From positions 806,001 through 870,000 of the forward strand of contig NZ_CP033918.1 in assembly GCF_003815675.1 (NCBI RefSeq): a DNA stretch of 64,000 bases. The letters run 5' to 3'. The notes under the pieces were generated by a model. It was not told the DNA's origin, ran no database searches, and saw only the letters and a program-made list of their open reading frames with translations. Numbering within the stretch: position 1 is the first letter of the stretch; each line of letters begins with the position of its first letter. The stretch is from Chryseobacterium sp. G0186 (GTDB lineage: Bacteria > Bacteroidota > Bacteroidia > Flavobacteriales > Weeksellaceae). Shown in pieces: positions 1-64,000 of this stretch. The position numbers and the translations under genes are program-made.

Positions 1-1222
<1,222 letters not shown>

Positions 1223-1433
1223 TTGCTAAAAAAAAGATTTTTATCATGCTTTTTAATATCATACCCAGTTCGTGTTTTAGTATGTAAAATTCAATGTTTA
1301 TTGCTATATTTAAAAGCTAATTTGCGATTTTACAGATTTGTTTATATACTTTACATCATAACAGGTCATTTCATTTCAATATATTTCATTTCAAATTTTC
1401 AGTTTCCCACCGTTACATTCAAAATAAAGGCTT

Positions 1434-1441
1434 TATATTTG
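1434..1441 (+). promoter_or_regulatory. -7 element of the ribF promoter
   Basis: TATATTTG matches TAnnTTTG and ends 20 bases before the ribF start codon, so the leader would be only some 13-15 nucleotides. No clear -33 TTG is present. A leader this short leaves no room for an FMN riboswitch. Confidence 0.5.
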
Positions 1442-1460
1442 CAGTCAAAATTTTTCCGTT

Positions 1461-2381
1461 TTGAAAGTTTTCAAGAATTTTAAAGATTATTCCTCTCAAA
1501 AGCCTCTAGCATTGTCTTTAGGCATGTTTGACGGGGTGCATCTGGGGCATAAAAGTATTATAGATGAACTGATTAAGGTAGGAACAGAAAACAATATGGA
1601 AACTGCCATCCTTACTTTTTGGCCACATCCAAGATTTGTTTTTAACCCCAATGAAGATTTAAAACTTCTGAATACCATAGAAGAAAAGCAGCAGCTTGTT
1701 GAAAAATATTCTATTGATACCTTATTTCTGAAAGAATTTGATGAAGAATTCAGAAATCTAACCGGAGAGGAATTTGTACGTCAGATATTAATTGATAAAC
1801 TCAATGTAAAGTATCTTATTATAGGCTACGACCACTCTTTTGGAAAGAATAAAAGCGGAAATTTTGAGCTTCTTCAACAACTGTCCAAAGAACTTGACTT
1901 TGAGGTTGAACAAATGGAAGCCATTAATATTCACGAAAATAACATCAGTTCTACAAAGGTTCGTAATGCTCTTTTAACCGGAAATATTAAAGAGGCCAAT
2001 GAAATGCTGGGATATGCCTACTCTGTTTCAGGAACTGTGGTTCACGGTAAGAAAATAGGAAGAACGATTGGCTATCCAACGGCAAATATTGATACAGAAT
2101 CTATTAAACTTTTACCTAAAAAAGGAGCCTATATTGTTGAAGTTGAAGTAAAAGGACAACAATATAAAGGAATGCTGAGCATTGGAACCAATCCTACTGT
2201 AAATGGGAAAAAACTAACTGTTGAAGTATATATCCTTGATTTTGACAATGATATTTATGATGAAAAAATTACTGTAAAATTCAGGGACTTTCTTCATGAT
2301 GAAATCAAGTTTGAAGGCCTTGAGAAATTGATTGAAAGACTTGATGAAGATAAAAGACTGACACAAGAATTCGAATTTTAA
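1461..2381 (+). CDS. ribF: Bifunctional riboflavin kinase / FMN adenylyltransferase
   Basis: RibF phosphorylates riboflavin to FMN and adenylates FMN to FAD. The N-terminal nucleotidyltransferase domain carries GMFDGVHLGH (residues 21-30), and ISSTKVR matches the ISSTxIR motif. The C-terminal flavokinase domain (about 184-306) carries KIGRTIGYPTAN. At 306 residues it has the usual full length. The start is TTG at 1461, because the protein N-terminus begins just there and no in-frame ATG precedes the GMFDGVHLGH motif. It is a single-gene unit between its own -7 element and the terminator at 2389. The FAD it makes serves EtfAB and proline dehydrogenase, both encoded in this window. Confidence 0.95.
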   Translation: MKVFKNFKDYSSQKPLALSLGMFDGVHLGHKSIIDELIKVGTENNMETAILTFWPHPRFVFNPNEDLKLLNTIEEKQQLVEKYSIDTLFLKEFDEEFRNLTGEEFVRQILIDKLNVKYLIIGYDHSFGKNKSGNFELLQQLSKELDFEVEQMEAINIHENNISSTKVRNALLTGNIKEANEMLGYAYSVSGTVVHGKKIGRTIGYPTANIDTESIKLLPKKGAYIVEVEVKGQQYKGMLSIGTNPTVNGKKLTVEVYILDFDNDIYDEKITVKFRDFLHDEIKFEGLEKLIERLDEDKRLTQEFEF

Positions 2382-2388
2382 GAGATAA

Positions 2389-2420
2389 AAAAGGGCTATT
2401 CATTGATGAGTAGCCCTTTT
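2389..2420. terminator. Bidirectional terminator between convergent genes
   Basis: AAAAGGGCTA (2389-2398) and TAGCCCTTTT (2411-2420) form a perfect 10-bp stem with a 12-base loop, with T/A-rich tails on both sides. It serves ribF and the convergent lipoprotein gene. Confidence 0.8.
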
Positions 2421-2426
2421 AATTTT

Positions 2427-2909
2427 TTATTTTAAAATCTTTACATAGATTTTTTGAGTCTCGCTATTCAGGTTCACATTAGGAAACGCCTTATCGTGAT
2501 CAATAAAAATATCTCCTTTTTCGTTAGCTTTTCCATTGCCGTCAGAATCCCATTCAGTGGCTATATAATATTTAGCACCCTTCACAGGTTTTGGATTGAT
2601 CTTACCTTCAGCATCTGCCGGTACTGGTAATTCAATAGTAAAAGGAATCGTCTTTCCCTCAAATTCTTTTTCCGTAATCAATGTTGCAGGGGCATCTGCC
2701 AAGCCTTCACTTACACCATATAAGCTTACTTTAAGTTTAGGGTTTTTAATCGTGAAAGTTTCTGTTCCCGTAAATTCGATTTTCAGATTTTCAGATTTAA
2801 CATTCTCAATGCTTTCAGGAGCTGCAGTTTGTTCTTTTTTCTCTGGTTTATTACAGCTTGATAAAGTTAAAGCACCAGCTGCCATGAATAATAAAAGGTG
2901 ATTTCTCAT
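2427..2909 (-). CDS. Predicted lipoprotein of unknown function
   Basis: A 160-residue protein with a lipoprotein signal peptide: basic start MRNH, hydrophobic LLLFMAAGALTL, then lipobox LSSC with Cys19 as the acylated residue. The mature protein starts with a Lys/Glu-rich linker and then a beta-rich domain of about 110 residues ending in DSDGNGKANEKGD, an EF-hand-like acidic loop that may bind calcium. I do not recognise the family. It is monocistronic and convergent with ribF. An envelope location is well supported; the function is not known. Confidence 0.8.
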   Translation of the reverse strand: MRNHLLLFMAAGALTLSSCNKPEKKEQTAAPESIENVKSENLKIEFTGTETFTIKNPKLKVSLYGVSEGLADAPATLITEKEFEGKTIPFTIELPVPADAEGKINPKPVKGAKYYIATEWDSDGNGKANEKGDIFIDHDKAFPNVNLNSETQKIYVKILK

Positions 2910-3220
2910 TTGTTCTTTATTATATTAATATTATTTGATTATTTCACTCATAATTGATAACAAAATTCATACCCCTATCTAAATCATTCTGTTCTTTCAT
3001 TTGCAATAATTAAAATGGATAGTAAAAAATAGACCTCAAAATCCATCAATCACAAAATAAAAACCAATCATTATTGTTAAGCATTAATAATAATCTAATA
3101 AAAACTGTCCTAGCTTAATATTTTATCTATATTTACAAAGCTCTTATATACAGTCATATCTACAAATTCCTTAACTTATTAATAGCTGAAAATTACAATT
3201 AAATAGATATTTTACAACAA
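2910..3220. other. Gene-free AT-rich divergent intergenic region
   Basis: About 310 bp between two divergent genes. It probably holds both promoters. TATATTTA (3128-3135) resembles the -7 consensus for the rightward gene, with the final G replaced by A and no -33 TTG. I see no RNA gene, repeat or small ORF. Confidence 0.5.
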
Positions 3221-4741
3221 ATGATTTTCAAATTTATTATCTCCGCTATTCTGGTTGCTATATTGAGTTTAATTGGCATGCTATGTACACAGGATGCAGA
3301 TTTAAACCTGGGATATGCCGCGCTCATGTGTGCACCCTATTTTATTATAATTACTTTCTTTTATTTCCGTTTTAACAGCTTTCGTGGAAAGCTAAACTTT
3401 GTTGATAAGCCTAATATTCTCTTCGAGCTGGCTTATGGTTTTGTTTTTTACCTAGCTTCCTGCCTGCTTTTACCTGTATTGCTATTTATAGGCACACTAG
3501 GTGATGATTATGAGCATAAGTTATATGCTGATTTGGGGGATCTTATTTTAGAAATGTTTCCCATCATTTTAACCCTGAGTATTTTTTTAACTGTTTTTAG
3601 CAGTATCCTCATAACCTGGGCCATTAGATCTTACAAAACACTACTCCCTGTTATTGTCATCTATATTGTTGTTATCGCTTTCGTATACCGTATTGTCCAA
3701 ACCAATAATGAAAAACAAGAAATGGCAGCTAATGCAGGTACCGTAAAGGGGGCCAAAGATGGATGGCGTGGCTCAATGAGTAATCCGGAAGCTTATCCTG
3801 TGCAGTTGTACAAAGGTATTTTTTTACTTGCTAATGATGAAAGATATGAATTTACTTTTAACGAAAGTAACACGGTAAACTACAAGGCAAAATGGGGTGA
3901 AGACGGAGGCAATACAGATAAGAAAACAATGGCACTCCCAAAAGCACTGGATCTTACCTGGTATTCATTTGCGGAAGATACTTTTTACCGGGTCAATACT
4001 CCTATTGATTATCATAAATTAGAAACACTCTTCAATACACCTTATGCTGAGAAAAGGGGTAATAGAAAAACTCAGGAAAGTTATAACAGCATTATTATGG
4101 GGTTTGCACCGGGAGGAATAGTAGTGGTTTGGGCAGGAAGCAGCGGGCGTCGACAAATAGAAATTGGCCGTTATACCGCAGAAAAGGTAAACATCACCCG
4201 ACCCGTTTCCCATACTGAAAAACTTCAATATGGAGATTTATTTAATCAGGAATGGCGCAAAAAAGTATTAACAGATACCGCAATTGTCCCTTTTAAAGTA
4301 CAACAGCTCACAAGAAACAAACCCATTTCTTATGGTTATTGGGATAAATTACGAGTACGTTACAGCTGGTATCCAACGTTTGTAGTATCTCCGGAAATAA
4401 AAATCTATGATGCCGATTTCAGTTTTTACAATGCTGAACGTTTTGTATTTTTTGATGAAACACTGCAAAACAATACATATGAGGAACGCAGTATTCCTCA
4501 AAATGTATATATTAAATGGTATGATAAAAACGGTAACCGATGTGCCGTAGATTTTGAATTTAATGAAGAGAAAGTCTTTAAACAGTTTGATTCTTTTTTT
4601 AACCATCAAAAGAATACCCATGCTACCATAGAGTTTAGCATCAGCCAAAAGGATAAAACAGCCACCGCCATGCTAAAGAATGGTGAAAATAAACTATTAC
4701 TTTTGGAAACAAAAGTTATAGAATATGGTGAGAATTATTAA
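3221..4741 (+). CDS. Membrane protein with C-terminal DUF2931 domain
   Basis: The first ~165 residues contain four hydrophobic segments (near residues 3-22, 32-50, 70-95 and 108-160), so this part is embedded in the membrane. From about residue 175 the sequence matches the DUF2931 pattern of Bacteroidota: GWRGSMSNPEAYPV, then ALDLTWYSFAEDTFYR, then IIMGFAPGGIVVVWAGS and RRQIEIGRYTAE. DUF2931 proteins are usually free lipoproteins of unknown function, so the membrane-domain fusion is unusual. Length 506. The ATG at 3221 opens directly into the first membrane segment. The family call is strong; no activity is known. Confidence 0.82.
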   Translation: MIFKFIISAILVAILSLIGMLCTQDADLNLGYAALMCAPYFIIITFFYFRFNSFRGKLNFVDKPNILFELAYGFVFYLASCLLLPVLLFIGTLGDDYEHKLYADLGDLILEMFPIILTLSIFLTVFSSILITWAIRSYKTLLPVIVIYIVVIAFVYRIVQTNNEKQEMAANAGTVKGAKDGWRGSMSNPEAYPVQLYKGIFLLANDERYEFTFNESNTVNYKAKWGEDGGNTDKKTMALPKALDLTWYSFAEDTFYRVNTPIDYHKLETLFNTPYAEKRGNRKTQESYNSIIMGFAPGGIVVVWAGSSGRRQIEIGRYTAEKVNITRPVSHTEKLQYGDLFNQEWRKKVLTDTAIVPFKVQQLTRNKPISYGYWDKLRVRYSWYPTFVVSPEIKIYDADFSFYNAERFVFFDETLQNNTYEERSIPQNVYIKWYDKNGNRCAVDFEFNEEKVFKQFDSFFNHQKNTHATIEFSISQKDKTATAMLKNGENKLLLLETKVIEYGENY

Positions 4742-4815
4742 AAACCAATATCATAGAAACATGGAATTTTATAATCTAATCTCCGCTTTATGATATTCTG
4801 ATCAAAAATAAGGCT

Positions 4816-5169
4816 TCATGAATTATTAATAAGATCTCTACTTTTTTTTGTCAACGATTTAAAAACAAGATCATAGGAATGATCAATAAGCTTTAAAATA
4901 AGTTCTCTTCTTATGCCATCTACTGAAACAGAGTTCCAGTGGGTTTTATTCATATGATAAGCTCCTGTAATCTGAGGATATTGCTCCCGAAGTTCTGCAC
5001 TCCATTCCGGATCTGTCTTTACATTAATGGACAGAGGCTGTCTTTCAAGGCTCATCAAGAGAAACATTTTGGTATCTACCTTCATCACAAGAGTCTCGTT
5101 ATCAAAAGGAAAATTTTCTGTAACTGCTTTTTTAGCAAGACAATAGTCTAAAATTTCGTTAGCATCCAT
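4816..5169 (-). CDS. MmcQ/YjbR family protein
   Basis: A 117-residue protein with the MmcQ/YjbR layout: EILDYCLAKKAVTENFPF at the start, DTKMFLLMSLERQPLSINVKTDP in the middle, and AYHMNKTHWNSVSVDG towards the end. The fold resembles the CyaY/double-wing DNA-binding group, and family members are often labelled DNA-binding proteins, but their biological role is not settled. Length is typical of the family. It is transcribed alone, convergent with the DUF2931 gene. The downstream region has no convincing hairpin. Confidence 0.87.
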   Translation of the reverse strand: MDANEILDYCLAKKAVTENFPFDNETLVMKVDTKMFLLMSLERQPLSINVKTDPEWSAELREQYPQITGAYHMNKTHWNSVSVDGIRRELILKLIDHSYDLVFKSLTKKSRDLINNS

Positions 5170-5197
5170 AGTTTTATGAGTAATAGTATTAATGGTT

Positions 5198-5230
5198 GTT
5201 GAGAGTTGAGAGTTAAAAGTTGAGAGTAAA
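5198..5230 (+). repeat. Short iterated GTTGAGAG repeat
   Basis: GTTGAGAG occurs three times in 33 bases (gttgagagttgagag, then after TTAAAA another gttgagag). A related GTTGAGAG lies at 28798-28805. It sits between divergent genes, upstream of the Rossmann-fold gene. The function is unknown; it looks like a low-complexity intergenic iteration. Confidence 0.6.
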
Positions 5231-5309
5231 ATTAAAGTATTCTTTTATCTTTAAATCAAATTTAGTAAATTTAAGAAAGGAAAATACCATCATTCCAAAC
5301 CATATTGTT

Positions 5310-5969
5310 ATGAAAGCTCTAGTCATTGGTGCTACAGGCGCTACAGGAAAAGATTTAGTCAATCAGTTACTCAATGATAAGGATTTTGAGGAAGTGGATA
5401 TTTTTGTAAGAAAACCTGTTGATATTGAAAATGAAAGACTTAATGTTCATGTTGTGAACTTTGAAAAACCTGAGGAATGGAAGGAAATGGTGAAAGGAGA
5501 TGTTGCATTTTCCTGTCTGGGAACTACTTTAAAAGATGCCGGAAGTAAAGAGGCACAGAAAAAAGTAGATTTTGATTATCAGTATGAATTTGCCAAAGCA
5601 GCCAAAGAAAATAATGTAGTGGATTATATTTTGGTTTCTGCCTATGGAGCAAGTCCTAAGTCTAAGATATTCTATTCTAAAATGAAAGGAGAGCTGGAAG
5701 AGGCTGTAAAACAACTGCATTTTAATAAGATTACCATCTTTAAACCCGGAATGCTTGAAAGGAAAAACTCCGGAAGAACAGGCGAGGTCTTAGGCAGCAG
5801 AATCATAAAATTCGCCAACAAGTTTGGGCTATTGGAAAGTCAAACACCCTTACCTACCGATATTCTGGCAAAAGCAATGATTAATTCCTCCAAAATTAAA
5901 AGTAACGGTTACTCCAGCATCAAGCTTGGTAATATTTTTTGCTTTGCAGAGAAAGTAATTGAACATTAA
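5310..5969 (+). CDS. NAD(P)H-binding atypical SDR, TIP30/HTATIP2-like
   Basis: The ATG at 5310 is preferred over upstream in-frame codons because the Rossmann motif GATGATGK follows directly (MKALVIGATGATGKDL), giving 219 residues. GDVAFSCLGTTLKDAG and YILVSAYGAS match the NAD(P)H-binding domain of TIP30-like atypical short-chain dehydrogenases, followed by FYSKMKGELE with a YxxxK pair. The C-terminal PGMLERKNSGRTGE is also typical of the group. The substrate is unknown; bacterial members are annotated as oxidoreductases or semialdehyde-dehydrogenase-like. It is monocistronic. Confidence 0.85.
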   Translation: MKALVIGATGATGKDLVNQLLNDKDFEEVDIFVRKPVDIENERLNVHVVNFEKPEEWKEMVKGDVAFSCLGTTLKDAGSKEAQKKVDFDYQYEFAKAAKENNVVDYILVSAYGASPKSKIFYSKMKGELEEAVKQLHFNKITIFKPGMLERKNSGRTGEVLGSRIIKFANKFGLLESQTPLPTDILAKAMINSSKIKSNGYSSIKLGNIFCFAEKVIEH

Positions 5970-5998
5970 TTGAAAATTTATTTATTATAAAAACACAT

Positions 5999-6065
5999 CG
6001 ACCCCACTCAGAGTGACATTCCCGATACATTTTTGTTGCATTAGCTGTTACTTTGAACGGAGTCG
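5999..6065. repeat. REP-like intergenic palindrome
   Basis: A 19-base arm CGACCCCACTCAGAGTGAC (5999-6017) faces GTTACTTTGAACGGAGTCG (6047-6065) across a 29-base spacer. The arms pair at 14 of 19 positions and all five mismatches are transitions, so they would be G-U pairs on one transcript strand. A related half-element, GCTCCACTCAGCATGAC, occurs at 10952-10968. This looks like a dispersed extragenic palindrome and could fold as a hairpin at the end of the adjacent convergent genes. Confidence 0.65.
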
Positions 6066-6088
6066 AGTATTTTTATTGTTTTCCTATT

Positions 6089-6883
6089 TTAAGAAAATTC
6101 TTCCTTCAATTTCTTGGAAATATTTTCCAACGTATTTTTATTCTTTATCTTATCATAGGCTTTTTTTGCTTTTTTCATCAGTTTTTCATCATTCTTACTT
6201 TTACCCGCTTTTATCTGTGTCAGAGCATATAACGCCAGGTAATGATCATCTTTTTTATACACAGGATATACTTGATCTAAATAAGGTAAAGCTTCATCAT
6301 ACTTCTCCTTAAGGCAATAGAGTGCACCGTATAAATACTTTACATCACTTTTTACAGTTCCTGTGTACCCATAACGCTCTTCTGCCTTTTTCAGATTTAC
6401 CAATCCATTGTCATAGTCTTCCAACATAAAAGATGTATTGGCAACTCCATAATATCCTTCAGGGTCTCCCGGGAAATATTTTATCATTTCTTCATATTTA
6501 TTCCTGGCCTTTTTCACCTGTCCGAATTTCATATATTGTACAGCAAGATTCTGCTTAAATATGGGAGCCTTATTTTGTGCTAAACTATCTGCTGCATAAT
6601 ACATAACCAAAGCCTCCTTATTCAGATTCTGTAACCGTAAATAATAACCTGCCAAAAAGTAAGCATCGCAATATTTGGGATCTTCTTTAATGGTATTCAT
6701 TAAAATCAATGATGTTGCTGTATAATATTCAGGGAAATTAAGGGCTGCCATGGCTCCCTGAAACATTTCCTTTGAACCACTTTTTTCAGGAGTACAGTAA
6801 TTTGTTTTTCCCAAAAAGTAATGATCTTGTGAAAATCCTTTGATAGAAAGGATCAAAATAAAAGTAGTTAATAGTTTTTTCAT
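6089..6883 (-). CDS. Secreted/periplasmic TPR-repeat protein
   Basis: A 264-residue protein with signal peptide MKKLLTTFILILSIKGFSQ. The mature part is alpha-helical with repeated TPR signatures: DAYFLAGYYLRLQNLNKEALVMY, then AVQYMKFGQVKKARNKYEEMIKYFPGDPEGYYGVANTSFMLEDYDNGLVNL, then LYGALYCLKEKYDEALPYLDQVYP. About six repeats cover residues 45-240, and the tail is basic. TPR proteins act as protein-protein scaffolds; the partner is unknown. It follows the glutathione peroxidase gene on the same strand, but a terminator lies between them. Confidence 0.8.
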   Translation of the reverse strand: MKKLLTTFILILSIKGFSQDHYFLGKTNYCTPEKSGSKEMFQGAMAALNFPEYYTATSLILMNTIKEDPKYCDAYFLAGYYLRLQNLNKEALVMYYAADSLAQNKAPIFKQNLAVQYMKFGQVKKARNKYEEMIKYFPGDPEGYYGVANTSFMLEDYDNGLVNLKKAEERYGYTGTVKSDVKYLYGALYCLKEKYDEALPYLDQVYPVYKKDDHYLALYALTQIKAGKSKNDEKLMKKAKKAYDKIKNKNTLENISKKLKEEFS

Positions 6884-6897
6884 GATTAAAAATAAAA

Positions 6898-6921
6898 AAA
6901 GTGGATTATAAAACCCACTTT
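6898..6921 (-). terminator. Terminator after the glutathione peroxidase gene
   Basis: AAAGTGG (6898-6904) pairs with CCACTTT (6915-6921) around a 10-base loop. On the minus strand the stem is followed by TTTTATTTTT, a normal intrinsic terminator. Confidence 0.75.
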
Positions 6922-6943
6922 CAATATATGTATATTTTCTTAT

Positions 6944-7519
6944 TTATTTTAAATACTTTGTAATGGACTCACTGGTTGGTTTTGTAGTACTTACAAAAGT
7001 ATCGATCAGTTTACCATTTTCGTCAACTAAGAACTTGGTAAAGTTCCAAAGAATGCTACTGTTTTTAACTCCGTTTAATTCTTTTTCTGTTAAATACTTA
7101 AAGATAGGAGCCATATCATCTCCTTTTACAGATACTTTTGCAGCCATTGGAAATGTTACCCCAAAGTTTTTCTGGCAAAATGCTCCGATTTCAGTATTGG
7201 TTCCCGGTTCCTGTCCTCCAAAGTTATTGGCAGGAAAACCTACTACAACCAATTTGTCCTTATATTCTTCATATACTTTTTCCAGATCTGCATACTGAGG
7301 AGTAAATCCGCATTCTGAAGCAGTATTGACAATCAGGATTTTCTTTCCCTTAAAATCTGCAAAGTTGATTTCCTTTCCGTCAAGGCCCTCTACTTTAAAG
7401 TCATATATTGTTTTTCCCATAAGTTCATTGGTTTTAGCTTTAGAAATCTCGCTTTTTTGATTGGTGCAGCTTTGCAAAAATGCCATAAAGGAAAGCAGCA
7501 TTAAAAAAATATTTTTCAT
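6944..7519 (-). CDS. Glutathione peroxidase family lipoprotein
   Basis: A thiol peroxidase that reduces H2O2 or organic and lipid hydroperoxides, probably thioredoxin-dependent as in most bacterial members. The signature NTASECGFTPQY places the peroxidatic Cys at residue 70. The tetrad partners are Gln103 (FGGQEPG) and Trp158-Asn159 (LWNFTKF), and Cys115 (AFCQKNFG) is a candidate resolving cysteine. The N-terminus MKNIFLMLLSFMAFLQSC is a lipoprotein signal with Cys18, so the enzyme is tethered in the envelope instead of being cytosolic. Length 191 includes this leader. It has its own terminator at 6898. Confidence 0.93.
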   Translation of the reverse strand: MKNIFLMLLSFMAFLQSCTNQKSEISKAKTNELMGKTIYDFKVEGLDGKEINFADFKGKKILIVNTASECGFTPQYADLEKVYEEYKDKLVVVGFPANNFGGQEPGTNTEIGAFCQKNFGVTFPMAAKVSVKGDDMAPIFKYLTEKELNGVKNSSILWNFTKFLVDENGKLIDTFVSTTKPTSESITKYLK

Positions 7520-7556
7520 TTCTTATAAATTTAAAGCAGCTTAGACTGCCGTTGAA

Positions 7557-8219
7557 TTAAAATTTAAAAATATTGGCAGGAAATACCTTGTTCACTTCAA
7601 TTTTATTGAACAACATTACATAGTCTCCGTCTTTCTTGGAACTTGAAGATTCTATTTTGAAAGGCATGGTAAGGTTTCCCACTTTTTTATATTCAGAATA
7701 TACCACGGTTTCATCTTTTTTCACTTCCTTTAACAGCATATAGGTTTTTGTATCAAAATAATACATATTTTTATTCACATTCTTAGTCAATTCTACTTTA
7801 TGACAGTAGATTTCTCCTACTTTCTCTTTTCCAAGATATTTGGCAGCAAAACCTTTACTTTCCCAATCAATGAAGTCATTATCGAAACTTTCAGGAACAT
7901 ATTCAGGATATTCCTGAAGCTTATTGGCAGCATAGTTCATAGCATATCCTTTCGTTCCGTCAAAACCTTCAATGGCCGTTTCCTTACCTCCGGTTGTAAT
8001 AATTGTTTTGGTAAGGTTGGGACGTTGCTGGTATATTTTTATAGGATATTCATCCTTGATTCCTAACACCACTTTTCCCTGAAGCAACACTGAGTTTAAG
8101 AGCTTCCAATTGGTTAAGCCTCCGGATAATTCAATGTTTTTATCTATAATTTCCTTGGCTGTCTGGGCAAAAGTTAAATGCGAAAGTATCAGGGCAAATA
8201 CTAGAAATAATCTCTTCAT
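7557..8219 (-). CDS. Outer-membrane lipoprotein-sorting (LolA-like) family protein
   Basis: A 220-residue exported protein with signal peptide MKRLFLVFALILSHLTFAQ. The start of the mature part, AKEIIDKNIELSGGLTNWKLLNSVLLQGKV, and the later KMYYFDTKTYMLLKEVKK and MPFKIESSS segments follow the LolA/LolB-like superfamily pattern common in Bacteroidota, a half-barrel that carries acylated molecules through the periplasm. It is not the housekeeping LolA, which is more compact, and the ligand is unknown. The gene has its own promoter (8238-8268) and lies 37 bp upstream of the glutathione peroxidase gene, so the two may be co-transcribed. Confidence 0.75.
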   Translation of the reverse strand: MKRLFLVFALILSHLTFAQTAKEIIDKNIELSGGLTNWKLLNSVLLQGKVVLGIKDEYPIKIYQQRPNLTKTIITTGGKETAIEGFDGTKGYAMNYAANKLQEYPEYVPESFDNDFIDWESKGFAAKYLGKEKVGEIYCHKVELTKNVNKNMYYFDTKTYMLLKEVKKDETVVYSEYKKVGNLTMPFKIESSSSKKDGDYVMLFNKIEVNKVFPANIFKF

Positions 8220-8237
8220 TAATTTTATTTATAAATT

Positions 8238-8268
8238 CAAATATAAGGGGATTTGAGCAAAATAGCAA
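8238..8268 (-). promoter_or_regulatory. Promoter of the LolA-like gene
   Basis: Minus-strand TATATTTG (8245 to 8238) preceded by TTG (8268 to 8266) at 20-bp spacing fits the Bacteroidota consensus. It ends 18 bases before the start codon at 8219. Confidence 0.6.
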
Positions 8269-8272
8269 AAAG

Positions 8273-8312
8273 GATGGGAAAGCAAAAAGACGAAAAGGTA
8301 AAACTTTCCATC
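8273..8312 (-). terminator. Probable terminator of kdsB
   Basis: CTTTCCATC (8304-8312) and GATGGGAAAG (8273-8282) pair with one bulged base around a 21-base loop, followed on the minus strand by CCTTTTTG. The long loop and bulge make it weaker than the others here. Confidence 0.45.
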
Positions 8313-8333
8313 TGCTGATTGCTTTATTTATTT

Positions 8334-9056
8334 TTAAATTAGCTGTCTCGCTTTTTCCAGATCTTCCGGGGTATCAATCCCTACACCAATGAAATTAGTT
8401 TCTATCATTTTGATTTTCATTCCATACTCCAAATAGCGGATACACTCAATTTTTTCGGATATTTCTAATGGTTTCATCTCCAATTTTGAGAATTGCAGCA
8501 ATGCCTCTTTTCTGAATGCATACACTCCAATATGCTTAAAATAACTTACATCATAAGAAACTTCTCTGTGAAAAGGAATGGCAGAACGGCTGAAGTATAG
8601 AGCAAAGCCATTGTTATCTGTAATCACTTTTACATTGTTCGGATTGTCTATTTCTTCTTTTTCAGACAGTTTTATTTTTAGGGAAGCCAGAGAAATCTCT
8701 TGTTTATCATCTTGTTTAAAGACTTCTATCAGCTGTCTCAAAGGTTCTAATTTAAGGAAAGGTTCATCTCCCTGAACGTTGATCACAATATCGCAATCTA
8801 TATGCTGTACTGCCTCAGCAATACGGTCGCTTCCTGTTTCATGTTGCCCTGTCATTACAGCTTTACCGCCGTTTTTTACAATTTCATCAAGGATTATTTC
8901 AGAATCTGTAGCAACAAAAACCTCATTAAAAAGGCCGGTTTCCACTACATTTTGATACGTTGTGGTAATAACGGTTTTTTCTCCCAAAATCTGCATTAGT
9001 TTTCCCGGAAAACGGCTTGCTTCATAGCGCGCAGGGATGACAGCGATTATTTTCAT
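8334..9056 (-). CDS. kdsB: 3-deoxy-manno-octulosonate cytidylyltransferase
   Basis: KdsB activates Kdo as CMP-Kdo in the cytoplasm for the lipopolysaccharide inner core. The start [17 protein letters not shown] (3-19) is the family's nucleotide-binding signature. GSDRIAEAV (75-83), NVQGDEPFL (93-101) and [14 protein letters not shown] near the end are also conserved. The 240-residue length is standard. The gene stands alone between the PAP2 phosphatase gene and the LolA-like gene, apart from other Kdo genes. TACATTTG on the minus strand (9153 to 9146) is a possible -7 element some 90 bases upstream. Confidence 0.96.
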
Positions 9057-9198
9057 TCAATAAAAATATTAATTAAGTCTTTTCAATTCAATAGGTTTTC
9101 TTTCCGGCATTAAAAAAAGCGGTAATAAACCTTCTATATTCAGATCAAATGTAGTGAAAACAATCTTATTTACTACACAAAACAAAGATTTCAGAAGT

Positions 9199-10206
9199 TT
9201 AAAAAGAGAGTTTCACCCCTACCATGTTATATTCCCATTGGCGGGATGCCACAAAATTGAGATTATATTTTGTCTTTCCTATGGTTCCCTCTGAGGAAGT
9301 ATATCTGCTTTTTGAGATTGTTTTTCCTATAAAATATCCCATTAATAACGCTAACGGATAATCTGAAGCCCAGTGAACCTTGCTTTGCATCATTTGAAAG
9401 CATAAGGCACCTGCTAAGGTATATCCCACCGGCTTTATCCATCTTGCATCCGGATAGTTGTCTGCAATCACGGTGATACCTGCCATAAAAGTCGTTAAGT
9501 GCCCTGATGGCATTGCATCATAATTCGAGGTGTTTTTTCCAAACTCTGAAAAACTTGGAAAAGGATTCCAGGCTCCTCCTTTATTGCCATTTATCTCTGC
9601 AATAAACGGGCTTTCTCTCCCGGTAATTCTTTTAATAGTCTGGGTAAACACTCCGGAAAGAATCAAACTTTCCATTAATCCGCTTGCGGTAGCCTGTGCT
9701 CTGTAATCGTTTTTAATTAAACCATACGTTCCGAAACCGATTCCCAGCAGGACTAATGTAGAACCATTTCCTATCAGGTATAGCGTTGATCCAATATCTT
9801 TAGGGATTTTAAAGACCCCTCCAATCTTATGATAGTTATTGTCTTTATCCATTCCCCATCTTTCTCCCAATTCTCGTGAATTGTCTATTAATTTCTGATC
9901 AAAGGGAATAAGTATCAATGTAGAAGCCACTGCACCTCCTAAATAATAAGCATGATCTTTTGCCACAAAATCTTTATTGGTATCAATGAAGTTTCGTGGT
10001 AATTTGGTAACAAAATCTAAGATTTTGGGTTTAGGATAGGTTCGGACAGATCCGTCTTTTAAAGTGTAGGTTTGTACTTTTGCCACCTGTTGAGATAGTT
10101 CCTGAGGCAGTTCTTCTACCTTCAATGTATCAACTTCCTGTGCCCATACCAATGCTGAAATTGGTAATAATAGAAATCTCATTTTTTTTATCATGATTAT
10201 TTTCAA
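9199..10206 (-). CDS. PAP2-family membrane phosphatase
   Basis: A 335-residue phosphatidic-acid-phosphatase type 2 protein. The three catalytic motifs are present: KRITGRESP (192-200), PSGH (233-236) with His236, and HWASD (278-282). Between them lie hydrophobic segments (about 88-102, 142-165, 258-272 and 284-296). The N-terminus MRFLLLPISALVWAQ reads as a signal sequence. Family members dephosphorylate lipid phosphates such as undecaprenyl pyrophosphate or phosphatidate at the periplasmic face; the substrate cannot be told from sequence. The ORF has several possible start codons (ATG at 10206, 10194 and 10182), all ahead of the signal sequence. Confidence 0.88.
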   Translation of the reverse strand: MKIIMIKKMRFLLLPISALVWAQEVDTLKVEELPQELSQQVAKVQTYTLKDGSVRTYPKPKILDFVTKLPRNFIDTNKDFVAKDHAYYLGGAVASTLILIPFDQKLIDNSRELGERWGMDKDNNYHKIGGVFKIPKDIGSTLYLIGNGSTLVLLGIGFGTYGLIKNDYRAQATASGLMESLILSGVFTQTIKRITGRESPFIAEINGNKGGAWNPFPSFSEFGKNTSNYDAMPSGHLTTFMAGITVIADNYPDARWIKPVGYTLAGALCFQMMQSKVHWASDYPLALLMGYFIGKTISKSRYTSSEGTIGKTKYNLNFVASRQWEYNMVGVKLSF

Positions 10207-10331
10207 CCTTTATCGTAATATTTATCCTAAGTTTTTAAAGCTCTAAAGATAATTCACCATTGACATTGGTACAAAATGTTTATTTAACTTTTAATATTTA
10301 TTTAATTTTTTTGTTAAATAATAAATTTCTT

Positions 10332-10922
10332 TTAATTGAAATACTTAATCAGATAAATAATTCCGTACATCCAGAATACGTACAGGAAAGAGTACAAAAA
10401 ACCGAATCGAAAGCTTTTTAATAAGTCACCTTTGCATTTTCCTGAATTTTTAAAAACCAATCGCAGTGCTCTGAAAAAGATCCAATATAAAATAGCTCCT
10501 AAAAATAGTAAAGCCGACCAAAAGAAAAGTCCGACAAAGTAGGAAAGATATACCAATACAATAGAAAATAGAATCCATAAAACAAAAGAAAGTATAGCTC
10601 CTCCTATTCCATCTCCTGCCGCTGGAGCATCAAAATCTACATCATCAATCTCAGGAGATTTATCAGGATATATTTTTAATCTTTCTTTATTGAGAATATT
10701 CCCAACATTGTCTTTTAATTTCAGACCATTATACAACCCTAAGCTGATAAACAGAAAAAATCCTACTGCTAAAATAGAGGTGGATAGGATTGAATTTTGA
10801 AATAAAGAGCGGTGATCTCCCATCCCGGAAACCCAAACACTTACAATCACTATTGCTATGATTGCTATTGTTGAATAGAATACATATTTTGTTTCAAGAA
10901 AAGGTCTTCGGGGAAGTTTCAT
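10332..10922 (-). CDS. Membrane protein of unknown function
   Basis: A 196-residue protein with hydrophobic stretches near residues 14-30, 43-63, 105-148 (two adjacent spans) and 173-193. The loop between the second and third is soluble and acidic (DKSPEIDDVDFDAPAAGDGIGG). I do not recognise a family. It is not obviously co-transcribed with its neighbours: a repeat-containing gap lies upstream and about 125 bp of AT-rich DNA downstream. Confidence 0.7.
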   Translation of the reverse strand: MKLPRRPFLETKYVFYSTIAIIAIVIVSVWVSGMGDHRSLFQNSILSTSILAVGFFLFISLGLYNGLKLKDNVGNILNKERLKIYPDKSPEIDDVDFDAPAAGDGIGGAILSFVLWILFSIVLVYLSYFVGLFFWSALLFLGAILYWIFFRALRLVFKNSGKCKGDLLKSFRFGFLYSFLYVFWMYGIIYLIKYFN

Positions 10923-10945
10923 GGTTTATAGTTTATATGAAAAAA

Positions 10946-10969
10946 GCTTTGGCTCCACTCAGCATGACC
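10946..10969. repeat. REP-like half element
   Basis: The stretch includes GCTCCACTCAGCATGACC, a relative of the arm at 5999-6017. Only one arm is recognisable here. It lies directly beside the larger hairpin repeat at 10991-11049. Confidence 0.5.
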
Positions 10970-10990
10970 TTACAATGGTAGCCATATAAC

Positions 10991-11049
10991 AATGTACCAG
11001 CGTAACAATGTCCAATATGAGAATTGGTAGATTGTTACACTGGTACATT
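10991..11049. repeat. Large intergenic inverted repeat
   Basis: A 19-base arm AATGTACCAGCGTAACAAT (10991-11009) is matched by ATTGTTACACTGGTACATT (11031-11049) with one mismatch. Inside the loop, CCAAT and ATTGG form a second 5-bp stem. It ends 17 bp before the aminotransferase stop codon, so on the minus strand it would be the 3' structure of that mRNA. There is no strong U-run, so it may be a mobile palindromic element and not a classical terminator. Confidence 0.8.
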
Positions 11050-11065
11050 TATCAATTAATTGAAT

Positions 11066-12319
11066 TTATTTTAAGTTATTCAAAGCAGTTTCCAATTTTG
11101 GAAGCATTACTTTGATCTCATCAACAGCTAATCCACCAACGGAAGCACGGAACCAAGGTTCTGATTTATCTTCTCCGAATGCTGAGAATGGTACTAAAGC
11201 AACTCCTGCGTCATTGATTAGGTAGAAAACTAAATCAGAAGAGTTTTCAATAACAGCTCCATCAGGTTTTGTTTTTCCGATATAATCTAATTTAATGGTA
11301 AGATAAAGTGCACCCATTGGCTCAATACTGTCTACCGCTAAACCGTTGGCTTTTAAATCCTGAACACCTCCGTGAAGCACTTTTAAGCTTTCTTCCAATT
11401 TTCCTTTGAAATCTTCTACAAACACATTTACGTTTTCAGGAGTTTCATAGAACTTTGCAGTCGCTTCCTGCTCCGGTTTTGGTGCCCAAGCTCCTACGTG
11501 AGTAAGAAGTGCTTTCATTTTATCAATGATATGGGCAGGACCGAATCCCCATCCTACACGTACTCCTGTAGCGGCAAGACATTTGGAAATACCATCAATA
11601 TACACTGTATATTCTTTCATTTCAGGGAAAAGAGAAACCGGATCTACGTGTTCTGCACCAAAGGTAAGGTTAGAATAAATCTGGTCATACATCAGGTATA
11701 ATGGCTTTTCATCTTCACCTCTTTTTTTATTTTCAGCAATCACCAATTCGCAGATCTCTGAAAGTTGCTCTTTGGTAAACATTGTTCCTGTAGGGTTCAA
11801 CGGTGAACAAAGTGCCAATAATACAGCTCCATCCAGGTGAGGTTTTAAATCATCTGCAGTGGGAAGAAAGTTAGTTTCAGGCTTTGTTTTCACTTCTACA
11901 GCATTGGCTGAAGTAAGGTAAGCATAGTGGTTGTTGTTCCAAGACGGTGTAGGATATATTACTTTATCTCCCTCATCTACAATTGTTTTGTATACGGCAT
12001 AGATCAAAGGTCTTGAACCTGCTGTAATCAGGATATCGTTAGGAGAATAATCCAGGTTCCATCTGTTTTTCAAATCTTTGGAAACTTCCTTTCTTAAAGA
12101 TAAAAGTCCGTTTGCAGGTGGGTAATTTGTCAGGTTATTCTGATATGCTTTCTGAATCTCTTCCTTCAGCAAAGCTGGAATAGGATAAAGATTAGAATTC
12201 AGATCACCAATAGTAAGATTGGCAATTTCTGCTCCCTTTGCTTTTAGATCATTTACTTCGTTACCAATTTTTACAATTTCAGAACCGATCAGGTTCGCTG
12301 CTAATTTTGAAACTTTCAC
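11066..12319 (-). CDS. PLP-dependent class I/II aminotransferase
   Basis: A 417-residue fold-type I aminotransferase of the aspartate-aminotransferase group. Landmarks are NYPPANGLLSLR near residue 65, CSPLNPTG with Asn175, YDQIYSNLTF with Asp212 and Tyr215, and the Schiff-base Lys246 in IDGISKCLAATGVRVGW. The later PWFRASVGG contains an Arg of the type that binds the substrate carboxylate. Substrate specificity cannot be fixed; aspartate or aromatic amino acids are likely. It follows a lipoprotein gene with a 27-bp gap and may share its transcript. Confidence 0.88.
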   Translation of the reverse strand: MKVSKLAANLIGSEIVKIGNEVNDLKAKGAEIANLTIGDLNSNLYPIPALLKEEIQKAYQNNLTNYPPANGLLSLRKEVSKDLKNRWNLDYSPNDILITAGSRPLIYAVYKTIVDEGDKVIYPTPSWNNNHYAYLTSANAVEVKTKPETNFLPTADDLKPHLDGAVLLALCSPLNPTGTMFTKEQLSEICELVIAENKKRGEDEKPLYLMYDQIYSNLTFGAEHVDPVSLFPEMKEYTVYIDGISKCLAATGVRVGWGFGPAHIIDKMKALLTHVGAWAPKPEQEATAKFYETPENVNVFVEDFKGKLEESLKVLHGGVQDLKANGLAVDSIEPMGALYLTIKLDYIGKTKPDGAVIENSSDLVFYLINDAGVALVPFSAFGEDKSEPWFRASVGGLAVDEIKVMLPKLETALNNLK

Positions 12320-12346
12320 TTTTTTCTTATTTAAAATTTACTAATA

Positions 12347-13246
12347 TTATCTTCTCAAATTGATTCTCTCTCCTATTTGGTCTACGGGTACGTGGGCTTC
12401 ATAAGCGGCTATTAGTTCTTTAGTTTTTTTGACGGTGTTGGAATTTGGGTATTTTTTGATGATTCGGTTGTATTCGTCCTTTTTATCATCAAGTAATTTA
12501 CCATCTTCTCTATCATAAATTGGATCACTATCCATTCCCAGAAGATAATCCAACAAATAATTATGATAGTCCTGTTTTACTGTTTTTACCAAAGGGCTTT
12601 TAGGATATTTATTCATAAAATTCTCCCAGAATATCAGCCTGTCACCTAATTCTTCCCAGGTAATCAATAAGCCTCCGTTTATTGCATAGTTTTCCTTGTT
12701 GTCCTTTGCAAGTTGTGAGATATAAACCTCATAATCAGGAGTTAGCCTATTCTTAAAAACAGATTCATAATATCCCGGTACTGAATGAATTTCAGTAAGA
12801 CCCTCTCCCATAACACGGAATTCAAGGCCCACCTTATTCAATTCAGAAGCCATCTTTTTTATATTGTCCGGTAGATTGTAAGTATCTGGTTCTGTTGTTT
12901 TATAATCAACATATTTATCCAGTATCTCAGTATGTAAATCATTGAGACAATTGGTGTATTTGTTTCTGATTTTCACATAATCTTCGTACACCTTATCATT
13001 CTGTTCCGGACTGTTTCCTGCAATCTCCTTGTCAATTTTCGTACGGTACCATTGAAGAGCCGTGATATAATCCTCCGTTTTATAATTGGGAGAACAGGTG
13101 GTATCAATGGGTTTATACTGATCTTCCTTGACTTCGTTTTTTGCAATTGAATCACTTACCGGCTTTACCTCTGAAACTGCAGTCTCCTTTTTACAGGACA
13201 CTACAGCTGCAGACAGTAGGCAAACTGCTACAATATTTTTTATCAT
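12347..13246 (-). CDS. Predicted lipoprotein of unknown function
   Basis: A 299-residue protein with lipoprotein signal MIKNIVAVCLLSAAVVSCKK (acylated Cys18). The mature part begins with a charged linker, then a mostly helical domain with Trp- and Tyr-rich segments such as ALQWYRTKIDKEI and NYAINGGLLITWEELGDRLIFWENFM. The C-terminal DEYNRIIKKYPNSNTVKKTKELIAAYEAH resembles a TPR/outer-membrane assembly helical pair. I do not recognise the family. It lies between the phospho-sugar mutase gene (21 bp upstream) and the aminotransferase gene (27 bp downstream), suggesting a three-gene transcript. Confidence 0.75.
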   Translation of the reverse strand: MIKNIVAVCLLSAAVVSCKKETAVSEVKPVSDSIAKNEVKEDQYKPIDTTCSPNYKTEDYITALQWYRTKIDKEIAGNSPEQNDKVYEDYVKIRNKYTNCLNDLHTEILDKYVDYKTTEPDTYNLPDNIKKMASELNKVGLEFRVMGEGLTEIHSVPGYYESVFKNRLTPDYEVYISQLAKDNKENYAINGGLLITWEELGDRLIFWENFMNKYPKSPLVKTVKQDYHNYLLDYLLGMDSDPIYDREDGKLLDDKKDEYNRIIKKYPNSNTVKKTKELIAAYEAHVPVDQIGERINLRR

Positions 13247-13267
13247 CTACTGCTTAATTATAAGAGA

Positions 13268-14983
13268 TTAATCCAGTTTTAAATCTGTTTTAACTGCTCC
13301 GATTTTAGCTTCTAATGATTTTAATTTATCTCTAAAATCTGCTTCAGAAGTGATCACATCTTTTACTGAAACATAAAATTTAATCTTTGGTTCCGTTCCT
13401 GAAGGTCTTACGCAAACCTTGGTCCCATCCTGTGTATAGTAAATTAATACATTGGATTTTGGAATATCGTTCATTACTTTTTTCTCACCGGTAGAAATCG
13501 TAAGGCTGGTCTGTTCTTGAAAGTCTTTAACTTCTTCTACTAATGAACCTGCCAGTTCTTTTGGAGGGTTTTCGCGGAAGTTCTTCATCATACTTTGAAT
13601 TTCCTCAGCCCCTTCTTTTCCTTTTCTTACAATGTTTACCAATCCTTCATAGTACATTCCAAGATCCTGATAGATCTCAATCATGTATTGGTACATTGTT
13701 TTTCCGTTGGCCTTGCACCATGCTGCAATTTCGCAAGCTAAAAGAATACTACCACAAGAATCTTTATCACGAACGAAGTCTCCTGTCATGAAACCGAAAC
13801 TTTCTTCTCCTCCACAAACGAATTTCTGTGTTCCCTCAGCTTCACGGATCATTTTTCCAATCCATTTGAATCCTGTAAGACCCACTTTGCATTCTACACC
13901 AAATTTCTGTGCAATATCATAGAAGACATCAGAAGTTACGATTGTGGAACCAATAAATTCTTTTCCTGTAATTCTTCCTTGTTTTCTCCATTCATTCAGA
14001 ATGTAATAAGTAAGAATGGTATTGGTTTGGTTTCCGTTCAATAACTGCATTTCTCCATCAAGGTTTCTTACAGCAATTCCCAATCTGTCACCATCCGGAT
14101 CTGTTCCGATAACGATGTCTGCGTTGGTAATCTTTGCAAGGTCCATTGCCATTTCCAATGCAGCAGGCTCTTCCGGGTTTGGTGAAGCTACCGTCGGGAA
14201 GTTTCCGCTTGGGATCATCTGCTCTTTTACAAGATCTACTTTTTTAAAGCCTGCTTTTGCTAAAGCCTGTGGAACAGTTGTATAGGTTGTTCCGTGGATG
14301 GATGTAAAAACGATATTTAAATTTCCTTTTCCAACGTCCTGATAGGTAGAGTTTTCAATGCAGGCATCGATGTAAACATCATCCTGCTCCTCTCCGATCC
14401 ATTCAATAAGATCATCATTTCCGTTGAATTTAATTTCCTCAAATTTTACGGAATATACTTCGCTGATAATTGCTTCATCATTTGGCGGAACAATTTGTGC
14501 CCCGTCATTCCAATATACTTTGTAACCGTTATATTCCGGTGGGTTGTGAGAAGCTGTCAATACAATTCCTCCATTACATTTCTTATCACGAACCGTGAAA
14601 GACAATTCCGGTGTAGGTCTGTGATCCTTGAAAAGCAATACTTTAATTCCGTTGGCAGTTAAAACATCTGCTACCAATTTTCCGAATTCTTTTGAGTTAT
14701 GACGAACATCGTAGGCAATTGCTACCTTAATTTCCTCTCCCTTGAACTGCTCCAGCATATAATTAGCAAGACCCTGAGTAGCCTGTCCTAATGTATATTT
14801 ATTGAGACGGTTCGTTCCTACTCCCATAATTCCACGCATTCCTCCTGTTCCGAATTCCAGTTCTCTGTAGAAAGAATCTTCCAGATCAGGAGAATTGCTG
14901 TCTATTAATAATTGTACAGCATCTCTCGTTTCTTTATCGAATGTATCACTTAACCAAAGTTTCGCTTTTTCTAATGTTGTCAT
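13268..14983 (-). CDS. Phospho-sugar mutase (phosphoglucomutase/phosphomannomutase family)
   Basis: A 571-residue alpha-D-phosphohexomutase that interconverts sugar 1- and 6-phosphates in the cytoplasm. The phosphoserine loop is TASHNPPEYNGYK with Ser145. The metal-binding loop GTDPDGDRLGI lies near residue 300, the sugar loop GGEESFGFM near 400, and the phosphate-binding loop RPSGTEPKIKFY near the C-terminus. Length and EFGTGGMRG near residue 43 place it with the long bacterial PGM2-like branch. It probably supplies glucose-1-P or mannose-1-P for envelope polysaccharide and glycogen. It is the first gene of the run of three genes ending at 11066. Confidence 0.93.
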   Translation of the reverse strand: MTTLEKAKLWLSDTFDKETRDAVQLLIDSNSPDLEDSFYRELEFGTGGMRGIMGVGTNRLNKYTLGQATQGLANYMLEQFKGEEIKVAIAYDVRHNSKEFGKLVADVLTANGIKVLLFKDHRPTPELSFTVRDKKCNGGIVLTASHNPPEYNGYKVYWNDGAQIVPPNDEAIISEVYSVKFEEIKFNGNDDLIEWIGEEQDDVYIDACIENSTYQDVGKGNLNIVFTSIHGTTYTTVPQALAKAGFKKVDLVKEQMIPSGNFPTVASPNPEEPAALEMAMDLAKITNADIVIGTDPDGDRLGIAVRNLDGEMQLLNGNQTNTILTYYILNEWRKQGRITGKEFIGSTIVTSDVFYDIAQKFGVECKVGLTGFKWIGKMIREAEGTQKFVCGGEESFGFMTGDFVRDKDSCGSILLACEIAAWCKANGKTMYQYMIEIYQDLGMYYEGLVNIVRKGKEGAEEIQSMMKNFRENPPKELAGSLVEEVKDFQEQTSLTISTGEKKVMNDIPKSNVLIYYTQDGTKVCVRPSGTEPKIKFYVSVKDVITSEADFRDKLKSLEAKIGAVKTDLKLD

Positions 14984-14999
14984 ATTTATGTTTAGTTTG

Positions 15000-15048
15000 G
15001 AAGCTTGAGGCTGGAAACTGGGAATATTTTCATCCCAAATTCAAGCTT
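15000..15048. repeat. Intergenic palindromic element
   Basis: AAGCTTGA (15001-15008) pairs with TCAAGCTT (15041-15048), and inside it GGGA (15020-15023) pairs with TCCC (15033-15036). The arms are richer in G and C than the surrounding DNA. It lies immediately upstream of the phospho-sugar mutase gene and looks like another REP-like intergenic palindrome, unrelated to the other repeats in this window. Confidence 0.5.
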
Positions 15049-15158
15049 TCGGCTATTGATTTCCTTTTTTATTTTATTATTTTTAGTAGTTCAAAAAGTG
15101 AAAAGATATTGGGAAAACTAAAATTACTTCTAACCTCCATCTCCTTTCTCTCTGCTCT

Positions 15159-15860
15159 TTAATCCAATTTTTTATTTTCTACTTTCGTAGTCTTATCCAA
15201 TTTAAAAGCTCTGATTGGATCGTTGTAATAGACGAATTTTGCTGTATTCTGGATATTCCCTTTTAAAGAATCTTTTACATTTACCTCTGCATAGTTTCCG
15301 TTTTTAGAATCAATATTCAGGTTGGTTATTTTCCAATATGGAGCAATTAAACTTGCTGTATCTGAAATTTTTATAACAGCATTTTTCGTTAATCCTAAAA
15401 AGTTGGCGCGGCTTCTGTTCTGCATTTCCACCTCCGCTCTTCTTGTATTCACAGATCCCATGAATGTAGCATGATTTTTCATACTAAGTCTGAAGTTATC
15501 CGTTTTAATTTCGCTGGAAATATTCACTTCCACAGAATCTGAAACAGCTACTTTTTCAAGATTATATTTTGAATAAATGGTTACATTATAAAAATCTACA
15601 CCCTTTGTTCCTCTTTTTTCCTTAATAAAAAGTGTTTTGTCCTTTACATCTACATCAAGGTTACCGGCAACATTAGGATAGGTTTCTATTTCCACAAAGT
15701 TTTTCGGACCTCTGGCATAGAATACACGGAATTTTCCGGTAAGATCCAGATTCACAAACTCTGAAACTTCCACATCTTTCTTTTCAATGTTTCCTTTTGG
15801 AGAAACTTTTCCACAGGAAACCAGTGCAACCAACATCAATATGTATACTACTTTTTTCAT
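15159..15860 (-). CDS. DUF2807 (GIN-domain) lipoprotein
   Basis: A 233-residue lipoprotein: signal MKKVVYILMLVALVSCGK with Cys16. Its mature domain matches the DUF2807 'putative auto-transporter adhesin, head GIN domain' pattern: VNLDLTGKFRVFYARG, LDVDVKDKTLFIKEKRG, VTIYSKYNLEKVAVSDSVEV and repeated short beta strands with Asn/Ser-rich turns (SKNGNYAEVNVKDSLKG). The fold is a right-handed parallel beta-helix. Members are envelope proteins of unknown role. It is transcribed alone. Confidence 0.85.
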   Translation of the reverse strand: MKKVVYILMLVALVSCGKVSPKGNIEKKDVEVSEFVNLDLTGKFRVFYARGPKNFVEIETYPNVAGNLDVDVKDKTLFIKEKRGTKGVDFYNVTIYSKYNLEKVAVSDSVEVNISSEIKTDNFRLSMKNHATFMGSVNTRRAEVEMQNRSRANFLGLTKNAVIKISDTASLIAPYWKITNLNIDSKNGNYAEVNVKDSLKGNIQNTAKFVYYNDPIRAFKLDKTTKVENKKLD

Positions 15861-16273
15861 ATTTAATTTTAAATATTCTACTGACGATCATTGTGATCTA
15901 CTTTGTTCAAAATTTCAGGGGACTATTACAGATCCGCCATGAAATCTTCAACATTATCTTTTAACAAAAATAGGATTAAAATTTCTAAAAAACTTTGTCT
16001 TTTGACAAGAAAATACCTGATAATTTTCAATTTTTTGTTTTTTTCAGACAAAAGTTTATTTCCTGTTTTTATTTTTCATAAAATATGGAAAAATGAGAAA
16101 ATCCCAAATAGAATTTAAGTCAATCAAACCTACATAAAAAATTTAAAATCAATGAAATACATTAGTGAATATTAATTTTAATAGAAACAAATTCATGAAA
16201 TAAAAAAACACCCCAGAAAGACCATTGCTTCCTGAGGTGTTGTATTACATTATGAATTAATAAGGCAAAAACC
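15861..16273. other. Gene-free AT-rich intergenic region
   Basis: Some 410 bp between the DUF2807 lipoprotein start and the glycosyltransferase stop. The right part contains the glycosyltransferase terminator (16203-16241); the left part should contain the DUF2807 promoter, though no good TAnnTTTG is seen. The open frame at 15903-16118 has no protein-like features. Confidence 0.5.
16203..16241 (-). terminator. Terminator of the glycosyltransferase operon
   Basis: AACACCCCAGAAAG (16207-16220) pairs with CTTCCTGAGGTGTT (16228-16241), two G-U type mismatches, 7-base loop, followed on the minus strand by seven T residues. Strong intrinsic terminator. Confidence 0.85.
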
Positions 16274-17224
16274 TTATATCACTTCATCAATATTGTAGTT
16301 CTTGTGTTCGCGGTTGGTTCTGATAATCATCTCTCCAAGGAAGCCGGCTATAAACAATAATGTTCCCATAATCATCATTGTTAAAGCAATGAAGAACCAA
16401 GGATTATTGGTGATCAGATGTCCGTAAATTCCTCTGGCAACATCAATTAATTTTGATACCCCCAGCCAAAGTGCGGAAAGAAAACCTAATATAAACATCA
16501 CGGTTCCTACTGCCCCGAAGAAATGCATAGGTCTTCCGCCAAAACGACTTACAAACCAAAGGGTTACCAAATCCAGAAATCCCCTGATGAATCTTTCTGT
16601 CCCAAATTTTGAAGTTCCGTAAGGTCTTGCCTGGTGCTGTACTTCTTTCTCCGTAATTCTTCTGAAACCTGCATTGGCAGCCAATACCGGAATATAACGG
16701 TGCATGTCTCCGTAGACATCAACAGATTTTACCACCTGTCTTTTGTACGCCTTCAATCCACAATTAAAGTCGTGAAGATAAACTCCGGAAACCTTTCGGG
16801 CTGCAGCATTGAATAGTTTAGACGGAACATTTTTCGTCATTACATTATCAAAACGCTTCTTTTTCCAACCGGAAACGATATCGTAATTATCATGAATCAC
16901 CATATTGTACAGGTCTGGAATTTCTTCAGGAAAGTCCTGCAAATCTGCATCCATGGTCACCACCACATCTCCGTTTGTTCTTTCAAAGGCTGCATGAAGT
17001 GCCTGTGATTTCCCATAATTTCTGGAAAATTTAATCCCGTGGATCTGAGGATGCTGTACTTTTAAGTTCTCAATAATACTCCACGATAAATCCGTACTTC
17101 CATCATCTACAAACCAAATTTCGTAAGATAAATTACTGGTTCTGCAAACGTTATCAATTCTTGAGAAAAGTTCTTCCAGAGAATCTTCCTCGTTCAGTAA
17201 CGGAATAACTATAGATAAATTCAT
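16274..17224 (-). CDS. Family 2 glycosyltransferase, polyprenyl-phosphate type
   Basis: A 316-residue inverting GT-A glycosyltransferase related to dolichyl/undecaprenyl-phosphate sugar transferases (DPM1, ArnC, GtrB). The start is MNLSIVIPLLNEEDSLEEL, with DDGSTD at 40-45 and the metal-binding DAD at 92-94, then QDFPEEIPD. The conserved FNCGLKAYKRQVV and YGDMHRYIP follow. Two C-terminal transmembrane helices (about 232-262 and 268-300) anchor it. It would transfer a nucleotide-activated sugar to undecaprenyl phosphate for envelope glycans or lipid A modification. It follows the DUF4199 gene by 16 bp as a two-gene operon ended by the hairpin at 16203. Confidence 0.9.
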   Translation of the reverse strand: MNLSIVIPLLNEEDSLEELFSRIDNVCRTSNLSYEIWFVDDGSTDLSWSIIENLKVQHPQIHGIKFSRNYGKSQALHAAFERTNGDVVVTMDADLQDFPEEIPDLYNMVIHDNYDIVSGWKKKRFDNVMTKNVPSKLFNAAARKVSGVYLHDFNCGLKAYKRQVVKSVDVYGDMHRYIPVLAANAGFRRITEKEVQHQARPYGTSKFGTERFIRGFLDLVTLWFVSRFGGRPMHFFGAVGTVMFILGFLSALWLGVSKLIDVARGIYGHLITNNPWFFIALTMMIMGTLLFIAGFLGEMIIRTNREHKNYNIDEVI

Positions 17225-17240
17225 TTAATTTTAATAAAAA

Positions 17241-17843
17241 TTAGGCTTGATTTGTTTCTTCAGGTTCATATACACTTCTTGTTCTGAAGAATGCTCCGAA
17301 AAACACCGACAAAACTACGTAAAATATAAGAATTGCGGCAAAATATCCTGAAAAATGACTTGCGGTAAGCATATCTTTTCCTTTAACAGCCTCTGGAGTG
17401 AAGCTTTGTATTCTTTCATTATACTTCTGATCCAGCTCATCGATGTCTTTCTGATGCTTTAAAATTTTTCTGGCAGAAGTATATTCTGTATCCAATTCTG
17501 ATTTTTGTCTTTGAACATATTGATAGTTCAACAGCTTTTTAGCATCCGGATCTGCAAAGTTTAAAAAAGCATAAATACTGAATATGGAAAGAATTCCTCC
17601 GATGAACATCGGAACGAAAGCTCTTTTGAAGGCATCCTTGAAACTTACCACTCTATGGTTGTTCCAAAATGTTTTTACAGACCAAAAAGCAGCTCCCGCG
17701 TATAAAAGAGGCAACACGAATGCGTTGGCTTTCAGAGATATATCAAAATAATTGATTCCTGAAAAAAAAGTGTACACTACAAAGAAAACGATCATTGTAG
17801 CTATAAAAAGTATAATTCCTAGTGTTGATGGACTTTTCGTCAT
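17241..17843 (-). CDS. DUF4199 family membrane protein
   Basis: A 200-residue membrane protein with four hydrophobic helices (about 10-30, 38-56, 74-93, 165-188). Between the third and fourth is a charged, probably coiled-coil segment (QRQKSELDTEYTSARKILKHQKDIDELDQKYNERI region). This layout is DUF4199, a Bacteroidota family of unknown function commonly encoded directly before a GT2 glycosyltransferase, as here. The gap to the glycosyltransferase is 16 bp. It may assist that enzyme, but this is inferred from gene order only. Confidence 0.83.
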   Translation of the reverse strand: MTKSPSTLGIILFIATMIVFFVVYTFFSGINYFDISLKANAFVLPLLYAGAAFWSVKTFWNNHRVVSFKDAFKRAFVPMFIGGILSIFSIYAFLNFADPDAKKLLNYQYVQRQKSELDTEYTSARKILKHQKDIDELDQKYNERIQSFTPEAVKGKDMLTASHFSGYFAAILIFYVVLSVFFGAFFRTRSVYEPEETNQA

Positions 17844-17940
17844 ATTTAAATTTTAAAAAAAAGTTGAAAAATTATTCCTCTAAATGTCAGCCGTTTAGCT
17901 CTACTACTGCATTTTTTCGACTAATTTTCTTTAATAAAGT

Positions 17941-17970
17941 TTTGAAGTTTACAAATATTTCCTACCTTTG
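17941..17970 (+). promoter_or_regulatory. Promoter of the SRP RNA gene
   Basis: TTTG (17941-17944) and TACCTTTG (17963-17970) are an exact -33/-7 pair for Bacteroidota, separated by 18 bp. The RNA's first stem begins at 17975, five bases after the -7 element. It is the clearest promoter in the window and calibrates the others. Confidence 0.85.
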
Positions 17971-17974
17971 CAAC

Positions 17975-18079
17975 GGCAAGTCCTAAACAACCAGCTCCTG
18001 AGAATCCTCCAGGGTGGGAACGCAGCAAAGGTAATCGGTCGTAGCGGTGTGATTTAGGTAGCTTGCCATTTTTTTTTGT
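17975..18079 (+). ncRNA. ffs: Small signal recognition particle RNA (4.5S type) with terminator
   Basis: The ends GGCAAG (17975) and CTTGCC (to 18067) pair, and TCCTAAA pairs with GATTTAGG to make a long rod. The apical part contains the diagnostic Ffh-binding elements: CTCCAGGGTGGGAACGCAGC followed by AAAGGTA and GTAGCGG. This is the bacterial small SRP RNA without an Alu domain. With Ffh it targets nascent membrane and secreted proteins to the Sec translocon. A run of T residues from 18070 ends transcription. It is transcribed alone from the promoter at 17941-17970. Confidence 0.95.
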
Positions 18080-18188
18080 TTTAAAGTAAGAAGAGAGGTA
18101 ATTTGATAATTATCTTTTTTTGTTTTTAATACCTTAAGCATCATTTTCATTTTTCTAATTTCTGGATTACTCTCTATCTTATTATTGA

Positions 18189-18875
18189 TTAAAATTCGAA
18201 CGTCTCTCCTAGTTTCGGTAAAACAAGTTCTACATTTTTATCTGCAAAATGCTTTAATGCACTTTCATGATTGATTTCAATGGCAGGGAAAGTATCAAAG
18301 TGACATCCGATTACTTTTGGAGTCTTTAATAGCTCTGCTGCTGCAAAAGAAGCTTTTCTAGGGCACATTGTGTAATGACTTCCAATAGGAAGAATAGAAA
18401 GGTCCAGGTTCCCGTATAATCTTGGGAATAGCTCCATATCCGCCATTACTCCTGTATCTCCAGCCAAATATACATTTTTCCCTTCAGGAAGTCTGAAAAT
18501 ATAGCCTACAGGAACTCCTCCATAGCTTCCATCCGGGAAAGAACTGGTATGGTGAGCCGGAACCATGGAAATTTTAAGATCGTCGATTTTTGCTGATCCT
18601 CCGAGGTTCACATCGTCTATATTCTTCGCTGATTTAAAGTAAGCACAAACTTCCGGCACTCCAATTACGGTAGCCTCAGGATAATGCTGTAATACTTCTG
18701 CTACATCTGCAATATGATCTCCATGGGCATGGGTCAACAGGATGTAATCAATTTTTTGAGCAGTAATGTCAAAACCTGACTCTGCTTTTTTGTAATTGTA
18801 GAAAGGGTCGCTCAAAATCGTTTTGTCCTTGTAAGTGAACAAGAAACAATTTTGCCCTAAGAATTGTATTTTCAT
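18189..18875 (-). CDS. UPF0173-type metal-dependent hydrolase
   Basis: A 228-residue metallo-beta-lactamase-fold protein. The metal ligands are in THAHGDH (His49, His51, Asp53, His54), with further ligands VPAHHTS, YLAGDTG and GCHFDTFP. It matches the UPF0173/YtkL-like hydrolase group of about 227 residues; its substrate is unknown. The protein starts MKIQFLGQNCFLFTYKDKTILSDPF without a signal peptide, so it is cytosolic. It is the last gene of a five-gene minus-strand run beginning with menB, with 18 bp to the preceding gene. Confidence 0.9.
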   Translation of the reverse strand: MKIQFLGQNCFLFTYKDKTILSDPFYNYKKAESGFDITAQKIDYILLTHAHGDHIADVAEVLQHYPEATVIGVPEVCAYFKSAKNIDDVNLGGSAKIDDLKISMVPAHHTSSFPDGSYGGVPVGYIFRLPEGKNVYLAGDTGVMADMELFPRLYGNLDLSILPIGSHYTMCPRKASFAAAELLKTPKVIGCHFDTFPAIEINHESALKHFADKNVELVLPKLGETFEF

Positions 18876-18893
18876 TGTAAATTTAATTTTTAA

Positions 18894-19199
18894 TTAATGA
18901 CTGAGTACTTTTTCTGTGCAAACTACCTCAGAGGTATAAATTTGGAAAAGCACCCAGTTTGTAAATATGATCATTACGATCTGAAAAATCATAAGCAATA
19001 CTCCCGGTTTTATTTTCTTCATGAGAAAAGATATTGAGATAAAGGCATTGCAGCTTATAAGAATTAAGGAAACTAAAGCGATCAAGCTCATTTCCATCAG
19101 TGAAAAATCCCTGAATTCCTTGATTAGCTCAAAGAAAAATACTCCTGCCAACACGAGTGACACATAAGAGATCATCTTATAAATAATTGTATTTTTCAT
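18894..19199 (-). CDS. Small membrane protein of unknown function
   Basis: 101 residues with three hydrophobic segments (about 8-25, 36-58 and 66-88). The final stretch ends SEVVCTEKVLSH. I do not recognise a family. It is inside a closely spaced run (24 bp to the SRPBCC gene upstream, 18 bp to the hydrolase gene downstream), which supports it as a real gene. Cytoplasmic-membrane location is inferred from the hydrophobic pattern. Confidence 0.65.
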   Translation of the reverse strand: MKNTIIYKMISYVSLVLAGVFFFELIKEFRDFSLMEMSLIALVSLILISCNAFISISFLMKKIKPGVLLMIFQIVMIIFTNWVLFQIYTSEVVCTEKVLSH

Positions 19200-19223
19200 G
19201 TTCGGGAAACCGGAAGAAGTTTA

Positions 19224-19670
19224 TTATTTTGATGGAAATTTATCTTCAATCAGGTTCAGTTTGATCCCGTGTTCCAAATAGGCTTTACAACCGTCTAAAA
19301 CCGTTGTAAAACCACCTGTATTGTCATTAATCTGCTTTAATAGATCTTCACCTGTCTGACTGAATCCATAGCTTTTAATAACAACAAGGGTTCCTTTTTC
19401 CATTGTTTTAAACTCATAGTCTACATTTGTTGAAGGACTTCCCCATTCTGTTCTGATCAGCTGATTGGGAATAATCTGATGAACATTTACTACAGATTTT
19501 ACTCCGTACATTTCCCATTCCCAGGTTACCGCTTTACCTTCTTCTAATTTTCCGGTAGATTTTGTAAACCAGAAATTAGTGGTCACTTCAGGATTGATAA
19601 ATGCTTCAAAAACATCTTCAATCGATTTTCTGATAAGCATTTGAACTTCAACAAAGATCGTAGAACTCAT
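19224..19670 (-). CDS. SRPBCC (AHSA1-like) domain protein
   Basis: A 148-residue START/Bet v1-fold protein. The sequence IEDVFEAFINPEVTTNFWFTKSTGKLEEGKAVTWEWEMYG is typical of the AHSA1 branch of SRPBCC proteins, as are VDYEFKTMEKGTLVVIKSYGF and the final amphipathic helix GFTTVLDGCKAYLEHGI. Members bind hydrophobic ligands in a deep cavity; this one's ligand is unknown. It is spaced 17 bp from menA, so it is probably co-transcribed with the menaquinone genes. Confidence 0.87.
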   Translation of the reverse strand: MSSTIFVEVQMLIRKSIEDVFEAFINPEVTTNFWFTKSTGKLEEGKAVTWEWEMYGVKSVVNVHQIIPNQLIRTEWGSPSTNVDYEFKTMEKGTLVVIKSYGFSQTGEDLLKQINDNTGGFTTVLDGCKAYLEHGIKLNLIEDKFPSK

Positions 19671-19687
19671 GATATAATATTTTAGAT

Positions 19688-20617
19688 TTAGTTAAATAAA
19701 TTAAGGCCAGCTGCGGTAAGAATCGCCATAATAAACGTCATAATCCCAACCTGCTTTAAATATTGATCTAATTCCTTTGGCTCTTTTACTGACATAATAC
19801 TTCTTCTCAGTTTTGCCAATGGAAATAACAGAATCATTACGATGAAAACATAGTAATTTTGCGCCTGTATAAATCCGTTTACTCCTAAAAAGATAAGAAT
19901 TAATACCAATGGAAGCTGTAAAAGGATCATTTCATAGATCATTGCATTTTTGAATCCAATTCTTAATGCAAAGCTATTTTTTCCTGATAGTTTATCGCTT
20001 TCAATATCCCTCATGTTATTAAGGTTTAAAACAGCCATACTCATCATTCCTACCGCAGTTCCCGGCAACAGCATATCCCAGCTGAACGTTTTTGTAAACA
20101 GAAAATAGCTTCCACATACGGAAACAAGCCCAAAGAAAATAAATACAAAGATATCTCCCAGCCCCATATATCCGTAAGGCTTCTTCCCTACTGTATACCC
20201 AATGGCTGCCAAAATACTTGCTACTCCCAATCCTATGAAAATATAAAATTCATACATATAGTTTGGAATGAAAGCAACATACAGTAAAGCTACTGTAGCA
20301 ATGAAAGACAAAGCAGAGAATAAAATGACCGCATTTTTCATCTGCTTAGCAGTGATTTTACCTGAGGCTACAGCTCTTGATTCTGCTTCATTGATTCTCT
20401 TGGCATCGGTTCCTTTTACTCCATCGCCATAGTCATTGGCGTAATTTGATAAAATTTGATATAACAGGGTTACCAAAAGTGCCAGGGCAAAGATTTTCCA
20501 GTCCCAGATTCCTCCTTCTCTGTATAATCTCCACTTTGCAATGAAGGCTCCCATAATAATTCCGCTAAGAGAAAGCGGTAAAGTTCTTAGCCTTGCGGCT
20601 TTTATCCAATCAGTCAT
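19688..20617 (-). CDS. menA: 1,4-dihydroxy-2-naphthoate polyprenyltransferase
   Basis: MenA prenylates 1,4-dihydroxy-2-naphthoate to demethylmenaquinone in the membrane. The ATG at 20617 is chosen because MTDWIKAARLRTLPLSLSG is the usual MenA N-terminus; the open frame extends upstream to 20707 but this would overlap menB. Length is then 309. The two aspartate-rich motifs are NYANDYGDGVKGTD (first) and NNMRDIESDKLSGK (second), with about eight hydrophobic helices. It follows menB by 34 bp, and that gap holds the TGTACAATGTATGATGTACA repeat. Confidence 0.94.
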   Translation of the reverse strand: MTDWIKAARLRTLPLSLSGIIMGAFIAKWRLYREGGIWDWKIFALALLVTLLYQILSNYANDYGDGVKGTDAKRINEAESRAVASGKITAKQMKNAVILFSALSFIATVALLYVAFIPNYMYEFYIFIGLGVASILAAIGYTVGKKPYGYMGLGDIFVFIFFGLVSVCGSYFLFTKTFSWDMLLPGTAVGMMSMAVLNLNNMRDIESDKLSGKNSFALRIGFKNAMIYEMILLQLPLVLILIFLGVNGFIQAQNYYVFIVMILLFPLAKLRRSIMSVKEPKELDQYLKQVGIMTFIMAILTAAGLNLFN

Positions 20618-20624
20618 AATTTGT

Positions 20625-20650
20625 ATAATGTACAATGTATGATGTACAAT
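20625..20650. repeat. Small intergenic dyad between menB and menA
   Basis: The menB-menA gap reads TGTACAATGTATGATGTACA (20629-20648) and flanks. The outer TGTACA units are each palindromic and repeat in direct and inverted sense. It may be a small dispersed flavobacterial repeat or an intra-operon RNA structure. Confidence 0.4.
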
Positions 20651-20651
20651 T

Positions 20652-21488
20652 TTAAGATATCCATTGATCTTCTCCGAAGTTCGGTTTTCTTTTTTCAAGG
20701 AATGCATTTCTTCCTTCCTGCGCTTCTTCTGTCATATAAGCCAGACGGGTTGCTTCTCCCGCAAAAACCTGCTGCCCCACCATACCATCGTCGGTAAGGT
20801 TCATCGCGAACTTCAGCATTCTGATAGACATTGGAGATTTCGCCAGTATTTCTTGTGCCCATTCGTAGGCTGTATCTTCTAATTCTGCGTGAGGAACTAC
20901 TTTATTGACCATTCCCATTTCGAAAGCTTCCTGAGCGGAGTAGTTTCTTCCTAAAAAGAATATTTCACGAGCTTTTTTCTGTCCCACCATTTTGGCAAGG
21001 TAAGCTGATCCGTAACCACCGTCAAAACTTGTAACATCGGCATCTGTCTGTTTGAAAATCGCATGTTCTTTACTTGCTAAAGTCAGGTCACAAACTACGT
21101 GAAGAGAGTGCCCTCCACCAACAGCCCATCCCGGAACTACCGCAATGACTACCTTTGGCATAAAACGGATCAAACGCTGAACTTCCAGAATATTCAAACG
21201 GTGTCTTCCGTCTTCTCCTACGTAACCCTGGTGTCCTCTTGCTTTTTGGTCTCCTCCACTACAGAAAGCCCAACCGCCATCTTTAGGACTTGGCCCTTCT
21301 CCTGAAAGCAAAACAACCCCTATTGAAGGGTCTTCAGAAGCATCATAAAAAGCATCGTATAATTCTGAAGTTGTTTTAGGTCTGAAAGCATTACGTATTT
21401 CTGGTCTGTTGAAGGCAATCCTTGCTACACCATTACATTTTTTATAGGTAATATCATCGTATTCCTTGACGGTTTTCCACTCGATCAT
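20652..21488 (-). CDS. menB: 1,4-dihydroxy-2-naphthoyl-CoA synthase
   Basis: MenB is the crotonase-fold enzyme that cyclises o-succinylbenzoyl-CoA to 1,4-dihydroxy-2-naphthoyl-CoA. The start EWKTVKEYDDITYKKCNGVARIAFNRPEIRNAFRP is typical. The substrate pocket residues appear in SGEGPSPKDGGWAFCSGGDQKARG, and VVPGWAVGGGHSLHVVCDLTLAS and TDADVTSFDGGYGSAYLA form the oxyanion hole and catalytic region. Length 278 is normal. It is the first gene of the menB-menA-SRPBCC-membrane protein-hydrolase run, with a -7 element at 21506. Confidence 0.97.
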   Translation of the reverse strand: MIEWKTVKEYDDITYKKCNGVARIAFNRPEIRNAFRPKTTSELYDAFYDASEDPSIGVVLLSGEGPSPKDGGWAFCSGGDQKARGHQGYVGEDGRHRLNILEVQRLIRFMPKVVIAVVPGWAVGGGHSLHVVCDLTLASKEHAIFKQTDADVTSFDGGYGSAYLAKMVGQKKAREIFFLGRNYSAQEAFEMGMVNKVVPHAELEDTAYEWAQEILAKSPMSIRMLKFAMNLTDDGMVGQQVFAGEATRLAYMTEEAQEGRNAFLEKRKPNFGEDQWIS

Positions 21489-21505
21489 CTTATTAAAATT
21501 TTTCT

Positions 21506-21513
21506 CAAAGATA
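21506..21513 (-). promoter_or_regulatory. -7 element of the menB operon promoter
   Basis: Minus-strand TATCTTTG fits TAnnTTTG and ends 17 bases before the menB ATG. No matching -33 TTG is visible. Confidence 0.5.
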
Positions 21514-21706
21514 CGGAATTACAGAGAATTTTTAAGGGTGAAATTTACTCATCATCTTGATAAAACTGATAAATTTTAAATGATAATTTTTGGATTATGA
21601 TATTCAATGGAAACTAATTACAATCCTAGGCCAGAATGTATGAAAGATCTTGTATTTAAATATTTTCTTATGTTTTATACCAGATTCCATTCTGAATATA
21701 AAAAGC

Positions 21707-21736
21707 AAAAACCGAAACAGTAATGTTTCGGTTTTT
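21707..21736. terminator. Terminator after the TPR gene
   Basis: AAAAACCGAAAC (21707-21718) and GTTTCGGTTTTT (21725-21736) form a perfect 12-bp stem with a 6-base loop. Both strands end in T-rich tails; the gene served is the TPR gene ending at 21760. Confidence 0.85.
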
Positions 21737-21759
21737 ATTATTGTTGAGTTACAAAATGA

Positions 21760-22785
21760 TTACTTTGCGCCAGCACCAAGCTCAGCTTCTTTAGCCTTCA
21801 TTTCTTTAACTTTATCTATATTTTTTGTTACAATATAAATTTCTTTTAATGTAGTAACTGCATCAATGCTCGTAGGAGCTACTTTATACCAGCTTTCTGC
21901 AAATGGTAAAGCTTTAGCAAATCTTTCTCTTCTTGCATCAATCAATTTGGAAGCTGCATCCGGCTTATCTTTTCTGATTGCATTGATTTCTGCTACCACC
22001 TTGGAATCATCCCCGATAGTTGTATACACAAGGTTCTGGTAAGCATTTGCAAAATCAGGCTTAAGCTCAATTGCCTTCTTGAAAGAAGCTAAAGCATCTT
22101 CAACAGTAGCAGGAGTTTTAGCTTGCATTACTCCAAGATTATACCAGTTTGTAGCATCGTTAGGATTTTTAGCTAATTGCTCCTTCAACCCTGAAACGAA
22201 CTTATCCATGTCACCAGACTGAAGATATGCATTGGTTTGCGCCTCTTTCAATTTGGTATTATTAGGGAATTTAGCCAACCCTTTGTCAATGATTGCAAGT
22301 GCTTCAGTTCCTTTTTTTGCATTAATAAGCAATGTAGTCAACGTTTCATATAAATCCGGCTCTACACTTGGTGTCTGCTCAGTTTTGAAATCTGAATAGT
22401 CAGCATTCTTTTTCATAAGCTCCCAAGTCGCTTTATCTAAGTTTACGGTCTGACCTGATTTTTTTTCCTTTGCAGTATAGGTAGTTTCTACCCCAGTATA
22501 TCCGGAATTAATTAAATCTGTATATATTTTGATTGCTGCATCATTATTGTTTGCCAATGCGTAGCTAAGCCCTGCATAATACATATACATTTTATTATCC
22601 TGACCGTTTGTTTTCAGTAAGTCATAGATTTCTAAAAACTTAGGTGCTGCTGCTGCATAATTTTTTGCATTGTATGCATCCATAGCAGCCTTGTTGGTAG
22701 CCTGAAGCTGGGCATTTACATCACCCTTTTGTCCGAAAGCAAAAGCTGAGGCTACGATAGCCATACCTAAAATTAGTTTCTTCAT
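21760..22785 (-). CDS. Exported tetratricopeptide-repeat protein
   Basis: A 341-residue protein with signal peptide MKKLILGMAIVASAFAFG. At least five TPR units follow: AAMDAYNAKNYAAAAPKFLEIYDLLK, MYYAGLSYALANNNDAAIKIYTDLI, TLLINAKKGTEALAIIDKGLAKFPNN, TNWYNLGVMQAKTPATVEDALASFKKAIELKPDFANAY, plus a C-terminal region of helices. It is exported and probably periplasmic, acting as a scaffold of unknown partner. It follows gyrA by 27 bp on the same strand with no terminator between, so it is probably on the gyrA transcript. Confidence 0.85.
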   Translation of the reverse strand: MKKLILGMAIVASAFAFGQKGDVNAQLQATNKAAMDAYNAKNYAAAAPKFLEIYDLLKTNGQDNKMYMYYAGLSYALANNNDAAIKIYTDLINSGYTGVETTYTAKEKKSGQTVNLDKATWELMKKNADYSDFKTEQTPSVEPDLYETLTTLLINAKKGTEALAIIDKGLAKFPNNTKLKEAQTNAYLQSGDMDKFVSGLKEQLAKNPNDATNWYNLGVMQAKTPATVEDALASFKKAIELKPDFANAYQNLVYTTIGDDSKVVAEINAIRKDKPDAASKLIDARRERFAKALPFAESWYKVAPTSIDAVTTLKEIYIVTKNIDKVKEMKAKEAELGAGAK

Positions 22786-22812
22786 AATAACTATTTTATA
22801 TTAATTGTACAT

Positions 22813-25398
22813 TTATTCTTCAGAATCAGAAGTCTCATTTTCCTCTGCTGTATTTTCATTTTCAGACTGAGGTACTGTATTGTCTTCTTGGTTATCAACT
22901 TCTATTTCTGCTCCTTCTTCATTTTCTTCAGAATCATCCTCTACATCCTTATCCATTTCCACTTTTGCAATGGCTGCAATTTCGTCATTCTTTTTAAGGT
23001 TAATCAGTTTTACACCTTGTGTATTTCTTCCCATTACCCTCATTTCATCCATTCCCATTCTGATGGCAACACCGGATTTATTGATGATCATCAATCCATC
23101 TTCGTCTGTTACGTTTTGAATAGCAATCAGGTTTCCTGTTTTTTCGGTAATGTTTAGAGTGATTACTCCTTTTCCTCCTCTGTTTGTAATTCTGTAGTCT
23201 TCTACTGCAGTTCTCTTTCCGTATCCTTTTTCAGATACTACAAGTACTGTTTCTTTCTCTACGTCATTCACAACAATCATACCAATAGCTTCATCATTGT
23301 CTTCCATGGCAATACCACGAACCCCAATGGATCCTCTACCTACTTCTCTTACTTTTTCTTCAGGGAAACGGATACATTTACCATTTTTGGTAGCAATCAT
23401 GATCTGAGAAGAACCGTTGGTAAGGTAAGCTCCTAATAATTGGTCATTATCTCTAATTTCAATGGCGTTTACCCCATTTACCCTTGGTCTTGAGTACGCT
23501 TCCAATGATGTTTTCTTAATGGTACCATTTTTAGTAACCATTACTACACTCATTTGATTTACATATTCGGAATCTTTCAGGTTGTTGGTTCTGATATACG
23601 CCTTGATTTTATCATCCGGTTCGATATTGATAAGGTTTTGCACCGCTCTTCCTTTTGCTGTTCTGGAGCCTTCAGGAATTTCAAATACTCTTAGCCAGTA
23701 ACATCTTCCTTTTTCTGTAAAGAATAACATATACTGGTGGTTTGTTGCGGAAACAATATATTCAAGGAAGTCAGCATCTCTTGTTGTGGCTGCCTTATTT
23801 CCTACACCTCCTCTACTTTGAATTTTATATTCTGAAAGTGAAGTTCTCTTGATATATCCTGCATGAGAAATGGTAAGAACTACAGATTCGTTTGGAATAA
23901 TATCTTCAATAGACATTTCTCCTCCTGAATAGTCAATTTCAGTTCTTCTTTCGTCACCGTATTTTTCTTTGATTTCAATCAATTCATCTTTAATGATCTG
24001 GAATCTTCTTGGTTCATTAGCCAAGATATCCTCCAAGTCAGAAATCTCTCTCATAATAGCATCATACTCATCACGGATCTTATCAAGTTCCATTCCTGTA
24101 AGACGAGCTAATCTAAGATCCAGAATTGCCTGAGCCTGAATTTCTGAAAGTTCGAATGCCTCAATCAAGCCTTCTTTTGCAGCCTGAGGATTGGCACTAT
24201 GACGGATGATAGAAATAGCTCTATCTAAAGAATCCTGAGTTCCGATCACCTTCATGAATCCCTCAAGGATATGTGCTCTTTCTTTTGCCTTTTTAAGCTC
24301 AAACTTAGTTCTTCTTACGATAACCTCATGTCTGTGCTCTACAAAGTGATGAATAATATCTTTTAAGTTCAGCTGTTCCGGTCTTCCGTGTACCAACGCA
24401 ATATTGTTCACACTGAATGAAGTCTGAAGTGCTGTATATTTATATAAAAGGTTGAGAACAACATTTGGGATCGCATCATTTTTCAATTCATAAACAACAC
24501 GAAGTCCTTTTCTGTCTGATTCGTCTCTGATTTCATGGATACCAGGTATCTTTTCATCTTTAACAAGTTCCGCTGTTCTGGCAATCATTTCTGCCTTATT
24601 AACCTGATAAGGAATTTCAGTAACAATAATTGCACTTCTGTTTCCAATTTCCTCGAAGTTAACTTTAGCTCTTAGCACAACTCTTCCTCTACCGGTATGG
24701 AAAGCATCCCTTACTCCGTCATATCCATAAATGATACCTCCTGTAGGGAAATCCGGAGCAATGATGTGTTGCATCAGCTCATCAATAGTAATTTCTTTAT
24801 TATCAATATAGGCACAGATTGCATCTACAGATTCGGATAGATTATGAGGTGCCATATTGGTTGCCATCCCTACAGCAATACCCGAAGTACCGTTTACCAA
24901 AAGGTTTGGAACTTTAGTAGGCATTACGGTTGGTTCCTGCAAACTATCATCGAAGTTATTCTGGAAATCAACAGTTTCTTTGTCCAAGTCAGAAAGAACC
25001 TCATCAGAGATTTTTTTCAATCTTGCCTCGGTATAACGCATTGCCGCTGGCGGGTCACCATCCATGGAACCGAAGTTACCCTGTCCGTCTACCTGGGGAT
25101 AACGTAAGCTCCAATCCTGAGCCATTCTCACCATCGCATCATACACAGAAGAGTCTCCATGCGGGTGATATTTACCCAAGACGTCCCCAACAATTCTCGC
25201 AGATTTTAAATATTTTCTATTCGAAAAAACCCCTAGTCCATACATACCATAAAGTACTCTTCTATGAACGGGTTTCAAGCCGTCTCTTACGTCTGGTAGC
25301 GCTCTTGAAACGATAACCGACATCGAATAATCGATATAAGACGACTTCATTTCATCAACAATGTTGATAGGAATTAGTCTTTCTCCTTCTTTTTGCAT
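22813..25398 (-). CDS. gyrA: DNA gyrase subunit A
   Basis: GyrA cleaves and rejoins DNA to introduce negative supercoils with GyrB. The ATG at 25398 is used; an in-frame TTG at 25404 would add only two residues. From that ATG, Tyr122 in [10 protein letters not shown] is the active-site tyrosine. The quinolone pocket reads GDSSVYDAM with Ser83 and Asp87, the usual susceptible residues at these positions. The C-terminal wrapping domain follows, with [14 protein letters not shown] where the GyrA box would be. The last ~45 residues are strongly acidic. Length 861. An exact DnaA-box 9-mer lies at 25516 in the upstream region. Confidence 0.95.
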
Positions 25399-25515
25399 AA
25401 ACAAATTTTATTATAATGATTGTCAGACCTTTAGCTGTAAGTCTGAAAATTATTTATTTAGAATTTTTATTAACGGGCTAATTTACGAAAAAAATGCCGA
25501 TTTTTGCCCTAGAAT

Positions 25516-25524
25516 TTATCCACA
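25516..25524 (+). promoter_or_regulatory. Exact DnaA-box 9-mer in the gyrA divergent region
   Basis: TTATCCACA, the consensus DnaA box, in the 148-bp region between gyrA and the DUF4286 gene. DnaA can act as a transcription factor from such sites, but one 9-mer can occur by chance. Confidence 0.35.
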
Positions 25525-25546
25525 AAATCTTAAAAATTCTTAAAAT

Positions 25547-25861
25547 ATGAGCGTATTAAGTATAACTTTCCACTGTACGAAAAATAATCTGGAAGAATGG
25601 GAAAATTATATTGATGAAACAATGGTTTTAATGGCCGAAAATCTGATGGATGTCAGCAAGTATATTCTTTCTGAAGTACACAGCGATTATATTGACGAGG
25701 GTAAGAATTATAATCTTCTGCTCATGTTTGATAATGATGAACTCAGAAATGACTTTATTGAAAGTGAGTTTAAAAATATCGCTGAGCATATTGAAAATAA
25801 ATTCGGACAGGAAGTAATGATCTTCAACACCTTTTTAAATCCGAAAAAATCAAGACTTTAA
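25547..25861 (+). CDS. DUF4286 family protein
   Basis: A 104-residue soluble protein matching DUF4286 (MSVLSITFHCTKNNLEEWENYIDETM, KYILSEVHSDYIDEGKNYNLLLMF, FGQEVMIFNTFLNPKKSRL). The pattern suggests a ferredoxin-like alpha+beta barrel. Function is unknown; the gene is small, conserved in Flavobacteriia and often found near gyrA. It is divergent from gyrA and is followed after 5 bp by the left end of an IS1182-family element, which must have removed or replaced its original downstream region. Confidence 0.82.
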   Translation: MSVLSITFHCTKNNLEEWENYIDETMVLMAENLMDVSKYILSEVHSDYIDEGKNYNLLLMFDNDELRNDFIESEFKNIAEHIENKFGQEVMIFNTFLNPKKSRL

Positions 25862-25866
25862 AATAC

Positions 25867-27417
25867 AAAGAGGCTGTCTCAAAAGTGAGGCAGTCTTTTT
25901 TATTCAAAAAAAGGAAAGCGAAAGCTTTCCTAATTGTATCAAATTGATTAATTTGCTGTGTGTTAAGTACATCAAAAGTAGTCTTTAAAGATTACAATCC
26001 CAAAGAAAATTTGCTTTTTCCTCCCAATTTATCGGAGTTGATTGATGAAAAGCATCCTGTAAAAATAGTTTCGGACATCATTGACGGGCTGGATATTAAA
26101 AGCTTAGTCAACACCTACAAACCTGGCGGAACTTCGTGCTATCATCCGAAAATGCTTTTGAAAGTTTTAATTTACGGTTATTTGAGTAATATCTATTCGA
26201 GCCGTAAAATAGAACAGGCCTTGAAGGAAAACATCCATTTTATGTGGGTTTCTGCAATGAGCCGTCCCGACCATAATACCATCAACAGATTTCGCAGCCA
26301 GCGTTTGAAGGGCGAGATTAAAGCCATCTTCACACAAATCGTTCTTCTTTTAGAGAAAGAAGGTTTGGTAAGTCTGGAAACCACTTTTGTAGACGGCACA
26401 AAGATAGAAGCCAATGCCAACCGCTATACTTTTGTCTGGGGAAAAGCCATCAAAAAACATAAAGCAAGAATTTCCCAGCAACTGGAAGAACTTTGGAATT
26501 ATGCGGAAAAAGTGGCAAAAGATGAGCTTCAGGATACAGAGAATATTGATTTTAAAGAGGTAGATTCTGAAAAAGTAACTCAAACCATCACAAAGATCAA
26601 TGAGGTTCTGAGAGATAAAAAAGCACCTTCAAAAGTCCGTCAGAAGCTGAATTATGCCAAGAAAAACTGGGCTGCCAATTTAGATAAATATAAGAAACAA
26701 CAGGAAATATTAGGAAGCAGAAATTCTTATTCCAAGACGGATACCGATGCAACATTTATGCGGATGAAGGATGATCATATGCAAAACGGGCAGCTAAAAC
26801 CGGCTTACAATCTGCAGATTTCCACCAACAGACAATTTATTTTACATTATTCCATACATCCCAACCCAACCGATACCAAAACATTAGAATCTCATTTACA
26901 GGGTTTTGAAGAGAGCTATCAGAAAGTTCCAAAAGAGCTTGTAGCGGATGCAGGATATGGCTCGGAAGAAAACTATAACTTATTGAAATATAGAAAAATA
27001 AAGGCTTATGTAAAATACAATTACTTTACAAAAGACCAAAAGTCAGGACAGATAACCACTTCACAGAATAATCCTAAACTGGCAAAAATCAGGGAAAAGA
27101 TTTTCAAACTTCTTAATACCCCAAAAGGCGTCAGGCTACGCAAACAGCGATGTCACGATGTTGAACCTGTTTTCGCCCAGCTCAAACACAACAAAAATTT
27201 TAAACGCTTCCTGCTTAGGGGAAAAATTAAGGCCGAGCTGGAAATCGGCATACTTGCCATTGCCCATAATCTCAAGAAAATGGCAAAAGCAGCCTGAAAA
27301 AGACTGCTTTTTTAAATTTCTATCTTCCTTTTTCAAAATTTTTTAAATACAACAACTGAAAAAGCTTTTTGTTAACATAAAAACAAAAAGAGACTGTCCT
27401 TTTGAGACAGCCTCTTT
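25867..27417 (+). mobile_element. IS1182-family insertion sequence (short variant)
   Basis: Ends are exact 19-base inverted repeats AAAGAGGCTGTCTCAAAAG (25867-25885) and its complement (27399-27417), giving 1551 bp. No clear target duplication is seen: the left flank is TAAAATAC and the right flank ATTTTTCA. Each end carries further self-complementary bases (GCTGTCTCA with TGAGGCAGT on the left; GAGACTGTC with GACAGCCTC on the right) followed by T-runs, so the ends can act as terminators. It lies between the convergent DUF4286 gene and a small lipoprotein gene. The single transposase gene is open along its length. Confidence 0.88.
25960..27297 (+). CDS. IS1182-family transposase (445 aa, lacks Cys cluster)
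   Basis: A DDE transposase with the DUF772-type N-terminus (LLFPPNLSELIDEKHPVKIVSDIIDGL), a helix-rich region and MSRPDHNTINRFRSQRL. DDE residues: Asp in TFVDGTKIEANANRYTFVWGK, Asp in LVADAGYGSEENY, Glu in CHDVEPVFAQLKHNK. Start is GTG at 25960; no ATG is in frame nearby. Compared with the 540-aa transposase at 59585, it lacks about 90 residues between GYGSEENY and VEPVFAQLK, including the CPFG...CPLRESC Cys cluster. Catalytic residues are intact. It may be an active short lineage or an in-frame deletion derivative. Confidence 0.9.
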   Translation: MLSTSKVVFKDYNPKENLLFPPNLSELIDEKHPVKIVSDIIDGLDIKSLVNTYKPGGTSCYHPKMLLKVLIYGYLSNIYSSRKIEQALKENIHFMWVSAMSRPDHNTINRFRSQRLKGEIKAIFTQIVLLLEKEGLVSLETTFVDGTKIEANANRYTFVWGKAIKKHKARISQQLEELWNYAEKVAKDELQDTENIDFKEVDSEKVTQTITKINEVLRDKKAPSKVRQKLNYAKKNWAANLDKYKKQQEILGSRNSYSKTDTDATFMRMKDDHMQNGQLKPAYNLQISTNRQFILHYSIHPNPTDTKTLESHLQGFEESYQKVPKELVADAGYGSEENYNLLKYRKIKAYVKYNYFTKDQKSGQITTSQNNPKLAKIREKIFKLLNTPKGVRLRKQRCHDVEPVFAQLKHNKNFKRFLLRGKIKAELEIGILAIAHNLKKMAKAA

Positions 27418-27461
27418 ATTTTTCATCTATTTTTACAACACTACCTGCTGTATGTTTACTA

Positions 27462-27641
27462 TCAATGTCTTTTTTTCACCTGTCCCGGTGCATAATCCTT
27501 AGCGCTACCTCCATATATTTTCTTTGCTTGTCCCGGCGGAAGTGGTTTTGCCCCATTCCCGCGTCCATGATCATGAACAACACATGATGCCAACATAAAC
27601 ACCACCATAAGGACACCTGTAACTTTCATTAAACTTTTCAT
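27462..27641 (-). CDS. Small predicted lipoprotein
   Basis: A 59-residue protein from the ATG at 27641. The open frame continues upstream to 27710, but the lipoprotein signal MKSLMKVTGVLMVVFMLASC starts here. The acylated Cys is residue 20. The mature part is basic and has two copies of a PGQ/K motif (LPPGQAKKIYGGSAKDYAPGQVKKRH), a pattern seen in small flavobacterial proteins of unknown function. It is transcribed towards the IS1182 element, whose right end lies 45 bp from the stop codon. Confidence 0.7.
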   Translation of the reverse strand: MKSLMKVTGVLMVVFMLASCVVHDHGRGNGAKPLPPGQAKKIYGGSAKDYAPGQVKKRH

Positions 27642-27730
27642 TATTTTCACTTTTTCAAACTTAGGGATGAAACAGTACAATGTTGGTGCCAAATGGTTTT
27701 GGAAGTTCATTACTTTTGTATTGTTACTAA

Positions 27731-28222
27731 TCAGACAATTTCACTTCGTCTTTCCATCATGACCAGATCTTTCCATCCGTTGTTGAGCTTTCCTATTTTT
27801 TTGCGAACCCCTACTATTTTGAAGCCACTTTTCTGATGAGCCTTGATTGCCATTTCATTTTCCGGGAAGATATTGGTCTGTAAAGTCCAGAATCCGTGAT
27901 CCTCGCTATCCAAAATCATCTTTTTAAGTAAAACCGAACCCAAACCCTTACCTTGGTATTCGTTATCGAAATAAACGCTCACTTCCGCAACTCCCTTAAA
28001 GCATTCTCTTTTGCTTACCGGTCTTAAGGCACACCATCCTACAACTTCGTTACTTTCGTTCTCAAGTACCCAACGGCAATCATTGAAGTATTCCATGCTC
28101 CAGGCTTCTGCTGTAGGAACTTCTGTTTCCAATGTAGCAATACCTCCGTCTACTCCCTGTCGGAAAATTTCCAGTACCCTAGCTTCATCACTGGGCAGCA
28201 TTTCTCGTAATTCGTAATTCAT
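27731..28222 (-). CDS. GNAT N-acetyltransferase, phosphinothricin-acetyltransferase-like
   Basis: A 163-residue GNAT enzyme that transfers acetyl from acetyl-CoA. The acetyl-CoA pyrophosphate loop is QGKGLG at 90-95, following AEVSVYFDNEY. The N-terminal DEARVLEIFRQGVDGGIATLETEVPTAEAW and the C-terminal HQKSGFKIVGVRKKIGKLNNGWKDLVMMERR are characteristic of the phosphinothricin/methionine-sulfoximine acetyltransferase branch (Pat/MddA). The natural substrate is not determined. It follows the DUF421 gene by 5 bp on the same transcript. Confidence 0.9.
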   Translation of the reverse strand: MNYELREMLPSDEARVLEIFRQGVDGGIATLETEVPTAEAWSMEYFNDCRWVLENESNEVVGWCALRPVSKRECFKGVAEVSVYFDNEYQGKGLGSVLLKKMILDSEDHGFWTLQTNIFPENEMAIKAHQKSGFKIVGVRKKIGKLNNGWKDLVMMERRSEIV

Positions 28223-28227
28223 TTTGT

Positions 28228-28824
28228 TTAATGGTATTTTCTTTTATTTTTTCTCTTAATTCTCGAATAGTGGGTCTGTTTGCTTTTTTCATCCTCGGAA
28301 ACTACACTGATATTTCCATCTACCTCCAAAACAGATAGCTTCACATTCTTTATTTGTTCTATTCCATGCTCCCTTATCGCTTCTTCTAATTCACCTTGGG
28401 TAATTTTCACCCTATTCAGTGCGGCCTGATCTGCTATTCCGTCTCTAATCAAAATTACAGGCTCATCTTCCATCAATGATTCAAAGGAACGGTTGGAAAA
28501 CATTATTCTTTTTAATATAAAATTAGCAGCAAACAAAACCAATGCCGCCACAATACCTCCCTGCAAAGAAGTATCCGGTCCTACCATTGCATTTTGAACA
28601 GCATTGGAAATGAGCAGCAATAAAACTACATCCCCAGCATTAAGCTGAGAAAGCTGGTTTTTACCAAATAAACGAATAGCAATCACCATAAAAAGGTAAA
28701 CGCAAAGGGAACGAACTGCAACGTTAAGTATTGGATCCACAATTTTTTTTATCTCATTCAAATGTATTGAATTTTTGTTATTGTAGGAATGGTTTTTTAG
28801 TTGAGAGCTGAGGGTTTGTATCAA
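28228..28824 (-). CDS. DUF421 (YetF-like) membrane protein
   Basis: A 198-residue protein with three transmembrane segments (about residues 35-58, 65-82 and 88-108) followed by a cytoplasmic DUF421 domain. The family signature includes RLFGKNQLSQLNAGDVVLLLLISNAVQNAMVG and the cytoplasmic EPVILIRDGIADQAALNRVKITQGELEEAIREHGI. YetF-like proteins are known from Bacillus spores but their role elsewhere is unclear. It is the first gene of a two-gene unit with the acetyltransferase. The N-terminal ~25 residues are hydrophilic, and the ATG at 28824 is the only candidate upstream of the first helix. Confidence 0.88.
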   Translation of the reverse strand: MIQTLSSQLKNHSYNNKNSIHLNEIKKIVDPILNVAVRSLCVYLFMVIAIRLFGKNQLSQLNAGDVVLLLLISNAVQNAMVGPDTSLQGGIVAALVLFAANFILKRIMFSNRSFESLMEDEPVILIRDGIADQAALNRVKITQGELEEAIREHGIEQIKNVKLSVLEVDGNISVVSEDEKSKQTHYSRIKRKNKRKYH

Positions 28825-28888
28825 TATAGCTCATGACTCATCCCGTTGGTACAAAATTTGAGGCGTTTTATGAAATTTTTACCTCTTA

Positions 28889-29437
28889 ATGAAAAAGCAA
28901 TTCTTTTTATATGTAAGCGTCCTGCTGTTTTTTGTCGCTTGTGAAAAAAGTAAAAAAACAGAGTCTGTGACATCTTCCAATGCAGCAATAGAGCTCAAAG
29001 TAAACGAACTTTATACAAAGTATGGTAAATCCAATGACGCGGTGTACAACCAACCTATTCCGGATGATTTATTTTCCAAGGATTTAAAAGGGGCTGTGGA
29101 AAATGCGATCAACGCCTCAAAAGCGGATATTGAAAAAGTAAAGAATAGCGATCATCCTGATGAAAAACCTTTATTATTTGAGGGAGCTATTTTTTCCAGT
29201 TTATATGAGGGATACACAAGTTATAAAATCCAATCTGTCAACATCAACGGAGATAAGGCGGATGCCCATGTACAGTTTGAATATAATATGGCTTCTCCGA
29301 AAATATCATGGACCGATACAGTGCATCTCATTCATTCTGATAAGGAGTGGAAAGTAGATAACATCACCTTTGATTCTATAGGAAATTCAAAGGATTTGAA
29401 AAAAAGTCTGATTGAGTTTACCCAAAGTACTCATTAA
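28889..29437 (+). CDS. DUF3828-like lipoprotein
   Basis: A 182-residue lipoprotein with signal MKKQFFLYVSVLLFFVAC (Cys18). The mature protein has the cystatin/NTF2-like pattern of DUF3828 proteins: VNELYTKYGKSNDAV, LFSKDLKGAVENAINASKADIEK, then YKIQSVNINGDKADAHVQFEY and HSDKEWKVDNITFD. Function unknown; members are thought to be envelope proteins. It is single-gene with its own terminator at 29443. Confidence 0.75.
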   Translation: MKKQFFLYVSVLLFFVACEKSKKTESVTSSNAAIELKVNELYTKYGKSNDAVYNQPIPDDLFSKDLKGAVENAINASKADIEKVKNSDHPDEKPLLFEGAIFSSLYEGYTSYKIQSVNINGDKADAHVQFEYNMASPKISWTDTVHLIHSDKEWKVDNITFDSIGNSKDLKKSLIEFTQSTH

Positions 29438-29442
29438 TATAA

Positions 29443-29467
29443 AAGACCGCTTGTAATAAGCGGTCTT
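29443..29467 (+). terminator. Terminator of the DUF3828-like gene
   Basis: AAGACCGCTT (29443-29452) pairs perfectly with AAGCGGTCTT (29458-29467) around GTAAT, followed by AATTTTTTT. The T-run continues into the last codons of the convergent small peptide gene. Confidence 0.88.
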
Positions 29468-29474
29468 AATTTTT

Positions 29475-29609
29475 TTATGGACATTGAACGATTGGAATTT
29501 CGCTGCAAAATACTTTGTTTGCCCATTCGCAAAATGTACAATATTGTTTTGGTTGTCCTCCGTACACTGACTTCAAATCTGTCTTAGTCAGCTTCTTTAA
29601 ATTTTTCAT
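29475..29609 (-). CDS. Double-glycine leader, Cys-rich 44-aa peptide (bacteriocin/RiPP-precursor-like)
   Basis: The minus strand from ATG at 29609 to TAA at 29475 encodes 44 residues. The leader MKNLKKLTKTDLKSVYGG is basic and amphipathic and ends in a double glycine, the recognition signal of C39-peptidase ABC exporters. The 26-residue core QPKQYCTFCEWANKVFC...VQC has four cysteines. Similar GG-leader small peptides are common in Chryseobacterium and are usually labelled bacteriocin-like. No maturation or export gene lies nearby. It could be a bacteriocin, signal peptide or modified peptide. The coding call rests on the leader-like start, GG position and Cys spacing. Confidence 0.7.
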   Translation of the reverse strand: MKNLKKLTKTDLKSVYGGQPKQYCTFCEWANKVFCSEIPIVQCP

Positions 29610-29780
29610 ATAGTTTTAATTTATGGTTTGATAAAATTAAAACGATTTTCATTCTGAATCATTACAAATATGACTATTAATGTTACAAAATTTTCATCTA
29701 TAATATGAAAATAAAACAGATTCAAATCCATAACTTAAAGAACGAAAGCAAGATATAATTTTGGGAGGCTTTCCTGAATA

Positions 29781-30185
29781 TTATCTGTTATGAATTTCTA
29801 CTGTTACAGGCATTACATAAGTATATGCAACCATGTTATCACTCATTTTTCTATGGTCTACTCTGTAATCAAGTTCGCTTAAAACGGCTTCAATCTCTTT
29901 GCTCACCGTTTTGCAGTCCCCTGTTGAATGAACATTCACAATTTTTCCGTTTTTAGCAATATCAAATTTTACTACAGAGTTTATGGTTCCCTGTCTGTAT
30001 TCAGGATTATCCAGATCAAAGTTTGAAATCAACCGGCTTCTGATATCATTAAAAGTTTCGCTTTTATTCAGTTGTATTTCCTGGATGGTATTATGATCTG
30101 TAGTTTGTGCTTTGGTTGTATTCATTACAGCAGCAAATCCAACAACAAAAAGTGAAGCTATCAATATTTTAATTTTACTTTTCAT
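29781..30185 (-). CDS. Exported TonB-C-terminal-like small protein
   Basis: A 134-residue exported protein with signal MKSKIKILIASLFVVGFAAVMNTTKAQ. The mature domain NSVVKFDIAKNGKIVNVHSTGDCKTVSKEIEAVLSEL...AYTYVMPVTVEIHNR follows the beta-alpha-beta pattern of TonB C-terminal-like domains found in many small Bacteroidota periplasmic proteins. It lacks a transmembrane anchor and proline-rich linker, so it is not a TonB energy transducer itself. A -7 element (30235) and an 11-bp direct repeat (30274-30294) lie upstream, which suggests control by a response-regulator type protein. Confidence 0.7.
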   Translation of the reverse strand: MKSKIKILIASLFVVGFAAVMNTTKAQTTDHNTIQEIQLNKSETFNDIRSRLISNFDLDNPEYRQGTINSVVKFDIAKNGKIVNVHSTGDCKTVSKEIEAVLSELDYRVDHRKMSDNMVAYTYVMPVTVEIHNR

Positions 30186-30234
30186 AACTACTTGGTTTTA
30201 AATATTATACTTAACTTATTTTGTATCTCTTACC

Positions 30235-30242
30235 CAAAGTTA
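30235..30242 (-). promoter_or_regulatory. -7 element for the TonB-C-like gene
   Basis: Minus-strand TAACTTTG fits TAnnTTTG, 50 bases before the start codon at 30185. It is positioned correctly relative to the direct repeat at 30274. Confidence 0.45.
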
Positions 30243-30273
30243 TTAAAAATAATTCATATTAAATTCACTTTCA

Positions 30274-30294
30274 GTTAACATTGAGTTAACATTA
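30274..30294 (-). promoter_or_regulatory. 11-bp direct repeat, candidate response-regulator site
   Basis: Read on the minus strand, AATGTTAACTC is followed directly by AATGTTAACTG: two 11-bp units matching at 10 positions. This is one helical turn per unit, as in PhoB/OmpR-type boxes, and it sits roughly 45-65 bp upstream of the predicted transcription start. Confidence 0.5.
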
Positions 30295-30373
30295 AAATAC
30301 AAACCACTGATTATTAGATAAATAAATATTAAAAATAATTGAAAATTTAACATTGGAGATCATATTAAAGCAT

Positions 30374-30402
30374 AAAAAAGGCTAAACTGTAGAGGTCTAG
30401 CC
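30374..30402 (-). terminator. Terminator of uvrA
   Basis: On the minus strand GGCTA (30402 to 30398) and TAGCC (30384 to 30380) form a short stem with a 13-base loop and then six T residues. Short stem but correctly placed, 57 bp past the uvrA stop codon. Confidence 0.6.
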
Positions 30403-30458
30403 CTTATATTTATTTAAAAACTTTCAATACTATCTCATATCAAAAGCATGTAATGTAG

Positions 30459-33290
30459 TTATTCCAATTCCCTCTTCAAAAACTTCCCAGTCAAACTCTT
30501 CTTCGACTTTACAATTTCCTCAGGAGTTCCCTGCGCTACAATCTGCCCTCCATATTTTCCTCCTTCTGGTCCTACGTCAATAATATGGTCTGCTAATTTG
30601 ATTACATCCATATTATGTTCAATAATAATAAATGAGTTTCCTAATTCCACCAATTGATTGATGGCATCCATCAGGATTTTTACATCCTCAAAGTGAAGTC
30701 CTGTGGTAGGTTCATCTAAGATATATAGCGTATTTCCGGTTTGTCTTTTTGATAATTCTGTTGCCAGCTTAATACGTTGCGCTTCTCCTCCGGAAAGGGT
30801 TGTTGACTGCTGCCCCAGTGTAATGTATCCCAATCCTACATCCTGTAATGTCTTTACTTTTGCAAAAATCTTAGGAATCGGCTGGAAGAACTCTACTGAT
30901 TCATCAATGGTCATATCCAGTACATCGGAAATTGATTTTCCTTTGTAACGTACTTCCAGGGTTTCTCTGTTGAAACGCTTTCCGTTGCAGGTTTCACAGT
31001 GAACATACACATCCGGCAGGAAGTTCATTTCGATTACCTTTAATCCTCCACCCTGACAGGTTTCACATCTACCGCCTTTTACGTTGAAAGAGAATCTTCC
31101 GGGTTTGTATCCACGGATCTTACTTTCCGGCAGTTCTGCAAAAAGGTTTCTGATGTCTGTAAACATTCCTGTATAGGTTGCCGGATTTGAACGTGGTGTT
31201 CTTCCGATCGGCGTCTGGTCTACGTCTACAATTTTATCGATATTATCAAGTCCCTCAATTTTTTTGTAAGGTAAAGGTTCCTGAACTGCTCTGTAGAAAT
31301 GTTTATTAAGGATTGGATATAAGGTTCCGTTAATCAGGGAAGATTTTCCACTTCCTGAAATACCGGTTACCACCACCAATTTACCTAAAGGAATATCTAA
31401 GGTTACATTTTTAAGGTTGTTTCCTGTCGCCCCTTTTAATAATATATTTTTTCCGCTTCCCGCTCTTCTTTCTGCAGGAACTTCGATTTTTCTTTTTCCG
31501 TTGATGTATTGAGCTGTGATGGTATCAGCTTTTAAAAGATCTTTAGGTTTTCCTTGCCAAAGTATTTCCCCGCCAAATTTACCTGCTCTAGGACCGATAT
31601 CCAGAACCTCATCGGCTTCCAGAATCATATCTTTATCATGCTCTACCACCAACACGGAGTTTCCGATATCTCTAAGGTTCTTTAATGAATGAATCAGTCT
31701 TTCGTTATCTCTCTGGTGAAGTCCGATACTTGGTTCATCCAGAATATAAAGTACATTGACCAATTGAGACCCAATCTGCGTTGCCAGACGAATCCTTTGT
31801 GATTCTCCTCCGGAAAGGGTTTTAGAACTCCTGCTCAAACTCAGATAATCTAAACCAACATCCAGCAAAAACTGAAGTCTTGTTTCAATTTCCTTTAAAA
31901 TTTCGTGGGCAATGATTTTGTTTTTCTCTGAAAACTTATCTTTAACATCAGCCAGCCAGTCTTTTAAATCAGCTAAACTCAATCCGTTAACTTCAGCAAT
32001 ATTTTTACCGTCAATTTTAAAGCTTAAACTTGAAGGCTGAAGACGGGTTCCGTTACATTCAGGACAAGTTTCTTCTGTGGTGAAATGTCTTTCCAGTAAA
32101 ATAGCTTCATAGGATTCTCTTTCCTCAATAATTTCTTCCATGAAAGTGATCAACCCGTCAAAGCTGATCTTTATTTTCTTGGTGATTCCTGCATATTTCA
32201 GATCCTTATTGAATTCTTTATGACATCCGTTATAAATATAATCCAAAGCTTCTTCGGGAATATCCTGCAATGGTGTCGTCATTCCCAATCCGAAGATTTC
32301 AAGAATGTTTTTAATCTGTGCAAGGATCCATTTATTGGACTTAATATCTTCCAATGGTAATAAACCTCCCTGATTGATTGATAATTTTGGATTGTCTATA
32401 AAATAGTCTGTATTGATCTTTTTGATCATTCCCAATCCTTTACAGTTCGGGCAGCTTCCTTTTGGTGAATTGAATGAGAAAGTATTAGGTTCCGGTAATG
32501 CTAAGGAATGTCCTGTTTCTGCATCCATCAGGTTTTTGGAGAAATATTCAATATCTGTACTTCCCAGTTTCTGAATTCCGATAATTCCCTCTCCCATTTC
32601 CATTGCCGTGCGCAAGGATTTCTCCATTCTGCCTTCAGAAGCACTTTCTCCGATGATCCAGCGATCGATCACAATATCAATATCGTGGGTTTTATAGCGG
32701 TCAAGTTTTAAATCATATTCAATATCCTGCAATTCACCATCAATTCTTGCCTGTCCGTATCCTTTTTTAGCCATCTGTACGAAAAGTTCATGATAATGCC
32801 CTTTTCTGGAACGTACCACTGGAGCCAGCAACATGATTTTTTCTCCTTTATAGTTTTCCTTGATGGTATCCAGAATCTGATCTTCGGTATAGCTTACTAA
32901 TTTCTGTCCTGTAGACAATGAGTACGCATCAGAAACCCTTGCATACAAAAGACGAAGGAAATCGTATAGCTCTGTAACGGTTCCTACAGTGGAACGTGGA
33001 TTTTTATTGGTTGTTTTCTGCTCAATGGCAATTACGGGTGAAAGTCCTTCAATTTTGTCTACATCGGGACGTTCTAATCCACCCAGAAACTGACGTGCAT
33101 AGGCAGAGAATGTTTCTATGTAACGACGCTGGCCCTCTGCAAAAATGGTATCAAAAGCCAGTGAAGACTTTCCACTCCCGGAAAGCCCGGTAATCACTAC
33201 CAGTTCATTGCGCGGGATTTTAACATTAATATTCTTTAGATTATGTTCACGTGCTCCGTAAACTTCTATATATTCTGTTGATTTGCTCAT
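30459..33290 (-). CDS. uvrA: Excinuclease ABC subunit A
   Basis: UvrA recognises bulky DNA damage and loads UvrB in nucleotide excision repair. It is a 943-residue protein with two ABC modules: Walker [15 protein letters not shown] near residues 33-46 and [14 protein letters not shown] in the second half, with signatures [12 protein letters not shown] and [12 protein letters not shown]. Zinc modules are CPNC...ECNGTRL in the first half and CETCQGGG...CETCNGKRF in the second. [19 protein letters not shown] is conserved. The length is normal. It has its own promoter element and terminator and is not linked to uvrB or uvrC. Confidence 0.98.
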
Positions 33291-33325
33291 AATTTGGAGT
33301 GACTTTGCCTGAAAATCACAACGTG

Positions 33326-33333
33326 CAAAAATA
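33326..33333 (-). promoter_or_regulatory. -7 element of the uvrA promoter
   Basis: Minus-strand TATTTTTG matches TAnnTTTG, 36 bases upstream of the uvrA start codon. No clear -33 TTG. No LexA-type palindrome is evident. Confidence 0.45.
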
Positions 33334-33502
33334 CGGAATTTTATGGAATTTTTTTTATTATAAGAGGTATAAAAATTTCATAAAAAAGACATTATTTTCC
33401 CAAAGGATAAGTAAGGTTTTTAATCTTACTTATTATAGATAACTGTCCTATTGCCTGTTACCAGATTTTGGCTAAAAAACAATGAATCTTCTATATATTA
33501 AA

Positions 33503-33522
33503 AAACGGGCTGAAGCCCGTTT
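33503..33522 (-). terminator. Terminator downstream of tssF
   Basis: AAACGGGCT (33503-33511) pairs perfectly with AGCCCGTTT (33514-33522); counting G-A closure the loop is about 4 bases. On the minus strand the stem runs into TTTTTTAATA. Confidence 0.8.
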
Positions 33523-33569
33523 CTATTGAATTTATTTTTTGTTTGTACTTGGATGTCTGATTCACTAAG

Positions 33570-33592
33570 AATGCCGTAGAGAATACGGCATT
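33570..33592. terminator. Second hairpin downstream of tssF
   Basis: AATGCCGTA (33570-33578) and TACGGCATT (33584-33592) form a perfect 9-bp stem with loop GAGAA. On the minus strand it lacks a T-run and may act with the terminator at 33503 or stabilise the mRNA end. Confidence 0.6.
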
Positions 33593-33618
33593 TTATAGGA
33601 TAAATTAATTACTTATTT

Positions 33619-35502
33619 CTACATGTCCTGAAAGTCAATGTCTTCATTGCTTACTTTTACATGGTATTCAATTCCATCTATAGCTTTAGCAATAATTTGG
33701 TTTCTTGTGATATTGGCCATGTTTTCCCAATATGCCCTTCCATAGAAAGAATAGTTTTGCGGAATGATCTCTACCTCAACAGTTCTTACAAAACCTTCCT
33801 TAGGTCTGTTGCTGATCATGGTTCCTCTTCTTACCCTCACTTCTCGTAGTTCATCTTTCAGCACCATTCTGCAATAATTCTTGACATCTTCCAGAGAAAT
33901 GATTTTATCTCTTGTCGTCAGGGCATATTTATACGCCTGAATACTGTCTGTTCCTTTCTGTTCTTCAGCTCCACCAAGGGTTTCTGTAAGCAATACAACC
34001 GTCTGCGACTTTAACTGGTTGGAAAGTTCTGTTCCCGGACGCATATGATTGGCCAATGTACAGTGAGTGATCCAGAAAGCGGCATAGGTATGATCTGTTT
34101 TTTCTACAGGTTCCATAATCACGTAGTTCAGTTCCTGTCTGATGCTTCTTTTGGCATTATTTACTTTCTGCACCATAGATTTCATCTTATCTGACATTTC
34201 ACTAAGAACGCCCTTCACATTATCTCTGTTTAATAGAGAAAATGCTGCAATTTCGTCTCTTGTCAGTTCCAGAACGTTGGCAATCATATCTACCGCATTT
34301 CTGTTGGTGAAACGCTCCATTCCACCTTTTCTTACGGTGTACAATCCTTTTTTAAGGTCATCAGCTGGGGTAAATGGTATTTCGGTATATCTTCTTCCAT
34401 CTCCATCCTGAACCTCATCTACATATAAGAAGTGTTCTCCCTCATCGGTTACCAGAGGAATGTTATTTCCCATAATATCAAGACTGTATTCTGTCTTCTT
34501 CCAACCCCTGTTGTAAATTGGAAAAGCATTTAATACGAAGGAAAAGTTATCCAGAATTTCTGCAGAGAACTGTGGCGGAAACTCAAAAGTAAGCCATAAG
34601 TAGCGCTTGTTATCAAGATATTTTACAATTTCCTCTTTTCCTGCCAGAAAATCAAGATTCTGGGGAAGCTGCCCTGCTTCTGAAAACAAACTGCTGGAAA
34701 GCCCTGTAATCTCAATGAATTTATGTCGGTAGATACTTTTAATATCCTCGATAACCTTGTTTCGGATAGATTGTTCCTTGAACATCTGCTCATATCCATC
34801 CGGATTACTCTCTGTAAGATAACTTAATCCTTCCCTTACGAATAAAGGGTTTCCATTACTTGAAACCGTAATATAAGGCAATAGTTTATATACAAAATCC
34901 AAATGCTCAAAAGCAGGATTGGAGCAAAATATGCTCATATACTTAGGAAAATTCTCGCTGACGTATTTACTGACATCAACTCCTACCGTTATTTTTCTGT
35001 AATCTTCCGGCCTCCCGTTAAATCTTGCAATAGGAATTTTATTGAATCTGTCATCAATACTGTAGCAGGTATTTCCTACAAACATTACTGAAGTGTGAAC
35101 TTTATTAATTCTTACATTCCCCACAGGAGTGAAAGGTATATTCAGTTGTTTATCTGATTCTGACTTTACGGTAGAAGTCATTTGCTTACGGAAGAAAAAC
35201 TCTGTATGCTCTAATAAAACCTCGGAAGATTCATAGGGTTGTGTAAAGGCCACTGCATGGGCCGGAATAGGATGTGTATAAATGGATGGAGTCAATAGTT
35301 TTGCCAGTTTTTCTAAAATTCGGGCATTGACTGTCTGTATTTCATTATTCGCTTTAAAAACTTCTGTACTGAATGCATCTATCAATAGTTTTACAAAGGG
35401 ATCTAAAGACTGTGGACTCTTCAATCCCCAGACCTTAGTAGCATTCTGAAGCATTCTTGCTTTTACAGATTCCTTGGAATAAATATTCTGATCTAAATTC
35501 AT
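33619..35502 (-). CDS. tssF: Type VI secretion baseplate subunit TssF (subtype iii-like)
   Basis: A 627-residue protein beginning MNLDQNIYSKESVKARMLQNATKVWGL, with DPFVKLLIDAFSTEVFKANNEIQTVNARILEKLAKLLTPSIYTHPIPAHAVAF. This N-terminal pattern and the later FPIYNRGWKKTEYSLDIMGNNIPL and RTVEVEIIPQNYSFYGRAYWENM match TssF of the Bacteroidota T6SS subtype iii. TssF forms the wedge of the contractile baseplate with TssE, TssG and TssK in the cytoplasm. Here only tssE is adjacent; no tssG, tssK, sheath or ClpV gene is in the window. It is the second gene of a two-gene unit ended by tandem hairpins. Confidence 0.8.
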   Translation of the reverse strand: MNLDQNIYSKESVKARMLQNATKVWGLKSPQSLDPFVKLLIDAFSTEVFKANNEIQTVNARILEKLAKLLTPSIYTHPIPAHAVAFTQPYESSEVLLEHTEFFFRKQMTSTVKSESDKQLNIPFTPVGNVRINKVHTSVMFVGNTCYSIDDRFNKIPIARFNGRPEDYRKITVGVDVSKYVSENFPKYMSIFCSNPAFEHLDFVYKLLPYITVSSNGNPLFVREGLSYLTESNPDGYEQMFKEQSIRNKVIEDIKSIYRHKFIEITGLSSSLFSEAGQLPQNLDFLAGKEEIVKYLDNKRYLWLTFEFPPQFSAEILDNFSFVLNAFPIYNRGWKKTEYSLDIMGNNIPLVTDEGEHFLYVDEVQDGDGRRYTEIPFTPADDLKKGLYTVRKGGMERFTNRNAVDMIANVLELTRDEIAAFSLLNRDNVKGVLSEMSDKMKSMVQKVNNAKRSIRQELNYVIMEPVEKTDHTYAAFWITHCTLANHMRPGTELSNQLKSQTVVLLTETLGGAEEQKGTDSIQAYKYALTTRDKIISLEDVKNYCRMVLKDELREVRVRRGTMISNRPKEGFVRTVEVEIIPQNYSFYGRAYWENMANITRNQIIAKAIDGIEYHVKVSNEDIDFQDM

Positions 35503-35525
35503 AATTTCTTTTGCTGTTAAAAATA

Positions 35526-35966
35526 TTAATCAATAGACATCGGGCTCAGGAACAATTCGGTTGAAAAACTGAAACGCTCTCCTGTTTCCTCCATCTTGGC
35601 ATTGATGGCAATTCTTACTTTCTTTTTGATTTCGGTGTGTTCTTTGGTATCGTAGCTGTGTTCTACAAATTGTATATTGGCATCTATTTGCGGTTGTACA
35701 ATCCGGGGTTCATACTCCTGGATCTGTCTTCTAAGGCTTTTGATAAAAACGTTTTCCCAGATGGCACTTGTTACTCCATTATCGAATTCCAGGTTCCAAA
35801 CATCATTTCCATAGTTTTCATCATATCTGTTCTCTCCTTTTTTGGTGGTGATCAGCAGCATAATATTGTGGGCAATACTCTCCCCCATATCGCATGTATC
35901 GATACTTCCGCCTTCGGTCATTAAAGTAGATGGCACGAAAGGCATTCTGTAATTTGGTGTATCCAT
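35526..35966 (-). CDS. tssE: Type VI secretion baseplate subunit TssE (gp25-like)
   Basis: A 146-residue GPW/gp25-family protein. The core MGESIAHNIMLLITTKKGENRYDENYGNDVWNLEFDN fits gp25/TssE, where a conserved Glu-containing helix and Asn/Tyr-rich strand link the baseplate to the sheath. The C-terminal strand-rich part HTEIKKKVRIAINAKMEETGERFSFSTELFLSP completes the domain. It is 23 bp upstream of tssF, which identifies it as the T6SS subtype-iii TssE and not a phage protein. The rest of the machine must be encoded elsewhere. Confidence 0.8.
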   Translation of the reverse strand: MDTPNYRMPFVPSTLMTEGGSIDTCDMGESIAHNIMLLITTKKGENRYDENYGNDVWNLEFDNGVTSAIWENVFIKSLRRQIQEYEPRIVQPQIDANIQFVEHSYDTKEHTEIKKKVRIAINAKMEETGERFSFSTELFLSPMSID

Positions 35967-36072
35967 AGCTTTTTGTTTTTTACTTCATGGTTCCGTTTCC
36001 TTAAAAACGAAATACCAAAATACACATTTTCACTAAATAATTGTCATAATAAGTTAAAATATTATTCAAAAA

Positions 36073-36104
36073 TCAGGGCTATCAAATTGAATTGAAAGCC
36101 CTGA
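36073..36104 (-). terminator. Terminator of the amino acid permease gene
   Basis: TCAGGGCT (36073-36080) pairs perfectly with AGCCCTGA (36097-36104). On the minus strand it is followed by TTTTTGAATAATA. Confidence 0.75.
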
Positions 36105-36127
36105 AACTATTATCTATATTATATTCT

Positions 36128-37546
36128 TTAGTTATTTGCCTTATTCCGATTAATAAAATAATACACAGGAAGTCCCAATAGTACCAATACGAATCCCGGC
36201 CATGTATATTGTTGCTTATATATTAAAAGTAAGATACAAAAACAGGTTCCTATCAATAGATAAATAATTGGAGTGATTGGATATAGCCATGTTTTGTAGG
36301 GCCTTTCCAGGCTTGGCTGCTTAATTCTTAGATAAATAACTCCAAAAACAGTAATCATATAGAATAAAACGATGACAAAGGAAATCATATCCAATAGGTT
36401 TCCATACTGTCCGCTCAGACATAATAAAGAAGCCCAGATTCCCTGCATCCATAGTGCATTTTCCGGAACTTCATTTCTGTTATTTTTTTCGGCAGACTTA
36501 AAGAACATGCCATCTTTTGCCATTGTCTGGAAAACTCTGGCTCCCGCTAAGATCAGTCCGTTATTACATCCGAATGTAGAGATCATAACCAATAAAGCAA
36601 TTATAATGGTTCCTGCGCTTCCAAAAATATTCTGTGAAGCTGCTACTGCTACCCTGTCGTTGGCAGCAAATGCAATTCCGTCTCTATCAAGAGCATTTAG
36701 GTATACAAAGTTTACCGCAATATATAAAATCATTACAGCAGAAGTACCGTAGATCATTGCTTTTACTACATTTCTCTTCGGATTATCAATTTCTCCGGAC
36801 ACAAATGTTACACTTTCCCAAGCTACAGAACTAAAAACAGAACCTACCATAGCTGCTGCAATACCACCCAATAAAGTCATTCCTCCAATCGGTTCCCAGC
36901 CTTCTTTCAGGAAATTTCCAGCAAGATCTTTTTTAAGATTACTAAAAGACTCTGTTCCCAAACTAAAATTTTCAGATAAATGAGAGAAATCAACCAGTAT
37001 AAAGCCCAATGCAATTAACCCTAATAAAGCCACAATCTTGGAGCCTGTGAATATATTCTGAAGAATTTTACCACTCTGTACTCCTCTTGTATTAATATAG
37101 GTAAGCAGAAGAATTACTGCAATAGCCAAAATTTGGATCCATGTAATTTTAAACTCTCCACTCTGAAGAATAGGTGCAGCATCATTAAGTGCCGGAATCA
37201 AATAGGCTGTAAACTTACCAAAAGCCATTGCCACTGCAGCAATAGTACCTGTTTGTATTACTGTAAATAAACCCCAGCCGTAAAGAAATCCCATTCTCTT
37301 TCCAAAGATCTCCTTTAGATAAGTATATTGTCCTCCCGCCTTTGGAAATAATGCGGAAAGTTCTCCATAACTTATTGCGGCTGCCACGGTCATTACACCT
37401 GTTATAATCCAAACAACAATCATCCAGTATCCGGAGCCCAGATTGCGCATCATGTCAGCGCTTACAATAAAGATCCCACTTCCGATCATTGATCCCATCA
37501 CAAGCATAATGGCATCCCATAGTTTCAGTTTTTTTTGCATAGTCAA
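36128..37546 (-). CDS. APC-family amino acid permease
   Basis: A 472-residue integral membrane protein with about twelve transmembrane helices. The unwound helix-1 signature GSMIGSGIFIVSADMMRNLGS and SALFPKAGGQYTYLKEIFG identify the amino acid/polyamine/organocation (LAT-like) family of secondary transporters. The substrate is an amino acid, but which one cannot be read from sequence. It is single-gene with a -7 element at 37557 and its own terminator. Confidence 0.9.
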   Translation of the reverse strand: MTMQKKLKLWDAIMLVMGSMIGSGIFIVSADMMRNLGSGYWMIVVWIITGVMTVAAAISYGELSALFPKAGGQYTYLKEIFGKRMGFLYGWGLFTVIQTGTIAAVAMAFGKFTAYLIPALNDAAPILQSGEFKITWIQILAIAVILLLTYINTRGVQSGKILQNIFTGSKIVALLGLIALGFILVDFSHLSENFSLGTESFSNLKKDLAGNFLKEGWEPIGGMTLLGGIAAAMVGSVFSSVAWESVTFVSGEIDNPKRNVVKAMIYGTSAVMILYIAVNFVYLNALDRDGIAFAANDRVAVAASQNIFGSAGTIIIALLVMISTFGCNNGLILAGARVFQTMAKDGMFFKSAEKNNRNEVPENALWMQGIWASLLCLSGQYGNLLDMISFVIVLFYMITVFGVIYLRIKQPSLERPYKTWLYPITPIIYLLIGTCFCILLLIYKQQYTWPGFVLVLLGLPVYYFINRNKANN

Positions 37547-37556
37547 GTATAGAGCT

Positions 37557-37564
37557 CAAATATA
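37557..37564 (-). promoter_or_regulatory. -7 element of the permease promoter
   Basis: Minus-strand TATATTTG matches the consensus exactly, 11 bases upstream of the permease start codon; the -33 region is not obvious. Confidence 0.45.
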
Positions 37565-37659
37565 AACAAATCTCCGTTTTATTTTGAATTTTATTAAAAT
37601 TTTACAAAAGCACCTGATTATTATCAATTTTTATCGATTTATGATTCAATTTTAATTAG

Positions 37660-37667
37660 TATTTTTG
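37660..37667 (+). promoter_or_regulatory. -7 element of the DUF4920 gene promoter
   Basis: TATTTTTG matches TAnnTTTG, 16 bases before the start codon at 37683, giving a leader of about 10 bases. Confidence 0.5.
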
Positions 37668-37682
37668 GAAAAAATATTAACA

Positions 37683-38198
37683 ATGAAATTTAAAGCGATC
37701 CTATTTGCTGTAGCGGTAAGTGCTTCCACCTTAGCATTTGCTCAGGAGACATCACAAAAGAAATTTTCACCACCAGCAGGAAATGCCTTAGTAGGTGATA
37801 CTTATGGAGCAGGTATTGCCTCTAATACAGAATCTAAAGCGATTACTGTAGAAAAACTGGGTAAAAAACTTAAAAAAGAGAATAAAAAGCTTGAAAATAT
37901 TGCTATCAAAGGAAAAGTAACTGATGTCTGCGAGAAAAAAGGATGTTGGCTTACGATCCAGACTGAAGATAATTCGCAGTTTTTCGTGAAGATGAAAGAT
38001 TATGCTTTCTTCGTTCCGACCGCTTTAAAGGGAAAAAATGTAGTCCTGGAAGGAAATGCTGAAAGAAAGGTCATTTCTGTAGATGAGCAAAAGCATTATG
38101 CAGAAGACGGGAAAAAACCTCAAGCTGAAATTGATGCCATTACCCAGCCTAAAGAAGAAATCAGATTCTTAGCAAGCGGAATTAAAGTAATCAACTAA
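37683..38198 (+). CDS. DUF4920 exported protein
   Basis: A 171-residue exported protein from ATG 37683; the upstream in-frame codon at 37665 lies inside the promoter. Signal peptide MKFKAILFAVAVSASTLAFAQ. The DUF4920 core IAIKGKVTDVCEKKGCWLTIQTEDNSQFFVKMKDYAFFVPTALKGKNVVLEG has two conserved Cys (CEKKGCW) and a binding-site-like FFVKMKDYAFFVP loop. The fold is an OB-like barrel and the Cys pair could bind metal. Function unknown. It is convergent with the M14 peptidase gene across a strong shared terminator. Confidence 0.88.
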   Translation: MKFKAILFAVAVSASTLAFAQETSQKKFSPPAGNALVGDTYGAGIASNTESKAITVEKLGKKLKKENKKLENIAIKGKVTDVCEKKGCWLTIQTEDNSQFFVKMKDYAFFVPTALKGKNVVLEGNAERKVISVDEQKHYAEDGKKPQAEIDAITQPKEEIRFLASGIKVIN

Positions 38199-38246
38199 AA
38201 TTCAGCTATTTTTGAATATATGATTATGCTGATAAAGCAAATCTTA

Positions 38247-38285
38247 AAAAAAGTTCGGCAATCCTTTGGATTGCCGAACTTTTTT
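38247..38285. terminator. Strong bidirectional terminator
   Basis: AAAAAAGTTCGGCAATCC (38247-38264) and GGATTGCCGAACTTTTTT (38268-38285) form a perfect 18-bp stem with loop TTT. It ends both the DUF4920 transcript and the convergent M14 peptidase transcript, whose stop codon is inside the hairpin. Confidence 0.92.
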
Positions 38286-39393
38286 AATCTTCTATTTTAA
38301 AATCAACTACTGCATCAAGTTTTGGATATTTATTGACAGAGACAAACTTCTTTCCTGTACAATCTATTTCCAGCCAGCCTTTTCTCTTTTTCACATCTCC
38401 AGCTTCCATTACAAAAGGGATAAAGGAAATTTCATCCTTACCATCCTCTTTCATTTCTCTATATTGAACAGCAATATCCAGAATACACTCATGTTCTGTA
38501 TTCAGCTTAACATTTCTGTAGATAATATCATAATGAGTCTCCTTGTTTTCCGGAATTTCAAGGTAAGTTTCCCATCCTGTAATATCAGAGTCCAATTCAC
38601 TGATAGCCTTCAATGCATAGTAAAGAGCAATGGTATAATACTTCCTTGTTCCTTTTCTCGTATAATCATCTACAAAATGTCCACCTTCGAATAGTATAGT
38701 AGGCATTCCGGCCTTTATAAAGTTATCCCCTGTAGAGGTTGGATAAAACTCATCAGAATATCTTCCGATCTGATCAGGAATCATTTCCTTAAGATGGTTG
38801 TAAACATTTCCGATCACGGCCATACACTTCTTTCTGTTTTCAGTTACAGTACGCTCTACATTTTCAGAGGGAGCTAAAAAAGATAATGTCGCCGGATGAA
38901 TACCATCAGTAGTAAAGATTGTTCTTTGTTCATGAAGGTTTAAGGCATAATCATATTTTTTGGAAGCGGCTGCATTTTTTAGAAATTTAATCTCCTTGCT
39001 TGCCTCATTATGAAAATCTCTATTCAGATCTATATCGGCAGCATTCAGCCGGGTCCATCTTTCCGAACCGTCAGGGTTTAGCATAAAGATAAAATCCAAT
39101 CTTATTTTACTGAATAAATCTTCCTTCATTTCGGGAGACTTATCAAGACTTATGAGAAGATCAAGCATAGCATGGGTAGCATTGGATTCGTTTCCGTGCA
39201 TTTGCGACCAAGCCAATACCGGAATGTTTCCGGTTCCGATGCTTAGCTTATAAATAGGTTTATCTAAATATGATTTTCCGATCTCCTGAATATAATCGCT
39301 GAGATTAGCCTGTAAGTAAGAAAATAATTTTTCAGGGGAAATATAGCGATTTGAGAAATCGGGGGTTGGAGAATAGATCTGTTCAAAATTCAT
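38284..39393 (-). CDS. M14-family zinc carboxypeptidase
   Basis: A 369-residue peptidase from ATG 39393 (the upstream frame to 39456 is rejected because the protein starts MNFEQIYSPTPDF). The zinc ligands are His66 and Glu69 in WSQMHGNESNATHAM, and His154 in LNLHEQRTIF. NPDGSERWTRLNAADIDLNRDF positions the substrate carboxylate-binding Arg and Asn, and ILFEGGHF contains the catalytic Glu. The lack of a signal peptide suggests a cytosolic peptidase or deacylase of the M14 family. The substrate is unknown. A -7 element lies at 39417. Confidence 0.9.
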   Translation of the reverse strand: MNFEQIYSPTPDFSNRYISPEKLFSYLQANLSDYIQEIGKSYLDKPIYKLSIGTGNIPVLAWSQMHGNESNATHAMLDLLISLDKSPEMKEDLFSKIRLDFIFMLNPDGSERWTRLNAADIDLNRDFHNEASKEIKFLKNAAASKKYDYALNLHEQRTIFTTDGIHPATLSFLAPSENVERTVTENRKKCMAVIGNVYNHLKEMIPDQIGRYSDEFYPTSTGDNFIKAGMPTILFEGGHFVDDYTRKGTRKYYTIALYYALKAISELDSDITGWETYLEIPENKETHYDIIYRNVKLNTEHECILDIAVQYREMKEDGKDEISFIPFVMEAGDVKKRKGWLEIDCTGKKFVSVNKYPKLDAVVDFKIED

Positions 39394-39416
39394 TGTTGAA
39401 AATAATTTACAAGAAT

Positions 39417-39424
39417 CAAATTTA
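39417..39424 (-). promoter_or_regulatory. -7 element of the M14 peptidase promoter
   Basis: Minus-strand TAAATTTG fits TAnnTTTG, 24 bases upstream of the ATG at 39393. No clear -33 TTG. Confidence 0.5.
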
Positions 39425-39477
39425 ACCATTTTAAGATATAAAACATAAAATAACATATGTAAACAAGCTCAGAACAA

Positions 39478-39518
39478 TGTAAATTGCTGAAATTTCGAGT
39501 TACAAACTGCAATTTACA
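39478..39518. repeat. Perfect 10-bp inverted repeat
   Basis: TGTAAATTGC (39478-39487) and GCAATTTACA (39509-39518), 21-base spacer containing another GTTACAAAC. It could fold into a hairpin or bind a dimeric regulator. It lies between the M14 peptidase start and the TACA-NN-TGTA array. Confidence 0.55.
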
Positions 39519-39556
39519 GAAGTTAAATTAAAGAAATTTAGCTTATCAAAGATTAT

Positions 39557-39566
39557 TACATATGTA
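39557..39566. promoter_or_regulatory. TACA-NN-TGTA dyad 1
   Basis: TACATATGTA, a perfect 10-bp palindrome, part of the set of six in this gene-free region. Confidence 0.4.
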
Positions 39567-39790
39567 ACATTGTTAAACGATCCTTATTGACATATTGTCT
39601 GTGGATAAAATTGTGGATTGCGAATAATTTAATTACATATATTTAAAATACTTAATTTCAACTAGTTACAATATTTATCTAAATACTATTTGTAACTGTA
39701 CTTGAACTCATAAAAAGCCTATTTTAAGCGAAATGAGTATATTATTTTTAAACATTAAGAATGTGGAAAACCATCGTGTTTACACATATA

Positions 39791-39800
39791 TACAATTGTA
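39791..39800. promoter_or_regulatory. TACA-NN-TGTA dyad 2
   Basis: TACAATTGTA, a perfect 10-bp palindrome of the same TACA/TGTA type. Confidence 0.4.
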
Positions 39801-40190
39801 AATCATTGAAAATTTAGAATTTTAGTATTAATTTATAATAACTTTTTCTTTTTTACTTCGTTTTAAATTTCATGGAAAATTAATTTGGCTTATACAAGAG
39901 AGATTTACTTGAAAATTACTCTATAAAGGTATTTTACAAGAGTAATTTACGGTTGTATATAGGTAATAAACCCTTTTTAAATAGGCATTTGCTTCAATTA
40001 AGGTCATTTATCGTATAACATAGCATTCTACTAATAAGTTAACGTTGTAAACTCCTTTACGTTCTATAATTATTGAAATAATAGAGAGGTTTAGCCATCA
40101 AAATTTACATTTCTAATCCGTTTTTAGGCACATATTAACAACCTAAATTAATTCAGAGCTATATCAAGTTTATAGAGAAAAAGGATAAAC

Positions 40191-40200
40191 TACAAATGTA
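40191..40200. promoter_or_regulatory. TACA-NN-TGTA dyad 3
   Basis: TACAAATGTA, the reverse complement of the three downstream copies, 53 bp before dyad 4. Confidence 0.5.
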
Positions 40201-40243
40201 ATAAATACACAATCATCTATATATCAATGTATTATTTATTATT

Positions 40244-40253
40244 TACATTTGTA
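40244..40253 (+). promoter_or_regulatory. TACATTTGTA copy 4, overlaps -7 consensus
   Basis: TACATTTGTA contains TACATTTG, an exact TAnnTTTG -7 element. No TTG at the -33 distance, so it is either a regulator site only or a weak promoter. Confidence 0.5.
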
Positions 40254-40255
40254 TA

Positions 40256-40286
40256 TTGATAAAATAATTGTTAGTTTACATTTGTA
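40256..40286 (+). promoter_or_regulatory. Promoter with overlapping TACATTTGTA operator (copy 5)
   Basis: TTG (40256-40258) precedes TACATTTGTA (40277-40286) by 18 bp, a full -33/-7 pair in which the -7 element lies inside the palindrome. Bound regulator would block RNA polymerase. Confidence 0.55.
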
Positions 40287-40287
40287 G

Positions 40288-40321
40288 TTTGTTTTTGTAA
40301 ATTATATTATTTACATTTGTA
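40288..40321 (+). promoter_or_regulatory. Promoter with overlapping TACATTTGTA operator (copy 6)
   Basis: TTTG (40288-40291) precedes TACATTTGTA (40312-40321) by 20 bp; 22 bases after it is the regulator's ATG. It is the most likely start point for the regulator's mRNA and for autoregulation. Confidence 0.6.
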
Positions 40322-40343
40322 AAATAATTAAAGGCTTATTTTT

Positions 40344-40880
40344 ATGAGTTTAAACGAAAGAATTTCAAAAGTTATAGAGTATTCCAATCTTACTCCCTCT
40401 GAATTTGCAGATGAGATCGATGTACAGCGTTCCTCGATTTCGCATATTACATCTGGACGGAATAAACCATCTCTGGAGTTTATCATAAAAATAAAGTCTC
40501 GCTTCCCGGAACTTCTTTGGGATTGGTTAGTAACCGGTGAAGGAGAAATGCTAAAGTCTGAGTTGCCGGAACAGGAAATTTCAGAGGAGTCATCTGAAGA
40601 AGATATGGTAAGGCCTACCCCTTTGCCGGATCTGTTTACCATGATGAATGATGACGATGATTTTGGAACCGAAGAAGCGGAAATAGATCTGCCTCCAGCA
40701 GGCTCTGGAGAATCCTTTATATCATCCCAAGATAAAGCTCCGGAAAAAATATCAGATTCTCAGCGATTAGAAAATTTTCCTGAAGAAATCATTAGTCAAG
40801 CTATTGGAAATCAGACCAATAAAATAAAACGTATTGTTTTGTTCTACGAAAACGGGAAATTTGAAAGTTTTGAGCCATAA
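40344..40880 (+). CDS. XRE-type helix-turn-helix regulator
   Basis: A 178-residue regulator. Residues about 6-65 form a Cro/C1-type HTH domain: ERISKVIEYSNLTPSEFADEIDVQRSSISHITSGRNKPSLEFIIKIKSRFPEL with the recognition helix at VQRSSISHITSGR. It is followed by WDWLVTGEGEM, a motif seen in flavobacterial members. The middle (65-150) is low-complexity and acidic (EEISEESSEEDM region), and the conserved tail IKRIVLFYENGKFESFEP may be an oligomerisation segment. No signal peptide. It is preceded by tandem promoters overlapped by palindromes and followed by a hairpin, so it is an isolated, probably autoregulated transcription factor of unknown targets. Confidence 0.88.
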   Translation: MSLNERISKVIEYSNLTPSEFADEIDVQRSSISHITSGRNKPSLEFIIKIKSRFPELLWDWLVTGEGEMLKSELPEQEISEESSEEDMVRPTPLPDLFTMMNDDDDFGTEEAEIDLPPAGSGESFISSQDKAPEKISDSQRLENFPEEIISQAIGNQTNKIKRIVLFYENGKFESFEP

Positions 40881-40890
40881 AGTATAAAAA

Positions 40891-40913
40891 CCCGGTCAAA
40901 GAAAATGGCCGGG
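40891..40913. terminator. Hairpin after the XRE regulator
   Basis: CCCGGTCA (40891-40898) and TGGCCGGG (40906-40913) pair with one G-U. The plus strand has no U-run after it; the minus strand does (GGGTTTTT), so orientation is ambiguous. It lies 10 bp past the regulator stop codon. Confidence 0.6.
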
Positions 40914-41329
40914 CTAAAAAATATTTGAAGAAGAAAACTAAAGCTATTTGCTTTATTTGTTTTAAAGTTTATACGGATTCGCGGAAGTCGTCTTTTGCCA
41001 TTAATTCCTCTCCTTATTCATATAAGCAGCTAGGCATTTTTACTATTCTATTTTTGATGTTAGGAACATTGTCCATATTGAATCCGAAAAATTCTGTCAC
41101 GATGATATAGATGAGTGGCAGTGAGTGAAAATATTTCTCATGCATTAGTTTTTTATAGTTTTATCAAATATAAAAATTTAAAATCAAATCAACAATAAAA
41201 ATTAAATTATTTTAACGAATAATTAATACTATAAATAAATAGGTCAATAATCATTAATTCACTATTTATTTCTAAACTTATAAATTTTCTAATAAAAAAG
41301 ATAATTCTATCGATTAACTGAAACAAAAA
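40914..41329. other. AT-rich region downstream of the XRE regulator
   Basis: Between the hairpin at 40891 and the terminator at 41330. Apart from the weak small ORF at 40925 it holds only very AT-rich sequence (41150-41320) with no clear repeats or RNA. Confidence 0.5.
40925..41110 (+). CDS. Possible small membrane protein (weak call)
   Basis: 61 codons from TTG 40925 encode a basic Cys-containing start (KKKTKAICFICFKVYTDSRKSS), then a polar stretch, then a hydrophobic helix GIFTILFLMLGTLSIL. It has no ATG start, no visible promoter and follows the hairpin at 40891 by only 11 bp. It looks more protein-like than most shadow frames, but I cannot show it is translated. It could be a remnant. 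Confidence 0.3.
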   Translation: MKKKTKAICFICFKVYTDSRKSSFAINSSPYSYKQLGIFTILFLMLGTLSILNPKNSVTMI

Positions 41330-41350
41330 AACCTGCAAAATATGCAGGTT
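41330..41350 (-). terminator. Terminator of proline dehydrogenase
   Basis: AACCTGCA (41330-41337) pairs with TGCAGGTT (41343-41350), loop AAATA, followed on the minus strand by seven T residues. Confidence 0.85.
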
Positions 41351-41377
41351 TTAGTCTTTATTGTAAAGATAATTTTA

Positions 41378-42544
41378 TTATTTCTTTCTTCTTTCCAATT
41401 CTTTTTTGATCAATCCAAGCTCTCTTCCGGTTTGTCCGGCTACAGAAGTGTTTTCCTGGGCTCTTCTTGTAAGATATGGTACAACATCCTTTACAGGTCC
41501 ATAAGGAAGATATTTAGCCACATTATAGCCTTTATCTGATAAATAGAATGTAATGTTATCACTCATTCCGTAAAGCTGTCCGAAATAGATGTGTGGATTT
41601 CCGCTTTCCAGAGATTTAGTCTTCATTTTATCCATAATTAACTCTGAAGAGATCTCGTTATGGGTTCCAAAGAATGCAGATACCTTATCTAAATGATTCA
41701 TAACAAAGTCAATTCCTGCATTATAATTTTTATCAGAAGCATCTTTTGTAGGCTGTATCGGATCTGGATATCCTTTCTCTGCAGCCCTTGCTCTTTCTTT
41801 CTCCATATAGGCGCCACGAACAATCTTATACCCGATAAAATAATTCTTTTCTCTTGCTCTCTGAAGATTGGCCTCCATATATTCCAGTCTTCCTGTTCTG
41901 TACATCTGAATGGTATTCCAAACGATAGGTTTTTCCTGGTTATACTTCTCCATCATCTCTTCGCAAAGGTGATCTGCTGCATCCTGCATCCAGGTTTCTT
42001 CAGCATCTACCATTACTTTTTTATCATTTTCATGACAAAGACGGCATACTTCATCGAACCTTTTCACTACTCTTTCCCATTCCTCTTTCTGGCTGGTGGT
42101 AAGTTCTGCTCCTTTTCCAACGGCTTCGTAAAGATCAATTCTTCCAAATGCTGTAGGTTTAAATACGATAAAAGGAATTGCCGGATTTCCTACGGAGAAT
42201 CTTACAATATCTTTGATCTCCTTGCACACTGCATCAAAGGTTTCCTCATCTTCCTTACCCTCGATGGAGTAATCAAAAATACTTCCAACTCCTCTCTTGA
42301 AAAGCTGCTTCACCACTTTCATACTTTCCTCACGGGTTTCACCACCGCAGAATTGCTCAAATAAGGTTTTCTTTACAATTCCTGTAACAAACGGAAAGTT
42401 ATTGTGTATTGTGAAATTAAGAACAGATGTTCCTAGGCTTGTAAGAGCGGGTTGTTCAATCATTTTAAACATCCAGTAAGCCTTTCTCAATTGTGCATCA
42501 GACTTGTCTGCAAATGCAACTTTTGTATCGTTAAAAATGGGCAT
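41378..42544 (-). CDS. Proline dehydrogenase (monofunctional)
   Basis: A 388-residue FAD enzyme oxidising L-proline to pyrroline-5-carboxylate at the cytoplasmic membrane face and passing electrons to the quinone pool. The TIM-barrel motifs are present: KKVMVDAEETWMQDAADHL, NTIQMYRTGRLEYMEANL, GYKIVRGAYMEKERARA, FGTHNEISSELIMDKM and YLTRRAQENTSV (Arg pair that binds the proline carboxylate). No P5C dehydrogenase domain is attached, which fits the split PutA type. It has its own -7 element and terminator. Menaquinone from menA/menB is the likely acceptor. Confidence 0.93.
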   Translation of the reverse strand: MPIFNDTKVAFADKSDAQLRKAYWMFKMIEQPALTSLGTSVLNFTIHNNFPFVTGIVKKTLFEQFCGGETREESMKVVKQLFKRGVGSIFDYSIEGKEDEETFDAVCKEIKDIVRFSVGNPAIPFIVFKPTAFGRIDLYEAVGKGAELTTSQKEEWERVVKRFDEVCRLCHENDKKVMVDAEETWMQDAADHLCEEMMEKYNQEKPIVWNTIQMYRTGRLEYMEANLQRAREKNYFIGYKIVRGAYMEKERARAAEKGYPDPIQPTKDASDKNYNAGIDFVMNHLDKVSAFFGTHNEISSELIMDKMKTKSLESGNPHIYFGQLYGMSDNITFYLSDKGYNVAKYLPYGPVKDVVPYLTRRAQENTSVAGQTGRELGLIKKELERRKK

Positions 42545-42568
42545 TCCTATTTATTAAATTTAATTATG

Positions 42569-42576
42569 CAAAGGTA
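42569..42576 (-). promoter_or_regulatory. -7 element of the proline dehydrogenase promoter
   Basis: Minus-strand TACCTTTG fits TAnnTTTG and is identical to the SRP RNA -7 element, 25 bases before the ATG at 42544. No -33 TTG. Confidence 0.5.
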
Positions 42577-42608
42577 ATAATAACCTCAGTGTATTTAAAA
42601 GATTTTTT

Positions 42609-43538
42609 TTATAATTTATGCTCAATTCCATTTAAAAGCATCGCAATAATCCCTACGAAAACCCAGAATCGTAATAGATTAAGAATAAGGAAGTTACTTT
42701 TTCGTGAAGTATTTAAAAGAAGATAGATACAGAAAATCATTACAAATAACCCGCCGGCAAAATAATAGGCCATAAATCCGGAAATCCCGGTTTTGGTAAT
42801 AAGCTTCATGGAAACCGTCATTGTAACGATCAATAGAGAAATAAGAATGATCTTAGTATTTTTTCCTTTAAAATAATTAGGAATGGTAGTATATCCGAAT
42901 GTTTTGTCTACACTTCTTGTTAGGGTATCTTTTACAATATCGATGCATAAAAGGATAAGAAAAAGAAAAACAGCCATCAGAAATACCTTTTTGGAAAAGG
43001 TTTCATAGTACACCATCATTCCAAAGAACGGATAAAGCGTAAGACTTACAAAAGTAAGGTTGTTAATAATTAATACGCGACTTAATTTATGGCTGTAAAA
43101 CCACATAAAAAACTGGTATACGAGAAAAAATACGAATACATTATGAGAAATTGTCCAGGCAACTCCTAATGAAATAGCCCCCAGCCCAAGGTATACATAC
43201 AGAAAATATTTCTGCTTGATAAAGCTTTGAACTCTGGTTCGGAAAGGTTTTACGATATTATCTTTTTCAAGATCATAAAACTGATTGATAATTCCACCCG
43301 CTAAAATGGTAAGGACGGTACAAAAAATAATACCATGTACTTTGAAGTCAAAGACAAAATTTCTGAATGATTCATCCTGATTAAACAAGAAAAAAGTAGA
43401 AACATAGAGGGCGAATGTCAACAGAGCAGCTACAAAAAAACGTGCTCCGAGCAGAAAGCCCACGAATTGAGAAAATCTGTAATATAGAGATTTTGAAATA
43501 TAATTCTTAGATTGGAAAGTTTCTTTTTCAGAATTCAT
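42609..43538 (-). CDS. UbiA-family prenyltransferase (geranylgeranylglycerol-phosphate type)
   Basis: A 309-residue membrane prenyltransferase with about eight transmembrane helices. The two diphosphate-binding motifs are NQFYDLEKDN (residues 85-94) and DIVKDTLTRSVDKTFGYTTIP later, where Asp residues bind Mg-polyprenyl diphosphate. Flavobacterial genes of this type next to mevalonate kinase are named geranylgeranylglycerol-phosphate geranylgeranyltransferase, but its role as an ether-lipid enzyme in bacteria is not proven from sequence. It follows the mevalonate kinase gene by 10 bp in one transcript. It is distinct from MenA at 19688. Confidence 0.82.
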   Translation of the reverse strand: MNSEKETFQSKNYISKSLYYRFSQFVGFLLGARFFVAALLTFALYVSTFFLFNQDESFRNFVFDFKVHGIIFCTVLTILAGGIINQFYDLEKDNIVKPFRTRVQSFIKQKYFLYVYLGLGAISLGVAWTISHNVFVFFLVYQFFMWFYSHKLSRVLIINNLTFVSLTLYPFFGMMVYYETFSKKVFLMAVFLFLILLCIDIVKDTLTRSVDKTFGYTTIPNYFKGKNTKIILISLLIVTMTVSMKLITKTGISGFMAYYFAGGLFVMIFCIYLLLNTSRKSNFLILNLLRFWVFVGIIAMLLNGIEHKL

Positions 43539-43548
43539 TCCAATCTGT

Positions 43549-44475
43549 TTAAAATCTGTAAATCACTTCTTTTTGGAAGCCATCAAGCATTTTTTCTGCT
43601 TTTTCATAGTCCTGGGTAAAACCTAGGATATAGCCTCCACCACCGCTTCCGCAGAGTTTCAGGTAATAGGCATTGGAATCCAGTCCTTTTTTCCAGATTT
43701 TAAAAATACTTTCAGGAATCATGGGACGGAAATGCTCATAAGCCCAGTGAGAAAGCTTTTTCAGATTTCTAAAGAAAGGATTCATATCTTTTTTAAGGAA
43801 CGCCTCAATACAGGCATTGTTATAGCGAATAAACTCTTCTTTCAATGTTTTACGGAACCCTTCTGTTTTCATTTTTTCAAAGAAAATCTGTATCATAGGT
43901 CCTGTTTCTCCTGTTATTCCGGAATCAATAAGGAAAATAGCTCCTTTTCCTTCTTGTCCCTCAGGGATGGAAACTCTGTCTAGGTTTTCCTTATTTTCGA
44001 TAAGAATCGGCAGGTTCATGTAGCAGATCAACGGATCCATTCCTGAACTTTTACCATGGAAATAGCTTTCCATTTCACCGAAAATAGCCTTTAATTTTTT
44101 AAGATTGTCCTTTGATATATTTTCAGGATTCAGTTTACTGATCGAATATTTTTCAAAAATAGCGGCGACCAAGGCTCCTGAACTTCCTACTCCATACCCC
44201 TGAGGAATATTGGAATCGAAGAAAAGTCCGTTAGAAATATCTTTTTTAAAGCTTTTAATATCCAATTTGAAATCATCGGAAAGATCAAGCGTTGTAAGAA
44301 AGTCTAAATATTTCTGCAGATGTTGGTTGGATTTAAGCTCAAATTCAGAACCTAAATCTGAAAATTTCAAAGTTCCTTTATAGAAGCTGTAAGGTACTAC
44401 AAGCCCCTGGGAATCTTCAATCATTCCATATTCTCCAAACAGGATTATTTTTGCATAAAATAGAGGGTTGGTCAT
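43549..44475 (-). CDS. Mevalonate kinase (GHMP kinase)
   Basis: A 308-residue kinase that phosphorylates mevalonate, showing that this organism uses the mevalonate route to isoprenoids. The ATG at 44475 is used because MTNPLFYAKIILFGEYGMIEDSQGLVVPYSF is the conserved mevalonate kinase start; the frame further upstream (to 44529) is not. GHMP motifs: PQGYGVGSSGAL (91-102), GEMESYFHGKSSGMDP (Glu134, Asp147 region) and LCGSGGGGYILGF near residue 280. It is first in a two-gene unit with the UbiA-type prenyltransferase and has a -7 element at 44496. Confidence 0.9.
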   Translation of the reverse strand: MTNPLFYAKIILFGEYGMIEDSQGLVVPYSFYKGTLKFSDLGSEFELKSNQHLQKYLDFLTTLDLSDDFKLDIKSFKKDISNGLFFDSNIPQGYGVGSSGALVAAIFEKYSISKLNPENISKDNLKKLKAIFGEMESYFHGKSSGMDPLICYMNLPILIENKENLDRVSIPEGQEGKGAIFLIDSGITGETGPMIQIFFEKMKTEGFRKTLKEEFIRYNNACIEAFLKKDMNPFFRNLKKLSHWAYEHFRPMIPESIFKIWKKGLDSNAYYLKLCGSGGGGYILGFTQDYEKAEKMLDGFQKEVIYRF

Positions 44476-44495
44476 TTTGACAATAAATCTTTTTG

Positions 44496-44503
44496 CAAAG
44501 TTA
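44496..44503 (-). promoter_or_regulatory. -7 element of the mevalonate kinase promoter
   Basis: Minus-strand TAACTTTG fits TAnnTTTG, 20 bases before the ATG. A TTTG lies 23 bp upstream, a longer spacing than ideal. Confidence 0.45.
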
Positions 44504-44567
44504 AAAATTATTTCGCTGAATATAAGCAAAACTCAGGCCGAAATTTTTCTATTAAATATAAGAAAAA

Positions 44568-44588
44568 AAGCCTGAGATTCTCAGACTT
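44568..44588 (-). terminator. Terminator of the metalloprotease gene
   Basis: AAGCCTGAGA (44568-44577) and TCTCAGACTT (44579-44588) pair with one mismatch; the minus strand continues with seven T residues. It follows the metalloprotease stop codon by 21 bp. Confidence 0.75.
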
Positions 44589-44609
44589 CCATGATAAATT
44601 ATTTAAAAA

Positions 44610-46772
44610 TTATTGTTTGATCAGTTTTCTATTGATTGTTTGCTTCTCTGTTTCTATGGTAATCACATAGTTTCCTGTCTGAACGGAAGAAAGGTTGATC
44701 TCCTGTTTATTGCCTTTCAAAGACGAATCTGAACGTACAAGTCTGCCAGCTTCATCATAGATTTTATAGCCTTTCAGTTTTTCTTTTGAAGACAAGATTA
44801 TCATATTTCTGGTTGGATTCGGGTAAATATCTATTGAATTATTCTTTATATCAATATCTTCTACTGCTAAAACACTGCAAGAGAAGTTCACATTCCATCC
44901 ATTTCCTGTAACACCTGCATCAGAAACAAATCTTACCGTTATTGCCCCTGAAGGATGTGTAGATGTAAACGGGCCAGGCAGTGTACTTCCACTTAGATTA
45001 TTCCCATTGGCAAATAATGGTGAAGCTGTAGAGGGTCCGTTATATACGTACATAAAATCGTATCCCTGTTCCAGATCAAATGCAGTAAATGTCATAGTCA
45101 TCGCTGAACCGGAAGTAGGATAAAAGGTTTTTACCAGTTCTTCATTATCTCCATATTGCCCTGCTGTACCACCTGTATCTAAGAATTGAGTTCCGTCACA
45201 CCATGCGCCATCGGTTAAAAATAATTGAGATAGCTGAAATGCATTCGGCCCGCTGCAATCGGTTCCTACACTTAATCTGTAATAGGTGGCTGGCTGAAGA
45301 TTCGTAAAATTAAAAGACGGTGCCGTTGCGTTTCCGGAAGAGATTGCCACTCCGTTACTTTTTGTCAGTTTATACTTCCATGATGTGGAGGCAGCATCTG
45401 TAAACGTAGCATTGGCCGAGTTCTGTGTGATATTGTTAATGGTAAGATTGGAGATGGATACAGGACATGATGTTGTACAGTTGGTTCCTAGACATCCTTT
45501 TGAATCTACCGTATTTCTAATGAGTGTTGCCGGCTGCACGCCAAAACCATTCGCAAAGTTAATCCCCACACTGATTACCAAATGACAGTAGCTCATAATG
45601 GTACCACCACCTGCCGGAGGAAGCGCCGCAGTACATCCTTCGTCGTTTCCTGATGCTGGTCCGCATCCGTCAATAGCTGTATTATTGCCATTCCAGAAGC
45701 AGGCGTGCGTATGTGGTGAGCCTAAATTATGCCCTAGCTCATGCGCCATTACTTCTATATTCCAGGAATAGGTTGGTACATTCTGATAGTTTAAATTCAT
45801 TCCGCAATAAGAATACCTGTAACTGGTACATAATGAATTGAGATATGCAACACTGGTGTTAGCAGGGTTTCTTAATAACTGTGCCACATCTCCGTTAAAA
45901 GTAGTTCTTGTCGTTCTAAACTGGTCCAGAATTGTACCTGCTAATCCTGCATAAGGATCAGTAGCAGTCCAAACGAAAACTTCGCTTAAAGCTACATTAA
46001 CATTCTCATTGGCATACAGTGTAGTTACATTGTTATGCATGGCGGTCACCCAATTGGTTGTAGTTGTGGTATTACTTCCATTTTGGGTATATGGTCCAAA
46101 ACCTACTTCGTAGTATATTCTTACGCAATTGTCAGTTTTCTTTTTACTGGTATTGTCAGGATTAAAAACCGGTCTTTGCACCTGATTTTCTTTCAGTCCG
46201 TCTACGTCACAGGCAAACGGGTTGGAACTCGTTAATTTAGAATCTGAATAGCTTACAAAATCTTCAGAATTTTTAGCTTTTCCTATTACAACATTTCCTA
46301 ATTCGGGTGTAGAAGCAACTCCTACGATATCATCATTAAAAAAACTAAAGGCTACAATTGAGGTATTATCACCTTTCACAATTCCCTGATAATAAACGCC
46401 GGGGGTATATTGTACTGCATTACCTTTGTCTGTAATAATCTTAAAATCGCTGGTTAAAATCTGATGTCTGTACATTTCTACAGTAATCTGTCTGTTACCA
46501 TCAAAAGGAAATGATATTTCAAGAAAATCAGGTTTTTCTTTGATTAATCTTTTCAGTTCCGCAGGCTTCAGAGACATCACCGTGATATCTGTTGCAGCTT
46601 TTTGATATTCAGCTAATTTAGCCGGATTCTGATCTATTGTAAAAAGATTATATTTTTGAGTATCCTTTTGTTCGGTATGATAATCTGATATTTTTTGAGC
46701 AATAGGTTTTAATTTCTGGGTAAAACTAAGAACACAGCATTGCAGAAAGAAAAGCAATAGAATTTTTTTCAT
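44610..46772 (-). CDS. Reprolysin-type metalloprotease with T9SS sorting domain
   Basis: A 720-residue secreted enzyme: signal MKKILLLFFLQCCVLSFTQ, a propeptide-like region, then a zinc metalloprotease domain with HELGHNLGSPH at 344-354 (HExxHxxGxxH, three zinc ligands and catalytic Glu) and several Cys (C357, C369, C382 region). After it come a fibronectin-type domain (about 440-520), a CUB-like domain (about 535-640) and a T9SS type A sorting domain (645-720) ending NRKLIKQ. It would be exported across the outer membrane by T9SS and cleaved at its C-terminus. It has its own terminator. Confidence 0.9.
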   Translation of the reverse strand: MKKILLLFFLQCCVLSFTQKLKPIAQKISDYHTEQKDTQKYNLFTIDQNPAKLAEYQKAATDITVMSLKPAELKRLIKEKPDFLEISFPFDGNRQITVEMYRHQILTSDFKIITDKGNAVQYTPGVYYQGIVKGDNTSIVAFSFFNDDIVGVASTPELGNVVIGKAKNSEDFVSYSDSKLTSSNPFACDVDGLKENQVQRPVFNPDNTSKKKTDNCVRIYYEVGFGPYTQNGSNTTTTTNWVTAMHNNVTTLYANENVNVALSEVFVWTATDPYAGLAGTILDQFRTTRTTFNGDVAQLLRNPANTSVAYLNSLCTSYRYSYCGMNLNYQNVPTYSWNIEVMAHELGHNLGSPHTHACFWNGNNTAIDGCGPASGNDEGCTAALPPAGGGTIMSYCHLVISVGINFANGFGVQPATLIRNTVDSKGCLGTNCTTSCPVSISNLTINNITQNSANATFTDAASTSWKYKLTKSNGVAISSGNATAPSFNFTNLQPATYYRLSVGTDCSGPNAFQLSQLFLTDGAWCDGTQFLDTGGTAGQYGDNEELVKTFYPTSGSAMTMTFTAFDLEQGYDFMYVYNGPSTASPLFANGNNLSGSTLPGPFTSTHPSGAITVRFVSDAGVTGNGWNVNFSCSVLAVEDIDIKNNSIDIYPNPTRNMIILSSKEKLKGYKIYDEAGRLVRSDSSLKGNKQEINLSSVQTGNYVITIETEKQTINRKLIKQ

Positions 46773-46922
46773 TGTTTTGATTTTTTTTTGGTTACTTCAC
46801 AAATAAACAAAAAAAATCAAAGTATAGTGAAAAACAGATATTATTTCATAATATTCAACATAAGTATTATAATAAATAAAACAAACCAATTAAATAATTG
46901 ATTATAATTCTTTTAAAATAAA

Positions 46923-46946
46923 AAAGACGTTAAAAATAACGTCTTT
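46923..46946 (-). terminator. Terminator of the UMF1-type transporter gene
   Basis: AAAGACGTTA (46923-46932) and TAACGTCTTT (46937-46946) form a perfect 10-bp stem with loop AAAA, with T-rich flank on the minus strand. Confidence 0.85.
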
Positions 46947-46951
46947 AATTT

Positions 46952-48442
46952 TTATAATGTCTCTCTGTTTTCTCTCATTTTTACTTTCAGAAATCGGATT
47001 AATATTAATCCTGCTCCAAAAAACAACGTCATAGATAAGGCTGCAATACGCATGTTATTGAAGTGTTCAATAAGGGTAGCAAAGATAAATGTACCGATAA
47101 TGATGGCAATTTTTTCCAATACATCATAGAAGCTGAAATAGGTAGTATTTTCCATGGAATTTTCCGGAAGCAACTTTGAATAGGTAGATCTGGACATCGC
47201 CTGAAGTCCTCCCATTACCAATCCTACCACCGCAGCTACTCCATAGAATTGATATTCTACGGTAGGGTTTTCCTTATTTAGGAAATAAGCCCATAAGCAG
47301 GCAACAATCCATAGGAAAATTGCGATTGAAATTACGTTTCTGTTTCCTATTTTTTTGGATAATCTTGAGAAAATAACAGCACCAATGATTGCTTCAATCT
47401 GAATGACCAAAAGGGTTCCGATAAGCTTATCCTGGGCAAGGTTTATTTCGCTCTTTCCGAATAATGTTGCCATAAGGAAAATGGTCTGCATTCCTACACT
47501 GTAAAAGAAGAAACTCGATAAGAAGAATTTTAGGTTTCTGTCTTTGAATAACTCTCCTCCTACTTTAAACAGTTCATGAAAGCTCTCCTTTGCAATATCC
47601 TTATAGAAGCCCATGTTGTCTTTTAATACTTCAAAGAAACCTCCTTGTTCTTCATGTTTCTTAAAGAGATTTTTATAGTTTAAGAGCACAAGGTCTTTCG
47701 GAAGTTTATCCTTTACATCTCCAAACTGTGGAAGATGCTTGAAGGTATATTGTGAAAATCCAAACCACCATGCTCCGGTTAATAGGAAGCTGATTCTTGT
47801 AAATAGTAACTGCTGTGCCGCTCCTTTAGCAAAAACCTGAATCAATATTAAACAGATGACCACCAATACTACGGAACCAAGATATCCGTAAACATATCCT
47901 CTTGCTGAAAGTGCATCCTGCCTATCGGGTGTTGCAATATCAGGAAGGAACGAATTATAAAACACCAAACTTCCCCAGAATCCGACACTGGCTGTGATGC
48001 TGAACAGAAGTCCCAGAAATACATTGTGCATTCCTGTGAACATCGCTAATCCCATACATGATGTTGCTCCGAGATAGCAGAAGAACTGCAGGAATGATTT
48101 TTTATTTCCGATGGTATCTGCCAGGGAAGATAAAAAGGGAGACAATAATACAACGATAAAGAATGATATTGTTAATGAATACCCATATACTGCATCCGGC
48201 TGATATTCGTTTCCGAAGATCTTGATCATATGCCTTACCGGAACATTAATCCATTTTTTTGTTTCGGCTACATATTCCTTTTTCTCATACGCTGTGGTAA
48301 GGATAGAGTAATAAATAGGAAAAATGGTAGAGGTAATCACCAAGGAATAAACGGAGTTTGCCCAGTCATATACAGCCCAGGCTTTCATAATCTTTGGATT
48401 ATTCTTTATATTTTTAGGCTGTTGATTCTCAGTTTCAGACAT
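46952..48442 (-). CDS. UMF1-family (Atg22-like) MFS transporter
   Basis: A 496-residue membrane protein with about twelve hydrophobic helices. The start KAWAVYDWANSVYSLVITSTIFPIYY and SFFIVVLLSPFLSSLADTIGNKKSFLQFFCYLGA are characteristic of the UMF1/Atg22 group of major facilitator proteins, as is MGGLQAMSRSTYSKLLPENSMENTTYFSFYDVLEK. The substrate is unknown; family members have been linked to amino acid efflux in eukaryotic vacuoles. It is single-gene with a -7 element at 48464. Confidence 0.88.
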   Translation of the reverse strand: MSETENQQPKNIKNNPKIMKAWAVYDWANSVYSLVITSTIFPIYYSILTTAYEKKEYVAETKKWINVPVRHMIKIFGNEYQPDAVYGYSLTISFFIVVLLSPFLSSLADTIGNKKSFLQFFCYLGATSCMGLAMFTGMHNVFLGLLFSITASVGFWGSLVFYNSFLPDIATPDRQDALSARGYVYGYLGSVVLVVICLILIQVFAKGAAQQLLFTRISFLLTGAWWFGFSQYTFKHLPQFGDVKDKLPKDLVLLNYKNLFKKHEEQGGFFEVLKDNMGFYKDIAKESFHELFKVGGELFKDRNLKFFLSSFFFYSVGMQTIFLMATLFGKSEINLAQDKLIGTLLVIQIEAIIGAVIFSRLSKKIGNRNVISIAIFLWIVACLWAYFLNKENPTVEYQFYGVAAVVGLVMGGLQAMSRSTYSKLLPENSMENTTYFSFYDVLEKIAIIIGTFIFATLIEHFNNMRIAALSMTLFFGAGLILIRFLKVKMRENRETL

Positions 48443-48463
48443 TTCAAATAAATATTAGTAGCA

Positions 48464-48471
48464 CAAAAATA
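48464..48471 (-). promoter_or_regulatory. -7 element of the UMF1 gene promoter
   Basis: Minus-strand TATTTTTG fits TAnnTTTG, 22 bases upstream of the ATG at 48442. No -33 TTG. Confidence 0.45.
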
Positions 48472-48476
48472 GAAAA

Positions 48477-48527
48477 ACCATTAAGAAATCGATAAGTTTT
48501 CAAAAAAATTATCGATTCCTTAATGGT
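48477..48527 (-). terminator. Long terminator of the thiolase gene
   Basis: ACCATTAAGAAATCGATAA (48477-48495) and TTATCGATTCCTTAATGGT (48509-48527) form 19-bp arms with one mismatch and a 13-base loop; the minus strand ends in TTTTT. It lies 22 bp past the thiolase stop codon. Confidence 0.85.
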
Positions 48528-48548
48528 AATATATTCTGAAACAGAATA

Positions 48549-49727
48549 TTAGATATTTTCAATTACGATAGCAGAAGCTCCACCACCTCCGTTGCAGATA
48601 GCTGCTGCACCGTATTTTGCATTATTTTGCTTCAACACATTGATTAGTGTAACGATAATTCTTGAACCAGAACTTCCCAGTGGGTGTCCTAGTGCAACAG
48701 CACCTCCGTTTACGTTTACTTTTGCTGCGTCTAATCCCAGGATCTTGTTATTTGCTAATCCTACCACTGAGAAAGCTTCATTAAACTCGAAGAAATCAAT
48801 ATCTGATATTTCCAATCCTGCTTTTTTAAGTGCGATAGGCAATGCCTTAGCCGGAGCAGTCGTAAAGTTTTCAGGCTCATGTGCAGCATCAGCATAAGAT
48901 ACAATCTTTGCCAATGGCTTAAGTCCCAATTCTTCCATTTTTTCTTTGGAAACAAGGATCAATGCAGATGCTCCGTCATTTAATGTAGAAGCATTTGCTG
49001 CAGTTACAGTTCCATCTTCTTTTTTGAATACTGTAGGAAGTGTTGTAATTCTGTCAAAGTTTACTGCTTTATATTCTTCATCTTCAGCAAAGATTACAGG
49101 ATCACCTTTTCTTTGAGGAATAGAAACCGGTACAATTTCTTCTCCGAACTTCCCTTCGCTCCAAGCTTTTGCAGCTCTTTTATAAGATTCTATTGCAAAA
49201 TTATCCTGATCTTCTCTTGTAATGCTGTAGTCAACAGCACATTTTTCAGCACATACGCCCATATGTACCTTGTTGTAAACGTCTGTAAGACCGTCCAACA
49301 CCATACCATCCTGCATTTTGATATCACCTAACTTGGTGGCAACTCTTGCATTGTAGTAATGAGGAACTAAAGACATGTTTTCCATACCTCCAGCTACAAT
49401 TACCTCTGCATCACCAGCCTTGATTGCCTGTGCAGCCATTGTTACTGCTTTCATTCCTGAAGCACAAACCTTATTAACAGTAGTAGATGGTGTATTGATT
49501 GAAAGGCCTGCTCCTAAAGCAACCTGACGAGCGGGTGCCTGTCCTTCTCCTGCCTGCAAAACATTCCCCATATAAATTTCCTGAACATTCGCAGGATCTA
49601 AACTAATTTTATCTAATGCTCCTTTTACAGCAGCAGCTCCCAGTTTTGTAGCCGGAACTGTTGACAAACTTCCCATAAAACTCCCCATAGGTGTTCTTAC
49701 TGCGGAAACAATGAATACTTCTTTCAT
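48549..49727 (-). CDS. Acetyl-CoA C-acyltransferase (thiolase)
   Basis: A 392-residue thiolase that joins or cleaves acetyl-CoA units. The nucleophile Cys88 is in NKVCASGMKAV, the general-base His in GHPLGSSGSRI and the second Cys in AICNGGGGAS. FNEAFSVVGLA is typical too. Family members act in beta-oxidation or in acetoacetyl-CoA formation, the first step towards mevalonate; both would fit this genome. It is transcribed alone with its own terminator. Confidence 0.94.
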   Translation of the reverse strand: MKEVFIVSAVRTPMGSFMGSLSTVPATKLGAAAVKGALDKISLDPANVQEIYMGNVLQAGEGQAPARQVALGAGLSINTPSTTVNKVCASGMKAVTMAAQAIKAGDAEVIVAGGMENMSLVPHYYNARVATKLGDIKMQDGMVLDGLTDVYNKVHMGVCAEKCAVDYSITREDQDNFAIESYKRAAKAWSEGKFGEEIVPVSIPQRKGDPVIFAEDEEYKAVNFDRITTLPTVFKKEDGTVTAANASTLNDGASALILVSKEKMEELGLKPLAKIVSYADAAHEPENFTTAPAKALPIALKKAGLEISDIDFFEFNEAFSVVGLANNKILGLDAAKVNVNGGAVALGHPLGSSGSRIIVTLINVLKQNNAKYGAAAICNGGGGASAIVIENI

Positions 49728-49785
49728 GTATATAATTTTTATTTTTAGCTAAAATGAAACGATTGCTTCACTTCTATAATTAAAT

Positions 49786-50196
49786 TTATTTAACTTTTAT
49801 ATAAACTACATCAAATTGAGAGCCCTCAATTTTAATATTAACTTTCAAAAGATTGTCCTGGGTGGCAACAACTTTATTATTTAAGACATCTCCTATTTGT
49901 GCCGGATCATTTTTATCTGATTTTTCCATCACAATTGCCTTATAATTGCAATCATCTACAAAAACCAGTGTTGACTTTATAAAATCCTTTCCATTATTGA
50001 AATATTCGGTTTGAACATTATCCTTAATGGTCATATGCCATATCGATTCAGGATAATTGGCCCGTAGAAAATTCCCCTCCTTTATATTGGAACATTTAAC
50101 AGGATTATCCGGTTTTTTCTGCTCTGTTTGCTGGGACTTGACCTGTGAAGTCATTAACACTAAAATCCCGACTGAAAATATTTTTAAAAAGTTCAT
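49786..50196 (-). CDS. Exported protein of unknown function
   Basis: A 136-residue exported protein: signal MNFLKIFSVGILVLMTSQVKSQ, then a charged linker (TEQKKPDNPVK) and a compact beta-rich domain with a Cys pair (KCSNIKEGNFL and FVDDCNYKAIVM). I do not recognise a family. Its ATG is 3 bp past the stop codon of the membrane protein gene upstream, so they share a transcript. Confidence 0.7.
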   Translation of the reverse strand: MNFLKIFSVGILVLMTSQVKSQQTEQKKPDNPVKCSNIKEGNFLRANYPESIWHMTIKDNVQTEYFNNGKDFIKSTLVFVDDCNYKAIVMEKSDKNDPAQIGDVLNNKVVATQDNLLKVNIKIEGSQFDVVYIKVK

Positions 50197-50198
50197 AT

Positions 50199-50603
50199 CT
50201 ATATTTGTGTCCTTTGATTTACCTTTTTGCTATTTCCTGCAAGAACCATCAGAAATGCGCCTAAAAACTCTACGATCCAACCCCACTTTAGGGTAACAAC
50301 TCCTGCAAATGCTTCTCTCCAGGATTTAAAGGGTAAAAAGCTAAAGTATTCCAGAGACTGCATTTTGATAGCTACCAAAGTGAATGCAAATAAAAGAATA
50401 AGCAGAAAACCAAAGAGTCTTACAATTTTCGCACTGTTATTTACGATTCCAAAAACGGCACATGCAGCCAAAATCCAGCATGCAATAGCCAAATAGTGAT
50501 CTAGCTTCCAATAGTTCCAGTTTCCTATAATAGGAACATGTACTAAAGGTAAAAAACTCCCTATAACGACTAATAGCAATCCTAATAATTGAATATTTTT
50601 CAT
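50199..50603 (-). CDS. Small membrane protein of unknown function
   Basis: A 134-residue membrane protein from the ATG at 50603; the upstream extension to 50627 has no support. It has three or four hydrophobic segments (about 3-21, 34-55, 62-80 and 108-125). Unrecognised family. It is the first gene of a two-gene unit with the exported protein at 49786. Confidence 0.65.
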   Translation of the reverse strand: MKNIQLLGLLLVVIGSFLPLVHVPIIGNWNYWKLDHYLAIACWILAACAVFGIVNNSAKIVRLFGFLLILLFAFTLVAIKMQSLEYFSFLPFKSWREAFAGVVTLKWGWIVEFLGAFLMVLAGNSKKVNQRTQI

Positions 50604-50844
50604 ATTTACTAAAGTGCCAAAATACAAAAAAAATCACATTTTTAAATGATCTGTTCTTAAAGATCCATTTCATTCTCCTAACAGTCATTAGCCACAACAA
50701 AACGTATTCATTATTGTAAATTCAATAAAAATAAAAGCGTTTTATTTATTATTTCAAAATCAAGGATTACACTATACTAATTTTTAAATCACTTTTTCTA
50801 CTTATTGGAAGTTCAACTTTATTATGAAAAGGTTTTAAAATAAA

Positions 50845-50876
50845 AAAATTGCACTCTCTTACCGAAAGTGCAATTT
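50845..50876 (-). terminator. Terminator of the nucleoside permease gene
   Basis: AAAATTGCACT (50845-50855) and AGTGCAATTTT (50866-50876) form a perfect 11-bp stem; the minus strand ends in TTTTATTTT. Confidence 0.85.
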
Positions 50877-50897
50877 TATATTTTATTATTGATTGAA

Positions 50898-52280
50898 TTA
50901 ATGCTTTACAGAAGAAACATCTTCAGCTTTATGTTTATGTTTAAACAAAACAGCAAAAAATATAGCCAAAACCAATGAATAGATTGCGAATGACAACCAT
51001 ATCTGCTGCCAGTCTTTTACCATAACAGCGGAAGAAAGACTACCATCTGAATTTACAACTGCATTGAAACTATTTTTCAGAATCTCCAGAAACGTAGGGT
51101 TATCCGGAGTTGTCTCTAAATAAGTAGACAGATCTGTAGCTGTAGTAAACTTATGGGTAAAGAATTTATCGATGGCCCAACCTGCAATATAGCTTCCAAA
51201 AACAGCTCCAAAACCATTGGTCATCATCATGAATAATCCTTGTGCTGATGAACGAATCTTCTTATCTGTTGTTGTTTCTACGAAAAGTGACCCTGAGATA
51301 TTAAAGAAATCAAAAGCCATTCCGTATACGATACAGGAAAGAATAATAAGCGAAAGTCCGAAACCATCCGGCACACCGTAGGCAAAGAATCCAAATCTTA
51401 ATACCCATGCCAACATAGACATCAACATTACTTTTTTAATTCCAAATTTCTTTAGGAAGAACGGAATTGCCAGAATAAATAAGGTTTCTGAAACCTGAGA
51501 GATCGACATAATGATGGTAGATCTCTGTACTACGAATGAGTCTGCATATTTTGGAAAGTGAGCAAATTCACTTAAAAATACATCTCCGTAAGCATTTGTA
51601 AGCTGAAGGGCAGCTCCTAAAAGCATTGAAAATAAAAAGAACAACGCCATTTTATAGTTTCCAAAAAGCTTAAATGCATTCAACCCGAATTGTTCAATAA
51701 GGGGTGCATCTTTATCAATCAGCTTCTGTGGTGGACATTTCGGTAACGTAAGGGCATAAATACCTAAAAATATAGCTACTGCTCCTCCAATATAGAATTG
51801 TCCTTCTGTAGCCTTATTTCCACTAAGATTTGTAATCCACATGGCAACAATAAAACCAATGGTCCCCCATACACGAATCGGCGGAAAGTCTTTTACGACA
51901 TCCATATTATTATTCTTAAGGATGGTGTAGGAAATTGAATTGGCAAGGGCAATGGTAGGCATATAAAAACACATCGCCACCAGCATTACTGAAAAGAAAG
52001 AATTCGGATCTGCAGAATGTGGTAATATGAAAAGCATAGCCCCATAAAGGATATGTAATACTGAAAAGATACGTTCGGCATTGATCCAACGGTCAGCAAT
52101 AATCCCAGTAATGGTCGGCATAAAAATGGAAGCAATTCCCATTGTTCCGAAAACAGCTCCAAACTGAGTTCCCTCCCAATGTTTTGTACCAAACCAAAAA
52201 TTTGCCATCGTAATCAGCCATGCTCCCCAGACAAAAAACTGGAGAAAACTGAGGATGGTCAGTCGTAATTTTAAATTCAT
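50898..52280 (-). CDS. Nucleoside permease, NHS/NupG family (MFS)
   Basis: A 460-residue membrane transporter with about twelve helices. The start MNLKLRLTILSFLQFFVWGAWLITMANFWFGTKHWEGTQFGAVFGTMGIASIFMPTITGIIADRWINAER is diagnostic of the NHS (nucleoside:H+ symporter) family; YGMAFDFFNISGSLFVE and MMTNGFGAVFGSYIAGWAIDKFF are further landmarks. It takes up nucleosides with protons across the cytoplasmic membrane. It lies 22 bp past the bifunctional nuclease gene on the same strand and may be co-transcribed. Confidence 0.92.
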   Translation of the reverse strand: MNLKLRLTILSFLQFFVWGAWLITMANFWFGTKHWEGTQFGAVFGTMGIASIFMPTITGIIADRWINAERIFSVLHILYGAMLFILPHSADPNSFFSVMLVAMCFYMPTIALANSISYTILKNNNMDVVKDFPPIRVWGTIGFIVAMWITNLSGNKATEGQFYIGGAVAIFLGIYALTLPKCPPQKLIDKDAPLIEQFGLNAFKLFGNYKMALFFLFSMLLGAALQLTNAYGDVFLSEFAHFPKYADSFVVQRSTIIMSISQVSETLFILAIPFFLKKFGIKKVMLMSMLAWVLRFGFFAYGVPDGFGLSLIILSCIVYGMAFDFFNISGSLFVETTTDKKIRSSAQGLFMMMTNGFGAVFGSYIAGWAIDKFFTHKFTTATDLSTYLETTPDNPTFLEILKNSFNAVVNSDGSLSSAVMVKDWQQIWLSFAIYSLVLAIFFAVLFKHKHKAEDVSSVKH

Positions 52281-52302
52281 AGTTTATATAAAGTATCTCT
52301 TT

Positions 52303-52902
52303 TTAATCAATTTTCTTTTTCCTCCTCTTGATTTCTTCCTGGATTTCAAGGGCAGTATCATAGTCTTCTTCTTTAACGGCATCCTCCAATAACTTTTGAA
52401 GTTCTTCCATAGAAAGAGATGTTAAGCTATCTTCAGTAGGTACTGTTTCTGAAAAGGTTTGTTCTTCTTTTGAAACATCTTCCAATTCTAATAAAATTCC
52501 AGCCTCATTCAGTACCTGTTGTGTGGTAAAGATTGGAGCATCAAACCTTACGGCCATGGCAACAGCATCAGAAGTTCTTGCATCAAGGATTAATTCTTCT
52601 TCGGTAACCTTATTTTTAAAGTTAATATTTGAAAAGAAAACCCCATCTACAATTTGATAAATGATAACAGAAACCAATACATAATTGGTAGAAACTATAA
52701 ATTTTGTGAATAAGTCATGAGTAAGAGGACGCGGTGGATGGATATCTTTTTCCAGTCCAAGAGAGATAGACTGGGCTTCGAAATTTCCTATAACAACAGG
52801 TAATTTTATGTGTGTTTCTTCATGCTCCAGTAACAATGCGTACGCCCCCGACTGGGTCTGGCTGTACGATATTCCGCGAATAATTAGCTGTTTATAATCC
52901 AT
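52303..52902 (-). CDS. Bifunctional nuclease (BFN/DUF151) with UvrB/C motif
   Basis: A 199-residue cytosolic protein: BFN domain (1-130) with KLPVVIGNFEAQSISLGLEK, RPLTHDLFTKFI and ILDARTSDAVAMAVRFDAPIFTTQQVL, then a linker and a UvrB/C (UVR) motif near the C-terminus (LTSLSMEELQKLLEDAVKEEDYDTALEIQEEIKRRKK). The BFN family has RNase/DNase activity in plants; bacterial function is unclear. A -7 element (52908-52915) lies so close to the ATG that the mRNA would be almost leaderless. It is first in a unit with the nucleoside permease. Confidence 0.9.
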   Translation of the reverse strand: MDYKQLIIRGISYSQTQSGAYALLLEHEETHIKLPVVIGNFEAQSISLGLEKDIHPPRPLTHDLFTKFIVSTNYVLVSVIIYQIVDGVFFSNINFKNKVTEEELILDARTSDAVAMAVRFDAPIFTTQQVLNEAGILLELEDVSKEEQTFSETVPTEDSLTSLSMEELQKLLEDAVKEEDYDTALEIQEEIKRRKKKID

Positions 52903-52907
52903 AGCTA

Positions 52908-52915
52908 CAAATATA
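52908..52915 (-). promoter_or_regulatory. -7 element giving a nearly leaderless bifunctional nuclease mRNA
   Basis: Minus-strand TATATTTG ends six bases before the ATG at 52902. If initiation follows the SRP RNA spacing, the first transcribed base is about at the start codon. There is no clear -33 TTG, so the promoter call is moderate. Confidence 0.45.
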
Positions 52916-52953
52916 GATTAATTTTTTGTTGTGTTTTCACTTTTTTACGCAAA

Positions 52954-52983
52954 AATAAAAGCCCGGAAAGCCGAGCTTTTATT
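52954..52983 (-). terminator. Hairpin terminator after etfA
   Basis: AATAAAAGC (52954-52962) and GCTTTTATT (52975-52983) form a 9-bp outer stem with a partly paired 12-base interior; T-rich downstream on the minus strand. Confidence 0.65.
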
Positions 52984-53000
52984 ACATTTTATTGATGATC

Positions 53001-53084
53001 AATGGCCAATCGTGAATTTTACTTTGCTAGTGAATTCTACTTGTTCAAAAGCAGACAAACGAAGTGAATTAACGATTCACCATT
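53001..53084. repeat. Long intergenic inverted repeat near etfA 3' end
   Basis: AATGGCCAATCGTGAATT (53001-53018) and AATTAACGATTCACCATT (53067-53084) pair at 15 of 18 positions across a 48-base spacer. The spacer has a second GTGAATTC. It is placed between the etfA stop and terminator 52954, and could be a repeat element of the same REP-like type as elsewhere in this window. Confidence 0.65.
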
Positions 53085-53091
53085 TTCACTT

Positions 53092-54039
53092 TTATCCTTT
53101 AATAGCTTTGATTTTCTCTGTTAATGCAGGAATAATCTGGAAAGCATCTCCTACTACCCCATAATCTGCAGACTTGAAGAATGGTGCTTCAGCGTCGCTA
53201 TTGATTACTACGATAGTTTTTGAAGAGTTTACTCCAGCCAGGTGCTGAATTGCTCCTGAAATCCCTACAGCAATGTAAAGGTTTGGAGAAATTGCTTTCC
53301 CTGTTTGCCCTACGTGCTCAGTGTGAGGTCTCCATCCGATGTCAGAAACAGGCTTAGAACATGCTGTAGCAGCTCCTAAAACGTTTGCTAGTTCTTCAAT
53401 CATTCCCCAATTTTCAGGTCCTTTCATTCCTCTACCAGCAGAAACAACAACTTCTGCTTCTTTAAGGTCTAGTTTACCTGAACTTTGCTCGTGAGAGATC
53501 ACTTTAGTATCATCATTAGCTACTGATAAGTTTTTCACTTCTTCAGAACCTGATACTGCATTTTCTTTAACACCGAAAGCATTTTGAGAAACGGTAACAA
53601 TTACTCCGCTTCCTTCTGCTTTTGCATGCATGAATCCTTTTCCTGAGAATGCTCTTCTTTTAACCTGGAAAGGAGAAAGGCTTTCCGGAGCTTCCAAAAC
53701 GTTAGTAATTAAAGAATAATTCTTCATTACTGCCAACATTGGAGCTATTGATGAAGCATCTGTAGTGTGAGGGAAAACGATGATATTACCGTCTGCTACT
53801 TCATTTACTGCCTGAGCAAATGCTTTAGCAGAGAAGCTTTTTAGACCTTCGTCCTTTATATTGATAACATTTGATGCTCCATATTTGTATAATAAATCTG
53901 AAGAATCGGTTGGGTTTACAGAGATTGCGGTAACGGTATCACCTGCTTTATCTGCAACTGCTTTAGCGTAAGAAACTGCTTCAAAAGCTGCTTTTTTGTA
54001 AACTCCATTTATATTTTCTGCGTATACGAATACTGCCAT
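53092..54039 (-). CDS. etfA: Electron transfer flavoprotein subunit alpha
   Basis: EtfA binds FAD and, with EtfB, carries electrons from acyl-CoA and other dehydrogenases to the quinone pool. The FAD-binding C-terminus is clear: SAGRGMKGPENWGMI, CSKPVSDIGWRPHTEHVGQTGKAISPNLYIAVGISGAIQH and NSDAEAPFFKSADYGVVGD. Length 315 is standard. It follows etfB by 34 bp, so the two are a classical etfBA operon. A long inverted repeat and the terminator at 52954 lie past the stop codon. Confidence 0.96.
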   Translation of the reverse strand: MAVFVYAENINGVYKKAAFEAVSYAKAVADKAGDTVTAISVNPTDSSDLLYKYGASNVINIKDEGLKSFSAKAFAQAVNEVADGNIIVFPHTTDASSIAPMLAVMKNYSLITNVLEAPESLSPFQVKRRAFSGKGFMHAKAEGSGVIVTVSQNAFGVKENAVSGSEEVKNLSVANDDTKVISHEQSSGKLDLKEAEVVVSAGRGMKGPENWGMIEELANVLGAATACSKPVSDIGWRPHTEHVGQTGKAISPNLYIAVGISGAIQHLAGVNSSKTIVVINSDAEAPFFKSADYGVVGDAFQIIPALTEKIKAIKG

Positions 54040-54073
54040 TTTTTAAATAATTTAAAGATTAAAAAATTAAAGA

Positions 54074-54820
54074 TTAGATCACTTTAGCTTCTTCGTGAAG
54101 TAGTCTTACTAATTCATCTAAATTGTCTGGAGAAACCATTTTCACAGCAGCTCTTGGTGGAACGCTATCATAAGATACTCCCTGAACCTTTACTTCAGAT
54201 GAAGTAGGCTCTACTACCTGTAAAGGTTTTGTTCTTGCAGACATAATTCCTCTCATATTTGGAATGATAAGGTCTTTTTCGTCTACCAATCCTTTCTGAC
54301 CTGCAATAATTGCCGGTAATTTAACAGAAATAGTTTCTTTTCCGCCTTCGATTTCTCTTACTGCAGTAGCTTCACCTCCGTTTACATCTAATCCTACAGA
54401 TGCATTTACGAAAGGCTGGTTTAGCATTTGAGCAACCATTCCAGGAACAGAACCTCCGTTATAGTCAATAGATTCTTTACCACAAAGGATAAGATCATAT
54501 CCTCCGTTTTGCGCCACAGCAGCAATTTCTTTTGCTGTAGAATAGCTATCCTTTGGATCTAGGTTTACTCTTACTGCATCATTGGCACCAATTGCTAATG
54601 CTTTTCTGATTACAGGTTCTGTAGCAGCATCTCCTACATTGATTACTGTTACAGTTGCTCCCTGAGATTCCTGAAGTTTAACCGCTTTTGTTAACGCAAA
54701 TTCATCTAGCGGGTTGATTACCCACTGAATACCATTTTTGTCAAAGGCAGACTTATCTGCTGTAAAGTTAATTTTGGAAGTAGTATCCGGAACACTACTA
54801 ATACAAACTAATATTTTCAT
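54074..54820 (-). CDS. etfB: Electron transfer flavoprotein subunit beta
   Basis: EtfB, 248 residues, binds AMP and docks onto EtfA. The start MKILVCISSVPDTTSKINF and NPLDEFALTKAVKLQESQGATVTVI are typical, as is YDLILCGKESIDYNGGSVPGMVAQML with the following PFVNASVGLDV. It is the promoter-proximal gene of etfBA. An 18-bp perfect palindrome (54918) and a near-consensus -7 element TATATTAG (54906 to 54899) precede it. The thiolase at 48549 and this pair suggest fatty-acid degradation. Confidence 0.95.
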   Translation of the reverse strand: MKILVCISSVPDTTSKINFTADKSAFDKNGIQWVINPLDEFALTKAVKLQESQGATVTVINVGDAATEPVIRKALAIGANDAVRVNLDPKDSYSTAKEIAAVAQNGGYDLILCGKESIDYNGGSVPGMVAQMLNQPFVNASVGLDVNGGEATAVREIEGGKETISVKLPAIIAGQKGLVDEKDLIIPNMRGIMSARTKPLQVVEPTSSEVKVQGVSYDSVPPRAAVKMVSPDNLDELVRLLHEEAKVI

Positions 54821-54917
54821 GTGTACTATTTTATTTTTTCTCTTTAATGCATAAAATCATGACAGTTTATGCAGAGATTTTGTTTCATTTAATTTTTGCT
54901 AATATAAATAAAAAATA

Positions 54918-54935
54918 TATTATGCATGCATAATA
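54918..54935. promoter_or_regulatory. 18-bp perfect palindrome upstream of etfBA
   Basis: TATTATGCATGCATAATA is self-complementary over all 18 bases, with core ATGCAT repeats. It lies 98 bp upstream of the etfB start, near the expected -33 position for a -7 element TATATTAG at 54899-54906. It is a good candidate operator for a dimeric regulator of electron-transfer genes, or of the divergent-side SDR gene. Confidence 0.6.
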
Positions 54936-54969
54936 CTTACTAAATTATTATTCAATACATTAGAAGTAT

Positions 54970-55677
54970 TTACTTCCCTGGTTTTGTTGCTCTAAACTCT
55001 ATTTTACTAGGCAGAACCCTTGAATTCATCTTTAAAATATCCAATATCAGATTTCCCATATCCTCTGGTTGAATTTTCCAACTGTCCTTTTCCGAAGGGA
55101 TATTTCCATTGAAATGGGTGGCTACGGAGCCAGGCATAATCACTGTAGATTTAATATTATATTTTCTTAAATCAATCATGGCTGCCTGAGTGAATCCTAC
55201 TACCCCAAATTTTGAGGCATTGTATCCGGTTCCGTTTTCAAAGAAATTGGCTCCCGCTAGACTTGAAATGGTTATATAATATCCTTCTGTTTTTTTCAAT
55301 TCTTCTACAGAAGCTTTCAAGGTATAAAAAACACCGGTAAGATTGGTTTCGATCATATCATTCCATTCTTCCGGAGTCAGTTCGTCTACAGGCTTAAATA
55401 TACCCAATCCAGCATTGGCTATCACGTAATCCAGCCTTCCGAATTTTTCAGTAATAAATTGTACTGCTGCAGCTTCACTTTCGAGGCTTCTCACATCAGA
55501 GACAATTCCCAGCACATTTTCCGAATATTGTTTAAGCTCTTCTTCTGCTTTCAATACATCTTCTTTTTTCCGTCCCGAAAATGCCACTGAGATCCCACTC
55601 TCCAGCAGAATCTTAGCAATTCCAAAACCTATTCCTTTTGTTCCTCCTGTGATATACGCTGTTTTATTCTCTGACAT
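54970..55677 (-). CDS. SDR-family oxidoreductase
   Basis: A 235-residue classical short-chain dehydrogenase: NAD(P)-binding TGGTKGIGFGIA (about 10-21), NAGLG in VIANAGLGIF, and catalytic YNASK with Ser in SSLAGANFF. Probably NADP(H)-using because of SGRKK after the Rossmann strand. The substrate is unknown; it may be a ketoreductase of fatty or hydroxy compounds. It is upstream of etfB on the same strand but separated by 149 bp with the palindrome at 54918. Confidence 0.9.
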   Translation of the reverse strand: MSENKTAYITGGTKGIGFGIAKILLESGISVAFSGRKKEDVLKAEEELKQYSENVLGIVSDVRSLESEAAAVQFITEKFGRLDYVIANAGLGIFKPVDELTPEEWNDMIETNLTGVFYTLKASVEELKKTEGYYITISSLAGANFFENGTGYNASKFGVVGFTQAAMIDLRKYNIKSTVIMPGSVATHFNGNIPSEKDSWKIQPEDMGNLILDILKMNSRVLPSKIEFRATKPGK

Positions 55678-55709
55678 TATATAAAATTTAATTCTCTAAA
55701 ATAACAAAA

Positions 55710-55727
55710 ACGCTCCAATTGGAGCGT
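55710..55727 (-). terminator. Palindromic terminator after T9SS cargo gene 55755
   Basis: ACGCTCCAATTGGAGCGT, an 18-bp perfect palindrome 27 bp past the stop codon. The identical palindrome occurs at 56876-56893 after the neighbouring T9SS gene. On the minus strand it runs into TTTTTG. Confidence 0.8.
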
Positions 55728-55754
55728 CTTACTGATACTAAGATTTATCAGGTA

Positions 55755-56666
55755 TTATTTTTTTATGAATTTCTCGGTAGTTTTACCAGCTTTTGTTTCA
55801 ATATTGATGATATAGCTTCCTGCACTCAGGCTTTTTACATCAACTCTATTATCAACAATATTTACATCAACTTTTCTTCCTCCCATATCAAAGACTTCAG
55901 CTTTGTTAATTTTTTCTACTGAATTGATATTTAAATAATCAGTTGTCGGATTTGGAGAAATGGTCATTTTTTTCACATTACTAAATACTTCTTGAGTTCC
56001 TAATATGTCATTCTGACCTTCAATACTAAATGCAAGACCATCAAATGTAGAATCACCTGTAAGCAGTGATATACTTGTCCAAGTTGTAGCTCCCGCACCA
56101 AAAGCATCCGTAGGATCTACAAGTTTTGCAGCATTACCATTGATTTGCCCTGAGAACCAGTTAAATATATTATCCCCATTATTGACACCATAAGAGGTTT
56201 GATTTGTTTTTGCAGCAAACACCACCCAATAAGTAGTATTAGCAGATAAAACAACAGGTGTACTTATTGCTGCTGTTACATCAATTTCAAAAGTATATCC
56301 TGATAAAGTTTTTACCAAAGAATATCCAGGGGCTCCTTTGGCTATATTCATTGTTGCAATGGGTGTTCCTGCACCATTAGGAATTCCTGCAGGGGACCCA
56401 GCAGCATCGGCATAAATATAGAGCATTACCCCTGTAGCAACAATAGTCTCTAGACTTTCCGCATTTTGAAAGCCTATCACTTTTATTTTTGTTATTCTAC
56501 TTTGATTGGCAAGCGTAAAGTCGTCTGCAGAGGCAACAAAGTTTCCATTAGCCAACGCATCAGCAACAATACCATTGTTACTTGTAACTGTTTGATTAAA
56601 AATTGTCGTTTGTGCATTTAAAGAATATAACCCTAGAAAAACACTCAAATATAAAATTCTGATCAT
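55755..56666 (-). CDS. T9SS type A sorting-domain protein
   Basis: A 303-residue secreted protein: signal MIRILYLSVFLGLYSLNAQ; mature TTIFNQTVTSNNG; a beta-rich domain (residues about 30-215) with Ala/Gly/Asn-rich turns and TYWVVFAAKTNQTSYG, related in pattern to choice-of-anchor domains; then a T9SS type A C-terminal domain (about 228-303) with KMTISPNPTTDYLNINS, EVFDMGGRKVDVNIVDN and SAGSYIINIETKAGKTTEKFIKK. It is exported across the outer membrane by T9SS. Its C-terminus and terminator are near-identical to the next gene's, suggesting a shared origin. Confidence 0.85.
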   Translation of the reverse strand: MIRILYLSVFLGLYSLNAQTTIFNQTVTSNNGIVADALANGNFVASADDFTLANQSRITKIKVIGFQNAESLETIVATGVMLYIYADAAGSPAGIPNGAGTPIATMNIAKGAPGYSLVKTLSGYTFEIDVTAAISTPVVLSANTTYWVVFAAKTNQTSYGVNNGDNIFNWFSGQINGNAAKLVDPTDAFGAGATTWTSISLLTGDSTFDGLAFSIEGQNDILGTQEVFSNVKKMTISPNPTTDYLNINSVEKINKAEVFDMGGRKVDVNIVDNRVDVKSLSAGSYIINIETKAGKTTEKFIKK

Positions 56667-56710
56667 AATATGTTATTTTACAGCAAGTTAATTACACCTA
56701 TATTCTATTC

Positions 56711-56741
56711 CAAATTTAAAATGAGAAAATTTATAAAACAA
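56711..56741 (-). promoter_or_regulatory. Promoter of T9SS cargo gene 55755
   Basis: Minus-strand TAAATTTG (56718 to 56711) preceded by TTG (56741 to 56739) at 20-bp spacing. It ends 45 bases before the start codon at 56666. Confidence 0.55.
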
Positions 56742-56871
56742 TCATAAAAAGCCAAAAATCATATTATTTATCTATTAAATTTCATAAAAAAGAAAAAATT
56801 AGTTAAAAATCAATTCATATTATTTTGTATAATTTGACAAAAAAGTATTTATATTTTCATAAATGACACAA

Positions 56872-56897
56872 AAAAACGCTCCAATTGGAGCGTTTTT
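56872..56897 (-). terminator. Palindromic terminator after T9SS cargo gene 56922
   Basis: AAAAACGCTCCAATTGGAGCGTTTTT, a perfect 26-base palindrome of two 13-base arms. It shares its inner 18 bases with the terminator at 55710. Confidence 0.85.
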
Positions 56898-56921
56898 ATT
56901 GATACTGAAATTGATCAGATA

Positions 56922-57821
56922 TTATTTTTTGATGAATTTCTCGGTAGTTTTACCAGCTTTTGTTTCAATATTGATGATGTAGCTTCCTGGGTTAAGGTTT
57001 CTTACATTTACCTTATCACCATTCAATTCTGCAGGAACTTTTCTTCCGCTAACATCATAAATTTCAATAGTGTTCACTTTTTCCTTAGACTTGATGTTAA
57101 GAACATCAGTTGCAGGGTTAGGGTAAACAGAAATAGCAGAAGCCGATGCTTTAGAAACTTCAGAAGTTCCCAATGTTCCTGTTGTAGTAACCTTAAAATC
57201 GTCAATTAATAGAGCAAACTGGTCATCTGATACACATTGTATAGCAAAATAAACTGCTTGCCCAGAATAAGCATCTAAATTAAAGGTATGCTGATTCCAA
57301 GCCACAACAGATGGGGTTACTATTGTAGTTGGATTAAGTTTTGTAAAGCTTGTAGTCTGTGTATCTGTTGTTGAAACATACACATTAAATTTCTCAGCTC
57401 CATACAATTCATTAATTGATTTAGCCCAAAAAGTCACATTATTTCCGCTAGATCCCAAAGTAAACTTAGGACTGATTAACCAGTCGTTATTTACTAAAGG
57501 AGCTGGACTAGACACATCAAAACAAGCCATCACCTTATTTCCTGTTCTTGCATTAAACTGAGTTGCTGTAGCAGCCGGAGCCGGTACAATACCTGCTTTG
57601 TTAAAAACTATAAAAGCCTTAGGGATTTGCTGATTTGGAAATGTTGCTTGATTAATAGTGTATGATTGCTTTCCATCAAGATCTCTCAATGTCCAACTTC
57701 CTACAGTTCCTGTTGTATAGGCAAAATCTGTGTAAGTTTCAAAGCTATCTTCAAAGATTGTCGTTTGAGCGTTTAAAGAGTAAACTCCTAAAAAGGCTCC
57801 CAATAGTAAAATTTTCTTCAT
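56922..57821 (-). CDS. T9SS type A sorting-domain protein with choice-of-anchor/cleaved-adhesin domain
   Basis: A 299-residue secreted protein: signal MKKILLLGAFLGVYSLNAQ; then a domain (about 20-215) with TIFEDSFETYTDFAYTTGTVGSWTLRDLDGK, NDWLISPKFTLGSSGNNVTFWAKS and VAWNQHTFNLDAYSGQAVYFAIQCVSDDQFALLIDDFKV, the pattern of cleaved-adhesin/choice-of-anchor J domains. The T9SS type A domain (about 225-299) reads ISVYPNPATDVLNIKSKEKVNTIEIYDVSGRKV and ends KAGKTTEKFIKK. It is probably a surface adhesin or secreted binding protein. It shares its last ~20 residues and terminator with gene 55755. Confidence 0.87.
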   Translation of the reverse strand: MKKILLLGAFLGVYSLNAQTTIFEDSFETYTDFAYTTGTVGSWTLRDLDGKQSYTINQATFPNQQIPKAFIVFNKAGIVPAPAATATQFNARTGNKVMACFDVSSPAPLVNNDWLISPKFTLGSSGNNVTFWAKSINELYGAEKFNVYVSTTDTQTTSFTKLNPTTIVTPSVVAWNQHTFNLDAYSGQAVYFAIQCVSDDQFALLIDDFKVTTTGTLGTSEVSKASASAISVYPNPATDVLNIKSKEKVNTIEIYDVSGRKVPAELNGDKVNVRNLNPGSYIINIETKAGKTTEKFIKK

Positions 57822-58132
57822 GATAATTTATTTTTTAATTATTGTAAATATATACAATCACAACCATACAGCCAAATATTTAGATAAATTTTCATCAAAA
57901 CAATAAAATAAATGTGTTATACAATACAATTAAAACAAAATACTACATACACAAAAACACCAATACAAGAAAAATACAGAAAAACAATATGTACAAAATA
58001 AATACAATTATTTATTAATATTAAAAATATACTATAAAATATTTAAAAAAATTAATTTAAATCATTCAGCATATCTCAGGTAGATATTGGGACAAATAAT
58101 TTTCATATTTATAAACTAATTATTACATTGTC
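57822..58132. other. A/C-rich, strand-skewed AT-rich gap before the IS3 element
   Basis: About 310 bp upstream of the T9SS gene at 57821 and ending at the IS3 left end. The stretch 57920-58015 is strongly A- and C-rich with few T or G (repeated ATACA and ACAAAA words). I see no ORF or RNA. Confidence 0.4.
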
Positions 58133-58168
58133 TAGTCCTGAAATAGCGATACACAAAAACAAAACGTT

Positions 58169-58603
58169 ATGGAAGAGCAATTAAGGTCAGTGTACATCAA
58201 GCGTACACAGAAAGATTACAGTTTAAGTTTAAAACTTCAAATAGTAAAAGAAGTTGAATCTGGTGAATCGACCATTAGTACTTGTCGCAAGAAATATGGT
58301 ATACAATCCCACGGGACTATTTTAAATTGGCTCAGAAAATATGGTAACTTTGATTGGGAAAACCAAAGACCTTATGCCATGGAAAAGACACCTGAACAAC
58401 GTATTATGGAATTGGAAGCTGAAGTTAAGCTTCTTGAAAAACAGAAAGCCTTCTTGGAAAAACAGGCTTATATTGCTGATAAAAAAGCTATATTTTTTGA
58501 TATGATGATTGATCTTGCAGAGAAAGAATATCGCATTGATATTCGAAAAAACTCACCACCCGAACAATCGATGACTTCCGCAGTAAGGAAAAAGAAACTT
58601 TGA
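58169..58603 (+). CDS. IS3-family transposase OrfA
   Basis: A 144-residue protein with an N-terminal HTH (KIVKEVESGESTISTCRKKYGIQSHGTILNWLRKYG) and then a leucine-zipper-like coiled coil (EQRIMELEAEVKLLEKQKAFLEKQAYIADKKAIFFDMMIDLAEKEY). OrfA binds the ends and, when fused to OrfB by frameshifting, forms the transposase OrfAB. Its 3' end contains a slippery A_AAA_AAC heptamer at 58546-58552. Frame 0 goes on 17 codons to the TGA at 58601-58603. Confidence 0.92.
   Translation: MEEQLRSVYIKRTQKDYSLSLKLQIVKEVESGESTISTCRKKYGIQSHGTILNWLRKYGNFDWENQRPYAMEKTPEQRIMELEAEVKLLEKQKAFLEKQAYIADKKAIFFDMMIDLAEKEYRIDIRKNSPPEQSMTSAVRKKKL
58546..58552 (+). promoter_or_regulatory. Programmed -1 frameshift heptamer A_AAA_AAC
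   Basis: In OrfA's frame the codons are CGA AAA AAC, so the preceding A plus AAA AAC is the canonical X_XXY_YYZ slippery sequence. A -1 slip gives AAA AAA then CTC ACC ACC CGA..., with no stop before OrfB's LIFTCGLLG. The shifted frame has a TGA just upstream of the heptamer, so the shift must occur here or later. Confidence 0.7.
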
Positions 58604-59469
58604 TTTTTACTTGTGGATTGTTAGGGTTAAATAGACAAATCTATTATAGAAGTATCAAGCGTACAGAAGTTTGTAGGAATAGGGCTTCAGAGGTTGTAGA
58701 ACTGGTAGAGTGTGTTCGTATTAAAATGCCCCGATTAGGAGGCAGAAAACTATATTTTATTTTAAAAGAATCCCTAGGTTCTATCAAAGTAGGAAGAGAT
58801 AAATTCTTTGACATCCTAAGAGCGAATCATTTATTGATTGTCCCCAGGAAAAATTACCATGTTACGACCAACTCCCATCATCGCTTCAGAAAGCATAAAA
58901 ATTTGATTCTGGACTATCAGATCACAAAACCCAACCAGGTTTGGGTTGCTGATATTACTTACATAGGGGACAGAAAAAGCCCAAGCTATTTAAGCTTAAT
59001 AACGGATGCTTATTCCAAGAAAATAGTGGGACATTTTGTAGCAGATAATTTAAATACAGAAAGTAGTCTTATCGCATTGAAAAGAGCTTTAAAGAAACAC
59101 AAAGGTATGGTAGGCCCATTAATTCATCATTCTGATCGTGGCTTACAATACTGCTCGAATGAATATCAGAAAGTCTTGCAAAAACATCAATTAAAATGCA
59201 GCATGACACAAAACTCAGATCCTTATGAAAATGCAATAGCAGAGAGGATAAATGGTATTTTAAAGCATGAATTTAATATTGATAGACATCATATAAACAA
59301 TGCGTTAAGAAGAAAATTAGTGGATGAATCCATTGAAACCTATAATAATCTACGTCCTCATTTTTCAAATTATTATCTAACCCCAAATCAAATGCATAAA
59401 CAGACAAAAATTAAAATGAGAACTTATAAAAATAAAAACCAAAGCAAAAGAAAATTTGCTCTGGTTTAA
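58600..59469 (+). CDS. IS3-family transposase OrfB (DDE integrase)
   Basis: The catalytic part of the transposase: HTH_21-like start CGLLGLNRQIYYRSIKRTEV, then rve-type core. DDE triad: Asp in QVWVADITYIGD, Asp in HHSDRGLQYCS, Glu in AIAERINGILKHEF with the usual 35-residue spacing, and then integrase tail TYNNLRPHFSNYYLTPNQMH. The listed TTG start at 58600 is only formal; translation is expected by -1 frameshifting from OrfA at 58546-58552 (fused peptide includes KLTTRTIDDFRSKEKETLIFT). Confidence 0.93.
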   Translation: MIFTCGLLGLNRQIYYRSIKRTEVCRNRASEVVELVECVRIKMPRLGGRKLYFILKESLGSIKVGRDKFFDILRANHLLIVPRKNYHVTTNSHHRFRKHKNLILDYQITKPNQVWVADITYIGDRKSPSYLSLITDAYSKKIVGHFVADNLNTESSLIALKRALKKHKGMVGPLIHHSDRGLQYCSNEYQKVLQKHQLKCSMTQNSDPYENAIAERINGILKHEFNIDRHHINNALRRKLVDESIETYNNLRPHFSNYYLTPNQMHKQTKIKMRTYKNKNQSKRKFALV

Positions 59470-59584
59470 TTATTTATTTTTGTCCTATAATCTGTATCAG
59501 ATTTTCAGGACTAGTCACATTCTCATAAAAAGAGGCTGTCCAAAAAGGTCAGCCTCTTTTTTATGTTTTCAGGCTGCGTTATAT

Positions 59585-61207
59585 TTATGCGGCAAATTTA
59601 TACTTTTGGTTTTCTATATACTCAGTGAAAGAATGTCTAGTTTTTTTACCTTTAAGCGTACGTAGCCAATTTTTACGGGTAAGTTTTCTGTTTTTCGCTA
59701 ATTTTCTAAAATTATGCGCCAATGCCATTAATCCAAATTCAATATTTACTTTTTCAAGTCCTTTTAGAGTAAATCTTGAAAATTTATTATTGCTTTTTAG
59801 TTGTCCGAATACAGCTTCTACTTCTATAGGCCGTTTACTTCTGTGGTAATGTCCTTTTTCAGATATCAGCCTTTGCCTGGCTTTCATTCTGTGATGGTTC
59901 AGATTATAATTCACTTCGATTAACCGATTATCCTGGCTTTGATGGCAGCTTTCTCTAAGAGGACAACCCTGACAGCTGAAAGCCTGATAATAATGTACCT
60001 GAGATTCATATCCGTTACTGCTGATTCTTTTGCCTTTACCGATAAAGTTCATTTGCTGTCCAAAGGGACATACATAGAAGTTATTTTCTTTATTATAATA
60101 CAAGTTCTGTACAGCAAACGCATTGTTCTTCTCACTGCGTTTCTGTTCTTTATGAAAATTATTATATTTTACATACCCCTCTATAGCTTTTTCTGCCATC
60201 ATTTCGTAATTCTCTTCACTTCCATATCCGGCATCTGCTACTACCTCTTTACTTTGTTTGTGGTACTGATTTTCAAAACCGTTAAGATGATCCTTCAATG
60301 TAGTGGTATCTCCAGGAGTCTGATGAATGCTGTAATGTGTGATAAACTGGTTTTCAGTACTGATCTGTGCATTATAGGCTGGCTTAAGCTGTCCATTTTT
60401 CATATGGTCGTCTTTGAGCCGCATGAAGCAGGCATCGGGATCTGTCTTACTATAACTATTGCGGCCTGAGAGTATTTTTAACTGATCTTCATACTTCTGT
60501 AATCTGGGCAGGTCCTGATGCTGAAGCTTTTTGATAAGCTTCTTACCGGTTTTATTGTCCTGTGCCACATCGTGATTAAGCTCTGCTATTTTATCCTGAA
60601 GCTCTCTGCTGTCAATAGATTTTGGAAGGACCTTTTCATGGGATTCATAACGTTCTTCTTTGATTTGAGATTCAATTTCTTCAAGTACGGAATGAATTTG
60701 GGCTTCCAGTTTTAATTTATTCTTTTCTACAGATTTTTTCCATACAAAGCTGTATCGGTTGGCCGATGATTCTATTTTTGTCCCATCTATATATTGAACA
60801 GTTAAACTTACGTAACCCAAATGCTGCAAAACAACGGTAACATCTGCAAAAAGACGATGAATATGGTTTTTAAGCCGTTTGCTCCTAAAGTAATTGATGG
60901 TTCTGTAATCAGGCTTACTGTTGCCGGAAAGCCACATGAAATGAATATTTTCTCCAAGTGCCTTTTCTATTTTACGGCATGAATAAATATTGTTGAAATA
61001 GGCATAGAATAAAACTTTGATCATCATACGGGGGTGAAAGCTTGTCGTTCCACCGCCTTTATATTCACTCATTATATGATCGATATTTAAGCTATCCACT
61101 AATTCATTGATAAGACGTACAGGATGATCAGAACCGATCTTATCAAAAATATCTTCAGGAAATAAGCTGGGAGTATTGGAGGGTAAAGATTTAAAACGTA
61201 CTTTCAT
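59585..61207 (-). CDS. IS1182-family transposase (540 aa, with Cys cluster)
   Basis: The longer, apparently complete relative of the transposase at 25960. The N-terminal SLFPEDIFDKIGSDHPVRLINELVDSLNIDHI is DUF772-like, then HFMWLSGNSKPDYRTINYFRSKRL. Catalytic: Asp in YIDGTKIESSANRYSFVWKK, Asp in VVADAGYGSEENYEMM, Glu in KRPIEVEAVFGQLKSNNKF. Between the last two it holds CPFGQQMNF...CQGCPLRESCHQSQDN, a Cys cluster likely to bind zinc. Intact from ATG 61207. The gene points left, away from the T9SS gene at 61338. Confidence 0.92.
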   Translation of the reverse strand: MKVRFKSLPSNTPSLFPEDIFDKIGSDHPVRLINELVDSLNIDHIMSEYKGGGTTSFHPRMMIKVLFYAYFNNIYSCRKIEKALGENIHFMWLSGNSKPDYRTINYFRSKRLKNHIHRLFADVTVVLQHLGYVSLTVQYIDGTKIESSANRYSFVWKKSVEKNKLKLEAQIHSVLEEIESQIKEERYESHEKVLPKSIDSRELQDKIAELNHDVAQDNKTGKKLIKKLQHQDLPRLQKYEDQLKILSGRNSYSKTDPDACFMRLKDDHMKNGQLKPAYNAQISTENQFITHYSIHQTPGDTTTLKDHLNGFENQYHKQSKEVVADAGYGSEENYEMMAEKAIEGYVKYNNFHKEQKRSEKNNAFAVQNLYYNKENNFYVCPFGQQMNFIGKGKRISSNGYESQVHYYQAFSCQGCPLRESCHQSQDNRLIEVNYNLNHHRMKARQRLISEKGHYHRSKRPIEVEAVFGQLKSNNKFSRFTLKGLEKVNIEFGLMALAHNFRKLAKNRKLTRKNWLRTLKGKKTRHSFTEYIENQKYKFAA

Positions 61208-61265
61208 ATCAATGTTTGTTTGGCTGCACCTTAAAGATAAATCTTAAAGGACAAACAACAAAAAA

Positions 61266-61294
61266 ATCCCCGAAACTTTTTAAGTGACGGGGAT
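61266..61294. terminator. Hairpin inside the right end of the IS1182 element
   Basis: ATCCCCG (61266-61272) and CGGGGAT (61288-61294), perfect 7-bp stem, flanked by A and T runs. It lies upstream of the transposase start and would stop read-through from neighbouring genes into the element. Confidence 0.65.
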
Positions 61295-61337
61295 ATTTTT
61301 TGAGACTTTTTAGACAGCCTCTTAAAGATGATAAATA

Positions 61338-62255
61338 TTACTTTTTAATAAATTTTTCAGTAAAATTCCCTTTATCTGTTTCTACATTTAGCAAATATTC
61401 ACCGGCAAGTAGACTCCTTACGTCTACCTTTCCATCATTTAATTTAACTTCCATTCTTTTTCCGGTAAGGTCATACACTGTAGCATATTTAATTTTACTT
61501 GACGAATTAATCTGTAAAAAATCTGTTACTGGATTAGGGTACAATATTATTTCTTTCGCATTAACAGCTGTTTCCTTAACGGCCATTACTGTTTCAGTAT
61601 TTACCTTAATATGATCAATATAAGCCACTCCAAATGCATTATTGTGAACAAATCGCAGTTGATCAATATTAGAGGATGAATTTGCAGTTCCTGTATAAAT
61701 CAAGACCTCATTAAGGTAATACCTGATATCCATAGCGGTTCCTACTACCATACATCTATACCATGTATCGGATGTCCAGACTCCAGAGGTAGAAATAAGA
61801 TTCTGAATACCAGAAATAGTTTTTAAAACGTTTATGATTCCATTTTTATCAAAATCCAACCTTACAATATTCTGTTCTGTAACGCTGTTCACTCCCTGAA
61901 ATCCAAACACAGAGCCATTAAGCTGGGAGATATTAATATCAAATGAAACCGAAAAATTGGTAGGTACAAGTGGTGTTGACAGGTTATAAAACCCACCAAT
62001 AATAGGTTCTGGCTGAGTCCCATAGGTAGGTTCCCTAACGAGTTTCAGGGAGCTATTTCCATGAGTAGCATTGTCTGTGCAGATAATCTGATGGGTTACA
62101 TTTTCAGGAGTTCCTCCTGTTGGAGTACTGATCCACGCCCCTTGTCCGTGGATATTTCCGTCTGTAAATCCCTCGTTATTCTCAAAGGAAGTCATTTGCT
62201 GGGCAAAAGAGAATGCCGCAAATAAGGAAAATGCGATTGAGTAGTATTTTTTCAT
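61338..62255 (-). CDS. T9SS type A sorting-domain protein, lectin/LamG-like
   Basis: A 305-residue secreted protein: signal MKKYYSIAFSLFAAFSFAQ; a jelly-roll-like domain (about 22-220) with SFENNEGFTDGNIHGQGAWIST, NFSVSFDINISQLNGSVFGFQGVN and IDQLRFVHNNAFGVAYIDHIKVN; then a T9SS type A sorting domain (about 232-305) ending LLNVETDKGNFTEKFIKK. It is probably a surface carbohydrate-binding or adhesin-like cargo. Its stop codon lies 14 bp from the IS1182 element, so its original terminator is gone and the IS end hairpin replaces it. Confidence 0.83.
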   Translation of the reverse strand: MKKYYSIAFSLFAAFSFAQQMTSFENNEGFTDGNIHGQGAWISTPTGGTPENVTHQIICTDNATHGNSSLKLVREPTYGTQPEPIIGGFYNLSTPLVPTNFSVSFDINISQLNGSVFGFQGVNSVTEQNIVRLDFDKNGIINVLKTISGIQNLISTSGVWTSDTWYRCMVVGTAMDIRYYLNEVLIYTGTANSSSNIDQLRFVHNNAFGVAYIDHIKVNTETVMAVKETAVNAKEIILYPNPVTDFLQINSSSKIKYATVYDLTGKRMEVKLNDGKVDVRSLLAGEYLLNVETDKGNFTEKFIKK

Positions 62256-62412
62256 ATGATTACAAGTTTGGAATAAAAATATGAACTTTCCACATAAGGT
62301 GAAATATCTATTGATAAATAAATAGTAAATATTTTATTATCAATGAATTTAATTTTAAAATTCACTAAAAACCTTATTTAAATCGCAATATAGCCTTGAA
62401 AATAAACAAAAA

Positions 62413-62444
62413 AATAAGACATCTCTTTGCAGAAATGCCTTATT
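62413..62444 (-). terminator. Terminator of the M20 dipeptidase gene
   Basis: AATAAGACATCTC (62413-62425) pairs with GAAATGCCTTATT (62432-62444), two G-U type mismatches; the minus strand continues into TTTTTTTG. Confidence 0.75.
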
Positions 62445-62464
62445 CTATATTATGTATACTCTAA

Positions 62465-63844
62465 TTACTTTGAATAATTTTCAAAAAACAATGGAATACT
62501 TTCAATTCCTTTATAGAAATTAAATAATCCATAGTGCTCGTTCGGAGAGTGAATCGCATCTGAATCCAACCCAAAGCCCATCAATACTGATTTAGCGCCA
62601 AGAACCTTTTCAAACATGGATGTAATTGGAATACTTCCTCCACTTCTGTAAGGTAATACTTCTTTACCAAATGCAGTTTCCATGGCTTTCTTAGCTGCCA
62701 AGAATTCCTTGGTATCACTTTGCAATACATAAGGCATACCTCCGTGATGAGGAGTTACTTTAACCTTTACTGTATCTGGTGCAATTTTTTCAAAATACTT
62801 CGTGAACTTCTCGGTAATTTCCTCCGGAGTCTGGTAAGGAACCAAACGCATTGAAATTTTAGCAAAGGCCTTTGATGGAATAACTGTTTTAGCTCCTTCT
62901 CCGGTATATCCGCCCCAAATACCATTACAGTCTAACGTAGGTCGAATGGAAGCTCTTTCAAGGGTAGTATATCCTTTTTCACCTTCTATATTGCTTAATC
63001 CTATTGATTTTTTATATTCTTCAGGATTGTCTTTCAACTTATTCATTTCTGTTCTGTCTGAATCAGATACCACTTCTACATTGTCATAGAAACCATCAAT
63101 GGTAATATGACCATCTTCATCAATCAGATTGGCAATCATTCTGGAAAGTACATGGATAGGGTTTGGAACTGCACCACCGTAAAGTCCTGAATGCAGGTCT
63201 CTATTAGGTCCTTCTACTTCTACTTCCACATAGCTTAATCCTCTTAATCCCGTTGTCACAGTAGGCTGTTCATTGCTATAAATATGAGTATCTGAAATCA
63301 GGATACAGTCGCAAGATAACTTTTCTTTATTTTCATTCACAAAGTCACCCAGGCTTACAGATCCTACTTCTTCTTCCCCTTCTAAGATAAACTTAACGTT
63401 GCAAGGAAGTGTATTGGTTCTCATCATCGCTTCAAATGCTTTAAGGTGCATAAAGAACTGCCCTTTATCATCTGCTGAACCTCTTGCAAAGATTGCTCCC
63501 TCAGGATGAAGTTCAGTTTTTTCAATATATGGTTCAAAAGGAGGTTTTCTCCATAATTCCAATGGATCTGCCGGCTGCACGTCATAATGTCCGTATACCA
63601 GTACCGTTGGCAGGGTTGAGTCAATAATTTTTTCTCCAAAAACAATAGGATATCCTTTTGTTTCGCATATTTCAACATTATCAGCTCCTGCATTTTTAAG
63701 GAATCCTGCGCATACATCTGCACACTTCAACACGTCATTTTTATAAGCAGGATCTGCAGAAATGGAAGGAATTCTCAATAACTCAAATAATTCATCTACG
63801 AAACGCTGTTTGTTTTCGTTAATATAATTTAATGTCTCTTGCAT
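62465..63844 (-). CDS. M20-family dipeptidase
   Basis: A 459-residue zinc exopeptidase from ATG 63844 (the frame further up to 63919 is not coding-like; MQETLNYINENKQRFVDELFELLRIPSISADP is the usual start). Two-metal ligands are seen in YGHYDVQP (His86, Asp88), GSADDKG (Asp125) and EGEEEVGS (Glu157-159), with further His in the DLHSGLYGG and PNEHYG regions. The dimerisation/lid domain is in the middle. It hydrolyses dipeptides in the cytoplasm as part of peptide nutrition; the relative of peptidase V or carnosinase-type CNDP. Single-gene unit. Confidence 0.93.
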   Translation of the reverse strand: MQETLNYINENKQRFVDELFELLRIPSISADPAYKNDVLKCADVCAGFLKNAGADNVEICETKGYPIVFGEKIIDSTLPTVLVYGHYDVQPADPLELWRKPPFEPYIEKTELHPEGAIFARGSADDKGQFFMHLKAFEAMMRTNTLPCNVKFILEGEEEVGSVSLGDFVNENKEKLSCDCILISDTHIYSNEQPTVTTGLRGLSYVEVEVEGPNRDLHSGLYGGAVPNPIHVLSRMIANLIDEDGHITIDGFYDNVEVVSDSDRTEMNKLKDNPEEYKKSIGLSNIEGEKGYTTLERASIRPTLDCNGIWGGYTGEGAKTVIPSKAFAKISMRLVPYQTPEEITEKFTKYFEKIAPDTVKVKVTPHHGGMPYVLQSDTKEFLAAKKAMETAFGKEVLPYRSGGSIPITSMFEKVLGAKSVLMGFGLDSDAIHSPNEHYGLFNFYKGIESIPLFFENYSK

Positions 63845-63968
63845 TGTAAAGATTTGTTTGGTTAAAATTAAAAAAAAAGCACTGTAGAGCCAAGCAAAAA
63901 CAGAGGATTTTATAAACAAGCAGCTTACTTCCCTGTAATTAACCCATTAGCTATTTTTTTAATAAAAA

Positions 63969-63990
63969 TGCCCTGTGTAGAAACAGGGCA
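63969..63990 (-). terminator. Terminator of an off-window minus-strand gene
   Basis: TGCCCTGT (63969-63976) and ACAGGGCA (63983-63990) form an 8-bp perfect stem with loop GTAGAA; the minus strand continues with TTTTTATT. It belongs to a gene beyond base 64000. Confidence 0.75.
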
Positions 63991-64000
63991 ATTGTATATT

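Follow-up and report, generated by a model that had tools for sequence, protein, structure and literature searches.

A conserved array of TACAnnTGTA dyads, candidate operators of an XRE-family regulator, between its gene and a divergent M14 peptidase gene in Chryseobacterium

The XRE family takes its name from PBSX Xre of Bacillus subtilis, whose binding sites are several short dyad copies around its own gene (GATACAAAATGTATC, an operator sequence that was not found in the literature searched). The other system of closest interest is that of lambda CI, in which an operator near -42 is the activating position. As described in the excerpted text of PMC3708714, binding of CI to OR1/OR2 activates PRM and binding to OR3 represses it. 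According to excerpts of PMC6847099, the sigma factor of Flavobacteriales recognises promoters of a -33/-7 type that differs from the E. coli one; their consensus is TTTG/TANNTTTG, in which the -7 box spans -12 to -5 (excerpts of PMC6847099 and PMC9723704). The literature search yielded no study of the XRE regulator described here or of its operator, and the excerpted text of PMC9723704 makes no mention of XRE.

The window, i.e. the whole 64-kb stretch of Chryseobacterium DNA analysed, contains a gene-free intergenic region of 950 bp, flanked by an M14 peptidase gene on the minus strand (start 39393) and an XRE gene on the plus strand (start 40344). Elsewhere in the window are three transposase-like genes or gene pairs recognised by eye (25960-27297, 58169-59469 and 59585-61207, the first and third apparently related), TssF- and gp25-like type VI secretion baseplate genes (33619-35966; PF05947, PF04965) and the Bacteroidales small SRP RNA (17967-18072), the sole Rfam match in the window at the gathering threshold. 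The features of the locus are as follows.

38284..39393, minus strand: divergent M14-family zinc carboxypeptidase gene (PF00246, 35.9 bits; start MNFEQ at 39393)
39417..39424, minus strand: -7 box TAAATTTG of the M14 peptidase gene (TAnnTTTG 26-33 bp before the start in 94/94 loci)
39452..39461, minus strand: near-dyad TACATATGTT in the peptidase promoter, its centre 32.5 bp upstream of the -7 box (about -44.5)
39557..39566, no strand: candidate operator dyad, outer copy of a duplicated peptidase-promoter segment (by local alignment)
39600..39620, plus strand: DnaA-box-like pair TGTGGATAA / TGTGGATTG, 12 bp apart, in conserved non-coding DNA
39791..39800, no strand: distal candidate operator dyad, near -553 (arms intact in 76/95 genomes)
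40191..40200, no strand: candidate operator dyad at -153 (at -152/-153 in 28/95 genomes, part of the genus)
40244..40253, no strand: candidate operator dyad at -100 from the ATG (arms intact in 73/95, centre free)
40277..40286, no strand: candidate operator dyad at -67 from the ATG, about -42 from the predicted XRE transcription start (arms intact in 52/95)
40288..40291, plus strand: -33 element TTTG of P1, the promoter of XRE, 20 bp upstream of its -7 box (TTG spaced 19-20 bp from the box in 89/95)
40296..40299, plus strand: candidate half-operator TGTA(AA) between -33 and -7 (TGTA in 93/95)
40312..40321, no strand: candidate operator dyad on the XRE -7 box, the -32 slot (arms intact in 94/95, centre always TT)
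40312..40319, plus strand: -7 box TACATTTG of P1 (TAnnTTTG in 95/95)
40344..40880, plus strand: XRE-family regulator gene, 178 aa (PF01381)

A preliminary description of this DNA had placed six TACAnnTGTA dyads at 39557, 39791, 40191, 40244, 40277 and 40312, and every coordinate proved correct; the window holds these six and no others. Their number is beyond chance. In the 64-kb window 1.03 dyads are expected, and six were reached in one of 100 whole-window shuffles. When the intergenic region was dinucleotide-shuffled 2000 times, a mean of 0.06 and a maximum of 2 dyads were recorded, and six were found in none (0/2000). Enrichment of the motif across the whole genome (5.04 Mb) is only mild, at 123 dyads versus 85 matches to the reversed pattern used as control. 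A weight matrix of 18 bp, derived from 211 sites in the other genomes, recorded 9 sites with a score of at least 8 in these 950 bp versus 7 in 303 kb of the same genome, and its extra sites are at 39452, 39948 and 40106. Tandem dyads are confined almost only to the XRE promoter among 40 genomes, as evident from 57 of 63 matches (counted by hand from the listing) at that promoter and 3 matches for the reversed control in the same genomes.

The XRE protein consists of an N-terminal HTH_3 domain, an acidic variable linker and a short conserved C-terminal KIKRIVLFYENGKFESFEP. Its PF01381 (HTH_3) score of 29.7 bits exceeds the Pfam gathering threshold of 23, and the Pfam search of the protein returned HTH domains alone, with no CI-type C-terminal oligomerisation/cleavage domain. 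A match to the protein is present in 97 of the 98 Chryseobacterium genomes sampled. Residues V27, R29, S30, H34, R39, N40, S43 and L44 are invariant among 58 orthologues, and these eight positions (27-44) surround the presumed recognition helix. Three profile relatives were found in the PDB, including a solved PbsX-family regulator (9k3w, E 1.3e-4).

The peptidase promoter was analysed in 94 of 95 Chryseobacterium loci. A dyad matching 7 or 8 of the 8 arm bases lies 15-50 bp upstream of the peptidase box in 85/94, and in 81/94 such a dyad is centred 31.5 or 32.5 bp before the box, i.e. at -43.5/-44.5; a dyad at a peptidase-like distance accompanies only 1 of 328 background boxes of this genome. 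The inner copy in the window (39452) had been missed in the preliminary description, and the suggestion of a wider regulatory hub gains support from the presence of a similar dyad in the divergent peptidase promoter. The -43/-44 position is where class II activators bind, and the placement of the dyad suits an activator in the window's family. That the XRE protein activates the peptidase there is given a little less than an even chance. A TTG at 17-23 bp from the peptidase box is present in 4/94 loci and absent from the window's copy; the missing -33 element is only weak evidence for activation, because this element is generally weak in F. johnsoniae, where the excerpted text of PMC6847099 calls the -33 motif 'much less evident'.

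Of the 23 other loci of the window's family outside genus g21, 14 again have the dyad at -30.5 to -33.5 and 9 are without a peptidase dyad at the usual distance; among the 14, L291-L293 belong to genomes with a partial or missing XRE match. Eleven g21 loci, in which the peptidase is without such a promoter, lie outside these 23, and the start codon of L203 was not found.

Local alignment of 39404-39462 to 39511-39567 gave a score of 48, the maximum of 500 shuffles being 46; no TAnnTTTG box was seen by eye in the outer copy. Both peptidase dyads (7/8 or better) are present in 17 of 34 long intergenic regions, and the inner dyad only in 55 of 60 short ones. The tandem duplication is apparently common to the Chryseobacterium group with long intergenic regions. 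MAFFT misaligned long against short regions near the peptidase, and alignment conservation left of about 39580, including the slot rows for the 39557 and 39453 dyads, is unreliable. Two further inverted repeats that had been listed for this region, 39478-39518 and 39664-39697, are not well supported: the former overlaps the duplicated segment and its left arm is not kept in the 19 alignment rows (of 95) that were compared, within the unreliable stretch, and the latter is conserved only partly.

The neighbourhood was also compared in 20 other genera, chosen by hand from 32 with an XRE match. In all 20 the peptidase is encoded on the opposite strand, no more than 6 kb upstream of XRE (about 5 kb in L200), with a TerC gene between the two in 13 and none between in 7. 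A perfect dyad was found within 100 bp of the XRE start in 14/20 genera and none at that distance in the remaining six (L190, L194, L195, L196, L198, L201). In each of the ten best-scoring loci of three other families a perfect dyad lies no more than 100 bp from the XRE start, and the peptidase adjoins in 8 of them. The upstream neighbour varies, yet the dyad array stays beside the start of XRE.

The counterparts of the 39791 dyad in other genera precede the TerC gene, and there 10 of 13 TerC promoters have a dyad at -29.5 to -33.5 from the box (-41.5 to -45.5). In the window no TerC/Alx-family gene (TIGR03718) stands between peptidase and XRE, and the stretch 39801-40190 is poorly conserved. 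The distal dyad probably still serves, perhaps for looping, since 76/95 genomes of the genus keep it. A leftward promoter at this dyad received no support, with a TTG at 17-23 bp in just 3 of 56 cases. TerC itself was rejected as an explanation of this dyad in Chryseobacterium: a TerC relative was matched elsewhere in 39 of 40 genomes, and the 30 such loci fetched are all without a dyad.

In a wider sample of loci without a nearby XRE gene, no perfect dyad was found in 14 with the full 700 bp upstream (eleven g21 loci, G254, G223 and G234), in most of which another gene adjoins, as judged by eye. Perfect dyads are nevertheless present in L306 (391 bp) at -371, L291 at -303 and L292 at -637.

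Flavobacterium, a genus assigned from the names of hits to one of its XRE proteins, was represented by the best-scoring 30 of 41 genomes' loci. A perfect peptidase-promoter dyad is present in 22/22 loci with an adjacent XRE gene and in 0/8 without one. When mapped on a tree, XRE adjacency and the dyad each changed four times, concordantly in 4/4, a number of pairs with which p 0.05 is unreachable. In the 22 XRE-bearing loci the perfect dyad is centred 19.5 bp before the peptidase box, on the -33 region, and a second dyad (7/8 or 8/8) lies on the peptidase -7 box itself; these placements would suit repression. The same geometry recurs in 5 of the first 8 out-of-family loci (L281, L282, L285, L287, L288), with L283, L286 and L290 differing. 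The upstream region of the XRE-less Flavobacterium loci is also changed or rearranged, and the dyad may have vanished together with the rearranged DNA. A 7/8 dyad is kept at the same peptidase-promoter spot in XRE-less L402, and 8/8 and 7/8 dyads are kept on the -7 box in L417 and L426; L427 shows only 281 bp upstream.

The XRE protein appears to be the likeliest binder of the dyads, because the array follows the XRE gene, gene and operator co-occur, tandem dyads are found mainly here and the HTH residues are invariant. A different, unlinked regulator of the XRE and peptidase genes is the strongest alternative, although an unlikely one. The genome-wide excess of dyads (123 versus 85) would allow other genes to carry single sites, binding by the XRE protein is a reading of sequence, and the L306 dyad lies near a peptidase gene in a genome (81% complete) without an XRE match. 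Such a regulator would, however, leave unexplained why arrays are found almost only at the XRE locus, why the array tracks the XRE gene through changes of neighbour, and why adjacent XRE and peptidase dyad change together in all four independent cases. Furthermore, of the 27 dyad loci of this genome inspected, two are the XRE locus and most others are intragenic, while five intergenic single dyads (L003, L009, L206, L213, L214) resemble ordinary -7 boxes by eye, a judgement that leaves aside the intergenic loci L010, L211 and L216. No genome-wide regulon is proposed from these loci.

When the upstream regions of 95 of 97 Chryseobacterium loci were aligned (contig-edge loci G001 and G090 being left out), a comparison that the preliminary description had proposed, the dyads were seen to keep fixed positions upstream of XRE, and every one of the 95 genomes has at least one dyad within 1 kb upstream. 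Changes were counted on a tree built from coding sequence alone. The -32 dyad (40312) shows one change across all ten bases. The half-site at 40296 shows 0-2 changes per base and is a full dyad in 0/95 genomes. In the -100 dyad the arm bases underwent only 0-4 changes each, against 21 and 18 for the two centre bases and an average of 26.7 per base for the spacer 40256-40272; the 73 intact dyads have 28 AA, 27 TT, 9 AT and 9 other centres. Frozen arms against a changing centre and spacer are the pattern expected of a DNA-binding footprint. The -67 slot is the loosest of the three proximal ones, with arm bases changed 1-13 times each and the right arm of 40277 kept in 73/95. The -153 slot was counted from per-genome dyad positions, as the alignment has gaps there. 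Isolated strongly conserved bases at 40226 (A) and 40232-40234 (TTA), with 0-10 changes versus 28-45 for their neighbours, sit about one helical turn before the -100 dyad. The operator array is thus upheld, conserved dyads overlapping the XRE gene's own promoter (94/95 on the -7 box, with the footprint on the tree).

The preliminary description had gone further and read the three proximal dyads as three tandem promoters buried in operators. In this genome they are indeed identical copies TACATTTGTA, spaced 33 and 35 bp, each with TACATTTG inside, and a TTG precedes two of the three boxes, by 20 bp (40312) and 18 bp (40277); in the window sequence the 40244 box is not preceded by one at a distance of 17-23 bp. 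The comparison across genomes makes this reading very unlikely, as a conserved -33 element accompanies the proximal -7 box only. A TTG at 17-23 bp accompanies 15/79 of the -67 boxes and 10/44 of the -100 boxes, and one at 19-20 bp 6/79 and 1/44, versus 89/95 for P1; the background rate of P1-like spacing is 24/328 boxes of this genome. At -100 the box is present only in the reverse sense in 28/95 genomes, and the centre is free; the -7 box is therefore not the conserved thing there. Since the -67 and -100 boxes are without the TTG spacing of P1, the promoter region reads as a single promoter whose -7 box is covered by an operator, with further operators upstream. A perfect dyad overlapping a -7 box also occurs in 3/328 background boxes.

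The intergenic region also carries the DnaA-box-like pair, with a perfect TTATCCACA at 39600-39608 and a third DnaA-like box at 39762-39770; the non-coding DNA from 39490 to 39815 is conserved. Its distance from the peptidase start is 80-120 bp in 43 of 60 short intergenic regions and 200-220 bp in 32 of 34 long ones, the pattern being unmatched in 19 of the 94. It might be a titration site, or a promoter controlled by DnaA. In other genomes an identical pair forms part of multi-box clusters that look like origins (G001 contig 46, G018 contig 12), and this likeness, together with a perfect DnaA box in AT-rich DNA, would fit a chromosomal replication origin at the locus. That reading has scarcely any probability left and was rejected on GC skew, here and in ten further genomes, and on the orientation of the rRNA operons: no sign change of GC skew was recorded across the 64-kb window or between points 60-80 kb either side in 10/10 other genomes, and a 20-point skew sample with the divergent rRNA operons places the origin at about 3.1-3.8 Mb, the locus being at 0.845 Mb. 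A search for plasmid relatives of the intergenic DNA gave one match to 10% of the region, taken as chance.

Inverted repeats within a long gene-free stretch might also be taken for RNA stem-loops or part of a non-coding RNA, but this is equally improbable and was ruled out, as 4-bp arms around 2 bases cannot form a stable hairpin, the centre varies freely, RNAalifold consensus energies were 0 to -0.8 kcal/mol in all ten region/strand tests (24 of 95 sequences) and the intergenic region has no Rfam match. Energies of shuffled sequences were almost all zero, which makes z-scores meaningless, and the raw energies alone were relied on.

The dyads are thus best read as putative operators of the XRE protein (40344-40880), presumably bound as a dimer. 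It is probable, with good though not full confidence, that the XRE protein binds them and autoregulates its own gene; the suggestion that the arrangement suits autoregulation agrees with the geometry, an operator dyad lying on the XRE -7 box. With this operator on the -7 box of a single promoter, the protein would repress its own synthesis. The upstream copies may provide cooperativity, or the one at about -42 might activate while the protein is at low concentration, like lambda CI at PRM. The same protein would control the divergent M14 peptidase from the fixed-position promoter dyad, perhaps by activation, and the TerC-type membrane-protein gene in genera keeping TerC there. Dimer binding, like the sign of regulation at both promoters, is what we infer from these arrangements. 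A broader proposal, a lambda CI-like chromosomal switch in several families that combines repression of its own gene from the -7-box operator with activation of the M14 peptidase (and, where present, of a metal-homeostasis protein of TerC type) from the dyad at about -43/-44, has the sign of regulation of this target reversed in Flavobacterium through dyads placed on the core promoter, and may be tied to replication by the DnaA-box pair beside the peptidase operator, is offered only tentatively.

To our knowledge, few regulator/operator pairs are known in Flavobacteriales. The locus provides a defined candidate operator TTTACAnnTGTAAA, a candidate regulator, two or three target promoters and natural losses for comparison. 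Activator geometry at TAnnTTTG promoters can be tested here, as can a putative shift between activating and repressing placement from one family to another.

An autoregulated XRE regulator with its operators would be an ordinary type of system, and as such it is well supported by conservation. Among known regulators, the RstR-type phage repressors (NCBIfam NF041951) resemble the XRE protein in a weak N-terminal match of 29.8 bits, far under the family cut-off of 80. PBSX Xre is alike in having short dyad copies at its own gene, and in the PbsX-family structure 9k3w being among the PDB relatives of the XRE protein; unlike it, the XRE gene here is chromosomal and present in 97/98 genomes of the genus, and its dyad has a 2-bp rather than a 3-bp centre. 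Lambda CI at OR/PRM differs in several respects, as the proximal XRE operator lies on a Bacteroidota -7 box, the XRE dyads are 10 bp long, the XRE protein is without a Pfam domain besides the HTH, and its divergent target is a peptidase rather than a lytic operon, with activation only putative. In both systems, nevertheless, the promoter of an HTH regulator's own gene has several copies of the operator, here a candidate one, and a candidate operator near -42, at a fixed promoter distance, is found here at the peptidase (81/94) and TerC (10/13) promoters as in the lambda CI system.
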